Shown here: positions 1 to 54,585 of the stretch, one piece after another
Layout of the letters: every line of letters starts with the position of its first letter
Numbering within the stretch: position 1 is the first letter of the stretch
Assembly: GCA_947630785.1 (NCBI GenBank)
Contig: CANRIW010000010.1
Location: 1 to 54,585 of the forward strand
Direction: 5' to 3'
Length of the DNA stretch: 54,585 bases
DNA from: an uncultured Oscillospiraceae bacterium
GTDB lineage: Bacteria > Bacillota > Clostridia > Oscillospirales > Oscillospiraceae
The notes under the pieces: model-generated
What the model was told of the DNA's origin: nothing
Databases searched by the model: none
Seen by the model: only the letters and a program-made list of their open reading frames with translations
Position numbers and translations under genes: made by a program

Positions 1-3000
1 ACGAAGCGGACCTTGCCGCTGGTCAGCACCAGGCCGAACGCGGAGCACACCGCCAGCGCGATCCACAGGCCGAGGTGATTGTTGTCGCCGGTCTGCGGGA
101 CGTCATCCAGCGGCACATCGTCGTCCGGGATCTCGACGTCAGGGAGTTCATCCATGGGCACGTCGTCGTCAGGGATCTCGACGTCGGGGAGCTCATCCTT
201 GGGCACATCGTCGTCCGGAAGGTCGACATCGGGTGCATTATAGGTGTTGTAGACCGTGAAACTCAGGCCGTCGCCGCTCTCCACGACAGACACCGTGTAG
301 TCCGTCGGCACCTCCGCCTCACGCACCGTGAAGTCGGCGTCCAGCTCATCCAGAGCCAGCTGACGGCTCCAGCTCCAGCCGTTCTCCGCGTTCAGCACCA
401 CGGCCTCGTCTACCTCGCCGTTCTTCAGCACCTCCACCGTGATCTCGGTGGGCCGCACGAACTCGTCGTCGCCCACCCAAATCTTCTGCACGCTCAGCAT
501 GGGCACCAGGGGGACTTCGGGCTCCTCATAGGTGTTGGTGATGGTGTAGCTGGTATTGCCGCCGGACACGATGGAAGTATACCCCTCAGGAGCGTTCACC
601 TCGTCCACGGTCCAGGTGTAGTCGTCATCCAGCTGGGTCCACTGGTGGCTCCAGCCGTTGGCCTCGCTCAAGGTCACGACGCCGCCGTAAGCGCTGCCGT
701 TCCGATAGAGCTGGACCTCAACGCTCGCGGGCCGCTGGTCCTCGTGCCCCTCGTCGGCCCACACCTTGTTCACGGAGAGAGCGGTGTAGGTGGGAGTGGG
801 GGTGGGGGTGGGGATCACAGGCGGGGGCGGGGTCTGGGTGTTGGTGATGGTGATGCTGCCGTCCTCATTGGTGGTGTAGGAGGCGTCGTAGCCGGAGTAA
901 GCAACCTCCTCCACAGTGAACTCCTGGTCGCCGGGCAGATCGGTGAAGGTGTAGGTCCAGCTGTTGGCCTCGCTCAGGACCACGGAATCCACAACCGCGT
1001 TGTCGGCGGTCTTGTTGATCAGGTTCACGGTGACCTCAGCGCCCGCAGGAGCGGTGCCGTCGGCCCAAACCTTGTTGACGGTCAGGGACTGGTCCCTGTC
1101 CTCGCCGATGACGATGGGGCTGTTGGAGGAGATAGCGCCGCCGCGTCCGGCCTCATTCTCGATGAAGACGACCTGGGCCTTGCTGGCCGCGTAGAGCTGG
1201 CCTTCCTCGGAGAGAACGCTGTGGGCCGCAAAGGGCTGCTTGGTGCCGGCCAGGATCTCAGCGGAGACAGGAACGGGGGCCTCCGCATTGTAGCGGGCGT
1301 CAGATTCGTCAGCGTACCAGTTCAGATCGTAGCCGCCCAGAGAGCGGGTGGAGAGCTGCATGGTGGAGTTCTCGTTTTTGAGTGTAGGGATGACCTTATC
1401 CGGGTCGCCCATTCCGTTGTAGCGAATGTCGTCGCCGCGGGGCTCGCCGCTGTTACCGTAGATCGCGCCGCCCAGGGTGGAGTAGACCTTGGTCTCGGAA
1501 GTGGGGCAGGCCCAGATGCCGCCGCCGCCCAAGGCGGTGGCCCTATTGCCGGTGATCAGCACGTTAGCCAGATGCAGGGGGTTGGCCATCTCGCCGCTGT
1601 AGTCCAGGCCGCCGCCGACCTTCGCGGTGTTTTTCTCAAACCGGGCAGTACCAAACTCCAGGCTGTTCTCGTCGTACACTCTCAGGCAGAGGCCGCCGCC
1701 ATAGGTAGCGGCAGTATTGCTGGTGAAGGTGTTATCATCCAGGACGACCCCGCCGCTGGTTTTATCAGTGACATGGACATAGGCACCGCCGCCGTAGCCT
1801 CTGCCGCTGTCAGTGATGGCATTGTTTTCGGTGAAGCTGTTCCCAATGATCCGGCAGGGGGTTTCGTAAACACAAACGCCGCCGCCGTAAAGATTCGCAG
1901 TGCCGGTAACCCTGGCTACGTTCTTAGTAAAGGTGTTGCCGGTGACGGCCGCATTTCCGCAAAAATAGGTGAACAATGCGCTGCCATAGCCTGTTTTGCC
2001 GGTGGTGACTACATTCCCGGTGAAGGTATTGTTCTCAACGCTCACAATGGCGACCTTGTTGAGGTAAATAGCGGCAGCCGTGTTCGCGTTTTCGGTAAAG
2101 GTGCTGTCCTTAATGCTCGCGCAATCGAGTTCAACGGCGGTGACCGCGCCCCCGTTTTCGATAAAGGTGCTGTTCTCAACGTTCACACTGTCGCTCTTAT
2201 TGAGGTAAACAGCTATGCCCGTGTTTCCGGTAAAGGTGCTGTTCTTAACGCTCAAGCTGCTACTCGCATTGAGGTATACAGCGGCAGTCTTGCCCGCGTT
2301 TTCGGTAAAGGTGCTGTTCTCAATGTTCAAGCTGCCGCCATTATTGAGGTAAACAGCCGTGCCCGCGCTTCCGGTAATCTCGCAGTTCTGAATATTGACA
2401 ATGGCCTCGGGATCACTCTCATGCCCGCTTCTGACGCTGGCGAAAACGGCAGAGCCAGAACCGCCGAAGTTCTGAATGGTCACATGGTCAAGATTAAGGG
2501 TTCCATTTACATTGAACGCCCGGTCTGTTCCCGCGAAGCAAGAACCGTTAATCGTGCCGTTTTTGACGGTCAGTTCGCTGTTTTCTTTCACCCAAATGAC
2601 ATTGCTGGAAATCGTTACGCCTTCCGCAGCGGTAAGGGACTGGCCGTTCAGGTCGATCGTGATGCTTTTGCCGCTGACATCCAGTCTGGCTTCAAGGGTA
2701 CAAGCATCGGTCAGGGTAATGGTATCGCCAGCATTCGCCATCCGAACAGCCGCCGCCAGGGAAGTGTAGGACACGCCGTCGATCTCGGCCACGCCAAGAG
2801 CGATTTCCTCGGGAATCTCGTTCGCGATGGGCGCGATTTCGGGCTCATCGCCGGCCTGGGTGTTGGCGTCATTCTCGGTATCGTCGCCGATCTCGACGTC
2901 AGCGTCGTCCTCAGTGCCGTCGCCGATCTCGGTGTCGGCGTCGTCCTCGGTGCCGTCGCCAATCTCGGTGTCAGTGTCGTTCTCGCTGCCATCGCCGGTC

Positions 3001-3242
3001 TCACTGCCGTCCTCGGACTTGGTTTCATCTTCGGACTGTAAATCAATCTGCTGCTTATTCTCGCCCTCGTCGGCGGAATCGCCGTTCTCAGTGCTGCTAA
3101 CGATCCCGGAGTTCTCATCCTGGGAATTGAGCCCGGTATCATCCGCCGCGAACACGGTGATGTTGAGCAGACTCACGATCATGACCAGAGCCAGGACCAG
3201 AGAGAGGAGCCGGTTGATCTTCGCAAAAGCCGTGTGTTTCAT
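1..3242 (-). CDS. Large cell-wall-anchored surface protein (beta-helix adhesin with Cna-B repeats), C-terminus cut by window edge
   Basis: The minus-strand frame is open from ATG 3242 to the window edge, about 1080 codons. AAAGGAG sits 9 nt before the ATG. Order seen: signal peptide (MKHTAFAKINRLLSLVLALV..., residues 1-31); acidic linker with 12-residue repeats (about 90-126); a parallel beta-helix region (about 150-640) full of N-x-T-F-T-x-N strand-turn units; three Cna-B/SpaA-like domains, each opening with SLTVNKVW, ALSVNKVW or MLSVQKIW (about 716-800, 820-905, 908-995); an Asp/Pro stalk; then VPQTGD, a hydrophobic segment and basic residues. This is a sortase-type signal with V in place of the usual L. 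It probably acts outside the cell in adhesion. The intergenic stretch up to the recombinase has no convincing promoter, so expression probably depends on the neighbouring invertible segment. A 988-codon frame on the opposite strand is a shadow. Confidence 0.9.
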   Translation of the reverse strand, partial: MKHTAFAKINRLLSLVLALVMIVSLLNITVFAADDTGLNSQDENSGIVSSTENGDSADEGENKQQIDLQSEDETKSEDGSETGDGSENDTDTEIGDGTEDDADTEIGDGTEDDADVEIGDDTENDANTQAGDEPEIAPIANEIPEEIALGVAEIDGVSYTSLAAAVRMANAGDTITLTDACTLEARLDVSGKSITIDLNGQSLTAAEGVTISSNVIWVKENSELTVKNGTINGSCFAGTDRAFNVNGTLNLDHVTIQNFGGSGSAVFASVRSGHESDPEAIVNIQNCEITGSAGTAVYLNNGGSLNIENSTFTENAGKTAAVYLNASSSLSVKNSTFTGNTGIAVYLNKSDSVNVENSTFIENGGAVTAVELDCASIKDSTFTENANTAAAIYLNKVAIVSVENNTFTGNVVTTGKTGYGSALFTYFCGNAAVTGNTFTKNVARVTGTANLYGGGVCVYETPCRIIGNSFTENNAITDSGRGYGGGAYVHVTDKTSGGVVLDDNTFTSNTAATYGGGLCLRVYDENSLEFGTARFEKNTAKVGGGLDYSGEMANPLHLANVLITGNRATALGGGGIWACPTSETKVYSTLGGAIYGNSGEPRGDDIRYNGMGDPDKVIPTLKNENSTMQLSTRSLGGYDLNWYADESDARYNAEAPVPVSAEILAGTKQPFAAHSVLSEEGQLYAASKAQVVFIENEAGRGGAISSNSPIVIGEDRDQSLTVNKVWADGTAPAGAEVTVNLINKTADNAVVDSVVLSEANSWTYTFTDLPGDQEFTVEEVAYSGYDASYTTNEDGSITITNTQTPPPPVIPTPTPTPTYTALSVNKVWADEGHEDQRPASVEVQLYRNGSAYGGVVTLSEANGWSHQWTQLDDDYTWTVDEVNAPEGYTSIVSGGNTSYTITNTYEEPEVPLVPMLSVQKIWVGDDEFVRPTEITVEVLKNGEVDEAVVLNAENGWSWSRQLALDELDADFTVREAEVPTDYTVSVVESGDGLSFTVYNTYNAPDVDLPDDDVPKDELPDVEIPDDDVPMDELPDVEIPDDDVPLDDVPQTGDNNHLGLWIALAVCSAFGLVLTSGKVRF
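108..235 (-). repeat. 45-bp tandem units encoding the Asp/Pro wall-spanning stalk
   Basis: Units at 153-197 and 108-152, plus a diverged upstream partial copy to about 235, encode a 15-residue repeat of the type DELPDVEIPDDDVPM directly before the sorting signal. Such rigid acidic/proline stalks are typical of wall-spanning segments. Confidence 0.75.
2865..2972 (-). repeat. Three tandem 36-bp units in the adhesin gene
   Basis: Units at 2937-2972, 2901-2936 and 2865-2900 encode DTEIGDGTEDDA, DTEIGDGTEDDA and DVEIGDDTENDA. They form an acidic, probably unstructured spacer between signal peptide and beta-helix. Near-identical DNA units make this stretch prone to copy-number change. Confidence 0.85.
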
Positions 3243-3272
3243 CTTGATCTCTCCTTTATTTTTGTTTTCGTC

Positions 3273-3289
3273 TGCCGGGGAGCCCGGCA
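3273..3289 (-). promoter_or_regulatory. Hairpin in the adhesin 5' leader
   Basis: A 7-bp stem (TGCCGGG / CCCGGCA) with a 3-nt loop lies 31 nt upstream of the adhesin start. On the transcript strand it is followed by an A-rich stretch, not a U-run, so it is not an intrinsic terminator. It may affect mRNA stability or translation; no known family is recognised. Confidence 0.4.
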
Positions 3290-3415
3290 TCGTTGGTTGA
3301 TAGGAACTATCTGATCCTCCTCCGCTCTTCCGGGCCTCATCGGAGACATCATTCGAATGAAATGAATAACAGCGGCCGATTTGGGAAACACTTGTAACGT
3401 CTGGCCGTTCCGCTG

Positions 3416-3440
3416 GTCGCAGAGCTCACAACTCTGCGAC
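3416..3440 (-). promoter_or_regulatory. Left recombination site (inverted copy)
   Basis: Two perfect 9-bp arms, GTCGCAGAG (3416-3424) and CTCTGCGAC (3432-3440), flank a 7-bp asymmetric core, CTCACAA on the plus strand. The 9-7-9 layout fits tyrosine-recombinase core sites. It ends 7 bp before the recombinase stop codon. Confidence 0.75.
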
Positions 3441-3447
3441 TTTGGCA

Positions 3448-4410
3448 TTACAGCTCCATTGCTGCCAGCTTCTCCATGTTCGTTCGCTTCAGATCCATGG
3501 AGGAGTGCACGTATCGATTGAGCGTGATGGAGGTGTTGGCGTGGCCCAGGATTTCCGACAAGGTCTTGATCTCAAACCCCACCTCTACGCATCTGGTCGC
3601 GAATGTGTGGCGAATCGAATGGAAGTGTACCCCCTCGATCCCGCAGGCAGCCGTGTATTTTGCCAGCCGTTTCTGCACCTGCCTCGGCTCCATATACCGC
3701 TCCGTACCGGTCAGAAGGAAGGCTGCCGGACAGTGTGGATCGAACTGCGCGCAGAGATCGACCGCGCTGTCCATCAGTGGAATCGTACGCGCCGATGAAT
3801 CGGTTTTGGGTGACCCTATGACCACCTTTGTCTTCCCTCCGCCGGAGCCGTCCAGATCCTGGAGCCGCTGCATCGTTGCCACCACGCGAATCGTTCTGTC
3901 CTGAAGGGAAACGTCGCGCCACCGGAGGGCGCACAGCTCACCGATCCGCAGTCCAGTAGAGAGGGCCAGCAGGATGCCGAACTTACATTCGTCCATATCT
4001 GCCCGGAGATAGGTCGCAAAACGGCGCTGTTCTTCTATAGAGAGCACCCTGGCTTCCTTTTGCAGCTCTCTGGGGTAGCTCACCTCCGCAGCCGTGAAGG
4101 GACCAGGACACTGCTTCGTCATGTGCCTTAAAACAGATTGCAGCACCGCGAGGATGTCCCGCACAGTCTTTGCGGACAGTCCCTCGTCCAGCAGTCCCCG
4201 CTTGAACCGCTCGACCAGCGGGGTGCTGATCCCCGACGGGGCACATCCGCCCAGCTTTGGTATAATGTGTTTGGTCAGAATCGCATTGTATTTCACATAG
4301 GTGGAGTCCTTTACCCTGCCGCGCTCCAGGCGGAGCCATTCCTCGCAGAAAAACGCGAACTTCTGGCGGCCGCTCCTGCGTTTAAAACCGTTACCTCCTT
4401 TACCTGTCAT
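3448..4410 (-). CDS. Tyrosine recombinase/integrase enclosed by inverted recombination sites
   Basis: 320 residues when started at the ATG at 4410, which has GGAGGT 7 nt upstream; the in-frame ATG at 4425 has no such site. An N-terminal SAM-like core-binding domain (about 18-110) precedes the catalytic domain. The full catalytic set is visible: R155 (TGLRIGEL), H264 and R267 (HSIRH), H290 (LGH) and Y300 (NRYVH). It resembles phage-type integrases used for site-specific recombination. The stop codon lies 7 bp from the left site, and its promoter is inside the same segment, so it would move with any inversion. No excisionase or other phage gene accompanies it. The most likely job is inverting its own segment; a decayed integrative element is the alternative. 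Confidence 0.92.
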   Translation of the reverse strand: MTGKGGNGFKRRSGRQKFAFFCEEWLRLERGRVKDSTYVKYNAILTKHIIPKLGGCAPSGISTPLVERFKRGLLDEGLSAKTVRDILAVLQSVLRHMTKQCPGPFTAAEVSYPRELQKEARVLSIEEQRRFATYLRADMDECKFGILLALSTGLRIGELCALRWRDVSLQDRTIRVVATMQRLQDLDGSGGGKTKVVIGSPKTDSSARTIPLMDSAVDLCAQFDPHCPAAFLLTGTERYMEPRQVQKRLAKYTAACGIEGVHFHSIRHTFATRCVEVGFEIKTLSEILGHANTSITLNRYVHSSMDLKRTNMEKLAAMEL

Positions 4411-4530
4411 GCCTGATACCTCCATTGTTTCTTAGAATACTAAATGTAGACCCAGCGGGAGACCGCGCGCACGCCCCAAAAACCCGGCCCGCGGGGGCTC
4501 TGAGCGGGAGGAAACGTGACGGTCAAGAAA

Positions 4531-4559
4531 TTTATAGAAAATTTCTTTAAAAATCCCAA
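4531..4559 (-). promoter_or_regulatory. Recombinase promoter
   Basis: Minus strand: -35 TTGGGA (4559-4554), 17-bp spacer, -10 TATAAA (4536-4531). It lies about 120 bp upstream of the chosen start. The leader contains a GC-rich stretch followed by TTTTT (around 4477-4497), which could be a weak attenuator. No terminator follows the recombinase gene before the adhesin gene on the same strand, so read-through is possible. Confidence 0.6.
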
Positions 4560-4567
4560 AAAAACTA

Positions 4568-4596
4568 TTGACATCCAGAGCTGTAAGTTGTAGGAT
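4568..4596 (+). promoter_or_regulatory. Promoter for the c-di-GMP riboswitch leader
   Basis: -35 TTGACA (4568-4573), 17-bp spacer, -10 TAGGAT (4591-4596), predicted start near 4603. A TATAAT at 4621-4626 is part of the aptamer P1 helix, so the upstream pair is the likelier promoter. It points right, away from the adhesin in this orientation. Confidence 0.7.
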
Positions 4597-4621
4597 ATGG
4601 TTGAAAAGTGAATTGCACGAT

Positions 4622-4714
4622 ATAATATGAAAAGGGCAAACTTGCTGAAAGGCAAGGGCGCAAAGCCATGGGTCTAAGGTCTTTAACGACTACGACAGCC
4701 GGTTACCATGTTAT
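4622..4714 (+). promoter_or_regulatory. Cyclic di-GMP-I (GEMM-I) riboswitch aptamer
   Basis: Conserved blocks appear in family order: GGGCAAAC (4634-4641); a hairpin CUUGCU/GGCAAG capped by a GAAA tetraloop (4647-4650); GCGCAAAGCC (4658-4667); GGGUCUAAG (receptor side); and GCCGGUUACC at the 3' side (4698-4707). P1 is formed by AUAAUAU (4622-4628) with AUGUUAU (4708-4714), seven pairs including one G-U. This matches the class I c-di-GMP aptamer, which senses the bacterial second messenger. A terminator follows 28 nt downstream. The aptamer is inside the invertible segment, so what it controls depends on orientation. Confidence 0.92.
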
Positions 4715-4742
4715 TTCCTGCGTGCGCAGGATAATGTGTGAT

Positions 4743-4774
4743 AACCGCTGATGGCTTCCATCGGTGGTTTTTTC
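4743..4774 (+). terminator. Riboswitch expression-platform terminator
   Basis: A 12-bp stem, AACCGCTGATGG (4743-4754) with CCATCGGTGGTT (4758-4769), ends in a run of six T. Its 5' arm (TAACCGCTG, 4742-4750) can alternatively pair with CAGCCGGTTA (4696-4705) of the aptamer, with one bulged C. Aptamer folding and an antiterminator would thus be mutually exclusive, which suggests ligand-induced termination. Confidence 0.85.
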
Positions 4775-4863
4775 ATTTAGCGCAACAAAACGATCCCCTG
4801 ATCTTATCCAGGTTTTCTCTCGTTCCCGCCTGAGCGCAGGAAACTTCCCAAAAGAGAATTTTG

Positions 4864-4888
4864 GCCGCAGAGTTGTGAGCTCTGCGAC
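4864..4888 (+). promoter_or_regulatory. Right recombination site
   Basis: Arms GCCGCAGAG (4864-4872) and CTCTGCGAC (4880-4888) flank the core TTGTGAG (4873-4879). This is the reverse complement of the left site except for one base in the outer part of the inner arm. The core orientation is opposite to that of the left site, which predicts inversion of the DNA between them. Confidence 0.75.
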
Positions 4889-4926
4889 ACGGTGATAGAT
4901 GATACCGTTTCCCGTTCATTAACGCG

Positions 4927-4966
4927 ACGCCGAAGGGTCGTTTAGGCAACCCTTCGGCGTTAGATT
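4927..4966 (+). terminator. Terminator outside the right recombination site
   Basis: A perfect 12-bp stem, ACGCCGAAGGGT (4927-4938) with ACCCTTCGGCGT (4949-4960), is followed by TAGATTTT. It would stop riboswitch transcripts that leave the segment rightwards in the present orientation. No start codon with a ribosome binding site was found between 4774 and this hairpin. Confidence 0.75.
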
Positions 4967-5020
4967 TTATAGGCTACATGTTTCCCGCCCCTCTTTAGGA
5001 AATCTTGCCTTAAAAACTGA

Positions 5021-5054
5021 TTGACTGAAGTGAATACTTATGGTATACTATAAT
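5021..5054 (+). promoter_or_regulatory. Promoter of the small transcription unit
   Basis: -35 TTGACT (5021-5026), 17-bp spacer, -10 TATACT (5044-5049), overlapped by TATAAT (5049-5054). It is followed by a 100-nt unit ending at the terminator at 5154-5182. Confidence 0.75.
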
Positions 5055-5094
5055 TGATATAAATTTTTTGATGTGGCCATACGGAGGTCTGAAT

Positions 5095-5154
5095 ATGGAA
5101 TTTAACCCATCCGGCCATGGAGCGAAAAGCAGAGGAAATGCCTGGGTAGACTGA
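5095..5154 (+). CDS. Tiny ORF, 19 residues, of unknown function
   Basis: The ORF encodes MEFNPSGHGAKSRGNAWVD and has GGAGG 7 nt before the ATG, its own promoter upstream, and a terminator that begins at the stop codon. The peptide is polar, has no membrane segment and matches nothing I recognise. The RBS region (TGGCC...GGAGG) can pair with CCATCC...GGCCA inside the ORF, so translation may be regulated by RNA structure. The unit may instead be a small RNA or a leader for the metallophosphoesterase downstream. Existence of the transcription unit is better supported than its coding nature. Confidence 0.45.
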   Translation: MEFNPSGHGAKSRGNAWVD

Positions 5155-5182
5155 TGAGTCCGTTGTTGCGGACTCATTTTTT
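5154..5182 (+). terminator. Terminator of the small unit
   Basis: Stem ATGAGTCCG (5154-5162) with CGGACTCAT (5169-5177), 6-nt loop, then a T-run. It separates the tiny ORF from the metallophosphoesterase gene, so that gene needs read-through or another promoter. Confidence 0.85.
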
Positions 5183-5262
5183 AATGATTAAATGCGTTAG
5201 CGTAAGCGATTGCAGAGTTTAATTTTCTGACAGGCATGACTCGAATCTGAGGGGGGAAGAAG

Positions 5263-6039
5263 ATGGTTTTTGTTACAGGTGACTGCCATGCGGATTTCAG
5301 TAAATTTGAACCGAAAAATTTCCCGCAGCAGAAAAGCATGCACAGGAGCGACATTATGCTTGTGACGGGGGATTTCGGCGGCATATGGCGGCTTGAGGCG
5401 GCGGAAGAGGAAAACTATTGGCTCGATTGGCTCTCCAAAAAGAAATTTACCACCTGTTTTGTGGACGGCAACCACGAGAATTTCGACCGTCTGTTGAGCG
5501 GAGAGTTTCCCACCGTGAACTTTCACGGCGGCAAGGCCAAAAAGATCCGCAATGGCGTCTACTACCTCATGCGTGGAAACGTGTATGAGTTTGAGGGCAA
5601 AAAGTTCTTCTGCATGGGCGGGGCGTCCTCTTACGATATCAAAGACGGGATTCTTGATCCGGAGCGCTTCCAGGACGTGGCCTCGTTTGTGTCAAAATGG
5701 AAACGGTGGGAAAAGCAGGGCAAAAAGTACCGGATCAACCATGTCTCATGGTGGGAAGAGGAGATCCCCCATGCTGAGGAAATGGTGTTTGCGGAGCAAA
5801 ATCTCGCAAAACACGATTTCACAGTGGACTATGTGATTTCACACTGCCTCCCGACCAGCGTCGCCGTGTCAATCTTTGGCGACCTCTATCAGCCGGACGC
5901 GCTGACAAACTTCTTTGGGCACCTGATCCGGGACAAGGATCTTGCCTTTCTGGAGTGGCACTGCGGCCATTATCACCGGGAACTGTATCATCTGCCAGGA
6001 TACTTTGTACACTATAATGACATTACGCGCCTGTTGTAA
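5263..6039 (+). CDS. Calcineurin-like metallophosphoesterase
   Basis: 258 residues. The two-metal phosphoesterase motifs are present in order: GDCHAD (D7, H9), GDFGG (D37), GNHEN (N70, H71), ISHCLP and GHYHR (H236, H238). The family hydrolyses phosphomonoesters or phosphodiesters of proteins, nucleotides or nucleic acids; the substrate cannot be told from sequence. It has no signal peptide and is presumably cytoplasmic. The start follows a G-rich ribosome binding site (GGGGGG, 8 nt upstream). It stands alone between the small unit and convergent minus-strand genes. Similar stand-alone enzymes occur in phages and clostridial accessory regions. Confidence 0.85.
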   Translation: MVFVTGDCHADFSKFEPKNFPQQKSMHRSDIMLVTGDFGGIWRLEAAEEENYWLDWLSKKKFTTCFVDGNHENFDRLLSGEFPTVNFHGGKAKKIRNGVYYLMRGNVYEFEGKKFFCMGGASSYDIKDGILDPERFQDVASFVSKWKRWEKQGKKYRINHVSWWEEEIPHAEEMVFAEQNLAKHDFTVDYVISHCLPTSVAVSIFGDLYQPDALTNFFGHLIRDKDLAFLEWHCGHYHRELYHLPGYFVHYNDITRLL

Positions 6040-6144
6040 GGCAGTTGAAGGCGCAAATCAAAAACACATACTTTAGTAATTCCACATCTCTGAAATCCCT
6101 TCTTTGCCACAGGGACTCCAATGATTCATTGGTAAACTGCGGCC

Positions 6145-6535
6145 TTATTCTATCCACGCTCTCGCCAGGTCGAAGTTGCTGATGGTATACCCGTTCATGG
6201 CGTTGGCATTGCCCAGGGGGAGGCTGCCGCAGGAGAAGTACATCGTCACGCTGTACCCCGGTACGAGTTCCTGAGCCTCTGCCGCCATCTTCTCGCATTC
6301 GGCCCGGATGGTGGAGAGGTCCATGGACTTCCACCACGCTATGAACTCCGCTTTGCTCATGGAGCCGGAGTAGTCGGCGTTGAAAATCTTTTCGGTGCCG
6401 TAGTTGGTAACGGGGGTTTCCGTGACCATCCACTGGCTGGAGAAGGAGGACACACTGGGCACGGGAGCCGGAGCAGAGGATCAGGGCGGCGACAGCGCCC
6501 ATGAGGAAAGAAACGAGCCGGGTTTTGGTTTTCAT
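6145..6535 (-). pseudogene. Frameshifted small secreted or lipoprotein gene
   Basis: An ATG at 6535 begins a signal-like sequence (MKTKTRLVSFLMGAVAALIL, then CSGS), but that frame soon becomes nonsense. The neighbouring frame encodes a coherent soluble domain (PSVSSFSSQWMVTETP... to ARAWIE, ending at 6145). Joining them needs a shift of one base near 6470, within the run CTGCTCCGG on the coding strand. No good ribosome binding site precedes 6535. The domain family is not recognised. It looks like a recently broken gene, although a sequencing indel would look the same. Confidence 0.55.
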
Positions 6536-6570
6536 GATATGTACCAAGTATTTAGTATTGTGGGACCTGT

Positions 6571-6921
6571 TCAGAAATAAATCGATTCGTTCAGGATCAC
6601 CTCCTCCGCGGCGTTGCGGATGTTGTTCATGGCAACCACCCAAGCCATCTGATCCTGGGCCTTGAGCTGCTCTGTGACACCCTGCTCCGCCGCCATCTGC
6701 CGGGTCAGCCGCTCAAGCATTTCTGTCGCCTGCCGGTCGATCTCCGCAAGGTGGGCGCTGAGTTTGCCTGAAAGAAGCATCCCGGTGTAGATCCCGTTGC
6801 GGTACCGCTTCAGGTAATCCCTCCGCCTTACACCCCAGATGCCCGTCGGGATGTCCTCCGGGGCAGCCAGGTCTGGGATCAGGTAGTCGCCCTCCCGGTG
6901 GTACGTCAGGTTTGCGCTCAT
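6571..6921 (-). CDS. tnpV: TnpV-family transposon-encoded protein
   Basis: 116 residues with AAAGGAGG 7 nt before the ATG. The sequence follows the TnpV pattern known from clostridial transposons: LTYHREGDYLIPDL near the N-terminus, GIWGVRRRDYLKRYR, an alpha-helical middle (GKLSAHLAEIDRQA) and a C-terminal QMAWVVAMNNIRNAAEEVIL. The biochemical role of TnpV is not settled; it usually travels with transposons. No transposase is seen here, so this is probably a remnant or passenger. It supports past mobile-element activity between the invertible locus and the core genes to the right. Confidence 0.75.
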   Translation of the reverse strand: MSANLTYHREGDYLIPDLAAPEDIPTGIWGVRRRDYLKRYRNGIYTGMLLSGKLSAHLAEIDRQATEMLERLTRQMAAEQGVTEQLKAQDQMAWVVAMNNIRNAAEEVILNESIYF

Positions 6922-6992
6922 TTGTTTGACCTCCTTTCTGTGATGGCTTTATTGTAGCAGTCACCGTTTCAAAAGACGAATGTGCGAAAAAG

Positions 6993-7036
6993 AAAACGCT
7001 CAGAAAAGCATTTGATGCCTTTCTGAGCGTTTTTTG
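6993..7036. terminator. Bidirectional terminator
   Basis: A 14-bp stem, AAAACGCTCAGAAA (6993-7006) with TTTCTGAGCGTTTT (7020-7033), has T-runs on both sides. It lies downstream of the peptidase gene (minus strand) and separates it from tnpV. Confidence 0.8.
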
Positions 7037-7122
7037 TCTTTACAATGCCTGAAATTCAGTTTGTCGAAATTACTTCCTAATTGCGCCGGTCCACCGGCGG
7101 GCGCTCTTCGCAAATCCCGGGA

Positions 7123-9528
7123 TCACTTTCCGACAGTCGGGCGCACGAGGGACATGGGGCCGGCGGGCGGCGCGGAAACGCCCGCGGGCGCCGGTTCGAC
7201 GGCGGCGGCATCGTCACCGAGGAGCTCGGTAAGCCTCACCAGCACCGCGGCAAGCTCGGCCCGGTCGAGGGTCTCCCCGGGGGACAGCATACCGTCGCTG
7301 TCTCCCTGGTAGATGTCGTTGGCCACGCACCACTCCATGGCCGTCACCGCCCAGGGGGATATCTGGTCGGCGTCGGCAAAGCTGAGGGCTGCGGGCGCCG
7401 CTCCGCCGATCTCCAGATGATACGTGTTATACACGATCTTGGCCATCTCCTCGCGGGTGACGGCTCTGTCAGGGCGGAAGGTGCCGTCGCCGCAGCCGTC
7501 GACGATGCCGTTCTCAGCGGCCCAGTTCACGGCGTCCTCGTACCACGCGCCGGCCTTCAGGTCAGTGAAGGCGGACCCCACGGCCTCCTGCCCCCCCTCC
7601 AGACGCCACATGATAGTGGCGGCCATGGCGCGGGTGGCATCGCTGAGGGGACTGAAGCTGTCATCGCTGACGCCCAGCATCAGTCCGTTTTCATAGGCCA
7701 GGCAGACGTCCTCAAAGAACCAGTCGCTGCGGGAGACATCGTCGAAGTAGGTGAGCCGCTGGAAGTCACGGTAGCGGGTCTCCACATCCATGGCCTCATA
7801 GATCGCGGGGCACAGCTCCCCGATGTATTCCGGGGAGACGGGGTTGTCCATGCCAAGCTGTTTGAAGCTCTCCTGGAAGCTGACGGTGGCGGGCAGGGCC
7901 ACAAACTTCAGATACTCGTCCAGCGCTTTGAAGTAGTCCCCGCTCCGCTGGGCATCCAGCCAGAAGGCGAAAGCGCCGGCGGCGGAAGTGGAGTAGCTGA
8001 TATAGTACATGGGGTACGTGAAGTTGTGGGGAATTGTGGCCCAGACGGTACTCTGGTAGTCAGAGAACTCGTCCCCCTCCTCTATCATACCGTAGTCGAC
8101 GGCCAGCTGGAGACATTTGGCGTTCAGGTCCTCCACCGTTACCCCCTCGGTGGTGAACGCGTACTGCTGCCATTCGTCAAACATGGCTCCCTGGATAATG
8201 GCGTAGAGCAGATTGTCCACCTGGTAATCCAGCACGGACTGGCCGTCCTCCTCGCCGAAGATCTCGGGATACCAGTGGGAGAACATCAGCTCCATGCCCT
8301 GGGAGTGGACCTCATCCGAGTCGTAACTGCTGGACTCATCGTTCCAGCCGGCGGGGTGCCAGTAGAAATAGTTATAGTGCCCGAACTCATGGACGGCGGT
8401 GGTGAAATCGTACAGGTTGTTGGTGGGGGTGTTGAAGAAGAAGGGCGCGCCGTAGCTGGGCAGGATGGCGGTGAACCCGGTGCCGTTCTTGTGTGTGCCG
8501 GCCTCTGTATCGTAGAGGCCGTGCTCCCGCATGTAGGAGAAGGTCTCAGCGAGCTCGCTGGACATCCGGCCGATATAGGGCTCCATCATATCCAGCGCCC
8601 GATCGCCGGTGTAGTCGGCGAAATTGATCTCGTCCGGGAGCAGATAGGTGAGCGTATACATCTGGCTTTCCAGCTCGGGGACATATTCCTTCACGGCCTG
8701 CTCATAGGCCAGGATCTCCTCCGGCGTATAGTCACGGCCATAGCGCTCCTGATAGGCATACTCCACAAAATCGTCATAGCCGTAGGTCCGGGCCAGCCGG
8801 TTGCGGACGTCCAGCAGTTCCAGATAGATGCCGCCCAGCGCGTCGGCCAGTTCGAGGCCGTACCGGTTCTCAAATTCCACATATTGATCACTGGTAATCA
8901 CGCCGAGGTAAAGGAGCTCCTGGGCATCCGCTTCATTCAGCTGCTCTCCGGCGTATTCGATGGTGAAGCCGTTACTGATGACATTGTACTGGTTTTCCAG
9001 CGCGGTCTCACGGGCGGACAGGGCCTTCTGCTCCTCGGTGACGCCGCCGTAGTTCAGAATAGCCTCGATTTCGCTCTCGCTGAGCTGGGCCTGGAGGAAG
9101 GCTCCGCAGGGGGACTTCAGGATGTCCTGGACCAGGAAGTTCCCGACATCTGCCGCCTCTGTATAGACTGTATTCAGGCGGACCGTCTCGCCGGCGGCGT
9201 ATTCGTCGGTCACGTCGTGGGCGCAGCGGATGGAGATCAGGTAATACATGGTGGACAGCTTCTGCATATCCTCGGTGAAGGCGGTGAACAGCTCCTCCAC
9301 CCGGGCGGCGTTGGCCTTGTCGCCCAGCAGGGCGCGGATGGCCTCCGCGGCGGCGGTGAAGGGCTCGGAGTACATCTCCTCATACTTCATGTCGCCGTAG
9401 TCCACATCGGCGTGGTACTGGTCCTCAAAGAAATCAGTTTCCCGGACCGTCCCCGCCGCGAAGGCGGACGGCAGGCAGGCGGCGATCATGCACGCGCACA
9501 GCAGGATCGCGAGCAGGCGCTTTTTCAT
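7123..9528 (-). CDS. Secreted M3-family zinc peptidase with C-terminal SLH domains
   Basis: 801 residues from the ATG at 9528, which has GGGGG 8 nt upstream; the ATG at 9534 is too close to it. Signal peptide (MKKRLLAILLCACMIAACLP...AFA), then an oligoendopeptidase F-like helical domain with the zinc motif HEFGH (H380-H384) and a downstream glutamate in HSQGMEL. From about residue 600 there are SLH repeats (SFTDLKAGAWYEDAVNWAAE, SFADADQISPWAVTAMEWC) that attach proteins to the cell wall. M3 oligopeptidases are usually cytoplasmic, so this is a surface version, probably cutting peptides outside the cell. Confidence 0.88.
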   Translation of the reverse strand: MKKRLLAILLCACMIAACLPSAFAAGTVRETDFFEDQYHADVDYGDMKYEEMYSEPFTAAAEAIRALLGDKANAARVEELFTAFTEDMQKLSTMYYLISIRCAHDVTDEYAAGETVRLNTVYTEAADVGNFLVQDILKSPCGAFLQAQLSESEIEAILNYGGVTEEQKALSARETALENQYNVISNGFTIEYAGEQLNEADAQELLYLGVITSDQYVEFENRYGLELADALGGIYLELLDVRNRLARTYGYDDFVEYAYQERYGRDYTPEEILAYEQAVKEYVPELESQMYTLTYLLPDEINFADYTGDRALDMMEPYIGRMSSELAETFSYMREHGLYDTEAGTHKNGTGFTAILPSYGAPFFFNTPTNNLYDFTTAVHEFGHYNYFYWHPAGWNDESSSYDSDEVHSQGMELMFSHWYPEIFGEEDGQSVLDYQVDNLLYAIIQGAMFDEWQQYAFTTEGVTVEDLNAKCLQLAVDYGMIEEGDEFSDYQSTVWATIPHNFTYPMYYISYSTSAAGAFAFWLDAQRSGDYFKALDEYLKFVALPATVSFQESFKQLGMDNPVSPEYIGELCPAIYEAMDVETRYRDFQRLTYFDDVSRSDWFFEDVCLAYENGLMLGVSDDSFSPLSDATRAMAATIMWRLEGGQEAVGSAFTDLKAGAWYEDAVNWAAENGIVDGCGDGTFRPDRAVTREEMAKIVYNTYHLEIGGAAPAALSFADADQISPWAVTAMEWCVANDIYQGDSDGMLSPGETLDRAELAAVLVRLTELLGDDAAAVEPAPAGVSAPPAGPMSLVRPTVGK

Positions 9529-9578
9529 TGGCATTTCCCCCTTTTAAAGTAAGCGGCGCTCGTGGCAGCGATAAGCTG

Positions 9579-9607
9579 AGTATATCATCCGCCGGCCTGG
9601 CTTGCAA
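9579..9607 (-). promoter_or_regulatory. Peptidase promoter
   Basis: Minus strand: -35 TTGCAA (9607-9602), 17-bp spacer, -10 TATACT (9584-9579), about 50 bp upstream of the start. Confidence 0.7.
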
Positions 9608-9676
9608 GGAAAAACTGCGCGGGCTGCAAAACAGGCTGACGGAACAGCAGATCTTGAAAAAATTTTCCTCTGGCAA

Positions 9677-9705
9677 TAGACGAACGCGCTTTGAAGTGCT
9701 ATAAT
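9677..9705 (+). promoter_or_regulatory. Flavin reductase promoter
   Basis: -10 TATAAT (9700-9705) with a weak -35 TAGACG (9677-9682) at 17 bp. It lies 32 bp upstream of the start codon. Confidence 0.55.
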
Positions 9706-9736
9706 GGAACATCATCATGTAAAGGAGCGATTCCTC

Positions 9737-10354
9737 ATGAATGTACTGATACTCAACGGCAGTCCCCATCCCAACGGCAACACCGCCCTGGCGCTGGCGG
9801 AGATGGAGAAGGTCTTCAAGGAGACGGGCGTGGAGGTCGAGACCGTCCTGGTCGGCAACCAGGCCATCCGGGGCTGCATCGCCTGCGGCCACTGCTTCGA
9901 CCACGACGGCTGCGTGTTCGACGACGCCGTGAACCAGATCGCCCCGAAATTCGCGGCGGCGGACGGTCTGGTGGTGGCGAGCCCCGTGTACTACGCCTCC
10001 GCCAACGGCACGCTGGTGTCTCTGCTGGACCGGCTGTTTTACAGCTGTCACTGCGACAAGCGCATGAAGGTAGGGGCCGCTGTGGCAGTTGCCCGCCGCG
10101 GCGGACTCTCCGCCACCTTTGACGAGCTGAACAAGTATTTCACCATCAACAATATGCCGGTGGCCTCCAGCCAATACTGGAACAGCGTCCACGGACGGCT
10201 CCCCGGCGAGGCCGCCCGGGACGGGGAGGGCCTCCAGACCCTGCGGGTGCTTGCCCGGAACATGGTATTCCTCATGAGGAGCATCGCCCTGGGCAAGGAG
10301 AAATTCGGCCTGCCGGAGCAGGAGGAGCGGATCTCCACCCACTTCATCCGCTGA
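9737..10354 (+). CDS. NADPH-dependent FMN reductase / flavodoxin-fold oxidoreductase
   Basis: 205 residues. AAAGGAG lies 9 nt before the ATG at 9737; an in-frame ATG at 9704 overlaps the -10 box and is unlikely. The N-terminus, MNVLILNGSPHPNGNT, is the FMN phosphate-binding loop of this family. A cysteine-containing segment CIACGHCFDHDGC (about 50-62) is typical of the clostridial iron-sulfur flavoprotein-like members. SPVYYASANG is the second flavin loop. It is probably a cytoplasmic electron-transfer flavoprotein; the physiological substrate is unknown. It stands alone, followed by a 56-bp gap to the PlsY-like gene. Confidence 0.85.
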   Translation: MNVLILNGSPHPNGNTALALAEMEKVFKETGVEVETVLVGNQAIRGCIACGHCFDHDGCVFDDAVNQIAPKFAAADGLVVASPVYYASANGTLVSLLDRLFYSCHCDKRMKVGAAVAVARRGGLSATFDELNKYFTINNMPVASSQYWNSVHGRLPGEAARDGEGLQTLRVLARNMVFLMRSIALGKEKFGLPEQEERISTHFIR

Positions 10355-10410
10355 AGGCGCGCACCCAGATTTAAAGAGACGGAGGACAGCCCGCGCGCGG
10401 GCGCAATGAC

Positions 10411-11025
10411 ATGACAAGAGTTCTGCTTTTCACGCTGTTCGGATATCTGTGCGGCAGCATCCTGTTTGCCGATTTGTTCAGCAAACTGTTCCGCAAGGAC
10501 ATACTCACCCCCAGCAAGGATCAAAACCCCGGCGTCGCCAACGCCTTTATGTACGGAGGCTTCCGGTGCGGCGTCTGCACGCTCCTGGGCGATGTGCTCA
10601 AGGGCTTCCTGCCCGTTTTCCTGCTCACGCTCACAACTCCTGCCCAGGCTCTGGACTGGCGGTACGCTCTGGCCCTGGCCGCCCCGGTGCTGGGCCACGC
10701 CTTCCCGGTGTTTTTCCGCTTCCAGGGCGGCAAGGGCATCGCGGCCACCTTCGGCTGCCTGCTGGGGCTGTTCCCCTATTCCCCCCTGCCCTTTGCCCTC
10801 TTTGCCGCCTGCTTCATCTTCTTCTCGGTGGTCCTGAAGATCTCCCCCCACTTCTACCGCACCATCTTCGCCTATCTGACCGCGGCCATCCTTCTGCCGG
10901 TCCTGGGCGCTCCCAGCACGATGTGCGGAGCCTTCGTCATCATGGCCGCCACGGTGTGCGCCCGGCTGCACATGAGCCGCGAGGAGCGGGAAAGGATGAC
11001 GGTGAGGCTGGCATGGAAGCGCTGA
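10411..11025 (+). CDS. PlsY-like acyl-phosphate:glycerol-3-phosphate acyltransferase
   Basis: 204 residues, several membrane segments. PlsY makes lysophosphatidic acid from acyl phosphate and glycerol 3-phosphate at the membrane. Recognisable family motifs are GSILFADL (motif 1), LGDVLKGFLPV, and HAFPVFFRFQGGKGIAATFG (motif 3). The second motif, normally of the GxxNxGATN type, is here NPGVANAF, so this is a divergent paralogue. Its 3' end overlaps the glycosyltransferase gene by 13 bp, which implies coupled translation and a joint role in glycerolipid synthesis. The original housekeeping PlsY may be elsewhere. Confidence 0.82.
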   Translation: MTRVLLFTLFGYLCGSILFADLFSKLFRKDILTPSKDQNPGVANAFMYGGFRCGVCTLLGDVLKGFLPVFLLTLTTPAQALDWRYALALAAPVLGHAFPVFFRFQGGKGIAATFGCLLGLFPYSPLPFALFAACFIFFSVVLKISPHFYRTIFAYLTAAILLPVLGAPSTMCGAFVIMAATVCARLHMSREERERMTVRLAWKR

Positions 11026-12152
11026 TCCTCTCCTGCGGCACCGGGGGCGGACACAACGCGGCCGCGGTGGCCATCCAGCAGGAGCTGGCCGCCCGCGGCC
11101 ACTCCGCGGAGCTGCTGAATCCCTACACCCTGCGGGGGGAACGGCTGGAGTCGGTGGTGAACGCCGCCTACGTCAAGCTGGTGCAGAAGGCCCCTCATGT
11201 GTTCGGGATGGTCTACACCCTTGGGAACGCCTACCGGCGGATACCCTTCCGCTCCCCGGTCTACTATGCCAACAATGGCCGGATGGCGGCCTATATGCGC
11301 CGCTACCTCATGGAGCACCGCTTCGACGTCATCATCTCCACCCACATCTTCCCGGCGGAGATCCTCACCAGCCTCCGGCGCAAGGGCTTCCCGCTCCCCC
11401 GGGTCTACTTTGTGGCCACCGACTACACCTGCATCCCCTTCACCGAGGAGACCGAGTGCGACCGGTACATCATCCCCTCGGAGAAGCTCATCCCGGAGTT
11501 CTGCCGCCGGGGCATCCCCAAAGAGCGGCTGTGCCCCTTGGGCATCCCGGTGCGGGCACAGTTTTATCAGCACGACGACCGGGCGGAACTCCGCGCCCGC
11601 CTGGGGCTGGACCAGGACCGGCGGTACATCCTGCTGGCGGGGGGCAGCATCGGCGCGGGCAAGATCGGCCAGGCTGTCTCCGCCCTGTTGTCCCACTATG
11701 ACCGCTCCGCGGTGGAGCTCATCGTCATCTGCGGCAGCAACCAGCGGCTCTATCAGAGCATGAGCCGGCGGTACGGCAGCCGCTGCACCGTTCTGGGTTC
11801 CACGCCGGACATGGCCGCCTACATGCGGGCCTGCGACCTGTTCATCTCCAAGCCCGGAGGGCTCTCCTCCACCGAGGCGGCCGTCTCCGGCGCCTCTCTC
11901 ATCCACATCACCCCCATCCCGGGCTGCGAGACCCGGAACATGCGCTTTTTCCAGCACTACGGCCTGGGGGTTGCGGTCCCCTTCCTCCACACCAGGCTGC
12001 TGAAAGTCTGCGATGAGATGCTGGAGCGGGAGCGGGATCTGGACCGGCGCGGGAACGCAAAGGGCGTGATCCCCGACCACGCCGCCGCCGCCATCTGCGA
12101 TCTGATGGAGCGGGATACCGCCCAGACGGCGGAACAGGAGGCCCTCGCGTAA
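11013..12152 (+). CDS. Processive diacylglycerol glycosyltransferase (MGDG synthase/UgtP-like)
   Basis: 379 residues, starting inside the end of the PlsY-like gene. The N-terminus LILSCGTGGGHNAAAVAI is the GT28 MGDG-synthase acceptor-binding loop; the C-terminal half carries the nucleotide-sugar site (LAGGSIGAGK, VICGSNQ, KPGGLSSTEA). These enzymes transfer glucose or galactose to diacylglycerol at the inner membrane face, giving glycolipids that also serve as lipoteichoic acid anchors. With the PlsY-like gene it forms a two-gene lipid operon ending at a strong terminator. The LtaS-like and diacylglycerol kinase genes at 42-45 kb would be logical pathway partners, though unlinked. Confidence 0.88.
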   Translation: MEALILSCGTGGGHNAAAVAIQQELAARGHSAELLNPYTLRGERLESVVNAAYVKLVQKAPHVFGMVYTLGNAYRRIPFRSPVYYANNGRMAAYMRRYLMEHRFDVIISTHIFPAEILTSLRRKGFPLPRVYFVATDYTCIPFTEETECDRYIIPSEKLIPEFCRRGIPKERLCPLGIPVRAQFYQHDDRAELRARLGLDQDRRYILLAGGSIGAGKIGQAVSALLSHYDRSAVELIVICGSNQRLYQSMSRRYGSRCTVLGSTPDMAAYMRACDLFISKPGGLSSTEAAVSGASLIHITPIPGCETRNMRFFQHYGLGVAVPFLHTRLLKVCDEMLERERDLDRRGNAKGVIPDHAAAAICDLMERDTAQTAEQEALA

Positions 12153-12178
12153 GGCGATGCGAGGCTGATCATACGGCG

Positions 12179-12214
12179 ATCCCCGCTCCGGCGCTGCCGG
12201 AGCGGGGATTTTTT
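12179..12214 (+). terminator. Terminator of the lipid operon
   Basis: 14-bp perfect stem, ATCCCCGCTCCGGC (12179-12192) with GCCGGAGCGGGGAT (12196-12209), followed by TTTTTT. Confidence 0.92.
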
Positions 12215-12257
12215 AACTCTTTGCCCGAAGAATTCACAAATCAGTCATCAAACGGAC

Positions 12258-12287
12258 TTGATTTGGTCACAGGCGGCCATTTATACT
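12258..12287 (+). promoter_or_regulatory. Promoter of the Cthe_2159-like lipoprotein gene
   Basis: -35 TTGATT (12258-12263), 18-bp spacer, -10 TATACT (12282-12287), 27 bp before the start codon. Confidence 0.65.
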
Positions 12288-12314
12288 GCGGACATCCGAA
12301 ATGAGGTGTTCTGT

Positions 12315-13865
12315 ATGAAAAAACCCATCGCGCTTCTTCTCTCCGCCGCCCTGGCCCTGTCCCTGACGGCCTGCGGCAACGGAGCCCAAACTCCCTCCAC
12401 GCCCGCCGGGACCGACAGCCCCACATCCGCTCCCGCCGGGACAGACAGTCCCCCGTCCGCGCCCGTCTCCAGTACGGAGGCTCCAAAAACAGATATCCCC
12501 CAGGGCACGAAGATCGTCCTGTCGGACGAGGGGATCGCCGTGGACGGCCAGCCCGCCGGCGAGGACAGTACGTCCGCGGTCTATACCGCCCGCGACATCG
12601 TCTACTACGAGGCCGGCCACGACTTCACCTACGGCGAGGGCACCGAGGCCGACGAGCACACCGCCGACGAGGCCGCCGCCCACACGGTGGTCCACATCAC
12701 GCAGCCGGGGACCTATGTGCTCTCAGGCTCCCTCAGCGCCGGCCAGATCGCGGTGGATCTGGGGGAAGACGCGGAGGACGACCCCGAGGCCGTGGTGAAC
12801 CTGGTGCTGGACGGGGTGGACATCACCTGCACCGTGGCCCCGGCCATCATCTTCTACAACGTCTACGAGTGCGGGGACAAGGACGACCCCAAGGCCGAGG
12901 TGGACACCTCCGCCGCCGGGGCCAACGTGTACCTGGCCGACGGGTCTGAGAATACGGTGAACGGCTCCTATGTGGCCCGCATCTACAAATCCGTTGAACT
13001 GAACGAGGACGGCACCGAGGTGGTAGACAGCAAAAAGCTCCACAAGTACGACGGGGCCCTCTACTCCAAAATGTCCATGAACGTCGCCGGCAACGACGGC
13101 GTCCTTCACATCAACGCCGAAAACGAGGGGCTGGACAGCGAACTTCATCTGACCATCAACGGCGGCGTCATCCACATCGTCTCCGGCAACGACGGCATCA
13201 ACACCAACGAGGACGGGGTGTCTGTCACCACCGTCAACGGCGGAACGCTCACCGTCACCGTCAACGGCTCCACCGGCGAGGGGGACGGCATCGACTCCAA
13301 CGGCTGGCTGGTCATCAACGGCGGCACGGTCCACGCCTACGCCTGCTCCATCTCCGGGGACGCTGGCATCGACTCCGACATGGGCATCCTATTGAACGGC
13401 GGCACCGTCATCGCCACCGGCAACATGCTGGACGCCATCGACGGGGCCAGCGGCCAGAGCTATGTGCTGTTCAACCTGCGGGACGGCGGCGGAACGGAGT
13501 ATACCCTGAAGGACGCGGACGGGAACGAGCTGATGTCCGTCCCCACCGCCAACGGCTTCTCCATCCTGCTGGTGTCCTGCCCCCAACTGCCGGAGGGGCT
13601 CTGCGCCCTCTATGACGGCGGCACGCTGGTCTCCTCCGCTCAGCCCGGCGCGGGCGATATGGGCGGTATGGGCCGTCCCGGCGGCTTCCCCGGCGGCATG
13701 GGCGGCCCCGACGGGCAGCGGCCCGAGGGCGAGCGTCCCCAGCGCCCGGACGGCGAGACCCCTCCCGAGGGATGGCAACCCCCGGAGGGCAATGGATTTG
13801 ACCCTGGCGGGGGCCAGCTCCCGGAGCCCTCCGCAGCTCCGCCGGACAGCGTCGCAAGCACCTGA
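12315..13865 (+). CDS. Lipoprotein with Cthe_2159-like carbohydrate-binding beta-helix domain (DUF4353)
   Basis: 516 residues. Signal peptide with lipobox ending LTAC at C20, then a Ser/Pro/Thr linker (about 24-62). The core (about 90-430) has beta-helix turns rich in NGG and DGID ([27 protein letters not shown]), as in the Cthe_2159 family. That family binds acidic polysaccharides and calcium. The C-terminal 85 residues are a Gly/Pro-rich tail ([18 protein letters not shown]). The protein is expected on the outer face of the membrane. The next gene, gltD, is convergent, and no clear terminator lies in the 36-bp gap. Confidence 0.85.
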
Positions 13866-13901
13866 CAAGAGGACTGCCCGTTCAAAAGCGATCCGCGCGC
13901 T

Positions 13902-15380
13902 TCAGGTCAGATTGGTATACCCCATCAGATACTCGTCCACCTCGCGGGCGGCGCCCCGGCCCTCGGCGATGGCCCACACCACCAGGGACTGGCCGCGCCG
14001 CATATCGCCGGCGGCGAACACCTTGGGCCGGCTGGTGGCGTAGCAGCCCGCCCGGGTCGCCACGTTGGAGCGGCCATCCCGGGCCAGATCGAAGGCGTCG
14101 GGCACGGTGTCCTCCGGCCCCAAAAATCCGGCGGCGATGAGCAGCAGTTGACAGGGCAGCTCCTCCTCAGAGCCGGGGATCTCCGCCATAACGGTCCTGT
14201 TGCCCTCGGTCCTCGGCTCCAGGCTCACGGCCACAACAGATGTCAAGGCCCCCTCCTTGTTTTCGTTGCATTTTTTCAGGGTCATCTGGTACCGGCGGGG
14301 GTCCGCGCCAAACAGGGCGATGGCCTCCTCCTGGCCGTAGTCGGTTTTGCACACCCGGGGCCACTGAGGCCAGGGGTTGTTGTCCGTCCGGCTGTCGGGC
14401 AGCTTGGGCATCATCTCCAACTGGGTCACGGACCTGCACCCCTGCCGGATGGCGGTGCCCACGCAGTCGTTGCCCGTGTCGCCGCCCCCTACAACGATGA
14501 CGTCCTTACCCGCGGCGTCCATGCTCTCTTCCACCGGTTTTCCGTCCAGCAGGGCCCTGGTGGCGGCGGTGAGGTAGTCCACCGCAAAGTGAGTTGCCTT
14601 GCCGCCCGCGCCGCCCAGATCCATGCTCCTGGGCTTTTTGGCCCCGCAGCACAGGAGGACGGCGTCATATTTTTCCAGCAGCTCGCCGGCGGGGATATCT
14701 TTCCCCACCTCGCAGGAGGTAACGAACTCCACCCCCTCGGCGGTCATCAGGTCCACCCGCCGCTGGACGATCTCCTTTTCCAGCTTCATGTTGGGGATGC
14801 CGTACATGAGCAGGCCGCCGGCGCGGTCCTCCCGCTCGTACACGGTGACCGAGTGGCCCCGCCGGTTGAGCTGGTCCGCCGCGGCGAGACCCGCCGGGCC
14901 GGAGCCCACCACCGCCACCCGCTTGCCGGTGCGGACTTTGGGCGGCCGGGGCTTCACCGCCCCGGAGGCGAACCCCTCCTCGATGACGGCCAGCTCGTTC
15001 TCCTTCACCGTCACCGGGTCCCCGTGGAGGCCGCAGGTGCAGGCCGCCTCGCACAGGGCGGGGCACACCCGGCCCGTGAACTCCGGGAAGTTGTTGGTCT
15101 TGGTGAGGCGGCTCAGGGCGTGGCCCATGTTGCCGGAGTACACCAGGTCGTTCCACTCGGGCACCAGGTTGTGCAGCGGGCAGCCGGTGAACATCCCGGC
15201 CAACTGCACCCCCGACTGGCAGAAGGGCACGCCGCACTCCATGCACCGGGCGCCCTGCTTGCGACGCTCCTCCTCGGGCAGCATGGGGTGGAACTCGTTC
15301 CAGTGTTTGATGCGCTCCAGGGGCGTCTCGCCGGGGTTGCCCCGGCGGTCATATTCCAAAAATCCAGTTGGCTTTCCCAT
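13902..15380 (-). CDS. gltD: Glutamate synthase (NADPH) small subunit
   Basis: 492 residues. The N-terminal iron-sulfur region ([12 protein letters not shown], about 47-58, plus [12 protein letters not shown]) is followed by FAD ([15 protein letters not shown]) and NADPH ([11 protein letters not shown]) sites. The subunit passes electrons from NADPH to the large subunit to convert glutamine and 2-oxoglutarate into two glutamates. Its ATG overlaps the gltB stop by one base (TGATG), so the two are translationally coupled. Length and motifs are normal for the family. Confidence 0.96.
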
Positions 15381-18300
15381 CAGTGGGCACCTCCCGTCAC
15401 GGCGTAGAACGCCTCGACCTCCGCCTCGTCGTGGGTCAGGCCCCGCTCCTCACACTGGGCGATGGCCTTCAAAATGCGGTCGTAATCTCTGGGCAGGATC
15501 TTCTTGAAGCTGGCCACGGCGGCGGGGAAGTCGGCCAGGATGGCCTTGCCCTTCTCCGAGCCGGTGGCGGCCACGTGCTGCTCGATGAGGGAGCGCAGCT
15601 CCTCGATGTCGTGGCGGCTCTCCAGGGGCTCGATGGACACCAGCGACTTGTTCACCCGCAGATACAGGTCCCGCCTGGGGTCCCACACGTAGGCGATGCC
15701 GCCCGACATGCCGGCGGCGAAGTTCTTGCCGGTGGGGCCCAGGACGACCACCCGGCCGCCGGTCATGTACTCGCAGCCGTGGTCGCCCACGCCCTCGACG
15801 ACGGCGCAGGCGCCGGAGTTGCGGACGGCAAACCGCTCCCCGGCCACGCCGGCGATGAACGCCTTGCCGCTGGTAGCCCCGTACAGGGCCACGTTGCCGA
15901 TGATGATGTTCTCATCCGCCTTAAATTTGGCGTCTTTCGGCGGGAACACCGCCAGCTTGCCGCCGGACAGCCCCTTGCCGAAGTAGTCGTTGGAGTCGCC
16001 CTCCAGAGTGAGGGTCAGGCCCTTGGGGATGAAGGCCCCGAAGGACTGGCCCCCGCCGCCGGTACAGCGGACGGTGAAGGTGTCCTCCGGCAGCCCGTCC
16101 CCGTAGAGCCGGGTGATGTCCGAGCCGAAGATGGCCCCCACGGTGCGGTCGGTGGAGCTGACCTCCAAGGAGATGTCCTTCTTCTGGCCCTTTTTCAGGG
16201 CGCTCCCCAGCTTGGAGAGCAGCACGGACATATCCACCGTCTTTTCCAGCTGGAAGTCGTACACGTCGGCAGGGTCGAAGTGGGTCTTGTACCCGTCGCC
16301 GATGTAGGGGTTACCCAGGATGGCGGACAGGTCCACCGTGGCCGCCCGCTCGTTGACGGCGTGTTCTCTCACTTTTAAGAGGTCGGTGCGGCCCACCAGC
16401 TCCTCCACGGTGCGGACGCCCAGTTTCGCCATGTGCTCCCGCAGCTCCTGGGCGATGAACCGCATGAAGTTGATGACGTATTCCGGCTTGCCCCGGAACC
16501 GCTTGCGGAGCTCCGGGTTCTGGGTGGCCACCCCCACCGGGCAGGTGTCCAGGTTGCACACCCGCATCATCACGCAGCCCATGGTCACCAGCGGTGCGGT
16601 GGCGAAGCCAAACTCCTCCGCCCCCAGCATACAGGCGATAGCCACGTCCCGGCCGGACATGAGCTTGCCGTCGGTCTCCACCACCACGCGGGAGCGGAGA
16701 TCGTTCTGGATGAGGGTCTGGTGGGTCTCCGCCAGGCCCAACTCCCAGGGCAGGCCGGCGTTGTGGATGGATGTTCTGGGGGCTGCGCCGGTGCCGCCGT
16801 CGTACCCGGAGATCAGCACCACCTGGGCGCCCGCTTTCGCCACGCCGGCGGCGATGGTGCCCACACCCGCCTCGCTCACCAGCTTGACGGAAATGCGGGC
16901 CTGCCGGTTGGCGTTTTTCAGGTCGTAGATGAGCTGGGCCAGATCCTCGATGGAGTAGATGTCGTGGTGGGGCGGCGGGGAGATGAGGGCCACGCCGGGG
17001 GTGGAGTACCGGGTCTTGGCAATCCAGGGGTACACCTTCTTGCCGGGCAGATGACCGCCCTCGCCGGGCTTGGCCCCCTGGGCCATCTTGATCTGGATCT
17101 CCTTGGCGGACACCAGGTACTCGCTGGTGACGCCGAACCGCCCGGAGGCCACCTGCTTGATGGCGGAGCACTTGTCCGACTTCAGCCGCTCGGGGCGCTC
17201 GCCGCCCTCGCCGGAGTTGGACTTGCCTCCCAGCATGTTCATGGCGATGGCCATGCACTCGTGGGCCTCCTGGGAGATGGAGCCGTAGCTCATGGCCCCG
17301 GTCTTGAACCGCTTCACGATGGAGTCCACGCTCTCCACCTCGTCCAGCGGGATGGGCTGGTCCAGATACTTCATCTCCATGAGCCCCCGGAGGGTGTGGG
17401 GCTTGGTCTCGTCGTCCACCAAGGCGGTGTACTGCTTGAACAGCTCATAGTCCCCCCGGCGGGTGGACTCCTGGAGGAGATGGATGGTCTGGGGGTTATA
17501 CATGTGGTCCTCCTGGCCGGAGCGGGCCTTGTGGGCCCCACGGGAGTCCAGGGTGGCGTCGCACCCCAGGCCCAGGGGGTCGAAAGCCCGGGTGTGGTTC
17601 CGGTCCACCAACTGCTCGATCTCCTTCAGGCCGATGCCCTCCACGCGGGACACGGTGTTGGTGAAGTACTCGTCCACCACCGCCTTGGAGATGCCGATGG
17701 CCTCGAAGATCTGCGCCGACTGGTAGGACTGGACGGTGGAGATGCCCATTTTGGAGGCGATCTTCACGATGCCATGGAGGATGGCGCTGTTGTAGTCGTT
17801 GACGGCGGCGTCGAACTCCTTGTCCAGCAGCCCCTCGTCGATCAACTGCCCGATGGTTTCCTGGGCCAGATAGGGGTTGATGGCCCGGGCCCCGTAGCCC
17901 AGCAGGGTGGCGAAGTGGTGGACGTCTCTGGGCTCGGCGGACTCCAGGATGACGGAGACGGCGGTGCGCTTCTTGGTGCGGACCAGGTGCTGCTCCAGGG
18001 TGGACACCGCCAGCAGGGACGGGATGGCCACATGGTTCTCGTCCACCCCCCGGTCGGACAGGATGATGATGTTGGCCCCGTTGCGGTAGGCCCGGTCGGC
18101 GGCGATCTTCAGCTGGTCCAGGGCCCGCTTCAGGGGGGTGTTCTTAAAGTACAGCAGGGACACCGTCTCCACATGGAACCCCGGCTTATCCATGGCCCGG
18201 ATCTTCATCAGGTCCACAGAGGTCAAAATCGGGTTGTGGATCTGCAGCACCCGGCAGTTGTCCGCCGTCTCCTCCAGCAGGTTGCCGTCGTCCCCTACGT

Positions 18301-19918
18301 ACACGGTGGTGTCGGTGACGACCTCCTCCCGGATGGCGTCGATGGGCGGGTTGGTCACCTGGGCGAAGAGCTGCTTGAAGTAGTTGAACAGAGGCTGGTC
18401 GTGGTCGGACAGCACGGCCAGGGGGATATCGATGCCCATGGCGGCGGTGTCCTCCGCCCCGTTTTTTGCCATGGGGAGAATGGTGTTCTTTAAATCCTCA
18501 TAGGTGTAGCCGAAGGCCTTCTGCACCTGGGTGCGGCGCTCAGGGGAGTGTTCCACCCGTTTGTTGGGGATGGGCAGGTCCTTGAGCCGGACCAGGTTCC
18601 GGTCCAGCCACTCGCCATAGGGGTTCCGGGCGGCGTAGGTCTCCTTGATCTCGTCGTCGTCGATGATGCGGCCCTTCACTGTGTCCACCAGCAGCATCCG
18701 GCCCGGCTCCAGCCGGGACTTCTTTACGATGCGGGCGGGGTCCATATCCAGCACCCCCACCTCGGAGGACAAAATCAGCTTGCCGTCGTCGGTGACGTAG
18801 TACCGGGAGGGACGCAGACCGTTCCGGTCCAGGACTGCTCCCACCTGGTCCCCGTCGGAGAACAGGATGGAGGCGGGGCCGTCCCAGGGCTCCATCATGA
18901 CGGCGTAATACTGGTACAGGTCCCGCTTGGCCCGGCTGATGTTCTCGTTGTTCATCCAGGGCTCGGGGATGCAGATCATCACCGCCAGGGGCAGCTCCAT
19001 GCCGCTCATCACCAGAAATTCCAGGGTGTTGTCCAGCATGGCGGAGTCGGACCCGCTCTCGTCGATGACGGGGAACACCTTGTCGATGTCGTCCGCCCAC
19101 ACGGGGCTGTGCATGGTCTCCTCCCGGGCCAGCATACGGTCGGCGTTGCCGCGGATGGTGTTGATCTCCCCGTTGTGGAGGATGAACCGGTTGGGGTGGG
19201 CCCGCTCCCAGGAGGGGTTGGTGTTGGTAGAAAACCGGGAGTGGACCAGGGCGATGGCGGTCTCGTAGTCCTCGCTCTGGAGGTCCGCGTAGAACTGCCG
19301 GAGCTGGCCCACCAGGAACATCCCTTTGTAGACGATGGTCCGGCTGGACAGGGAGGCCACATAGGTGTTGTCGTTGGACTGCTCGAACTCCCGGCGGACG
19401 ATGTACAGCCGCCGGTCGAAGGGCAGCCCCTTCTCCAGATGGGCGGGCCGGCGGACGAACCCCTGCATGATGCAGGGCATTTTGGCCAGCGCCTTGTGGC
19501 CCAGCACCTCCGGGCAGACGGGCACCTGCCGCCAGCCGATGAACTCCATGCCTTCCTTGGCCACGATGAGCTCGAACATCTTCATGGCCTGCATCCGGCG
19601 GAGGGTCTCCTGGGGGAAGAAGAACATCCCCACGCCGTAGTCCCGCTCGCCGCCCAGCTCGAAGCCGCACTCCGCCGCCGCTTTCTTGAAAAACTTGTGC
19701 GAAACCTGAAGCATCACGCCCACGCCGTCACCGGTCTTGCCCTCGGCGTCCTTGCCGGCCCGGTGCTCCAGCTTCTCCACGATCTTCAGCGCCGCGTCCA
19801 CGGTGTCGTGGGACTTGCGGCCCTTGATGTCCACCACCGCGCCGATGCCGCAGTTGTCGTGCTCAAATCTGGGATCGTACAGCGGCGCCTGGGGCCGCTC
19901 CTGTCCGTTTCCTCTCAT
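15380..19918 (-). CDS. gltB: Glutamate synthase large subunit
   Basis: 1512 residues from the ATG at 19918, which has AGAGGGTGA just upstream; an in-frame ATG at 20002 would overlap the promoter. Order: class II glutamine amidotransferase domain with nucleophile Cys23 (NCGIG) exposed after propeptide removal; central domain; FMN-binding synthase domain (GGTGAAPRTSIHNAGLPWE); 3Fe-4S cysteines in CNLDTCPVGVATQ; C-terminal GXGXG beta-helix domain (GNVALYGATSGKAF). Ammonia released from glutamine is channelled to the synthase site. It is first in the gltBD operon, close to glnA, which completes the GS-GOGAT pathway of nitrogen assimilation. Confidence 0.96.
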   Translation of the reverse strand: MRGNGQERPQAPLYDPRFEHDNCGIGAVVDIKGRKSHDTVDAALKIVEKLEHRAGKDAEGKTGDGVGVMLQVSHKFFKKAAAECGFELGGERDYGVGMFFFPQETLRRMQAMKMFELIVAKEGMEFIGWRQVPVCPEVLGHKALAKMPCIMQGFVRRPAHLEKGLPFDRRLYIVRREFEQSNDNTYVASLSSRTIVYKGMFLVGQLRQFYADLQSEDYETAIALVHSRFSTNTNPSWERAHPNRFILHNGEINTIRGNADRMLAREETMHSPVWADDIDKVFPVIDESGSDSAMLDNTLEFLVMSGMELPLAVMICIPEPWMNNENISRAKRDLYQYYAVMMEPWDGPASILFSDGDQVGAVLDRNGLRPSRYYVTDDGKLILSSEVGVLDMDPARIVKKSRLEPGRMLLVDTVKGRIIDDDEIKETYAARNPYGEWLDRNLVRLKDLPIPNKRVEHSPERRTQVQKAFGYTYEDLKNTILPMAKNGAEDTAAMGIDIPLAVLSDHDQPLFNYFKQLFAQVTNPPIDAIREEVVTDTTVYVGDDGNLLEETADNCRVLQIHNPILTSVDLMKIRAMDKPGFHVETVSLLYFKNTPLKRALDQLKIAADRAYRNGANIIILSDRGVDENHVAIPSLLAVSTLEQHLVRTKKRTAVSVILESAEPRDVHHFATLLGYGARAINPYLAQETIGQLIDEGLLDKEFDAAVNDYNSAILHGIVKIASKMGISTVQSYQSAQIFEAIGISKAVVDEYFTNTVSRVEGIGLKEIEQLVDRNHTRAFDPLGLGCDATLDSRGAHKARSGQEDHMYNPQTIHLLQESTRRGDYELFKQYTALVDDETKPHTLRGLMEMKYLDQPIPLDEVESVDSIVKRFKTGAMSYGSISQEAHECMAIAMNMLGGKSNSGEGGERPERLKSDKCSAIKQVASGRFGVTSEYLVSAKEIQIKMAQGAKPGEGGHLPGKKVYPWIAKTRYSTPGVALISPPPHHDIYSIEDLAQLIYDLKNANRQARISVKLVSEAGVGTIAAGVAKAGAQVVLISGYDGGTGAAPRTSIHNAGLPWELGLAETHQTLIQNDLRSRVVVETDGKLMSGRDVAIACMLGAEEFGFATAPLVTMGCVMMRVCNLDTCPVGVATQNPELRKRFRGKPEYVINFMRFIAQELREHMAKLGVRTVEELVGRTDLLKVREHAVNERAATVDLSAILGNPYIGDGYKTHFDPADVYDFQLEKTVDMSVLLSKLGSALKKGQKKDISLEVSSTDRTVGAIFGSDITRLYGDGLPEDTFTVRCTGGGGQSFGAFIPKGLTLTLEGDSNDYFGKGLSGGKLAVFPPKDAKFKADENIIIGNVALYGATSGKAFIAGVAGERFAVRNSGACAVVEGVGDHGCEYMTGGRVVVLGPTGKNFAAGMSGGIAYVWDPRRDLYLRVNKSLVSIEPLESRHDIEELRSLIEQHVAATGSEKGKAILADFPAAVASFKKILPRDYDRILKAIAQCEERGLTHDEAEVEAFYAVTGGAH

Positions 19919-19973
19919 GGGGTCACCCTCTTCTTGCATTTTTCTTCTCAACTTGCAAAAATGCGTTTTTTCT

Positions 19974-20002
19974 ATTGTACTATATGGCTCTTTCTCCGTC
20001 AA
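19974..20002 (-). promoter_or_regulatory. gltB promoter with CTTGCA-type repeats
   Basis: Minus strand: -35 TTGACG (20002-19997), 17-bp spacer, -10 TACAAT (19979-19974). Upstream, GCAAGT (20006-20011) and ACTTGC (20024-20029) form an inverted repeat, and ACTTGCAAAA occurs at 20024-20033 and again downstream of the promoter at 19951-19960. These may be regulator sites. Confidence 0.7.
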
Positions 20003-20068
20003 TCGGCAAGTTGATAGGTTTTCACTTGCAAAACCGGCGTTCCGCTATGGGATTTGCCCGCAATACGC

Positions 20069-20100
20069 AAAAAGGCGGCGGCCCGCCTGGGCCGCCGCCT
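20069..20100 (-). terminator. Terminator of the glnA-ANTAR operon
   Basis: 12-bp stem, AGGCGGCGGCCC (20073-20084) with GGGCCGCCGCCT (20089-20100). On the minus strand it is followed by a T-run. Confidence 0.88.
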
Positions 20101-20104
20101 CGTC

Positions 20105-20647
20105 TTATTCCTGGGACAAAATCAGTTTCGCGGTGTCAGTGAGCTTTGCGCCGGCGTCCATGCTCTGCTTTTGCAGGAACCGGTGGGCCTGCTCCTCGGT
20201 CATGCCGTGGCGGTCCATGAGCACCGTCTTGGCCCTGGCCACCAGGGCCAGCTCCTCCTCGGACCGCTGGGCGGGCCCTTTGGCCTTCCCCCTGGGGGCG
20301 GTGCGCTGGAACTGGGCCAGCATCCGCACCGAGGCCAGCAGCTCCCCCCGGCGGATCGGAGACTGGAGCTTGAAGATGCCCTCCGTCTCACACAGCTCCA
20401 GCCGGGTCTGAGGGGCCACCATCAGCATGGAGCAGCCCTCGGGCAGGTCGTGGTACATGCTCTCGCAGGACTGGTCGGTCAGCTTGAAGCCGCACACCAC
20501 AGTGCGGACGCGCAGCTTCCTGGCGGTGCGCTTCACCCCGGCGGCGCTGCGGCAGACGATACAGGAGAAATCACCGCTGCTCTCCAGGGTCTCCTTGATG
20601 CGCACGGCGTTGGCGCTGTTCTCAAAGGCCACGATCACCTTCCACAT
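20105..20647 (-). CDS. ANTAR-domain response regulator (RNA-binding antiterminator)
   Basis: 180 residues. The N-terminus (MWKVIVAFENSANAVRIKETL) resembles a receiver fold but lacks the usual acidic pair and a clear phosphoacceptor, so it is a pseudo-receiver. The C-terminal ANTAR domain (about 125-178) shows AKTVLMDRHGMTEEQAHRFLQ. ANTAR proteins bind paired hexaloop hairpins in leader RNAs and prevent termination. It sits 45 bp after glnA in the same operon, an arrangement known for clostridial nitrogen regulators. The glnA leader contains a terminator-like hairpin, which is the likely target. The signal could be nitrogen status. Confidence 0.88.
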   Translation of the reverse strand: MWKVIVAFENSANAVRIKETLESSGDFSCIVCRSAAGVKRTARKLRVRTVVCGFKLTDQSCESMYHDLPEGCSMLMVAPQTRLELCETEGIFKLQSPIRRGELLASVRMLAQFQRTAPRGKAKGPAQRSEEELALVARAKTVLMDRHGMTEEQAHRFLQKQSMDAGAKLTDTAKLILSQE

Positions 20648-20692
20648 AGTCCCTCACTCCTTTGAAATCTCCGTGGGGACAGAGGCCGCGGA

Positions 20693-22024
20693 TCAGTAGT
20701 TGATCATGTACTTGTCGCGCTCCCAGCTGGAGACGCGGGTGCGGTACTCATCCCACTCGGCCTCCTTGCCGGCGATATATTGGCTGCTGACGTGCTGGCC
20801 CAAAGTGTCCATGACCAGCTTATCCTTCTTCATGGCGACGAGGGCCTCCTCCAGGGAGCCGGGCAGGGCGTCGATGCCCCGGCGGCGCCGGGTGGCGGGG
20901 GTCATGTCGAAGATGTTCTCAGTGATCTCCGGGGGCGGGGTCATGCCCTTCTCGATGCCGTCCAGGCCGGCGGCCAGGCAAACGGCCAGGGACAGATAGG
21001 GGTTGCAGGCGGGGTCGGGGCAGCGGAGCTCCACGCGGGTGGACTGGCCCCGGGCGGCGGGGATGCGGATCAGGGCGGACCGGTTGGAGGCGGACCAGGC
21101 CATGTAGCAGGGGGCCTCGTAGCCGGGCACCAGCCGCTTGTAGGAGTTGACCAGCGGGTTGGTGATGGCGGCCATCCCCTTCATGTGGTGGAGCAGGCCG
21201 GCGATGAAGCTGTAGCACTCCCTGGACAGCTTGCGCTCCCCGTCCTCATCGAAGAACACGTTGCGGCCGTTGCGGAACAGGGACATATTGGTGTGCATAC
21301 CGGAACCGTTGATGCCGAAAATGGGCTTGGGCATAAAGGTGGCATGGAGGCCGTTCTTCTGGGCTACCGTCTTGACCGCCAGCTTGAAGGTCATGATCTT
21401 GTCGGCGCACTCCAGGGCGGGAGCGTACTTGAAGTCGATCTCGTGCTGGCCCTGGGCCACCTCGTGGTGGCTGGCCTCGATCTCATAGCCCATCTGCTCC
21501 AGATCCAGGCAGATCTCCCGCCGGGTGGACTCGCCGTGGTCCAGGGGGCCCAGGTCGAAGTAGCCGGCCTCGTCGTTGGTCTTGGTGGTGGGCTTGCCCT
21601 CCTCGTCGGTCTGGAACAGGAAGAATTCCGCCTCAGGCCCCACGTTGAAGTCGTCGTAGCCCATCTTTCTGGCCTTTTCCAGCACCCGCTCCAGCACGCC
21701 GCGGGGGTCGCCCACGAAGGGGGAGCCGTCGGGGTTGTGGATGTCGCAGATCAGCCGGGCCACCTTGCCGTGCTGGGGCCGCCAGGGGAAGATGACGAAG
21801 CTGTTCAGGTCGGGGTAGAGATACTGGTCGGACTCGTTGATGCGGACGAAGCCCTCGATGGAGGAGCCGTCCAGCATGATTTGGTTGTTGACCGCCTTCT
21901 CGATCTGGGAGGCGGTGATGGCCACGTTCTTCAGCTGGCCAAAGATGTCGGTGAACTGCATCCGGATGAACTTGACGTCCTCTTCCTTTACCATGCGGAT
22001 GATGTCTTCCTTGGTGTAACCCAT
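20693..22024 (-). CDS. glnA: Glutamine synthetase type I
   Basis: 443 residues, the length of GSI-alpha enzymes. Family signatures are visible: DGSSIEGF near residue 52; the ATP-site segment beginning NGSGMHTN; and the C-terminal metal-site region with [10 protein letters not shown]. The adenylylation tyrosine loop of GSI-beta enzymes is not evident, as expected in Bacillota. It makes glutamine from glutamate, ammonia and ATP. The ATG at 22024 is preceded by AAGGGGAAG. The gene is followed by an ANTAR regulator and preceded by an attenuator-like leader. Confidence 0.96.
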
Positions 22025-22099
22025 ATTGACTTCCCCTTTCCCGCGCCGGACGGAGCCGAACGCAGCTGATTTGATCTTCTGGTTTTCGTCACGAGTAAC

Positions 22100-22134
22100 A
22101 AAAAAGGCGCTCCGCCCCGCAGGGGACCGGAACG
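22100..22134 (-). terminator. Attenuator-like terminator in the glnA leader
   Basis: Between promoter and glnA, a GC-rich stem (minus strand: CGTTCCGGTCCCC with GGGGCGGAGCG, positions 22134-22108) is followed by TTTTTT (22105-22100). A terminator between a promoter and its own gene implies regulated read-through. The ANTAR protein at 20105 is the obvious candidate. The defining dual hexaloops were not firmly identified by eye. Confidence 0.8.
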
Positions 22135-22159
22135 TCTTTGTTCTCTCGTTTCTGCACTT

Positions 22160-22187
22160 AGTATAGCACGAACCGCCTTTTTGTCAA
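22160..22187 (-). promoter_or_regulatory. glnA promoter
   Basis: Minus strand: -35 TTGACA (22187-22182), 16-bp spacer, -10 TATACT (22165-22160), start near 22153. The leader is about 125 nt. Confidence 0.82.
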
Positions 22188-22219
22188 CATAAAATTGCAT
22201 GGATGCAAAATTTTAGTGC

Positions 22220-22257
22220 AAAAAACAGGTTTTGACATAGCCGAAACCTGTTTTTTG
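22220..22257 (-). terminator. Terminator after the LytTR regulator
   Basis: 13-bp stem, AAAAAACAGGTTT (22220-22232) with AAACCTGTTTTTT (22244-22256). Symmetric A/T tracts make it likely bidirectional. It insulates the glnA promoter. Confidence 0.85.
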
Positions 22258-22302
22258 TGATTATTGACATTACACAAGGGACCGCTCCCCGAAAGTCTCC
22301 GC

Positions 22303-23016
22303 TCATGCGTCCGGCTTCTTTGCCCCGGAATAACGCAGATAGGTCTCCCGGATGGCCTTCAGATTCCGTTGACGGATCATGACCTCCTGCCCTGTGGTCA
22401 GGCGGAATTGCCTGCCTGCGCTCTGGATGTGATCCATATTCACCAGATAGCTCTGATGGCAGCGGAGGAAGCGCGGGTCCGCCAGTTCGGTCTCGATCTC
22501 ATCCAGCCGCTTATAGATGGTGTAGTCACTGCCGTCCGAGCGGTAGAGGATACATTTGCTGTTGCTGCTCTCCACGTACAGGATCTCCGTGTACGGGATC
22601 CGAAGCACCGCGGAGCGCTGGCGGATGGCATAGGCTTTCTCCTCCAGGCTGCGGGTGAGGCGCTCCACCACCCGCGCCAGCTTCTCCCCGCTCACCGGCT
22701 TGAGGATATAGCCCGCGGCGAACACATCGTAGCTCTCCAGGGCAAACTCCGGGGCCGCCGTGAGAAAGACGATCTCGCCCCGGTAGCCGGACTCCCGCAA
22801 CCGGCGGGCCACATCGATCCCCAGGTGGTCTACCATATAAATATCCAGAAATATGACATCGAACCACGCGCCGTTCCGGATATCGCCGAGCAGGTCAATG
22901 CCGCTCTCATAACCGGTAAGGTCCGGCCGGACCTTGTTCTCTGCAAAAACCGTATCCAGCAGACTGCATACCATCTCCCGCTCCAGCTCATTGTCATCGC
23001 ATACCGCAACGCGCAC
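22303..23016 (-). CDS. LytTR-family response regulator
   Basis: 237 residues, GTG start with GGAGG 7 nt upstream. Receiver domain (1-120) with acidic pair D7/D8, phosphoacceptor D58 (FLDIY), and K near position 105 (YILKPVSG). The DNA-binding LytTR domain (about 130-230) shows the typical ILYVESSNSKCILY, FLRCHQSYLVNMDHI and IRQRNLKAIRETYLRY. Such regulators (AgrA/VirR type) control virulence, bacteriocin or envelope genes. No histidine kinase gene is adjacent, so it is an orphan here. The divergent or downstream envelope genes could be targets, but this is only positional. Confidence 0.9.
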   Translation of the reverse strand: MRVAVCDDNELEREMVCSLLDTVFAENKVRPDLTGYESGIDLLGDIRNGAWFDVIFLDIYMVDHLGIDVARRLRESGYRGEIVFLTAAPEFALESYDVFAAGYILKPVSGEKLARVVERLTRSLEEKAYAIRQRSAVLRIPYTEILYVESSNSKCILYRSDGSDYTIYKRLDEIETELADPRFLRCHQSYLVNMDHIQSAGRQFRLTTGQEVMIRQRNLKAIRETYLRYSGAKKPDA

Positions 23017-23054
23017 ACAGTTTCCTCCTTCGTCAAATACCGCCTGATGTTGAT

Positions 23055-23084
23055 ATTATATCATCAGCCGCGGTCAGAATGCAA
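23055..23084 (-). promoter_or_regulatory. LytTR regulator promoter
   Basis: Minus strand: -35 TTGCAT (23084-23079), 18-bp spacer, -10 TATAAT (23060-23055). Confidence 0.65.
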
Positions 23085-23158
23085 GTTTTTCCACAGAAAA
23101 CCGACGAAAAATCCGCTGCATGCTCGGGGCCCGGGTCCGGCCCGGCGGACCCGTCCGC

Positions 23159-23968
23159 TCACCGGCCCGGACACTGCCTGCCGGTGTGGTCGATACGGTA
23201 ATCCTCTCCGTACTCCCCCGGAAGGATGAGCTCCGAGATGGGCACGAAGGCGTAGCCCTGCCGCAAAAGCGCCTCGATGATGTCAGGCAGGGCCTCCGGG
23301 GTGTGGAGGGCGGCGTTGTGGAACAGCACAATGGAGCCCGGCTGGACCTTGGAGGTTACGCGCTTTGTGATCTCGCCGGCGGACAGGTCTTTCCAGTCCA
23401 GGCTGTCCACGTCCCATTGGATGGGCTCCAGGCCCAGAGAGCGCACCGCGCTGATTACATGGTCGTCATACTCCCCGTAAGGGCAGCGGAACAAGGTGGG
23501 CCGCTCCCCGGCGACCGCCTCTATCTTGTCGTTGCAGGCGTTCACATCGTCGATGATCTGCCTGGTCGACAGGCTGTTGAAATGGGCGTGGTCGTTGGAG
23601 TGGCCCATGACCTCGTGGCCGGCGTCGTGGAGAGCCTTGACGGATTCGGGGTATTTGTCCACCCACTGCCCCACCACGAAGAAGGTGGCCTTCACGTTAT
23701 ACTTTCCCAGGATATCGATGAGCGTCTGGGTGTCCTCGTTACCCCAGGCGGCGTCGAAGCTGATGGACAGCACCTTGTAGTCCTTCTGCACACAGTAGAT
23801 GGGCAGCTGGCGGGTGGTGGCGGAGGCCCCCACCACCGCGGGGCTGTTCACCACGGTGAGCATCAGGGCGGCGGCCAGAAGGCAGGCCCCCGCCACGACG
23901 AGCCTCCGGCGGAGATACAGTATTTTGGTCCCCTTCAGCCACCTTATCAATCGTTCCTTCCAGTCCAT
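23159..23968 (-). CDS. Membrane-anchored polysaccharide deacetylase (NodB domain)
   Basis: 269 residues from the ATG at 23968 (GGAGGG 7 nt upstream); the upstream in-frame GTG/ATG at 24001 lacks one. A single membrane segment (about 22-46) puts the enzyme outside the cell. NodB motifs: SFDAAWGNED (D72), GHSNDH (metal histidines H123 and H127), RCPYGEYDD and a C-terminal LFHN. The FDAAWG form of motif 1 is typical of the PdaB-like and spore-associated clostridial deacetylases. It likely removes acetyl groups from peptidoglycan or another cell-wall glycan. It is divergent from an O-acetylation operon. Confidence 0.88.
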   Translation of the reverse strand: MDWKERLIRWLKGTKILYLRRRLVVAGACLLAAALMLTVVNSPAVVGASATTRQLPIYCVQKDYKVLSISFDAAWGNEDTQTLIDILGKYNVKATFFVVGQWVDKYPESVKALHDAGHEVMGHSNDHAHFNSLSTRQIIDDVNACNDKIEAVAGERPTLFRCPYGEYDDHVISAVRSLGLEPIQWDVDSLDWKDLSAGEITKRVTSKVQPGSIVLFHNAALHTPEALPDIIEALLRQGYAFVPISELILPGEYGEDYRIDHTGRQCPGR

Positions 23969-24082
23969 AGGCAGACCCTCCTGTTTTGAGCGGTGGTACA
24001 CTCTATGCGGACGGGTCCTGTTTCATGTGCGGACACGCGCCGGAGCGGAACTGCTTCGCTCAAAAAAAGCGCCCTCCCGGTA

Positions 24083-24111
24083 TTGATTTTACACGACGTA
24101 TCTTATATAAT
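24083..24111 (+). promoter_or_regulatory. Promoter of the MBOAT operon
   Basis: -35 TTGATT (24083-24088), 17-bp spacer, -10 TATAAT (24106-24111), start near 24118. The first gene begins at 24152. Confidence 0.75.
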
Positions 24112-24151
24112 AATTAACCGTTGACAGAAACCGACAGGGAGGAGCGGGAAC

Positions 24152-25564
24152 ATGGACCTGAATTCGACGCTGTTCCTGTTTTTCTTTTTTCCCGCCGCTG
24201 TTCTGCTGTACTATATCGTGCCGGGGCAGAGGCTGAAAAACGGCTTCCTGCTGCTGGCCGGCCTGGTCTTCTACGCCCTGGGCCGGTGGCAGGGGATGGT
24301 GATCCTGTTGCTCTCCGCCCTGCTCAACTGGGCCGCCGGGGCCATCCTCGCCAAAATGGGCAAAAACCGTGCGGTGCTGGCGATCACAGTGATCCTGGAC
24401 ATCGCTCTGCTGGTGTGCTTCAAATACCTGGCCCTGCTGACGGAGACCGCCAACGGCCTGTTCTCCCTGTCCCTCCCGGTGTGGGAGCTGGCCGCCCCGG
24501 TGGGCATCTCCTTCTTCACCTTCAAGGCCATGAGCTACGTCATCGACGTGTATCGCGGCGGCGAGGCGGGGGGCTTTTTCAGTGTGCTGCTGTATGTCTC
24601 CTTCTTCCCCCAGGTGACCTCCGGGCCCATCACCCGGTTCGGGCGGTTCGCCGGCCAGCTGAGGGAGCGGACCGTCACCGCCGAGGGGGCCGCCCTGGGC
24701 CTGCGCCGGTTCACCGTGGGTCTGGCAAAAAAGCTGCTCATCGCCGGGGCGGTTGCCCCCATCGCCGACAACGCCTTCTCTCTGGCCGGAGGCGCCGGCA
24801 TGGCTTTGGCCTGGCTGGGCGCCGCCGCCTACACCGTCCAGCTCTACTTCGATTTCTCCGGCTACTCCGACATGGCCATCGGCCTGGGGCAGATGTTCGG
24901 CTTCTCCACCCCGGAGAACTTCGACTACCCCTACGCCGCCCGGTCCCTCCGGGATTTCTGGAAACGGTGGCACATCTCCCTGTCCTCCTGGTTTCAGGAC
25001 TATCTCTATATCCCCCTGGGCGGCGGGCGGCGGGGCAGGACCCGCAAGTGTCTCAATCTGCTCATCGTGTTCGCCGTCAGCGGGTTGTGGCACGGGGCCT
25101 CCTGGACCTTCCTGCTGTGGGGCCTGTGGCACGGGATATTCAGCGTACTTGAGAACTGCGCCGGGTCCAGGCTGGAAAAAGTTCAGAGCACCGCTCCCGG
25201 CAGAGTGTTTGGCCACGTCTACACGCTGATTTTAGTATGCCTTGGCTTCGTGCTGTTCCGGGCCTCCTCCCTGGGCGGCGCCCTGGGCATGTTCCGGGCC
25301 ATGTTCGTCCCAACTCAGCCGGTCCCGGCGGCGGTCACCGCCCTGGAGCGGATCGCCCCCTCGGCGTGGCTGGCCCTGTGCGCCGGGATCGTGGGCAGTC
25401 TGCCCATCCTCCCCTGGCTGCGGGCAAAGATGTCCTCCCTGGGCGAGGCCGCCCGGAGCGGGCTCACCGCCCTGTCCCTTGCGGCCGCCGCCGCGCTGTT
25501 CGTGGTCTGTATGCTGGCCGCCGCCGGAGGGAATTTCCAGCCCTTCATCTACAACCAGTTCTGA
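24152..25564 (+). CDS. MBOAT-family O-acyltransferase (AlgI/DltB-like)
   Basis: 470 residues with about ten membrane segments. The MBOAT signature is present: PVGISFFTFKAMSYVIDVYRG, YFDFSGYSDMAIGLG, RDFWKRWHISLSSWFQDYLYIPLGG and the catalytic histidine H314 in GLWHGASW. AlgI-type proteins pass acetyl groups across the membrane for O-acetylation of exported polysaccharides. The next gene encodes an AlgX/AlgJ-like partner, as in known acetylation systems. The start has GGGAGGAG upstream. The glycan acceptor cannot be told. Confidence 0.9.
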   Translation: MDLNSTLFLFFFFPAAVLLYYIVPGQRLKNGFLLLAGLVFYALGRWQGMVILLLSALLNWAAGAILAKMGKNRAVLAITVILDIALLVCFKYLALLTETANGLFSLSLPVWELAAPVGISFFTFKAMSYVIDVYRGGEAGGFFSVLLYVSFFPQVTSGPITRFGRFAGQLRERTVTAEGAALGLRRFTVGLAKKLLIAGAVAPIADNAFSLAGGAGMALAWLGAAAYTVQLYFDFSGYSDMAIGLGQMFGFSTPENFDYPYAARSLRDFWKRWHISLSSWFQDYLYIPLGGGRRGRTRKCLNLLIVFAVSGLWHGASWTFLLWGLWHGIFSVLENCAGSRLEKVQSTAPGRVFGHVYTLILVCLGFVLFRASSLGGALGMFRAMFVPTQPVPAAVTALERIAPSAWLALCAGIVGSLPILPWLRAKMSSLGEAARSGLTALSLAAAAALFVVCMLAAAGGNFQPFIYNQF

Positions 25565-25576
25565 GGGGGCGGAGTG

Positions 25577-26929
25577 ATGGTGAAAAAGATCGCTTACATC
25601 TGCTTTGTCGCCCTGATCCTGATCCTGTGCCTGATTCCCTCCCTGGGGATGCTGGCCGGACCGGAGGCGGAGGCCGGCGGCAACCAGATCCTCACCCCGC
25701 TTCCCCGGCCGCAGAACGCGGACGGGAACTGGAACGCCGATTACCTCTCTCAGCTGGGGGATTACCTTCAGGACCACTTCTTCCTGCGGCAGGCCATGAT
25801 CTCCGCCTGGTCGGAGGGGAACGCCCTCCTGCTCCGCTCCTCCGCCGCCGACGGAGTGGTGCTGGGAAAGGACGGCTGGCTCTACTACCGGGACACCTTG
25901 GACGACTACACCGGTTCCGGCCTTATGTCCGACGGGGAGATCCTCTCCGCCGCCCACGATCTGGCGTTGGTCAACGAGTTCTGCGAGAGCCAGGGGGCGA
26001 AATTCCTGTTCACCGTCGCCCCCAATAAGAATAGTCTTTATCCGGAGCATATGCCCGATCTTACGGTATTCTCCTCCGGGAAGAACGCGGACCGTCTGGC
26101 CGCCGCGCTGGCGGACGAGGGGGTGCCCTATTTGGACCTGTTCGCCCTCCTCGGCGGGGAGGAGGAGACCCTGTACTTCACCCAGGACTCCCATTGGAAC
26201 TCCAAAGGGGCCGCCCTGGCGGCAGACGCCCTCAACAGGGCCCTGGGCCGCAGTTCCGACTACTACAGCGGTCCCTTTTCCGCCCAGCCGGTCCACCGCA
26301 GCGACCTGTACGAGATGCTCTCCCCCGCCGGGGGCCGCATGGAGGACGACCAGGTCTACGGCGGCCAGCTGACCTTTGATTACGAGTCCCCTATCCGCTC
26401 GGCGGAGGACATCACCATCAGGACCACCGGGCAGGGGGATGGTTCCCTCCTCCTGTTCCGGGACTCCTTCGGCAATCTGCTCTACCCCTATCTGGCGGAC
26501 AGCTTCGGCTCCGCCCTGTTCTCCCGGTCCACCGCCTACCGGCTGGACTTTATCGCCCAGCGCTCCGCCGGATATGTGGTGGTGGAGCTGGTGGAACGCA
26601 ATCTGGACTATCTGCTCCAGAACGTCCCCCAGATGCCCGCCCCGGAGCGGCGGGCCCCCGAGACGGCGGCCTCCGGCAATGCCGTCTCGCTGACGGCCGG
26701 GCCCGCCCAGTTTGGGGAGGGTTTCGTGCAGCTCAGCGGCGCCCTGCCGGCGGAGCCGGACCCGGGCGCGCCCGTCTATCTCCTGGCCGGAGAGACGTGC
26801 TATGAGGCGTTCCGGCTGGAAAACGGCGGCTTTGGACTCGTCGTGCCGGAGGGAGCGGCGGCGGAAAAGCTGTCGGTGCTGTATCAGATAAACAGCGTCT
26901 GGACGGCGGCGGACGCCGTGACAGACTGA
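25577..26929 (+). CDS. AlgX/AlgJ-like SGNH acetyltransferase, partner of the MBOAT protein
   Basis: 450 residues. The N-terminal hydrophobic segment (about 4-27) anchors the protein outside. The catalytic DxHW motif is DSHWN (D204, H206, W207) and the serine region is LLFRDSFGN (about 296). These are the SGNH-type elements of AlgX and AlgJ, which carry out the final O-acetyl transfer. An in-frame GTG at 25574 also exists; the ATG has the better spacing. It follows the MBOAT gene by 12 bp, so they are co-transcribed. The C-terminal 100 residues are beta-rich and Ala/Gly-rich, possibly glycan binding. Confidence 0.85.
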   Translation: MVKKIAYICFVALILILCLIPSLGMLAGPEAEAGGNQILTPLPRPQNADGNWNADYLSQLGDYLQDHFFLRQAMISAWSEGNALLLRSSAADGVVLGKDGWLYYRDTLDDYTGSGLMSDGEILSAAHDLALVNEFCESQGAKFLFTVAPNKNSLYPEHMPDLTVFSSGKNADRLAAALADEGVPYLDLFALLGGEEETLYFTQDSHWNSKGAALAADALNRALGRSSDYYSGPFSAQPVHRSDLYEMLSPAGGRMEDDQVYGGQLTFDYESPIRSAEDITIRTTGQGDGSLLLFRDSFGNLLYPYLADSFGSALFSRSTAYRLDFIAQRSAGYVVVELVERNLDYLLQNVPQMPAPERRAPETAASGNAVSLTAGPAQFGEGFVQLSGALPAEPDPGAPVYLLAGETCYEAFRLENGGFGLVVPEGAAAEKLSVLYQINSVWTAADAVTD

Positions 26930-26959
26930 CCCACTTTGTCCGTTTCAGGAGGGATCTGA

Positions 26960-28327
26960 ATGAAGAAGCGCATCGTCATATTCCTGCTGGTCCTGGCCCT
27001 GGCGTTGTCCCTGGCCCCGGCCGCTCTGGCCGCCGCCCCGGACGAGGATATCCTGCCTCCGCCCCCGGCTGACGGGCCTGTTGCCGGCGTGACGCTGAAC
27101 ACGGAACAGCACATCAACTATATCAGTGGCATGGGAGGCGGTATTTTCGCCCCCAACGACTACGTCACCCGGGGCGAAGCCGCGCAGATGCTCTACAAGC
27201 TGCTGGCGGACAAGGTCCCCGTCACCGTCAGCTATACCGACGTGGCGGAGGGAAGCTGGTACCATGACGCGGCGCTCCAGCTGGGCTCTCTGGGGGTCAT
27301 CCGCCCTGACGAGGAGACCTTCCGGGCGGATGACGTCATCTCCCGGGGGGAGTTCGTCCGCTATGTGTCCGCCTTCTTTCCCCTGCGGGCCGACGCGGCG
27401 CAGTTCCCCGACGTGGACCCCGACGATGAAAATGCCGCAGCTATCCTCTCCGCCCGGGCCTATGGCTGGCTGCTGGGCTATCCCGACGGCACCGTCGGCC
27501 CCAATGGACTCCTCCGCCGCAGCGAGACGGTGGCCATCCTCAACCGGGCGCTGGGCCGCACCGGCGACGCCTCCACCATCAGCGCCGAGCGTCCGGCGCT
27601 CTATCTGGACGTGGCCCCCAGTGAATGGTATTATCAGAACGTGATGGAGGCCACCGTGCCCCATGAGCACACCTCCGGAGAGAACGGCGAGGTCTGGACC
27701 TCCTGGACGGAGGCGGACACCAACCTGCCCGACGGCTTCCGCACCGAGGGCGCCCACCTGATCGACGGCTGGAGCTACTACTACGACGCCTCCGCCAAGG
27801 ATATCCTCCGGGGGCAGAGCAAGAACGGCTTTACCGCCGGGGCGGACGGCCGGTTCACCACCGGCGACAGCTGGATCGACGAACAGCTCAGAATCATCAT
27901 CCTGGCCGAGACCGACGCCTCTATGAGTCGGGAAGAAATGCTGAAAGCCCTGTACGCCCACTGCCGGGACAAGTACAGCTACCTGTCGTGGAACAGAAAC
28001 GCCTACGATCCCGGCAACGCGCACTTCGCGCTGGATGCCGCGCGGCAGATGCTGACCTATGGCCGGGGCAACTGCTACTGCTTCGCCGCCACGTTCTGCT
28101 ATCTGAGCCGCTGGATCGGCTACGACACCAAAATGTACAGCGGGAAGGTTCTGGGAGGTCCCCACGGCTGGACGGAGATCAACGGCTATATCTACGATAC
28201 GCAGCTGGAATGGCGCTATTACCATGACTACCACAGCAAATACGGCGAACAGTATCTGTGGTATTTCTATGGTCTCAAGGATACGACGAACCGCTGGAAA
28301 TACGTAATGCAATATCAAGTGATATAG
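26960..28327 (+). CDS. SLH-domain protein with transglutaminase-like domain
   Basis: 455 residues. Signal peptide (1-25, ending ALA-AAP). SLH repeats (about 55-220) show GGGIFAPNDYVTRGEAAQML and GYPDGTVGPNGLLRRSE. The C-terminal domain (about 310-440) has a transglutaminase-core triad: Cys in GRGNCYCFA (near 372), His in GGPHGW (near 397) and Asp in YDTQLEW (near 409). Such proteins are held on the cell wall and may cross-link or cleave peptides. It is third in the MBOAT operon, 30 bp after the AlgX-like gene. Confidence 0.86.
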   Translation: MKKRIVIFLLVLALALSLAPAALAAAPDEDILPPPPADGPVAGVTLNTEQHINYISGMGGGIFAPNDYVTRGEAAQMLYKLLADKVPVTVSYTDVAEGSWYHDAALQLGSLGVIRPDEETFRADDVISRGEFVRYVSAFFPLRADAAQFPDVDPDDENAAAILSARAYGWLLGYPDGTVGPNGLLRRSETVAILNRALGRTGDASTISAERPALYLDVAPSEWYYQNVMEATVPHEHTSGENGEVWTSWTEADTNLPDGFRTEGAHLIDGWSYYYDASAKDILRGQSKNGFTAGADGRFTTGDSWIDEQLRIIILAETDASMSREEMLKALYAHCRDKYSYLSWNRNAYDPGNAHFALDAARQMLTYGRGNCYCFAATFCYLSRWIGYDTKMYSGKVLGGPHGWTEINGYIYDTQLEWRYYHDYHSKYGEQYLWYFYGLKDTTNRWKYVMQYQVI

Positions 28328-28337
28328 GAGAGTACCG

Positions 28338-28964
28338 ATGAAAAAAGTGATCTCGCTTCTGGCTGCTCTGGCGCTGTCGCTGTCCCTCTGCGCCTGTTCC
28401 CGGCCAACCTCTGTCAATGCGGATGACCCGATCAAAACAGCTGAAATCTCCGCCTCCCTGCCGGCGGAGGAACCCACCGCCGCCCCAACTCCCGAGGTCA
28501 CCGAAGGACCCAGCGAGGAGCCCACCGCCGCGCCTACGGAAGCGCCCACCGAGGAACCCTCGGACGAGCCGGAGCCCGCCCAGGCCCAGGCCCCCGCTGC
28601 CGACCCCACCGCAAAACCCACCCAGGCCCCGGCCACGCCAAAGCCCACCCAGACGCCGGCCACGCAAGCGCCGGCCACGCAGGCCCCGGTGCAGACCGTG
28701 CCGCCCACGCCGGAGCCCACACCCGCTCCCACGCCGGAGCCCACGCCCAAGCCCGACCTGAAATCTGTTGCTCAGCAGTACATTGGCTCCCCTGTCAGCG
28801 CGCTGATCGCCGCCATCGGCAATCCGTCCAACGGCGATTCGGGACAAATCCCCGCCTGTATCGGTGAAGAAAACGGCTTTAACAGAGAATTGTATTATGA
28901 CGGCTTCACCGTCTACACCGAGGGTACCGACACTATCCCTGAGCACGTCTATGCCGTGCAGTAA
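28338..28964 (+). CDS. Proline/threonine-rich lipoprotein
   Basis: 208 residues. Signal peptide with a lipobox-like LCAC (C20). Residues about 44-140 are low-complexity Pro/Thr/Ala/Glu repeats (TPEPTPAPTPEPTPKP), a wall-spanning linker. The C-terminal 70 residues form a small folded domain (LKSVAQQYIGSPVSALIAAI ... YDGFTVYTEG) of a kind found at the end of many clostridial lipoproteins. The function is unknown. It is last in the MBOAT operon, with AGGAG 7 nt before the ATG, followed by a terminator. Confidence 0.82.
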   Translation: MKKVISLLAALALSLSLCACSRPTSVNADDPIKTAEISASLPAEEPTAAPTPEVTEGPSEEPTAAPTEAPTEEPSDEPEPAQAQAPAADPTAKPTQAPATPKPTQTPATQAPATQAPVQTVPPTPEPTPAPTPEPTPKPDLKSVAQQYIGSPVSALIAAIGNPSNGDSGQIPACIGEENGFNRELYYDGFTVYTEGTDTIPEHVYAVQ

Positions 28965-28979
28965 CCAGAATAAGCATCA

Positions 28980-29014
28980 AGCCCCCGCCGCATTATCTGC
29001 GGCGGGGGCTCGTT
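28980..29014. terminator. Bidirectional terminator between convergent operons
   Basis: 13-bp stem, AGCCCCCGCCGCA (28980-28992) with TGCGGCGGGGGCT (28998-29010), followed by CGTTTTG. It serves the MBOAT operon and the convergent GTPase pair. Confidence 0.82.
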
Positions 29015-29029
29015 TTGCGTTTTGTCAGT

Positions 29030-29959
29030 TCAGAAGGACAGGACCTCCTGCTCCGGCTTCTTGGCCGGCAGCAGTTCGGTGACGTAGAGGATGGGGCCCT
29101 TGTCCTCGTATGCCTTGTGGGGCTCCAGGGCCATCCGGGCGGTGACCTCCACCCAGGCCCGATTGCCGAAGGAATTGAAGCCGCCGCCCCGGGCCACCAC
29201 GCCCAGAAAGCTGATGTCGGCGGCACAGCAGGTCATGGCGAACCGGCCAAGGACTACCTCGCCGGGGTACTGCTTCAGGTGGGCCACCACCGCCTTGCAG
29301 TGGATGACCTTGTCCACATAGCGCTCCGGGTGGTCCATCACGTCCACGTACCACACGCCGAAGTCGTCGTCGGGGATGTCGATGACCTCCTTGTTCAGGT
29401 CGAAGGGGCAGACGCTGCCGTCGTCATATTCCTCGCTGGTGCCGTCGCTGTTCTCCAGATAGATGGAGGCCCGGCGGTTCACCAGCTTCAAATTCCGGGC
29501 CCGGAGGGAGGCTCGCAGCTTCTCGTCGCAACGGTTGAAGATGATCATGTCCGCGTTGGTGAGCTTCTCCATCATCATCTGGCCCAGGTTCTTGGCGTAC
29601 ATGTCGAAGGTGGCGGCCTCCACGGTGGTCATGATCTGATAGAGCACCCAGTTGTTGGGCAGGGCCTCCTGATAGAGCTTCTGGAGGGACCACATACCGT
29701 TGAACTCGATCATGATCTGCTTGGGCTTATACCGCTTCTCGCACTTTTTGAGGAAGTCCTTCGTCAGATAGACCTCCCCCTCCACGTTCACCACATCCAC
29801 GTTCCGCAGGGCCTTGGGGTCGTACTCCTCGCTCCCCTCCTCACAGCAGAGGAGCAGGGTGCGGTCCTCCAGGGCAAAGCCGTCCTGGAGCACGCCGTTG
29901 ATGAAGGAGGTCTTGCCGCTGTCCAGAAAGCCGGCAAAGAGGTATACAGGGATATCCAT
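29030..29959 (-). CDS. COG0523 (CobW/ZNG1-type) GTPase with DUF1980-like C-terminal domain
   Basis: 309 residues. G3E GTPase domain with Walker A GFLDSGKT (10-17) and a switch region EFNGMW. The canonical CxCC metal motif is replaced by LLLCCEEGSEEYD. The last 100 residues (YVDKVIHCKAVVAHLKQYPG, RFAMTCCAADISFLGVVA, WVEVTARM) resemble the C-terminal domain of TIGR03943/DUF1980 proteins, which usually sit beside COG0523 genes as separate proteins. COG0523 proteins deliver or sense metals, often zinc. It follows the His-rich GTPase by 9 bp in one operon. Confidence 0.82.
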   Translation of the reverse strand: MDIPVYLFAGFLDSGKTSFINGVLQDGFALEDRTLLLCCEEGSEEYDPKALRNVDVVNVEGEVYLTKDFLKKCEKRYKPKQIMIEFNGMWSLQKLYQEALPNNWVLYQIMTTVEAATFDMYAKNLGQMMMEKLTNADMIIFNRCDEKLRASLRARNLKLVNRRASIYLENSDGTSEEYDDGSVCPFDLNKEVIDIPDDDFGVWYVDVMDHPERYVDKVIHCKAVVAHLKQYPGEVVLGRFAMTCCAADISFLGVVARGGGFNSFGNRAWVEVTARMALEPHKAYEDKGPILYVTELLPAKKPEQEVLSF

Positions 29960-29968
29960 GACCGCTCC

Positions 29969-31096
29969 TTACAGACCGAACAGGGCGGCCAGCTTGTCCT
30001 CTTTCAGGTCGGCGCCGATGACGCACAGCCGGCCGGTGAAGTCGGCGGGGCCCTCCCGGACGGACCACTCCTCGGGCACGTAATCGAAGTGGAGCCAGCC
30101 GCCGGCGGCGCTCCGCACGATGCCCTTGGCCCGCAGGATGGCGCCGCACTCGCCGATGTCCAGCTCGGCCAGCATCTTCTCCAGTTCCGCCTTGTCGAAG
30201 GGCTTCACGGTCTCCCTGCCCCAGCTGGTGAACACCTCGTCGGCGTCGTGATGGTGGTGGTGATGGTCGTGGTCGTGGCAGCCGCAGGCGCACTCCTCGC
30301 CGTGGTCGTGGTCGTGCTCCTCGTGGTCATGGTCGTGATGATGGTGCCTGTGCTCCTCCTCATGATCGTGCTCATGGTGATGATGATGCTCGTGCTCTTC
30401 ACCCTCCTCATGGTCGTGGTCATGATGGTGGTGGTGATGCTCCGCCTCGTGGGCCTCGTGTTCAGCGCGCATATGGGCCAGCATCTCCTCCTCCAGGGAG
30501 GGCTTCTCCATGGCGGCCAGGATGGTCTTGCCGTCCAGGTCGTCCCAGGGGGTGGTGATGATGGCGGCCTTGGGGTTCTTCTCCCGCAGCAGGGCCACCA
30601 TCTGCTCCAGCCGGTCCTGGGACAGGTTCTGGGTCCGGGACAGGATCAGGGTGCCGGCGGACTCCACCTGGTTGTTGTAGAACTCGCCGAAGTTCTTCAT
30701 GTAGCCCTTCACCTTGGAGGCGTCCACCACGGTGACGAAGCTGTTCAGGTGGAGCTCCGGCTCCTGGTCGGCCACGTTCTGCACCGCCACGATCACGTCG
30801 GACAGTTTGCCCACGCCGGAGGGCTCGATGAGGATGCGGTCGGGGTGGAACTGGGAGAGCACCTTTTTCAGGGCGTCGCCGAAGTCCCCCACCAGGGAGC
30901 AGCAGATGCAGCCGGAGGACATCTCGGAGATCTCCACGCCGGTCTCCTTCAAAAAGCCGCCGTCCACGCTGATCTCGCCGAACTCGTTCTCGATGAGCAC
31001 CAGCTTCTCGTCCTGGTACGCCTCGGCCAGCAGCTTTTTGATAAGGGTGGTCTTGCCGGCGCCGAGGAAGCCGGAGAAAATGTCGATCTTGGTCAT
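29969..31096 (-). CDS. COG0523 metal-chaperone GTPase with long His/Asp-rich loop
   Basis: 375 residues. Walker A GFLGAGKT (9-16); metal-binding motif GCICC (C63, C65, C66); switch EPSGVG; C-terminal CobW_C domain (about 305-375). Between the domains, residues about 215-290 are almost only His, Asp and Glu, plus a CACGC cluster, which suggests storage or capture of zinc, nickel or cobalt ions. The family uses GTP hydrolysis to transfer metal to client enzymes. It is the first gene of a two-gene operon with a strong promoter; no clear Zur operator was seen. Confidence 0.9.
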   Translation of the reverse strand: MTKIDIFSGFLGAGKTTLIKKLLAEAYQDEKLVLIENEFGEISVDGGFLKETGVEISEMSSGCICCSLVGDFGDALKKVLSQFHPDRILIEPSGVGKLSDVIVAVQNVADQEPELHLNSFVTVVDASKVKGYMKNFGEFYNNQVESAGTLILSRTQNLSQDRLEQMVALLREKNPKAAIITTPWDDLDGKTILAAMEKPSLEEEMLAHMRAEHEAHEAEHHHHHHDHDHEEGEEHEHHHHHEHDHEEEHRHHHHDHDHEEHDHDHGEECACGCHDHDHHHHHHDADEVFTSWGRETVKPFDKAELEKMLAELDIGECGAILRAKGIVRSAAGGWLHFDYVPEEWSVREGPADFTGRLCVIGADLKEDKLAALFGL

Positions 31097-31130
31097 GTTA
31101 CATCAGGTCCTTTTTTATGGATTTGGCCCT

Positions 31131-31159
31131 ATTTTACCCCCGAAAAAACGTAAAGTCAA
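31131..31159 (-). promoter_or_regulatory. Promoter of the COG0523 operon
   Basis: Minus strand: -35 TTGACT (31159-31154), 17-bp spacer, -10 TAAAAT (31136-31131). Confidence 0.75.
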
Positions 31160-31208
31160 GGGGCGGACAGAGGCCGCCCGGCGGGCGGTCTTCTCCGTGT
31201 CTCTGCAC

Positions 31209-31976
31209 TCAGGCGTAAAAGTCCAGCGTGCCGTAATAGCGTGTCACCGTGGAATTATCGTCCACCTGGGGGCCCACATCGGTGGGGCCGTACCGCATGA
31301 GAAAGTAGTCCAGATCGTGGAGCATTTTGTAGAGGTCGTTGGCATAGACCAGCTGATGGGTCTGGTGGGCCATATCGGTCAGCTCGATCAGGCGGTCCAG
31401 GGCGGCGGTCAGGTCCTCGTTCTGAACGGTGTCCCGAATGTCCTCCAAAATGGCGATGAAGGCGTCCGCGTCGTAATCGTTATCCGTGGCAACAGGGGTG
31501 CCGAATTTCTCATAAAACTGTTCATCTGTAAGACCCTCCTGGGCGCAGACCTCATCCCTGTCGACGTCGCCGTCCAACGCCCAGCCGATCTGGATATCGC
31601 CGGTGTGGTCAAAGTAGTTCCAGTAAAGGTCATCGGGATCGGCCAGACGGGAGAAAATATTCTGTCCCTCTTGCAGATACTCGCCTTCCCACCAGCCGTC
31701 CGCCCCGACGATAACGGTGAACAGCCAGTCGGCGTCCTCGTCGGACATGCCCTCCAGCGCCCGCTCACGGGCCGCCGTCACCTCCTCCTCCGTGGGGATC
31801 TGGCTCGGGTCGCGGGTGGGTTCCTGTTCCTCGGTGAGCTCCGGCGTGGAAACCGCCTCCTCCGTGGGAACAGCGGACGGAGCCGACGATGGTGTTTCAA
31901 TGGGTTTCGCGGCAGAACAACCCGCAAGGGCAATCAGCAGCCCACAGCAAACAGCTAAAACAGAGCGTTTGAACAT
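31209..31976 (-). CDS. Lipoprotein of unknown function
   Basis: 255 residues. The start is a pair of ATGs (31979, 31976); the second has the better spacing from AGAAGGG. Signal peptide with lipobox LAGC, then a Pro/Glu/Thr linker (about 20-60). The remainder is acidic and mostly helical (EVTAARERALEGMSDEDADW, RLIELTDMAHQTHQLVYAND). No family is recognised. It is divergent from rmlA, and both genes have near-consensus promoters. Confidence 0.8.
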   Translation of the reverse strand: MFKRSVLAVCCGLLIALAGCSAAKPIETPSSAPSAVPTEEAVSTPELTEEQEPTRDPSQIPTEEEVTAARERALEGMSDEDADWLFTVIVGADGWWEGEYLQEGQNIFSRLADPDDLYWNYFDHTGDIQIGWALDGDVDRDEVCAQEGLTDEQFYEKFGTPVATDNDYDADAFIAILEDIRDTVQNEDLTAALDRLIELTDMAHQTHQLVYANDLYKMLHDLDYFLMRYGPTDVGPQVDDNSTVTRYYGTLDFYA

Positions 31977-32018
31977 CATCAACCCTTCTTTCTCGTTGAT
32001 TTGCGTTTGGGAGTTTAT

Positions 32019-32047
32019 ATTGTACAATATATTCCCAACCCTGTCAA
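32019..32047 (-). promoter_or_regulatory. Lipoprotein promoter
   Basis: Minus strand: -35 TTGACA (32047-32042), 17-bp spacer, -10 TACAAT (32024-32019). Confidence 0.82.
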
Positions 32048-32081
32048 CTTTCCCGGAACGGAGCGGTCTATCCCCCCGCCA

Positions 32082-32110
32082 TTGACAATTTCCCCGCTTC
32101 TCTGTATAAT
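32082..32110 (+). promoter_or_regulatory. rmlA promoter
   Basis: Exact consensus: TTGACA (32082-32087), 17 bp, TATAAT (32105-32110). It is back-to-back with the lipoprotein promoter. Confidence 0.85.
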
Positions 32111-32168
32111 CATCACAGTATTTCCAAATGATGTGCGCCCTCCCGGGCGCATGGAGGTCGCGATACAA

Positions 32169-33023
32169 ATGAAAGGCATCATTCTGGCCGCCGGGCGGGG
32201 GACCCGGCTCTATCCCATGACCCGCCCGGTGTGCAAGCCCCTGCTCCCGGTGTACGACAAGCCGCTGATCTACTACCCCCTGTCGGTGCTGATCCAGGCC
32301 GGCATCCGGGAGGTGCTGGTCATCGTGCCCCCCGGCGAGGAGGGCACCTTCTACACCCTGCTGCGGGACGGGATGCAGCTGGGCATGAACATCCACTACA
32401 CCGTCCAGCCGGTGGCGAGAGGCATCGCCGACGCGCTGCTCATCGGCCGGGACTTCCTGGACGGGGATGACGTGTGCCTGGTGCTGGGGGACAATATCTT
32501 CTGGGCGGAGGGTTTCGCCGAAATGCTGAAAAAGGCCGCCGACGGCAACCCCGGCGCCACCGTGTTCGGCTGCAAGGTGGACGATCCCCGGCCCTTCGGC
32601 GTGGTGGAGTTCGGTCCCGACGGCAAGGCCATCTCCATCGAGGAGAAGCCGGAGCATCCCAGGTCCGACTACATCGTCCCCGGCCTGTACTTTTACAGCA
32701 ATGAGGCGCTGGACATCGCCGCCGACATGCCCCTCTCCGCCCGGGGCGAGCTGGAGATCACCGACGTGAATCTGGCCTTCCTCCACCAGGGCCGCCTGCG
32801 GGTCATCCCTCTGGAGGACAACTACGTATGGATGGACGCGGGCAGCGCCGACAGTATGCTGTCCGCCGCCCAGACCATCCATGACCTCCAGCGCGGCGGG
32901 GCCTACGTGGGCTGCGTGGAGGAGGAGGCATACCGGGAGGGCTGGATCGACCGGGCACATCTGCGCAAGCTGGGCGAGGAGCTGAAAATGACCGCCTACG
33001 GGCGGCATCTGCTGGAGCTCTGA
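32169..33023 (+). CDS. rmlA: Glucose-1-phosphate thymidylyltransferase-like nucleotidyltransferase
   Basis: 284 residues, family length. N-terminal MKGIILAAGRGTRLYPMTRP is the nucleotide-binding loop, followed by KPLLPVYDKPLIYYPLSVL. LGDNIFW (metal Asp), SIEEKP and LEDNYVWMDAG complete the active site. It makes dTDP-glucose from dTTP and glucose 1-phosphate, the first step to dTDP-rhamnose and related sugars for surface glycans. No rmlB, C or D genes are adjacent, so it is a single-gene unit ending in a hairpin. Confidence 0.92.
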   Translation: MKGIILAAGRGTRLYPMTRPVCKPLLPVYDKPLIYYPLSVLIQAGIREVLVIVPPGEEGTFYTLLRDGMQLGMNIHYTVQPVARGIADALLIGRDFLDGDDVCLVLGDNIFWAEGFAEMLKKAADGNPGATVFGCKVDDPRPFGVVEFGPDGKAISIEEKPEHPRSDYIVPGLYFYSNEALDIAADMPLSARGELEITDVNLAFLHQGRLRVIPLEDNYVWMDAGSADSMLSAAQTIHDLQRGGAYVGCVEEEAYREGWIDRAHLRKLGEELKMTAYGRHLLEL

Positions 33024-33044
33024 GCAAATATGGAACAGACGCGA

Positions 33045-33072
33045 AAGGGCCGCTCCCACAGGAGCGGCCCTT
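33045..33072. terminator. Terminator-like hairpin between rmlA and serA
   Basis: 12-bp stem, AAGGGCCGCTCC (33045-33056) with GGAGCGGCCCTT (33061-33072). The T-run is weak (GGTCTTTCG), but the position between convergent genes fits a terminator. Confidence 0.7.
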
Positions 33073-33086
33073 GGTCTTTCGTTCGC

Positions 33087-34253
33087 TCAGATGACCCGGA
33101 CGCGGATGACGCCATCGATGGCCCTGATGTGGGCCAGAGCGTCAGCGGCGGCGGGGGCGCTGATATCCAGCATGGTATAGGCGTACTCGCCCTTGGACTT
33201 GTTGGTCATGTTCTCCACGTTGATCCCGTCGGCGGACACGGCCGCGGTGACGGAGGCCAGGATGTTGGGGATGTTCTTGTGGAGGACGCAAATGCGCTGG
33301 ACGCCGGAGCGGTCCATGGCCACGCTGGGGTAGTTGACGCTGTTGCGGATGTTGCCGTTCTCCAGATAGTCCTTCAGCTCGTCGGCGGCCATCACCGCGC
33401 AGTTGTCCTCGCTCTCAGGGGTGGAGGCGCCCAGATGGGGCAGGGCCACCACGCCGTCGGCCAGGGTGACGGTGTTATTGGCAAAGTCGGTGACGTATTT
33501 GGCCACCTTGCCGGACTGGAGGGCCGCCAGCATATCGGCGTCGTTCACCAGTTCGCCCCGGGCCAGGTTGACGACGCGCACCCCGTCCTTCATGTTGGCG
33601 ATGGCGGCGGCGTTGACGCTCCCCTTGGTGGAGGAATTGCAGGGCACATGCAGGGTGATATAGTCGGAGCTGCGGTACAAATCGTTCACATCCTTGACCA
33701 CCTTCACGTGGCGGTCCAGCCGCAGGGCGGCGTCCACGGACAGGAAGGGGTCGTAGCCGTACACGTCCATGCCCATGTTCAGGCCGATGTTGGCCACCAG
33801 CGCGCCGATGGCGCCCAGGCCCACCACGCCCAGGGTCTTGCGGTAGAGCTCGGGGCCCACAAAGGCGGACTTGCCCTTCTCCACGGCGGCGGCCACGTCC
33901 ACGCCCTCGGTATGCGCCTGGTCCTTGACCCAGGCGATGCCGCCGGCGATATCGCGGGAGGCCAGCAGCAGGGCGCACAGGACCAGCTCCTTCACAGCGT
34001 TGGCGTTGGCGCCGGGGGTGTTGAACACCACGATGCCCGCCTCGGCGCACTTGTCCACGGGGATGTTGTTGGTGCCGGCCCCCGCCCGGGCGATGGCCAG
34101 CAGGCTGGCGGGGAAGGGGTACTCATGGAGCTTGGCGGAGCGGACCAGGATGCCGTCCTCGTTCTCCGCGCCGTCGCTGACGGTAAAGCTGTCGGTGGGC
34201 AGACGGTTGAGCCCCACCGCCGCGATCTTGTTCATGGTCTTGATGTTGAACAT
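33087..34253 (-). CDS. serA: D-3-phosphoglycerate dehydrogenase
   Basis: 388 residues. NAD site GVVGLGAIGALVANIG; catalytic Arg in VNLARGELV; His in ALPHLGAST; C-terminal ACT domain (about 315-388), a common serine-feedback module. It starts serine synthesis from 3-phosphoglycerate. It is the last gene of the serC operon, 20 bp after the broken ywqG-like gene. GAGGTG lies 7 nt before the ATG. Confidence 0.93.
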   Translation of the reverse strand: MFNIKTMNKIAAVGLNRLPTDSFTVSDGAENEDGILVRSAKLHEYPFPASLLAIARAGAGTNNIPVDKCAEAGIVVFNTPGANANAVKELVLCALLLASRDIAGGIAWVKDQAHTEGVDVAAAVEKGKSAFVGPELYRKTLGVVGLGAIGALVANIGLNMGMDVYGYDPFLSVDAALRLDRHVKVVKDVNDLYRSSDYITLHVPCNSSTKGSVNAAAIANMKDGVRVVNLARGELVNDADMLAALQSGKVAKYVTDFANNTVTLADGVVALPHLGASTPESEDNCAVMAADELKDYLENGNIRNSVNYPSVAMDRSGVQRICVLHKNIPNILASVTAAVSADGINVENMTNKSKGEYAYTMLDISAPAAADALAHIRAIDGVIRVRVI

Positions 34254-34273
34254 AATGAATCACCTCAAATGAT

Positions 34274-35179
34274 TTAGCCGCAGTCCCAGTTGTAGAGCAC
34301 CTGGGAGAAATCTCTGCTTTTCAGAGCCTCAGAACTGATAAAGAAGTTTCCCACGCCGCAGTCGCCCCACATGATCAGATCCCGCCGGTCCCGCTGCTCG
34401 CTGTCCAGCTGGAACAGCAGCACGTCGAAGGGGCGGTACCTGGGCTGATACCGGGGGTCCTCCTGGACGAAGGTCGGACAACCGCCCATCTGCTGGTGGG
34501 GCGCCTGGAAGGGGGCGGGCTGATCAAAGATGTCGTAGGGCCGCTCGCCTTCCGGGAAGCGTTCAAAGAACTTCCATACCTTCTCCAGCGGGTCCTCCGG
34601 CCGGCGCTTATTCCACTTTTGGAGGAACAGCTCATCGAAGCGGTAGTCGCTCTGGGTCAGGCCCTGGACCTCCGGGGCGGCAAAGACGATACGGCAGGGC
34701 TTCAGGACGGGGGTGTACTCCTCGCTGTCCGCCGGAAGGGCGGGGCGTCTGGCATTGACCTCCTCCGCCGTGACGGAGCGGTCCACACTCTCCCGGTACA
34801 GCACCCGGAAGCCGGTCTGGGCGGCGCCGTCGCCGAAGTCGATGCCGTACACATCGTCCCGGGCGATGAAGAACTGCAGCAGGCCCTAGTGGGGGAAGTC
34901 CGGCAGGCCGGCCAGCGCCGCGCAGTCGATCTGAGCCAGCAGGTCCATGGACGCGCCGTTGGCGTCCAGGGGCCAGGACTCACCGCGGGCCAGATAAGGC
35001 GTGCCGCCGGCCTTGCTGTCAAAGAGGGAGGGCTCCCCCTCCTCCAGCCTGTAGCGGAGGACGGGTCGGGCGGTCTCCGCCTGGATCTCGGCGAAGATCT
35101 CCCCCGCCAGCTTCAGGTCGGCCCGCAGGTCCCGGGCCGGGACCGCGGGCTTCTTTTTCAGAAAATCGAACAGGCCCAC
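34274..35179 (-). pseudogene. DUF1963 (YwqG-like) gene interrupted by an in-frame amber codon
   Basis: One continuous frame from GTG 35179 to 34274 is split only by TAG at 34886-34888. The sequence on both sides fits one DUF1963 protein: MGLFDFLKKKP...AALAGLPDFPH, then GLLQFFIARDDVYGIDFGDG, through to NFFISSEALKSRDFS. In relatives a charged or polar residue stands where the stop is (DFP-x-x-GLLQFF), so a CAG to TAG change is the simple explanation. It lies within the serC-serA operon. The family function is unknown. A sequencing error or read-through cannot be excluded. Confidence 0.78.
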
Positions 35180-35194
35180 GGCGAAGCGCCCCTC

Positions 35195-36277
35195 TCAGTT
35201 GTTCTTGTCGAACGTCTTGATGAAGTCGGCCAGCTTCTCCACGCCCTCGGTGGGCATGGCGTTGTAGATGGATGCCCGCATGCCGCCCACGTTGCGGTGG
35301 CCCTTCAGGTTGACAAAGCCGGCGGCGGTGGCCTCGGCCACGAACTTGGCGTCCAGCTCCGGATCGGCGGAGCGGAAGGTCACGTTCATGTCGGACCGGG
35401 AGCCCTTCTCGGCGGCACAGGTGAACAGGCGGGAGTTGTCCAGCACGTCGTACAGCAGCTGGGCCTTGTCGTGCTTGATCTTCTCCATGCCTTCCACGCC
35501 GCCCTTGGAGTCCAGCCATTCCAGCACCAGGCCCAGCATATAGATGCACCAGCAGGGCGGGGTGTTGTACATGGAGTCCTTGTCGATCATGGTCTTGTAG
35601 TTCATCATCAGCGGGGTGTAGGGCAGCTCGTGGCCAGCCAGGTCCTCCCGGACCACGGCGATGGTCAGGCCCGCCGGGGCTAGGTTCTTCTGGGCTCCGC
35701 CGAAGATGATGCCGTACCTGGACACGTCCACCACACGGCTCAGGAAGTCGGAGGACATATCGCAGACGATGGGCACATCCCCGGTGTCGGGCACGTACTG
35801 CCACTCGGTGCCGTAGATGGTGTTGTTGGCGCAGTAGTAGAAGTAGCTGGCCTCGGGATCCAGCTTCAGCTGGTCCTGGGCGGGGATATAGGTGTGGTTC
35901 TTATCCTCGCTGGAGGCGGCCAGGTTGATCTGGCCGTACTTCTTGGCCTCTTTGTAGGCGATGTTGGAGAAGTTGCCGGTGACGGCGTAGTCCGCCTTGC
36001 CGCTCTTGCCGATCAGGTTCAGCGGGACCATGGAGAACTGGCTGGAGGCGCCGCCCTGGAGCAGCAGCACCTTATAGTTGTCGGGCACGTGGAACAGCCG
36101 GATGAAGTTGGCCTTGGTGTCGTCGAAGATTTTCTGGAACACCTTGGAGCGGTGGCTCATCTCCATGACGGACATGCCGGAGCCCTGATAGTTGGTGATC
36201 TCCTTCCCGGCCCGCTCCAACACCTCGAGAGGGAGCATGGACGGTCCGGCGGAAAAGTTATAAACGCGATCTGCCAT
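35195..36277 (-). CDS. serC: Phosphoserine aminotransferase
   Basis: 360 residues, normal length. N-terminal VYNFSAGPSMLPLEVLERA, PLP lysine in FGGAQKNLAPAG, and a C-terminal GHRNVGGMRASIYNAMP are characteristic. It converts 3-phosphohydroxypyruvate to phosphoserine with glutamate as donor. First gene of the serC-(ywqG)-serA operon, which contains two of the three serine-pathway steps. The start has AGGAGG 8 nt upstream. Confidence 0.95.
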   Translation of the reverse strand: MADRVYNFSAGPSMLPLEVLERAGKEITNYQGSGMSVMEMSHRSKVFQKIFDDTKANFIRLFHVPDNYKVLLLQGGASSQFSMVPLNLIGKSGKADYAVTGNFSNIAYKEAKKYGQINLAASSEDKNHTYIPAQDQLKLDPEASYFYYCANNTIYGTEWQYVPDTGDVPIVCDMSSDFLSRVVDVSRYGIIFGGAQKNLAPAGLTIAVVREDLAGHELPYTPLMMNYKTMIDKDSMYNTPPCWCIYMLGLVLEWLDSKGGVEGMEKIKHDKAQLLYDVLDNSRLFTCAAEKGSRSDMNVTFRSADPELDAKFVAEATAAGFVNLKGHRNVGGMRASIYNAMPTEGVEKLADFIKTFDKNN

Positions 36278-36328
36278 GATGATTTCCTCCTGTTTCTCGC
36301 AATTTTACTGCTTTAGCGTAGTATTCGT

Positions 36329-36357
36329 ATTATATGTTGTTAACAGAGCCGTGTCAA
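36329..36357 (-). promoter_or_regulatory. serC operon promoter
   Basis: Minus strand, exact consensus: TTGACA (36357-36352), 17 bp, TATAAT (36334-36329). Confidence 0.85.
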
Positions 36358-36373
36358 CGGCATAAGGGCTCAA

Positions 36374-36439
36374 AAACGGCCCAAAAGTGGGGATTTCTTT
36401 GTGGATTCTTGCGTCCTGGCCTTTGAAACGGCCCAAAAG
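36374..36439. repeat. Two 14-bp direct repeats upstream of the serC promoter
   Basis: AAACGGCCCAAAAG occurs at 36374-36387 and 36426-36439, 52 bp apart start to start, about five helical turns. They lie 17 and 69 bp upstream of the serC -35 box and could bind a regulator. Confidence 0.5.
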
Positions 36440-36448
36440 AGCGCAAAA

Positions 36449-36473
36449 AGCCGCCGGAGGCCCCCCGGCGGCT
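36449..36473 (-). terminator. Terminator of the Rrf2 regulator gene
   Basis: 9-bp stem, AGCCGCCGG (36449-36457) with CCGGCGGCT (36465-36473). On the minus strand it is followed by TTTTTGCG. Confidence 0.75.
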
Positions 36474-36483
36474 CACGTCCCGC

Positions 36484-36915
36484 TCAGATGATGTAGTCCC
36501 CCGCTCCGGCCTCCGGCCGCACCAGATCGGCAACGGTGATCCCCTTCAGGTAGTCCCGTATGACCTTGTCCAGTCCCTGCCACATGGAAAGAGTAGGGCA
36601 GACAGCCGCCCGCTGGCAGGGGACGGCGCCGTCCTCCAGACAGGCCACCGGGGACAGGGAGTCCTCCGTCAGCCGGAGCACATCCCATACAGTATACTGT
36701 TCCGGGGCATAGGTCAGCTTGTAGCCGCCCCCCTTGCCCCGCAGGCCGGTGAGCAGCCCGTTCTTCACCAGAGCTTTCAAAATGCTCTCCAGGTATTTCT
36801 CCGAGATGCCCTGCCGCCGGGCGATCTCCTTGAGCGGGATATAGCCCTCCGCCCGGTGCTCCGCCATATCGGCCAGCACCCGCAGGGCGTAGCGCCCCTT
36901 GGTGGAAACCAGCAT
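36484..36915 (-). CDS. Rrf2-family transcriptional regulator (IscR/CymR-like)
   Basis: 143 residues, ATG 36915 with GAGGAG 9 nt upstream. Winged helix at the N-terminus: [40 protein letters not shown] and the wing [11 protein letters not shown]. Three cysteines near 91-107 (CLEDGAVPC, then QRAAVC) are spaced seven and five residues apart, close to the Fe-S ligands of IscR, so a redox or Fe-S sensing role is possible; CymR instead senses cysteine through CysK. It is divergent from cysK-metY, and both promoters contain the same operator-like element. It probably represses cysteine synthesis and itself. Confidence 0.9.
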
Positions 36916-36935
36916 CACACATCACTCCTCTGTCC

Positions 36936-36956
36936 AACCTATTATACAACATGGTT
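36936..36956. promoter_or_regulatory. Operator-like element in the Rrf2 regulator promoter
   Basis: AACC (36936-36939), 13 bp, GGTT (36953-36956), overlapping the -10 box of the regulator's own promoter. The same pattern recurs at the cysK start site, with flanks matching ATAAACC...GGTT. Confidence 0.65.
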
Positions 36957-36969
36957 TATAGGATATCAA
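36941..36969 (-). promoter_or_regulatory. Promoter of the Rrf2 regulator
   Basis: Minus strand: -35 TTGATA (36969-36964), 17 bp, -10 TATAAT (36946-36941), overlapped by the operator-like element. Confidence 0.78.
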
Positions 36970-37013
36970 CCAATATTTTTTCGGGGCGCGCCGGAACGCT
37001 GTGGATTTTTCCC

Positions 37014-37042
37014 TTGACAGGGGAGGACCTTCGATGTATAAT
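37014..37042 (+). promoter_or_regulatory. cysK-metY promoter
   Basis: Exact consensus: TTGACA (37014-37019), 17 bp, TATAAT (37037-37042). Start predicted near 37049, at the edge of the operator-like element. Confidence 0.85.
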
Positions 37043-37049
37043 CCTCATA

Positions 37050-37070
37050 AACCTATCAGATAAATGGGTT
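37050..37070. promoter_or_regulatory. Operator-like element at the cysK transcription start
   Basis: AACC (37050-37053), 13 bp, GGTT (37067-37070), flanked by ATA and ATAT. The position just downstream of the -10 box fits repression. Confidence 0.68.
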
Positions 37071-37106
37071 ATATCAAAATCAATTTTCGTTCTGGAGGCT
37101 GTCATC

Positions 37107-38039
37107 ATGAGCAAGATCTACACATCCGCCGACCAGCTGATCGGCCATACCCCCCTGCTGGAACTGACCCACATCGAAAAAGAGGAGGGTCTGGAGGCAA
37201 AACTTCTGGCCAAGCTGGAGTACTTCAACCCCGCCGGCAGCGTGAAGGACCGCATCGGCAAGGCCATGATCGACGACGCGGAGGCCAAGGGCCTGCTGAA
37301 GCCCGGCTCCGTCATCATCGAGCCCACCTCCGGCAACACCGGCATCGGTCTCGCCAGCGTGGCCGCCGCCCGGGGCTACCGCATCATCATCGTCATGCCC
37401 GAGACCATGAGCGTGGAGCGCCGGCAGATCATGAAGGCCTACGGTGCCGAGCTGGTCCTCACTGAGGGAGCCAAGGGCATGAAGGGAGCCATCGCCAAGG
37501 CCGACGAGCTGGCCAGGGAGATCCCCAACGCCTTCATCCCCGGCCAGTTCGTCAACCCCGCCAACCCCGCCGCCCACAAGGCCGCCACCGGCCCCGAGAT
37601 CTGGGACGACACCGACGGGAAGGTGGACATCTTCGTGGCCGGCGTGGGCACCGGCGGCACCGTCACCGGCGTGGGAGAGTACCTGAAAGAGAAGAATCCC
37701 AACGTGAAGGTGGTGGCGGTGGAGCCCGCCTCCTCCCCGGTGCTGTCCAAGGGCGTCGCCGGCAGCCACAAGATCCAAGGCATCGGCGCGGGCTTCGTGC
37801 CCGACGTACTGAACACCCAGGTCTACGACGAGATCATCGCCGTGGAGAACGAGGACGCCTTCGCCGCCGGCAAGCGGGTGGGCCGCAGCGAGGGCGTGCT
37901 GGTGGGCATCTCCTCCGGCGCGGCGGTGTGGGCCGCCATCGAACTGGCCAAGCGGCCTGAGAACAAGGGCAAGACCATCGTGGCCCTGCTGCCCGACACC
38001 GGCGACCGGTATCTCTCCACCCCCCTGTTCGCGGACTGA
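37107..38039 (+). CDS. cysK: Cysteine synthase A (O-acetylserine sulfhydrylase)
   Basis: 310 residues. PLP lysine in [10 protein letters not shown]; substrate loop [12 protein letters not shown]; phosphate loop [13 protein letters not shown]-terminal [13 protein letters not shown]. It makes cysteine from O-acetylserine and sulfide. GGAGG lies 8 nt before the ATG. It is co-transcribed with metY (36-bp gap) and apparently controlled by the divergent Rrf2 regulator. Serine from the neighbouring serC-serA operon is the precursor. Confidence 0.96.
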
Positions 38040-38075
38040 CGGACATTTAAAACCGACACGAAAGAGGGTTATCCC

Positions 38076-39359
38076 ATGAGCAGCTACCATTTTGAGACCC
38101 TCCAGCTCCACGTGGGGCAGGAGCAGGCCGACCCCGCCACCGATTCCAGGGCCGTGCCCATCTACGCCACCACTTCCTATGTGTTCCATAACTCCGCCCA
38201 CGCCGCCGCCCGCTTCGGCCTGACCGACGCCGGCAACATCTACGGCCGGCTCACCAACTCCACCCAGGACGTGCTGGAGAAGCGGGTCGCCGCCCTGGAG
38301 GGGGGCGTGGCCGCGCTGGCGGTGGCCTCCGGCGCGGCGGCCATCACCTACACCATCCAGGCCCTGGCCCAGGCCGGGGACCACATCGTGGCCCAGAAGA
38401 CCATCTACGGCGGCAGCTATAACCTGCTGGCCCACACCCTCCCCCAGTTCGGCGTGAGGACCACCTTTGTGAACGCCCACGACCTGGGAGAGGTGGAGGC
38501 CGCCATCCGGCCCAACACCAAGGCCATCTATCTGGAGACCCTGGGCAATCCCAATTCCGACATCCCCGATATCGACGCCGTCGCAGCCATCGCCCACGCC
38601 CACGGCCTGCCCCTGGTCATCGACAACACCTTCGGCACCCCCTACCTGATCCGGCCCATCGAGCACGGGGCGGACATCGTGGTCCACTCCGCCACCAAGT
38701 TCCTGGGCGGCCACGGCACCACTCTGGGCGGCGTCATCGTGGACAGCGGCAAGTTCGACTGGAGGGTCTCCGGCAAATACGCCCCCATCGCCGAGCCCAA
38801 CCCCAGCTACCACGGGGTCAGCTTTGTGGACGCCGCCGGCCCCGCCGCCTTCGTCACCTATATCCGGGCCATCCTGCTCCGGGACACCGGGGCCTGCATC
38901 TCCCCCTTCGCCGCCTTCCTGCTGCTTCAGGGGATCGAGACCCTGTCCCTCCGGCTGGAGCGACACGCCGAGAACACCAAAAAGGTGGTGGAGTATCTGG
39001 CGAACCACCCCCAGGTGGAGCGGGTCAACCATCCCTCCCTGCCGGACCACCCGGACCACGCCCTGTACGAGAAGTACTTCCCCCACGGCGGCGCGTCTAT
39101 CTTCACCTTTGAGATCAGGGGCGGTCAGGAGGAGGCCCACAAATTCATCGACGCCCTGGAGATCTTCTCCCTGCTGGCCAACGTGGCGGACGTAAAGTCC
39201 CTGGTCATCCATCCGGCCACCACCACCCACTCCCAGCTGAGCCCGGAGGAGCTGGCCGATCAGGGTATCTGGCCCAATACCATCCGGCTCTCCATCGGCA
39301 CCGAGCACATCGACGACATCATCGCCGACCTGGAGAAGGGGTTTGCCGCCGTCCGGTGA
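38076..39359 (+). CDS. metY: O-acetylhomoserine sulfhydrylase (aminocarboxypropyltransferase)
   Basis: 427 residues, the length of MetY enzymes. Cys/Met-metabolism PLP family: [20 protein letters not shown] near the N-terminus, [13 protein letters not shown], and PLP lysine in [16 protein letters not shown]. It makes homocysteine from O-acetylhomoserine and sulfide. Pairing with cysK places both sulfide-fixing routes under one promoter. The unit ends at a strong palindromic terminator. Confidence 0.95.
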
Positions 39360-39395
39360 CGGCCGGCCTCCTCTATCCGTGACACAATATGCGCG

Positions 39396-39429
39396 AAATC
39401 GCCCCGGCGGAGCTCCGCCGGGGCGATTT
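39396..39429. terminator. Perfect palindromic bidirectional terminator
   Basis: Two 17-bp arms without a spacer: AAATCGCCCCGGCGGAG (39396-39412) and its complement (39413-39429). It lies between convergent metY and citrate synthase. Confidence 0.9.
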
Positions 39430-39439
39430 CGACGTGTTT

Positions 39440-40858
39440 TCAGCCCTCTCTCTGGCTCATGGGGACAAAGGGCCGCTTGTGTACCACCGCCTTGTAGGCG
39501 GGGCGGATGATCCTTCCGTTGGGGTTGTAGACCTCCTCCACCCGGTGGGCGCACCAGCCCACGATGCGGGCGATGGCAAACAGAGGGGTATACAGCTCCG
39601 GGGGGATGTCCATCATCTTGTAGACCAGGCCGGAATACATATCCACATTGGCGCACATGGGCTTGTCCAGGCCGGTGACCTCGTGGAACACGCCGGGGGC
39701 CAGCCGCTCCACCGACTCGAACAACTCGAACTCCGCCAGGAAGCCCTTCTTCTCGGCCGTCCTCCGGGCAAACTTTTTCAGGATAACGGCCCGGGGATCG
39801 GAGAGGGTGTATACCGCGTGGCCCATGCCATAGATCAGGCCGGAACCGTCCCCGGCCTCCTTGCACAGGATCTTTTTCAGGAACGCCTCGATCTCCTCGT
39901 CGTCCTTCCAGTCCTTCACGCCGGGTTCGATGTGATTGGTGAACATGTCCATGACCCGCATGTTGGCGCCGCCGTGCTTGGGGCCCTTCAGGGAGCCCAC
40001 CGCCGCGGCGATGGCGGAGTAGATGTCCGTGCCGGAGGAGGACAGCACCCGGCAGGCAAAGGCGGAGTTGTTGCCGCCGCCGTGCTCGGCGTGGAGCACC
40101 AGGCACAGATCCAGCAGCTTGGCCTCCTCGTCGGTGAAGTGGTTGTCGTGCCGCACGGAGTAGAGGAAGTTCTGGGCCACGCTGAGCCCCTCCTGGGGCC
40201 GGTGGAGGTAGAGGGACTCCCCGTCGTAATAGTGCCGTTTGGCGGCGAAGGCGTGGGCCACGATCACCGGGAACCGGGCGATGAGCTTCAGCGCCTGGAG
40301 CATCTCTACGGGCAGGGTGTTGTTGTCCGGATCGGGGTCGTAGGAGTACAGAGCCAGCACGGAGCGGGCCAGCTTGTTCATCACGTCATGGCTGGGGGCC
40401 TTGAGGATCATATCCTCAGTGAAGTTGGGGGGCAGCTGGTGGAAATAGTCCATGATACCGCTGAACTGATCCAGTTGGGCCCTGGTGGGCAGAGCGCCGA
40501 ACATCAGCAGATAGGCGGTCTCCTCGAAGCCGAACCGGTTTTCGGAGGTGAAGCCCCGGATCAGTTCCTGCACATCAATGCCCCGGTAAAAGAGCTGGCC
40601 GGGGACAGGGACCCGCTCGCCGTCCTCCATGATGTAGCCCTTCACGTTGCCGATCTTGGTAACGCCCGCCATGACGCCGGTGCCGTCGGCGTTGCGGAGG
40701 CCCCGCTTCACGCTGTATTTCTCATAGTATTTAGGCTCGATCTGAGTATATTTCTCGAACTCCCCGCATAATCCTTCAATAAAGTTCAGGGAGGACTTGT
40801 ACTGCTCCACGGCTTTCCGCCGCGCATCGACCATCGAATTGATGATATCGTAATCCAT
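39440..40858 (-). CDS. Citrate synthase
   Basis: 472 residues from the ATG at 40858 (AAAGGAG 7 nt upstream); the longer frame to 40915 overlaps the promoter. Citrate synthase signatures: GQLFYRGIDVQELI, LCLVLHAEHGGGNNSAFACR, LKGPKHGGAN and YGMGHAVYTLSDPRA, containing the active-site histidines. It condenses acetyl-CoA and oxaloacetate. The N-terminal extension (about 1-70) is typical of the long clostridial members. It is a single-gene unit, probably supplying 2-oxoglutarate for glutamate synthesis. Confidence 0.94.
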   Translation of the reverse strand: MDYDIINSMVDARRKAVEQYKSSLNFIEGLCGEFEKYTQIEPKYYEKYSVKRGLRNADGTGVMAGVTKIGNVKGYIMEDGERVPVPGQLFYRGIDVQELIRGFTSENRFGFEETAYLLMFGALPTRAQLDQFSGIMDYFHQLPPNFTEDMILKAPSHDVMNKLARSVLALYSYDPDPDNNTLPVEMLQALKLIARFPVIVAHAFAAKRHYYDGESLYLHRPQEGLSVAQNFLYSVRHDNHFTDEEAKLLDLCLVLHAEHGGGNNSAFACRVLSSSGTDIYSAIAAAVGSLKGPKHGGANMRVMDMFTNHIEPGVKDWKDDEEIEAFLKKILCKEAGDGSGLIYGMGHAVYTLSDPRAVILKKFARRTAEKKGFLAEFELFESVERLAPGVFHEVTGLDKPMCANVDMYSGLVYKMMDIPPELYTPLFAIARIVGWCAHRVEEVYNPNGRIIRPAYKAVVHKRPFVPMSQREG

Positions 40859-40914
40859 AACCCAGCTCCTTTCCATGCGGATGGACAACTTCCTGTCGAC
40901 ATAATGTAAAAACA

Positions 40915-40943
40915 ATTATACGGCATAAAGAGGGAGTCGTCAA
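40915..40943 (-). promoter_or_regulatory. Citrate synthase promoter
   Basis: Minus strand: -35 TTGACG (40943-40938), 17 bp, -10 TATAAT (40920-40915). Confidence 0.82.
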
Positions 40944-41025
40944 TGCAAATTTGGAGCAAGTATTTTGCCATATCCCGATTTTTTTGGGGTATATTACACG
41001 AATTTTGAAGGAAGGGGAGAAAAAC

Positions 41026-42066
41026 TTGCAAAACAGGGAGCGTTGGGCGGGTCTCCGCCGTCCCTTCCTGACAGGGCTCGCCCTGGGCGTCTTTTTGCTG
41101 CTGCTGCCTCTGGCCGCCCTGGGCGGCGGGGAGGAGCGGCCGGTCGAAGTCCTCCCGGCCAGCCCCACGCCGGCGGTGGGGAGCGCTCCGGGCGGCGCGC
41201 CCTCCGTTACGGGGGAACTGAACGACGGGAAGGCCCTCCGGGTCTTGCAAAATGACGGCACCGTGGTGACCATGTCCATGGCGGACTATCTGCTGGGGGT
41301 GGTGTCCGCCGAAATGCCCGCCTCCTTTGAACCGGAGGCGCTGAAGGCCCAGGCGGTGTGCGCCCGGACCTATGCCCTCTGGCGGGCGCAGGCGGGCAGC
41401 CACGCCGCGGAGGGGGCGGATGTGTGCGCCGACTCCTCCTGCTGCCAGGCGTACCTCTCTCCCGGCGACGCCGCCGCCCGATGGGGCGCTCACGCGGCGG
41501 AATACACCGCCAAACTGTCCGCCGCCGTGGCCGGCACCGACGGGCAGGTGCTCACCTACGGCGGCTCTCTCATCCAGGCGGTGTTTTTCTCCTCCGCCGC
41601 CGGCGCCACCGAGGACGCCGCCGCCGTGTGGGGCAGCACCCTGCCCTATCTGGTGTCGGTGGACAGCCCCGAGGGGGACGAGGTGCCCAACTACCGCTCC
41701 ACCGTCACCCTGTCCGCCGGCGAGATAAAAGCCCTGGCGGAGGAGGCCGGCCTGGGCTGCGATCTGTCCGGCGACCCGGCGGGGTGGTTCTCCGGTCTCA
41801 CCCGCACCGTCTCCGGCCGGGTGGCCTCCCTCTCCCTGGGCGGGGTCTCCATGACCGGCGGGGCCGCCCGGAGCCTGTTCTCCCTGCGCTCCGCCGCCTT
41901 CGATGTGGCCTGTGACGGCGGCTCTTTCACTTTCTCGGTCACCGGCTACGGCCACGGGGTGGGCCTCAGCCAGTACGGCGCCAACGCCCTGGCCAAGGAC
42001 GGGGCCTCCTGGCGGGAGATCGTGGAGCACTATTACACCGGCGTCACCATCCAGGAGGGGGTCTGA
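41026..42066 (+). CDS. SpoIID-family protein (sporulation peptidoglycan lytic transglycosylase)
   Basis: 346 residues from a TTG start with AAGGGGAG 7 nt upstream; a longer in-frame extension to 40951 lacks a ribosome binding site. One N-terminal membrane segment (about 14-35), then the SpoIID domain: MADYLLGVVSAEMPASFEPE (with the catalytic-type glutamate), LKAQAVCARTYAL, and near the end GYGHGVGLSQYGANALAKDG. SpoIID cleaves glycan strands during engulfment. No other sporulation gene is nearby. SpoIID-like proteins also occur in non-sporulating species, so sporulation is suggested but not shown. Confidence 0.88.
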   Translation: MQNRERWAGLRRPFLTGLALGVFLLLLPLAALGGGEERPVEVLPASPTPAVGSAPGGAPSVTGELNDGKALRVLQNDGTVVTMSMADYLLGVVSAEMPASFEPEALKAQAVCARTYALWRAQAGSHAAEGADVCADSSCCQAYLSPGDAAARWGAHAAEYTAKLSAAVAGTDGQVLTYGGSLIQAVFFSSAAGATEDAAAVWGSTLPYLVSVDSPEGDEVPNYRSTVTLSAGEIKALAEEAGLGCDLSGDPAGWFSGLTRTVSGRVASLSLGGVSMTGGAARSLFSLRSAAFDVACDGGSFTFSVTGYGHGVGLSQYGANALAKDGASWREIVEHYYTGVTIQEGV

Positions 42067-42109
42067 GGGACAGATTTCCTTCAGATCCCATTAAATTTTG
42101 CCATTGCCA

Positions 42110-42138
42110 TTGCATTTTTCCTCCTGCTGTGATAGTAT
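42110..42138 (+). promoter_or_regulatory. Promoter of the LtaS-like gene
   Basis: -35 TTGCAT (42110-42115), 17 bp, -10 TAGTAT (42133-42138). Confidence 0.6.
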
Positions 42139-42190
42139 GTTACATTATTATGTAAATGATATGCTGTCACTCGAACCTGGAGGGATCTCT

Positions 42191-44341
42191 ATGGCCTATC
42201 GACCCTACCGCCCCACCCGCGTGCGGCGGCGCTCCAGCAGAGGCCGCCGGTTTGCCGGCTCTCCCCTGCTGTCCATCCTGTTTTTCCCCGCTGTCATCCT
42301 CTATCACGAGCTGCTGCTCCGCCTGTTTGACGGCGACAGTCCCTTTTTCGGACTGGCCCTGATCCGCATTTTCTTCTTCTCCCTGGCGGCCGGCCTGCTC
42401 ATCAGCCTGATCGTAGAACTGATCCCCATCTGCACCGTGGGCCGGGTGATTGGAATCGTCCTCATCGCCATTGGGACAGTGCTGGTGTGCATAGAGCGGG
42501 GCTGCCGCTCCATGTTCCATGTATACTACGGCCTCACCACCATGGGCTCCATGGGAGGCGACGTGGTGGGCGATTTTGCCGGCACCGTCTTCTCTGTGTT
42601 CCTGGGCATCCTGCCCTTTGTGATCCTGTCCCTGATCCCGCTGGTCATCTTTGTCCTCCTGCGGGACGTGATCGTCAACGACCGGGAGCAGGAACTCTCT
42701 GTCCGGGTGATGATGGCCGTTGCCCTGGTAGCCTGCCAGCTGCTGGGCTTCCTGCTGTCCTTCCTCACCGCCCGGGCCGTCTACACCTACGATTTCACCG
42801 TCAGCAACGCCATTCCGGAGTTTGGGGTGGTCAGCACCTTCCGGCTGGAGCTCGAATACAAGCTCTTCGGCACCCCCCAGCGGGACCTGAGCGGCTTCAA
42901 AGAGGACCCCACCCCCACGCCGCCCTCCAGCGACCCCAGCGGCGATCCAGGCGCATCCCAGGACCCCGGCCCCTCGGAGGACCCCGCCGTCACCGCCACC
43001 CCGGAGCCCCCGAAGGAGTACGGCTACAACGTGATGGACATCGACTTCGAAGCCCTGGCCGCCAATTCCTCCGGCAATCTGAAATCCATGCACGAATACT
43101 TCGGCAGTCTCACCCCCTCCCAGCAGAACCAGTACACCGGGATGTTCAAGGACAAAAACCTGATCTTTATCACCGCCGAGGCATTCTCCCCCTACGTCAT
43201 CAGTGAGGAACTGACCCCCACCCTGTATAAACTCAGCCACGAGGGCTTCGTGTTCAACAACTATTACCAGCCCGACTGGACCATGTCCACCTGCGGCGGC
43301 GAGTTCGCCAACACCACCGGCATCATCCCCAACTGGGTGCCCGAGGGCATCGTCACCAACGGGATCGTAGGCCACTCCATGCCCTTCACCCTGGCCCACC
43401 AGTTCTCCGCCCTGGGATACAGCGTCCCCGCCTGGCACAACCACACCTACACCTACTACAACCGGGACAAATACCTGGCCACCTTCGGGTACGACTACCA
43501 CGGCATCGGCAACGGGCTGGAGCTGCCCAGCAACGCCTGGCCCCGGTCCGACCTGGAGATGATGGAGGCCACGGTGGACAGCTATATCCAGGACTATGTG
43601 AACAGCGGGAAGAACTTCCACGCCTACTATATGTCGGTGAGCGGCCATGCGCTGTATAACTTCGGCGGCCAGGCCATGGCCAAGAAGAACAAGGAGGCGG
43701 CCCAGGCGGCCTATCCCAACGCCTCCGAGCCGGTGCAGGCATACATCGCCTGCAATCTGGAGCTGGAGTACGCCATGGAATACCTGGTGGACAAGCTGGA
43801 GACCGCCGGCATCGCCGACGACACTCTCATCGTCCTGGGGGCCGACCACTACCCCTACGCTCTGGTGGACAGCGACTCCGGCGTGGACTACTACAACGAG
43901 CTGCGGGGCTTTGAGGACACCGAGATGGTCACCTCCCGGTACAAGAACACCCTCATCATGTGGTCCGCCGCCATCCCCGAGCCGGTGATCGTGGACACCC
44001 CCTGCTACTCCTGCGACATCGTGCCCACCCTCTCCAACCTGTTCGGCCTGGAATACGACTCCCGCCTGTTCTCCGGCCGGGACATCTTCGCCACCAACTA
44101 CGAGCCGGACCAGTACTCCAGCTGCATGCCCCTGGTGGTGTTCGCCAACAACCATGGCCAGGGCAACTCCTGGATCACCGCCGCCGGCACCTACGAGGCC
44201 TCCACCCGCACCTTCACTCCCAACGAGGGCATCACTGTGGCCGACGACTACGTCAGCCGGGTGAACAACCTGGTGGCCGGCAAGATCCAGTACGCCAAGC
44301 TCATCGTCACCCAGGACTACTACAAAAGCGTGTTCGGCTGA
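42191..44341 (+). CDS. LtaS-like membrane sulfatase-fold phosphoglycerol transferase
   Basis: 716 residues, ATG 42191 with GGAGGG 6 nt upstream. Five membrane segments (about 25-210), a Pro/Asp-rich linker (about 245-275), then an extracellular alkaline-phosphatase-type domain: FITAEAFSPY (metal Glu), STCGGEF with T367 as likely nucleophile, and GADHYPYA (metal Asp and His). LtaS polymerises glycerol phosphate from phosphatidylglycerol onto a glycolipid. The nucleophile neighbourhood is not the standard one, so a related phosphoglycerol transferase is possible. It is convergent with a diacylglycerol kinase gene, the enzyme that recycles the diacylglycerol released. Confidence 0.85.
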   Translation: MAYRPYRPTRVRRRSSRGRRFAGSPLLSILFFPAVILYHELLLRLFDGDSPFFGLALIRIFFFSLAAGLLISLIVELIPICTVGRVIGIVLIAIGTVLVCIERGCRSMFHVYYGLTTMGSMGGDVVGDFAGTVFSVFLGILPFVILSLIPLVIFVLLRDVIVNDREQELSVRVMMAVALVACQLLGFLLSFLTARAVYTYDFTVSNAIPEFGVVSTFRLELEYKLFGTPQRDLSGFKEDPTPTPPSSDPSGDPGASQDPGPSEDPAVTATPEPPKEYGYNVMDIDFEALAANSSGNLKSMHEYFGSLTPSQQNQYTGMFKDKNLIFITAEAFSPYVISEELTPTLYKLSHEGFVFNNYYQPDWTMSTCGGEFANTTGIIPNWVPEGIVTNGIVGHSMPFTLAHQFSALGYSVPAWHNHTYTYYNRDKYLATFGYDYHGIGNGLELPSNAWPRSDLEMMEATVDSYIQDYVNSGKNFHAYYMSVSGHALYNFGGQAMAKKNKEAAQAAYPNASEPVQAYIACNLELEYAMEYLVDKLETAGIADDTLIVLGADHYPYALVDSDSGVDYYNELRGFEDTEMVTSRYKNTLIMWSAAIPEPVIVDTPCYSCDIVPTLSNLFGLEYDSRLFSGRDIFATNYEPDQYSSCMPLVVFANNHGQGNSWITAAGTYEASTRTFTPNEGITVADDYVSRVNNLVAGKIQYAKLIVTQDYYKSVFG

Positions 44342-44359
44342 CCCCGCTGAGGCCGCATG

Positions 44360-44395
44360 AAGGCGCCCGTTTCCAATGGAAACGGGCGCCTTTTG
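44360..44395. terminator. Bidirectional terminator between LtaS-like gene and diacylglycerol kinase
   Basis: 15-bp stem, AAGGCGCCCGTTTCC (44360-44374) with GGAAACGGGCGCCTT (44378-44392), 3-nt loop and T-run. Confidence 0.9.
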
Positions 44396-44402
44396 TACGC
44401 TT

Positions 44403-45326
44403 TTATTCCCCTTTTTCGCCCTTGGTCTTTCCGTAGACGATGGACACCGCTCTGGGATGGTTGATCACCGTGGTCACCGTCTGGGCGCCGCCGAACTCGC
44501 CGTCCACCGTCCAGGCCACCAGCTCGTCGCAGGTGAAGGTGACCTCGCTGGCAGTGAACCCGATCACCGCGCCGGTCTCTGTCAGCTCCTGGAGATTCAG
44601 CGCTGCCAGGACGGACTGCCAGTCCTCCGGGGTCTTGGGCATCCGCACCAGCAGTACCTCGAATCTGCCGTCGTCCAGCTTGACCAGGTCCCGGGGCAGA
44701 TTGACCATCCCGCCCACCGACACGGTGTTGCCCACCATGCCGTAGATGAAATCCCCCTCAATGGAGCGGCCCTCGGGGGTGGTCACCGTCATGTGGTAGC
44801 TGGGGATGTTGGCCAGATGGCTGGCCCCCTCCAGCACATAGGCCAGGTGGCCCAGCAGCTGCTTGCTGGCCTGGGGGGTAGAATAGGACACATCGGTGAA
44901 CAGGCCGAAGGCGGCCACATAAGTAAAGGGATGCCGGTTGGCCTCTCCAACGTCCACCGGGAGGGGAGCGCCGCTGGCGGCCAGCTCCGCCAGCGGGACG
45001 GTGGTCTTGGGCAGGTCCAGCGTCCGGGCGAAATCGTTGGTGGTACCAGTGGGGATATACCCTACGGGGACCCGCTGCTCAGGCGGGAGCTGGAGCAGCC
45101 CCCGCACCACCTCGTTGAGGGTGCCGTCTCCCCCGCAGCAGACGATCCGCTCGAATCGGGAGGCCATTCGGACCACGGCGGCGGTGGCGTCGCCCGCTTT
45201 GGTCGTGGGATAGACGGTGACCTCCCAACCCCGGCCGGAGAACACCTCCACCACCTCGGCCAGGGAGCCCCTGGCCCGCTGGCGTCCGGCGTGGGGATTG
45301 TAGATATAGAGAAGCCGTTCGCTCAT
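44403..45326 (-). CDS. dagK: Diacylglycerol kinase (DagK/YegS family)
   Basis: 307 residues from the ATG at 45326, with GAGGAGGT 7 nt upstream. N-terminal YNPHAGRQRARG, the nucleotide loop GGDGTLNEVVRGL and GTTNDFAR identify the lipid-kinase family. It phosphorylates diacylglycerol to phosphatidic acid at the membrane. That reaction recycles the by-product of LtaS-type polymer synthesis, which fits the convergent neighbour. YegS-like members can act on other lipids, so the exact substrate is inferred. Confidence 0.9.
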   Translation of the reverse strand: MSERLLYIYNPHAGRQRARGSLAEVVEVFSGRGWEVTVYPTTKAGDATAAVVRMASRFERIVCCGGDGTLNEVVRGLLQLPPEQRVPVGYIPTGTTNDFARTLDLPKTTVPLAELAASGAPLPVDVGEANRHPFTYVAAFGLFTDVSYSTPQASKQLLGHLAYVLEGASHLANIPSYHMTVTTPEGRSIEGDFIYGMVGNTVSVGGMVNLPRDLVKLDDGRFEVLLVRMPKTPEDWQSVLAALNLQELTETGAVIGFTASEVTFTCDELVAWTVDGEFGGAQTVTTVINHPRAVSIVYGKTKGEKGE

Positions 45327-45366
45327 TGAGGCGACCTCCTCGCTGCTATGCTGCGTCGTTGTGCAT

Positions 45367-45395
45367 ATTATAGCCAACTTGGCGGCGCAATACAA
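45367..45395 (-). promoter_or_regulatory. dagK promoter
   Basis: Minus strand: -35 TTGTAT (45395-45390), 17 bp, -10 TATAAT (45372-45367). Confidence 0.75.
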
Positions 45396-45418
45396 TGAAC
45401 AAACTGTAAAAGTGGCCC

Positions 45419-45446
45419 TTGCCACAGGGCAAAAAAACTGTATAAT
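45419..45446 (+). promoter_or_regulatory. azlCD promoter
   Basis: -35 TTGCCA (45419-45424), 16 bp, -10 TATAAT (45441-45446). Confidence 0.72.
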
Positions 45447-45494
45447 AATATCTAATTGATTCTACGGAGCGATTTCGCGCAAGGAAGTGTCCTC

Positions 45495-46217
45495 ATGAAC
45501 CGGAAAACTCTGGCCGCTGCCTTCCCCCACACCGTGCCGGTGCTCATGGGCTATCTGTCTATCGGCATCGTGTTCGGCTGGATGATGTCAGCCGCCGGTT
45601 TCGTCCCCTTCTGGTCGGCGGTGATGTCCGTCACCATCTACGCCGGCAGCGGGCAGTATCTGGGGGTGGACCTGCTGGCAAACGCCTCCCCCCTGGCCGA
45701 CGTGGCCTTCCTCACCCTTATCATCAACTTCCGCCACCTGGTCTACGGCCTGTCCATGCTGGAGAAGTTTCATGACATCAAGGGCTTTCGGAAACTGTAC
45801 ATGATCTTCGCCCTCACCGACGAGACCTACGCCCTGCTGTCCGGCGTGATCCCTCCAGAGGGGGTGGACGCCGGAGACTTCTATTTCACCATCTCCCTGC
45901 TGGACCAGCTCTACTGGATCGCCGGGTCCATCGTGGGCGCGGCGGCGGGGGCCCTCATCACCATCAACACCGAGGGCATCGACTTCGCCATGACCGCCCT
46001 GTTCATCGTCATCGCCGTGGAGCAGTGGCAGTCCAACGACAGGCACTTCCCCGTGTTCCTGGGGGCGGGGGCCACCCTGCTTTCCCTGCTGTGGCTGGGC
46101 CCGGAGGGGGGCCGGTTCCTCATCCCCGCCCTGGTGATCCTGGTGGGCGGCCTGCTGCTGGCCCGGCCCAGGCTGGACCCGCCCGCCGCCGCTCTGAAAG
46201 GGGGCGAGGGCCCGTGA
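45495..46217 (+). CDS. azlC: AzlC-family branched-chain amino acid exporter, large subunit
   Basis: 240 residues with several membrane segments. AzlC signatures: PHTVPVLMGYLSIGIVFGWM, SVTIYAGSGQYLG and LTLIINFRHLVYGLSM, then ALTDETYAL. With AzlD it forms a two-component exporter of branched-chain amino acids or analogues. AAGGAAG lies 7 nt before the ATG. The stop overlaps the GTG start of azlD (GTGA). Confidence 0.92.
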   Translation: MNRKTLAAAFPHTVPVLMGYLSIGIVFGWMMSAAGFVPFWSAVMSVTIYAGSGQYLGVDLLANASPLADVAFLTLIINFRHLVYGLSMLEKFHDIKGFRKLYMIFALTDETYALLSGVIPPEGVDAGDFYFTISLLDQLYWIAGSIVGAAAGALITINTEGIDFAMTALFIVIAVEQWQSNDRHFPVFLGAGATLLSLLWLGPEGGRFLIPALVILVGGLLLARPRLDPPAAALKGGEGP

Positions 46218-46540
46218 CCGATCTGCAGATCGCCCTGTCCGTAGCGGTGATGGCCGCCATGACCTTTCTCACAAGGGCCCTCCCCTTCCTGCTGTTCGGC
46301 CGGGACAAGGAGCCCCCGAAGGTCATCCTCTACCTGGGCCGGTTCCTGCCCCCGGCGGTCATCGCCATGCTCATCGTGTACTGCTACCGCAATGTGAGCT
46401 TTGCCGCCGTGGGCGGCTGGCTGCCGGCCTTTCTGGCCGGGGCAGTGGTGGTGGCGCTCCACCTGTGGAAGCGGAACGACATGCTCTCCATCGTGGGGGG
46501 CACTATCTTCTATATGTTCCTGGTCCAGGCGGTGTTCTGA
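46214..46540 (+). CDS. azlD: AzlD-family branched-chain amino acid transport subunit
   Basis: 108 residues, GTG start overlapping the azlC stop by four bases. Four hydrophobic segments; AMTFLTRALPFLLFG and YLGRFLPPAVIAMLIVY are typical of AzlD. It is the small partner of AzlC in the membrane. The pair ends at a very long hairpin terminator. Confidence 0.92.
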   Translation: MTDLQIALSVAVMAAMTFLTRALPFLLFGRDKEPPKVILYLGRFLPPAVIAMLIVYCYRNVSFAAVGGWLPAFLAGAVVVALHLWKRNDMLSIVGGTIFYMFLVQAVF

Positions 46541-46546
46541 ACCCGA

Positions 46547-46600
46547 AAACACGCAAAAGAGGCGGTCACCCTGCGGTGACCGCCTCTTTTGCGTGTTTGA
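46547..46600. terminator. Long bidirectional terminator between azlD and tuf
   Basis: A 24-bp perfect stem (46547-46570 with 46575-46598) around a 4-nt loop CTGC. The core GAGGCGGTCACC pairs with GGTGACCGCCTC, and both outer flanks carry A/T tracts. It serves convergent azlCD and tuf. Confidence 0.92.
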
Positions 46601-46607
46601 GCTTAAA

Positions 46608-47810
46608 TTACTCGTCGACCTCGATGACCACGCCGGAACCCACGGTACGGCCGCCCTCGCGGATAGCGAAGCGGAGGCCCTTCTCGATGGCGATGGGGGT
46701 GATCAGCTCGACCTTCATGTCCACGTTATCGCCGGGCATGCACATCTCGGTGCCCTCGGGCAGGGTGATGACGCCGGTCACGTCGGTGGTACGGAAGTAG
46801 AACTGGGGACGATAGTTGTTGAAGAACGGGGTGTGACGGCCGCCCTCTTCCTTCTTCAGCACGTACACCTGGCCCACGAACTTGGTGTGGGGGTGGATGG
46901 AGCCGGGCTTGGCCAGCACCTGGCCGCGCTCGATGTCGGTCTTGTTGATGCCGCGGAGCAGGCAGCCCGCGTTATCGCCGGCCTCGATAAAGTCCAGGGT
47001 CTTGCGGAACATCTCCATGGAGGTGACGACGGTGGTGCGCTTCTCCTCGGTCAGGCCCACGATCTCGACGGTCTCGCCGGCCTTCAGCACGCCGCGCTCC
47101 ACACGGCCGGTAGCCACGGTGCCGCGGCCGGTAATGGTGAAGACGTCCTCGACGGGCATCAGGAAGGGCAGGGTGTCGTCACGGGGAGGAGTGGGGATCC
47201 AGGTGTCGACGGCGTCCATCAGCTCCCAGATGCACTTGTACTCGGGGGCGGCGGGATCCTTGGACTCGGAAACCAGGGCGTTCAGAGCGGAACCGCGGAT
47301 GATGGGGGTGTCGTCGCCGGGGAAGCCGTAGAAGTCCAGCATCTCGCGGACTTCCATCTCCACCAGCTCCAGCAGCTCCTCGTCGTCCACCTGGTCGCAC
47401 TTGTTCAGGAAGACCAGCACGGAGGGCACGTTCACCTGGCGGGCCAGCAGCAGATGCTCCTTGGTCTGAGCCATGGGGCCGTCGGAGGCGGCGATGACCA
47501 GGATGGCGCCATCCATCTGAGCGGCGCCGGTGATCATGTTCTTGATATAGTCGGCGTGGCCCGGGCAGTCGACGTGGGCATAGTGCCGGGCGTCGGTCTC
47601 GTACTCCACGTGAGCGGTGTTGATGGTGATGCCGCGCTCGCGCTCCTCGGGGGCCTTGTCGATGGAAGAGTAGTCGGTGTACTGGGCCTGGCCCTTCATG
47701 GCGAGGCACTTGGTGATGGCGGCGGTCAGGGTGGTCTTGCCGTGGTCGATGTGGCCGATGGTGCCGATGTTCACATGGGGCTTGGTACGCTCAAACTTTT
47801 GCTTAGCCAT
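46608..47810 (-). CDS. tuf: Elongation factor Tu
   Basis: 400 residues. G1 GHIDHGKT, G3 DCPGHAD, G4 NKCD and the C-terminal beta-barrels are complete. It carries aminoacyl-tRNA to the ribosome. It is the last gene of the L7Ae-rpsL-rpsG-fusA-tuf cluster and may also use its own promoter at 47879-47907. AAGGAGGAA precedes the ATG at 47810. Confidence 0.98.
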
Positions 47811-47878
47811 TTTGAGTTTCCTCCTTAATAATATCGGATGTTTTAGGACGGTTGTCATGTAGACCCAGTTATGGGCCT

Positions 47879-47907
47879 ATTCTATCGCATTGCGGGGAAA
47901 ATTGCAA
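47879..47907 (-). promoter_or_regulatory. Possible separate tuf promoter
   Basis: Minus strand: -35 TTGCAA (47907-47902), 17 bp, -10 TAGAAT (47884-47879), in the 125-bp fusA-tuf gap. A separate promoter fits the higher need for EF-Tu. Confidence 0.6.
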
Positions 47908-47935
47908 CTACATTTTTCCCTTTTCCGCAGGGGGG

Positions 47936-50044
47936 TCAGTCGTCGCTCCTGCGGCCGCGCTGGGCGATGATCTTTTCGGCGATGCTCCTGGGGATCTCCA
48001 CATAGCTGTGGGGCTCCATGGTGTACTGGCCGCGGCCCTGGGTGCGGGAGCGCAGGTCGGTGGCATAGCCGAACATCTCGGACAGCGGGACGAGGGCGTC
48101 CACCTGGGTGGCGCCGGGGCGGACCTCCTGGCCCTGGATCTGGCCGCGGCGGCTGTTCAAATCGCCGATGACGTTGCCCAGGTAGTCGTCCGGCACGGTG
48201 ACGGACACCTTCATGATGGGCTCCAGCAGGCAGGCGCCGGCTTTGCGGCAGGCGTCCTTGAAGGCCATGGAACCGGCGATCTTGAAGGCCATCTCGGAGG
48301 AGTCCACCTCGTGATAGGACCCGTCGTACAGGGTGACCTTCACGTCCACCACGGGGTAGCCGGCCAGCACGCCGGCCTGCATGGCCCCCTGGATGCCCGC
48401 GTCCACCGCGGGGATATACTCCTTGGGGATGGCGCCGCCCACGATCTCGTTGACGAACTCATAGCCCTTGCCGGACTCGTTGGGCTCGATGCGGATCTTG
48501 ACGTGGCCGTACTGGCCCTTGCCGCCGGACTGCCGGGCGTACTTGGTCTCCTGCTCGGCGCTCTTTCGGACGGTCTCCTTGTAGGCCACCTGGGGGGCGC
48601 CCACATTGGCCTCCACCTTGTACTCGCGAAGCAGGCGGTCCACGATGATCTCCAGGTGGAGCTCGCCCATGCCGGCGATGATGGTCTGTCCGGTCTCCTC
48701 GTCGGTGTAGGTCTTGAAGGTGGGGTCCTCCTCGGCCAGCTTCATCAGGGCGATGCCCATCTTCTCCTGGCCGGCCTTGGTCTTGGGCTCGATGGCCACC
48801 CGGATGACCGGCTCGGGGAACTCCATGGACTCCAGGATGATGGGGTGCTTCTCATCGCAGAGGGTGTCGCCGGTGGTGGAATTCTTCAGGCCGATGACGG
48901 CGGCGATGTCGCCGGAGTAGACGGTCTCGATGTCCTCCCGGTGGTTGGCGTGCATCTGGAGGATGCGGCCGATGCGCTCCTTCTGCTTCTTGGTGGAGTT
49001 GAGCACGGTGGAGCCGGTGTTCAGCGTGCCGGAGTAGACCCGGACGTAGGACAGGCGGCCCACGAAGGGATCGGTGGCGATCTTGAAGGCCAGGGCGGAG
49101 AAGGGAGCCTCGTCAGAGGCGGGGCGCTCGTCCTCCTCGTCGGTATCGGGGTTGACGCCCCGGATGGCCGGGATGTCCACGGGAGAGGGCATATAGTCCA
49201 CGATGGCGTCCAGCAGTTTCTGGACACCCTTGTTGCGGTAAGAGGTGCCGCAGGTCACGGGGACCAGCAGATTCTCAATGGTGCCCTTCCGCAGCGCCTT
49301 GCGGATCATGTCGGTGGGGATGGGCTGCTCGTCCAGGGCCAGCATCATGATCTCCTCGTCGATGTCGGCGCAGGAGTCGATGAGCCTGGTGCGGTACTCC
49401 TGGGCCAGCTCCATCATGTCGGCGGGGATGTCCTCCACCCGCATGTCCTTGCCCATCTCGTCGTAGTAGACGTCGGCGTTCATCTCCACCAGGTCGATGA
49501 TGCCCTTGAACTCGGACTCCTTGCCGATGGGCAGCTGGACGGGCACCGCGTTGGCCTTGAGCCGGTCGTGGATCATGTCCAGCACGTGGTAGAAGTCCGC
49601 GCCCATGATGTCCATCTTGTTGACGTAGATCATCCGGGGGACCTTGTAGTGGTCCGCCTGACGCCACACCGTCTCCGACTGGGGCTCCACGCCGCCCTTG
49701 GCGCACATGACGGTCACGGAGCCGTCCAGCACGCGCAGGGAGCGCTCCACCTCCACGGTGAAGTCCACGTGGCCCGGGGTGTCGATGATGTTGATGCGGG
49801 TCTGGGGGAACTGGTTGGCGGTCCCCTTCCAGTAGCAGGTGGTGGCGGCGGAAGTGATGGTGATGCCGCGCTCCTGCTCCTGGGCCATCCAGTCCATGGT
49901 GGCGGTGCCGTCGTGAGTCTCGCCGATCTTGTAATTCACGCCGGTATAGTAGAGGATACGCTCGGTGGTAGTGGTCTTACCGGCGTCGATGTGGGCCATG
50001 ATGCCGATATTGCGCGTATTCTCCAGAGAAACTTTTCTTGCCAT
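47936..50044 (-). CDS. fusA: Elongation factor G
   Basis: 702 residues, full length. GTP-binding motifs [16 protein letters not shown] and NKMDIMGAD, followed by EF-G domains II to V. It drives translocation on the ribosome. It lies 24 bp after rpsG in the same operon. There are no unusual replacements in the motifs visible by eye. Confidence 0.98.
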
Positions 50045-50068
50045 AGGGTATTCTCCTGTTTCGCAGGA

Positions 50069-50539
50069 TCACCAGCGGTAATGGGCGAACGCCTTATTGG
50101 CCTCGGCCATCTTGTGGACGTCCTCGCGCTTCTTCACGGCGGAGCCGGTGTTGTTGGCGGCGTCCATGACCTCGCCGGCCAGACGCTCCTTCATGGTCTT
50201 CTCGCCGCGGTTGCGGGCGTAGCTGGTGAGCCAGCGCAGACCGAGGGTCTGCCGGCGCTCGGGCCGGACCTCCATGGGGACCTGATAAGTGGAGCCGCCC
50301 ACACGGCGGGACTTGGTCTCCAGGGAGGGCATGATGTTCTCCATGGCGGCGGTAAAGACCTCAAGGGGCTCCTTGCCGGTCTTATCCTTGATGATGTCAA
50401 AGGCACCATAGACGACCTTCTGGGCTACGCCCTTCTTGCCGTCCAGCATGATGCTGTTGACGAGCTTAGTGACTAAGACGGAATTATACAGCGGGTCGGG
50501 CAAGATCTCCCGCTTGGGTACGTTTCCTCTTCTGGGCAC
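50069..50539 (-). CDS. rpsG: Ribosomal protein S7
   Basis: 156 residues from a GTG start at 50539 (GGAGGG 7 nt upstream). Starting there gives the usual [17 protein letters not shown]-terminus; an ATG 18 bp upstream is less likely. Signature [22 protein letters not shown]. It is a primary 16S rRNA-binding protein of the 30S head. The 183-bp gap to rpsL contains GC-rich stems, which in many bacteria mediate S7 autoregulation; that is inference here. Confidence 0.97.
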
Positions 50540-50722
50540 TTCGCTTCCCTCCTTCATATAAAATGATGTTCATAGGTACTCGAAGCTGGCCGGTGAGGCC
50601 GGCCAAGTCCGTGTAATGCCTGTCCGAGGTTTGCCCATACATAGACGAAATATATAAGGTAAACGCTCGGCAAGGCGGGGTGCCTTGCGCGTCAGCGCAA
50701 AACTCGTTTGGGTGTGCCGGAA
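50540..50722 (-). other. rpsL-rpsG intergenic region with GC-rich hairpins
   Basis: This 183-bp gap carries no ORF. On the transcript strand it can form stems such as TTGCGC/GCGCAA near 50690-50705 and GGCCGGCC-type pairing near 50588-50605. No T-run follows, so these look like processing or regulatory structures, not terminators. Confidence 0.4.
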
Positions 50723-51148
50723 TTACTTCTTCTTGCCGGCCTTGGGCCGCTTGGCGCCGTACTTGGAACGGGCCTGCATACGGCCGTTGACGCCCTGGGT
50801 GTCCAGAGTGCCGCGGATGATGTGGTAACGCACGCCGGGCAGGTCCTTCACACGGCCGCCGCGGATCATCACCACGGAGTGCTCCTGCAGATTGTGGCCG
50901 ACGCCGGGGATATAAGCGGTGACCTCGTAGCCGTTGGTCAGACGCACACGGGCGATCTTCCGCAGAGCGGAGTTGGGCTTCTTGGGGGTGGTGGTACGCA
51001 CCGCCGTGCAGACGCCGCGCTTCTGGGGAGAGGGCAGGTCGGTCTCCTTGTTCCGCAGGGTGTTCAGGCCGTGCTGCATGGCGGGAGAGGTGGACTTGTA
51101 GGTGACCCGCTCGCGGCCCTTCCGCACCAGTTGGTTAAAAGTAGGCAT
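50723..51148 (-). CDS. rpsL: Ribosomal protein S12
   Basis: 141 residues from the ATG at 51148 (AAAGGAGG upstream). Conserved [20 protein letters not shown] and [17 protein letters not shown] are present. The streptomycin-sensitive lysine (TPKKPNS) and the modified aspartate position (KDLPG) are both intact. It lies in the 30S decoding centre. It is the second gene of the cluster, after the L7Ae-like gene. Confidence 0.98.
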
Positions 51149-51175
51149 GATTTTCCTCCTTTCCATGAAATTATA

Positions 51176-51209
51176 TTTTAACGACTAAACCGGGGTTTAT
51201 TCGTTAAAA
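51176..51209. repeat. 16-bp inverted repeat upstream of rpsL
   Basis: TTTTAACGACTAAACC (51176-51191) and GGTTTATTCGTTAAAA (51194-51209) match at 15 of 16 positions around a 2-bp spacer. A TATAAT-like sequence lies next to it on the rpsL strand (51170-51175). It could be a hairpin in the transcript or an operator at a local rpsL promoter. Confidence 0.6.
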
Positions 51210-51226
51210 CCGGATTTTTCCGCCGG

Positions 51227-51466
51227 TCAGAGGTCGGCCGCCACAGCGGCTCCCACGGCGATGCCGCAGGCCCGTCCCAGGGCCCTCATGCTCTCTGCCC
51301 GCTCCACGGGGACCCCGGCCGCCCTGGCCAGTTCCTCCAGCGGGGCGGTGATGCCGGGGTCGGCGTCAGCGGCCAGAAAGAGCTTTTTGGCCACGCCGCC
51401 GGTAAGGGCCCGACGCACCTGCTTGACGCCCGCCACCCTGGCGGCGTGTTCCAGCTCGGTCAGCAT
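51227..51466 (-). CDS. L7Ae-family ribosomal/K-turn-binding protein (YbxF-like)
   Basis: 79 residues from the ATG at 51466 (AAGGAGGT 7 nt upstream). The core VKQVRRALTGGVAKKLFLAA DADP pattern and the C-terminal RALGRACGIAVGAAVAA fit the L7Ae/YbxF family, which binds kink-turn RNA. In Bacillota this gene normally lies between rpoC and rpsL. Here it still heads the rpsL cluster, but rpoBC is not upstream. Confidence 0.85.
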   Translation of the reverse strand: MLTELEHAARVAGVKQVRRALTGGVAKKLFLAADADPGITAPLEELARAAGVPVERAESMRALGRACGIAVGAAVAADL

Positions 51467-51612
51467 CGGGGGCACCTCCTTTTCGGGCAGATCGCGCACC
51501 AGCGCAAGTTAGGATTATAGCATAGCAAGCCCCGCCAGTCAAGCACTTTTTGCCTGATTTGGCGGGGTTTTCGCACAAATGGATGGTCAATTTCAGCGGG
51601 CGGAGTGGTCAT

Positions 51613-51888
51613 TCAGCGGAAAAAGGCGTAGATCAGCAGTCCGATGTGGACCACGAGCGCCGCCGGCACCGTGACGGTGAACCGCTTTTTCCTGATCTTG
51701 TGGCGGAACAGGAGCATCCCCAGAAGGCCGCCGGCGGCCCCGCCGAACACGGCGGCGCACAGCAGCGCCGCCTCCGGGACGCGGCTTTTGCCCCGCCTGG
51801 CCATCAGCTTGTCCCAGCCGAACAGCAGAAACGCGATCAGGCTCATGACACCCATCCAGACCAGCAGCAGTCTGACGGTTTCGTTCAT
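51613..51888 (-). CDS. DUF1294 small membrane protein
   Basis: 91 residues from the ATG at 51888 (GGAGGGG 6 nt upstream). Three hydrophobic segments; LIAFLLFGWDKLMARRGKSRVPEA and GGLLGMLLFRHKIRKKRF are the DUF1294 signature. The function is unknown. It sits between the divergent rpoB and the L7Ae-rpsL cluster, where rpoC would normally be found. Confidence 0.85.
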   Translation of the reverse strand: MNETVRLLLVWMGVMSLIAFLLFGWDKLMARRGKSRVPEAALLCAAVFGGAAGGLLGMLLFRHKIRKKRFTVTVPAALVVHIGLLIYAFFR

Positions 51889-51956
51889 GAACGGCCCCTC
51901 CCTCGCCACTTTGAATGGAAACGATGCACAAAAACAGCCCGACGCCAAATTTTCTC

Positions 51957-51985
51957 TTGACGCGGGCGCTTGCCTATGGTATTAT
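51957..51985 (+). promoter_or_regulatory. rpoB promoter
   Basis: -35 TTGACG (51957-51962), 17 bp, -10 TATTAT (51980-51985). The roughly 150-nt leader contains small hairpins (GGAGGGG/CCCCTCC near 52012-52028 and GCCGGGCG/CGTCCGGC near 52097-52115) that may regulate rpoBC. Confidence 0.7.
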
Positions 51986-52144
51986 AAAGTGCTTTTTGTG
52001 TGCAACAGAGAGGAGGGGCTACCCCTCCACGTTAAACACAGTATAGCAGAAGCTGGAACAGAGCGCAAGAGCAAGAGGCAACTATGTGACAACAATGCCG
52101 GGCGTTTCGTCCGGCCCGAAATTTGACGACTGGAGCGTGATGAA

Positions 52145-54585
52145 ATGGCGAGAGCGGTCAAGGACGTGTATTACGGCAAGACCCTGCGCAAGAGCTTCGC
52201 CCGGGGCGAGGACATCCTGGAGATGCCCTACCTGCTGGAGATCCAGAAAAAATCCTACAACTGGTTTTTGGAGACCGGCCTGCAGGAGGTGTTCAACGAT
52301 GTTGACGCCATCACCGACTATGCCAATAACCTGGAGCTGACCTTCATCAGCTTCTCCATGAACGATCCCCCCAAGTACACCATCGAGGAGTGCAAGGCCC
52401 AGGACATGACCTACGCCGCTCCCATGAAGGTGCAGGTGCGCCTGCGCAACAAGGAGACCGGCGAGATCAAGGAGCAGGAGATCTTCATGGGGGACTTCCC
52501 CATCATGACCCAGGCCGGCACCTTCGTCATCAACGGCGCGGAGCGGGTCATCGTGTCCCAGATCGTCCGCTCCCCCGGCGTGTACTTCGCCCGCAACGCG
52601 GACAAGCAGGACAACATCACCTACGCCTCCACCGTCATCCCCTATCGGGGCGCCTGGCTGGAGTATGAGACCGACCTGTCCGATGTGTTCTACGTCCGCA
52701 TCGACAAGAACCGCAAGCTGCCCATTACCTGCCTCATCCGGGCCATCGGCCCCCAGACCGACAGCGAGATCGTCGATATGTTCGGCGAGGACCCCCGCCT
52801 GCTGGCCACCATGGAGAAGGACGCCTGCAAGACCCGGGAGGAGTCCCTGCTGGAGATCTACCGGAAGCTCCGCCCCGGCGAGCCTCCCACGGTGGACTCC
52901 GCCGTCTCCCTGCTGAACGCCCTGTTCTTCGACCCCCACCGCTACGATCTGTCCAGTGTGGGCCGCTACAAGTTCAATAAGAAGCTGGCCCTGTGGGCCC
53001 GGCTCTCCGGCCAGAAGCTGGCCGCCCCCGTGGTAGACCCCGCCACCGGTGAGATCGTGGCCGAGGCGGGCGAGGTCCTCACCCGCGACCGGGCCCGCCA
53101 GATCGAGTTGCTGGGCGTCAACGAGGCCCTCATCGAGGTGGAGGACCTCCACACCGGCATCCATCTGGTGAAGGTGTTCTCCAACCATATGGTGGATATG
53201 AAGCCCTTTGTGGACTTCGATCCGGAGGAGGCGGGCGTCACCGAGAAGGTCTCCGACGCCGTGCTGAGGGACCTGCTGGCCAGGCGGGACGAGGAGCAGC
53301 TGTCCGAGGAGGACTTCAAGGAACTGATCCGGGACAATCTGGACGCCCTCATCCCCAAGCACATCACTGTGGAGGACATCATGGCCTCCATCAACTACCT
53401 GAACTGCCTGGCCTTCGGCGTGGGCAGCGCCGACGACATCGACCACCTGGGCAACCGCCGCCTGCGCTGCGTGGGCGAGCTGCTCCAGAACCAGTTCCGC
53501 ATCGGTTTCACCCGCATGGAGCGGGTCATCCGGGAGCGCATGACCATCCAGGACCTGGACATCGTCACTCCCCAGTCCCTCATCAACATCCGGCCCGTCA
53601 CCGCGGCCATCAAGGAGTTCTTCGGCTCCTCCCCCCTGTCCCAGTTCATGGACCAGACCAACCCCCTGGCCGAGCTGACCCACAAGCGCCGTCTGTCCGC
53701 CCTGGGCCCCGGCGGCCTGTCCCGGGACCGGGCCTCCTTCGACGTGCGTGACGTCCACTACTCCCACTACGGCCGTCTGTGCCCCATCGAGACCCCCGAA
53801 GGTCCCAACATCGGCCTGATCTCCTATCTGGCCTCCTACGCCAGGGTGAACCGCTACGGCTTCATCGAGGCCCCCTACCGCAAGATCGAGCACGTCTATG
53901 ACGAGAAGGGCAAGCCCGTCTCTTCCCGGGTCACCGACCAGGTGGAGTATATGACCGCCGACGTGGAGGACGAGTTCAACGTGGCTCAGGCCACCGAGCC
54001 GGTGGATGAGAACGGCTATCTGCTCAACGCCCGCGTGGCCTGCCGCCACCGCAACGAGATCATCGAGGTGGACCGGGACCGGGTGGACTACATGGACGTG
54101 TCCCCCCGGATGATGGTCTCCGTGGCCACCGCCCAGATCCCCTTCCTCCAGAACGACGACGCCAACCGCGCCCTGATGGGCGCCAACATGCAGCGCCAGG
54201 CCGTGCCCCTGTTGACCACCGAGGCCCCCATCGTGGCCACCGGCCAGGAGTACAAGAACTGCCAGGACTCCGAGGTCGCCGTTTTGGCCGAGGGCCCCGG
54301 CACCGTCACCAAGGTGGACGCCACCGCCATCACCGTCAACTACGACGGCCAGGGCGAGAAGGAGTACAAACTCACCAAGTTCCTCCGTTCCAACCACGGC
54401 ACCTGCATCAACCAGCGGCCCATCGTCTCCGTGGGCGACCGGGTGGACGCCCGGGACACCCTGGCCGACGGCCCCTCCACCTCTCAGGGCGAGATCGCCC
54501 TGGGCAAAAACATCCTCATGGGCTTCATGACCTGGGAGGGCTACAACTACGAGGACGCCATCCTGCTCAACGAGCGGATGGTGAA
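52145..54585 (+). CDS. rpoB: RNA polymerase beta subunit, C-terminal part cut by window edge
   Basis: About 813 codons are visible from the ATG at 52145 (GGAG 9 nt upstream). The frame reads [20 protein letters not shown] onward through the beta lobes. The rifampicin region is [20 protein letters not shown] followed by [10 protein letters not shown], with the usual Asp, His and Ser positions unchanged. It is the catalytic subunit of transcription. rpoC presumably follows beyond the window. rpoB has its own promoter and is not preceded by rplL. Confidence 0.97.

Follow-up and report, generated by a model that had tools for sequence, protein, structure and literature searches.

A putative self-inverting promoter cassette containing a c-di-GMP riboswitch adjacent to an adhesin gene in an uncultured Oscillospiraceae bacterium

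The window examined here, a stretch of 54,585 nucleotides from an uncultured Oscillospiraceae bacterium, contains a tyrosine recombinase gene, an outward-facing promoter and a class I c-di-GMP riboswitch, all lying between two inverted recombination sites next to the gene for a surface adhesin (Table 1). Sequence comparison places this arrangement, as a derived member, in a clostridial family of self-inverting promoter cassettes, and we consider it probable that the cassette phase-varies the adjacent adhesin. By acting at the pair of inverted 25-bp sites, the encoded recombinase would flip the 1.47-kb segment between them. The sequenced orientation would be OFF, with the riboswitch promoter firing away from the adhesin, and the flipped orientation ON, with transcription from this promoter crossing first the riboswitch, then the left site and finally the leader of the adhesin. 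The riboswitch would form a second gate, with the ligand-bound state allowing the terminator to form and returning the system to OFF.

Table 1. Features of the cassette and its surroundings (positions in the window)
Feature	Position	Strand	Basis or comment
Surface adhesin, 1080 aa shown, truncated at contig start	3..3242	-	Pfam, hydrophobic N-terminus
Adhesin 5' leader, outside the cassette, ribosome site by eye	3243..3415	-	No promoter-like site found
Left recombination site	3416..3440		9-bp half-sites and core CTCACAA
Tyrosine recombinase, 320 aa from likely start	3448..4410	-	PF00589, aligned catalytic residues
Outward promoter TTGACA-17-TAGGAT	4568..4596	+	Promoter search, rightward
c-di-GMP-I riboswitch aptamer	4625..4710	+	RF01051
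Predicted antiterminator pairing, 4701-4705 with 4742-4746	4701..4746	+	Folding
Intrinsic terminator of expression platform	4743..4769	+	Terminator search, folding
Right recombination site	4864..4888		Core TTGTGAG, inverted relative to left site
12-bp hairpin, met by rightward riboswitch transcript in present orientation	4927..4960	+	Repeat search

Recombination sites and recombinase

The first-pass annotation had reported a 23-bp repeat in opposite orientation around a recombinase and a riboswitch, and exact 23-nt copies do lie at 3416-3438 and 4866-4888 with both features between them. Each full site is also nearly palindromic, which the first-pass annotation had not mentioned, with an asymmetric core of 7 bp at its centre, GTCGCAGAG-CTCACAA-CTCTGCGAC, and the half-sites within the arms match at 8/9 and 9/9 positions. 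As the asymmetric core is in opposite orientations at the two sites, recombination would invert the segment. The repeat is the longest of three exact inverted repeats (≥15 nt, spacing 0.3-5 kb) in the 54.6-kb window, and a search of the draft genome for the site pattern, allowing up to 2 mismatches, located no further copy. As expected of an inverton, the inverted sites flank a promoter and the recombinase retains the full catalytic set. The open reading frame at 3448-4425 (minus strand) matches PF00589 (E 4.6e-27), with position 4410 the likely start, judged by eye from a ribosome site, and the residues on which the enzyme had been called intact (R155, H264, R267, H290 and Y300) are invariant across 42 aligned sequences, the window included.

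When compared with its homologues, the window recombinase was found to lack the N-terminal arm-binding domain, which a motif search located in at least 64 of 80 homologues. A few other family members also appear by eye to be without it. The best PDB match, in sequence and fold, is the Tn1549 Int without its arm-binding domain (6EMZ, 6EN0), a construct used for strand-exchange assays (PMC5871717) that resembles the naturally arm-less window enzyme; Tn1549 Int is, however, a conjugative-transposon integrase and not an invertase. The window does not fit a Tn916/Tn1549-type integrase, which excises or integrates a mobile element at direct sites: the sites here are inverted and only 1.47 kb separates them.

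A clostridial family of cassettes

Of 81 loci, counting the window, 61 have the recombinase flanked by an inverted pair of 23-mers (≤4 mismatches), whereas the direct-repeat control at the same threshold gave 11 of 81. Direct repeats at homologous loci, bounding an excisable element, were the outcome named in advance as counting against inversion; several of these 11 pairs are CCGTCA-type repeats, and those of L095, L110 and L112 arise from the palindromic site itself, so the excision reading was rejected. No inverted pair at this threshold was found in the other 20 loci, some of which are interrupted by contig ends. At least one counted pair, that of L135, is not site-like. The family was defined by TCGCAGAG-type sites enclosing a recombinase and an outward promoter divergent from it, and the window has all of these. 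Paired loci as a rule have the recombinase within its own segment, and the outward promoter scores above shuffled sequences (z > 1.5) in 50 of the 61, the remaining 11 falling short; the median distance from its -10 to the site is 31 nt. The window lacks the arm-binding domain and has lost most of the arm repeats, features that are common but not universal in the family; a single CCGTCA lies upstream and none downstream.

Viral-contig homologues of the recombinase share no more than 47 % identity with it. Among 24 neighbouring proteins chosen by eye for Pfam searches, with some matches below the curated cutoff, several have surface-type domains (SLH, DUF7601, DUF7604, VWA, cohesin/dockerin, pilin N-methylation), six have no match, and the others found include a helicase, a TadZ/AAA protein and DUF4367. 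Several neighbouring proteins resemble TetR regulators by eye.

The clearest case of inversion is provided by L075 and L076, in which the cassettes match at 97.2 % in the same direction while the 5.6-kb flanks match at 95.4 % in the opposite direction. The pairs L077/L081 and L077/L108 are also in opposite orientations, at lower identity. Overall, three of seven locus pairs hand-selected from the flank-similarity list have opposite orientations and four are collinear, and 15 of 39 flank similarities, among the matches listed, connect opposite recombinase sides. The near-identical L075 and L076 thus indicate that the cassette family flips in nature. The earlier claim of one self-encoded invertible unit gains support from the 61 paired loci and from homologues that face either way relative to a shared flank, and inversion at this locus itself would be in keeping with these homologues.

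Promoter, riboswitch and adhesin

The aptamer scores 82 bits against RF01051 (cutoff 35), and the promoter preceding it is aimed away from the adhesin, as first annotated. A search of the host genome with RF01051 found no second c-di-GMP-I riboswitch. Folding gave antiterminator probabilities of 0.67, 0.64, 0.99 and 0.99 for transcripts ending at 4748, 4752, 4757 and 4760, and a terminator probability of 0.96 for a transcript ending at 4769. Bound ligand would keep GGUU in the aptamer, freeing AACCG so that the terminator forms; an OFF switch, in which ligand binding terminates transcription, is therefore predicted. This response would be that of the C. difficile flgB riboswitch, described as terminating upon ligand (PMC8844915, PMC7446863). 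The hairpin beyond the right site was not scored as a terminator in the terminator search, and no gene was recognised rightward of the cassette before position 5263.

A c-di-GMP-I leader in a genome of the same genus (G007, locus L239) has a homologous aptamer, antiterminator and terminator but, unlike the window, lies behind a fixed promoter, ahead of transglutaminase, T2SSF, T2SSE and sortase genes, and no inverted repeat of ≥14 nt was found within the 12 kb examined there. As to where the outward promoter came from, comparison points both ways: the 8 bases before its -35 match one other cassette (L067) at 8/8, and over the upstream 25 bases G007 matches as well as the best cassette does (17/25).

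The adhesin comprises a right-handed beta-helix and three Cna_B stretches (Pfam), with a hydrophobic, signal-peptide-like N-terminus and a VPQTG sortase-type motif spotted by eye. It had been described as without an evident promoter of its own, and no promoter-like site was found on the minus strand of 3200-5300. The layout of sites and promoter supports the proposal that a flip would turn the riboswitch promoter towards the adhesin, recalculation agrees with the distance of about 460 nt from transcription start to ATG, and adhesin transcription would be expected to follow.

Among 96 sources scanned, the window was the only one with a riboswitch within the cassette. Of the 80 viral loci, 25 were scanned. 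L117 was rejected as a second example as its riboswitch is approximately 4.3 kb outside the cassette, as were L145 and L146, in which the riboswitch precedes mobile-type genes and there are no matching repeats. None of 29 other riboswitch loci (1.5 kb per side) combined a recombinase homologue with a bracketing repeat. A distant integrase (23 % identity) is present at L058, and bracketing repeats, 13-14 nt long, occur at L047 and L053 with no integrase.

c-di-GMP signalling in the host

GGDEF, EAL, PilZ and SMODS domains were not found in the host genome, which is 98.5 % complete, and c-di-GMP control there is consequently doubtful. Of the original proposal that a flip places the adhesin under a c-di-GMP riboswitch, the part concerning promoter direction stands, while the part concerning c-di-GMP is weakened by the lack of GGDEF, EAL and PilZ domains. 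With no diguanylate cyclase found, the riboswitch gate would by default stay open, leaving orientation as the main control. In a 400-genome sample of the host's family, 4 of 110 riboswitch carriers were without a recognisable diguanylate cyclase. A mis-binned foreign contig was considered and rejected, as the tetranucleotide composition of two 20-kb pieces of the window correlates at 0.992 and 0.986, the reference being 20 pieces from other contigs of the genome, themselves at 0.960-0.992, and as the window GlnA shares 97 % identity with that of the same-genus genome G030. Composition does not separate a close relative, as a same-genus stretch (L018) also gave 0.964. The correlation falls to 0.864 over the initial 8 kb, which is unlike the remainder of the window.

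Alternative explanations

If loss of the arm-binding domain and arm repeats had abolished flipping, the adhesin would be locked OFF or have its expression driven from elsewhere. The missing domain, the lone CCGTCA and the mere 7 nt between the recombinase stop codon and the 25-bp site are compatible with such a frozen state, but we think it unlikely: the recombinase frame is open with its catalytic residues invariant, the two sites remain exact repeats, and joint loss of domain and repeats fits a change of mode. Two loci that look arm-less by eye, L114 and L124, nevertheless possess site pairs, with 2 and 1 mismatches respectively, and the arm-less Tn1549 Int construct serves in strand exchange (PMC5871717). 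Slightly less likely still is that read-through from the recombinase gene keeps the adhesin ON as sequenced and that a flip turns it OFF. The two genes run in the same direction 205 nt apart with no terminator called between them on the minus strand, but it is the outward promoter that is conserved among paired homologues, and the promoter search called none for the recombinase.

That the repeats are the ends of a small mobile element moving as a unit would accord with the many unrelated genes that related cassettes adjoin and with the deviating composition of the first 8 kb, yet seems improbable given that inverted sites with identical cores give inversion rather than excision and that L075 and L076 occupy the same locus, on the side compared, and differ by orientation. 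A chance inverted repeat near an integrase, for which no support was found, can be practically dismissed, since this repeat is the longest in its spacing class in the window and the recurrence of the arrangement among the homologues refutes it. Phase variation of the adhesin by an invertible promoter remains our preferred reading.

Comparison with known systems

In C. difficile, the flgB and cmr riboswitches are upstream of, and outside, the invertible segment (PMC8844915), and the contrast drawn with them in the first-pass annotation is correct according to that source. There RecV acts in trans, while here riboswitch, promoter, recombinase and sites would invert together; with its riboswitch inside the segment, the window does not fit the C. 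difficile type. Clostridial invertons of group 139, assigned to invertase group 35, are described as having a tyrosine recombinase nearby, which likens them to the window by description, and one clostridial inverton in that study shifts with surface attachment; a riboswitch is not mentioned in the description drawn on (PMC11892184). A recombinase inside its own segment is an old theme, known from Salmonella Hin (PMC5903667, PMC3798978). The window enzyme is a tyrosine recombinase (PF00589) and does not fit a Hin-type segment. As in the cassette described here, the inverting Hin segment carries both the recombinase gene and a promoter. Hin is a serine recombinase and is enhancer-controlled, and its segment, unlike this cassette, is not known to contain a riboswitch. 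A search limited to open-licence papers, as far as their text was covered, found no riboswitch inside an invertible segment. Set against these sources, the cassette stands apart by the riboswitch inside its invertible segment, the inverton kind and the self-contained recombinase being already known.

We regard as a long shot the further idea that a lineage no longer making c-di-GMP with GGDEF enzymes has kept a self-flipping switch with a portable metabolite sensor that answers to an unrecognised source, a relative of the ligand or c-di-GMP from other cells; if the last were true, flipped cells alone would sense their neighbours. Riboswitch carriers without recognisable diguanylate cyclases are a puzzle open to direct testing, and the clostridial cassette family can be found by sequence from its recurring sites, promoter and arm repeats. 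The cassette described here would join bet-hedging by DNA inversion and sensing by riboswitch in one transferable 1.5-kb unit, in which the recombinase would decide which cells listen to the second messenger.

Structure of the cassette and its surroundings

The first-pass annotation proposed a self-encoded invertible cassette that may place an adhesin gene under a c-di-GMP riboswitch, and its description was correct at every coordinate checked. The two copies of the claimed inverted repeat agree at all 23 nt. The repeat is the longest among exact inverted repeats spaced 0.3–5 kb in the whole window and, as a pattern (≤2 mismatches), occurs only twice in the 2.17-Mb draft genome, at the two cassette ends. 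Tyrosine recombinase crossover sites usually consist of half-sites around a short core, and each site, taken as a 25-mer (GTCGCAGAG-CTCACAA-CTCTGCGAC; the inverted partner differs by one mismatch, at the outermost bases), has 9-bp half-sites flanking an asymmetric 7-bp core. The two cores are oppositely oriented and, hence, inversion is predicted.

Features of the cassette, its surroundings and a related leader
Feature	Position	Strand	Location and remarks
Adhesin gene	3–3242	−	Outside cassette, left
Left site	3416–3440		Cassette end
Recombinase	Likely start 4410		Inside cassette; PF00589
Promoter TTGACA-17-TAGGAT			Inside cassette, divergent from recombinase
c-di-GMP-I aptamer			Inside cassette, divergent from recombinase; 82 bits
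12-bp terminator			Inside cassette, divergent from recombinase
Right site	4864–4888		Cassette end
12-bp hairpin			Outside cassette, right
Unexplained leader	5021–5262	+	Outside cassette, right; promoter TTGACT-17-TATACT, tiny ORF, strong terminator (5153–5178), before gene at 5263
Phosphoesterase-like gene	5263–6039	+	Outside cassette, right
c-di-GMP-I leader in G007 (same genus as host)	L239 5745–5828		Before T2SSF/T2SSE/sortase genes

The leader to the right had no match in Rfam even at E 1, and nothing similar was found among the loci compared. The gene that follows had no Pfam match at 0.001, and we take it to be phosphoesterase-like from its motifs. Its relatives in the genus (L225–L238) often follow apparent ends of serine recombinase genes (by eye), which suggests that the phosphoesterase-like genes are cargo of mobile elements. 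Positions 1–8000 are possibly imported DNA: in tetranucleotide composition they correlate with the remainder of the genome at 0.864, vs 0.960–0.992 for other pieces, a value to be read in the light of this piece being shorter and containing a repetitive gene.

A family of self-inverting cassettes

Matches to the recombinase at E 1e-40 were found in 13 of 99 genomes, counting the host. The top 80 further loci listed from genome contigs, many apparently of rabbit gut origin, made up with the window a sample of 81. An inverted 23-mer pair (≤4 mismatches) flanks the recombinase in 61/81 loci, window counted, and direct pairs, used as a control, in 11/81. Of the 61 pairs, that of L135 at least does not resemble a site, and in L127 the pair picked falls within a longer repeat, a site pair being present too. 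Core sequences are diverse (56 distinct among the 61 paired loci). The cores of both sites match at 7/7 positions in 46 of the 61, an agreement partly built in because pairs were selected for similarity, and some mismatches arise from the palindrome finder choosing a different frame. An outward promoter that beats dinucleotide shuffles (z>1.5) is present in 50/61, at a median of 31 nt from the site (own weights; 200 nt scanned, 440 nt in the window). Additional tandem site copies were seen at one or both cassette ends in L067, L072, L073, L075, L076 and L103 among others.

The L075 and L076 cassettes share 97.2 % identity over 1485 nt in the same direction. Their common flank, which carries an S-layer-domain gene, is 95.4 % identical over 5629 nt and lies in the opposite relative direction. 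L077/L081 and L077/L108 are likewise in opposite orientation, at lower identity, and the other four locus pairs compared are collinear. When flanks were compared more widely, 15 of the 39 listed similarities connect opposite sides of the recombinase. A contig ends ≤150 nt from a site in 6/61 cassettes, which could be an effect of mixed orientations in one sample. The opposite orientations among relatives point to natural inversion in the family.

Two further arrangements were observed. In L127, a 424-nt inverted repeat (5105–5528/7006–7429) places an identical pilin-like N-terminus on either side of the cassette. In L030, two S-layer-domain proteins (3063–5792 and 7281–9785) with a common N-terminus diverge from either side of a related recombinase, an arrangement that recalls an either/or switch.

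Features peculiar to the window

A scan of 96 sources (some truncated; L017 and L067 apparently one contig), for which 23 c-di-GMP-I aptamers served to build the model, placed a riboswitch inside the cassette in the window alone, and none was found in the stretches scanned of the 11 closest homologues among the matches listed (69–74 % identity; L064–L073, L130). The −10 lies 269 nt from the site vs a family median of 31, and the riboswitch and terminator occupy this enlarged gap.

The window recombinase has lost the arm-binding domain by in-frame deletion. A motif search detected this domain in 64 of the 80 homologues. Of the 16 without a hit, several retain its later part, and L097, L114, L120 and L124 are apparently arm-less (by eye). 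In 6/7 homologues set beside the window, two repeats of GCCGTCA or CGCAGTCA type lie upstream of the recombinase at a distance of 12 nt from each other, with a further copy directly past its stop codon; the seventh, L136, has weaker variants. We infer that these are arm-type sites bound by the N-terminal domain. CCGTCA occurs once upstream and not at all downstream of the window recombinase. The best match of the enzyme, by model (mean pLDDT 84) and sequence alike, is Tn1549 Int crystallised as residues 82–397, without the arm domain; according to PMC5871717, the arm-less construct served in strand-exchange assays.

At C. difficile flgB and cmr, as described in PMC8844915 and PMC7446863, the riboswitch stands outside the invertible segment, on its upstream side, and the recombinase is RecV, whereas the window riboswitch is inside. 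In encoding the recombinase within its own segment the cassette resembles Hin (PMC5903667). Group 139 of PMC11892184, which comprises invertons of clostridia associated with a tyrosine recombinase, is perhaps this cassette family. No precedent for a riboswitch within a self-encoded inverton was found in the literature searched.

Predicted riboswitch mechanism and possible signal

Aptamer pairs 4664–4667/4701–4704 and the antiterminator (4701–4705/4742–4746) are mutually exclusive, and the terminator stem is a rival fold to the antiterminator, so that c-di-GMP binding should terminate transcription. This prediction agrees with the down-regulation shown for C. difficile class I riboswitches in a figure legend of PMC9286219. 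On folding without ligand, the antiterminator had probabilities of 0.67, 0.64, 0.99 and 0.99 at transcript ends 4748, 4752, 4757 and 4760, and the terminator 0.96 at 4769, once the full stem is transcribed. As the terminator prevails on the complete stem, the antiterminated outcome hinges on timing. In G007, a homologous aptamer and platform precede transglutaminase, T2SSF, T2SSE and sortase genes, and the window module was probably derived from such a leader. A c-di-GMP-I-like aptamer was also seen in viral contigs (L145, L146 7587–7662) behind a related recombinase and a repressor-like gene (by eye).

GGDEF, EAL, PilZ and SMODS were all without a match in the host genome (98.49 % complete, E 0.001), the same searches detecting them in 8, 6, 5 and 3 of 14 known genomes, respectively. 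GGDEF is present in 27 of the 42 genomes of the host genus. In a survey of 400 genomes of the host's taxonomic family, 242 had GGDEF and 110 the riboswitch, the latter under stricter filters that lose weak matches; four carriers lack GGDEF (G000, G007, G145 and G247), and only G000 and G007 exceed 90 % completeness. The window contig agrees with the rest of the genome in composition and GlnA, and could still be a same-genus contaminant.

Of what was first proposed, the cassette and its predicted inversion are well backed by relatives, and c-di-GMP control in this host is uncertain, as no GGDEF, EAL, PilZ or SMODS was found. The riboswitch may sense no ligand and read through by default, or may sense a ligand from an unrecognised source, and the adhesin is likely controlled by cassette orientation.
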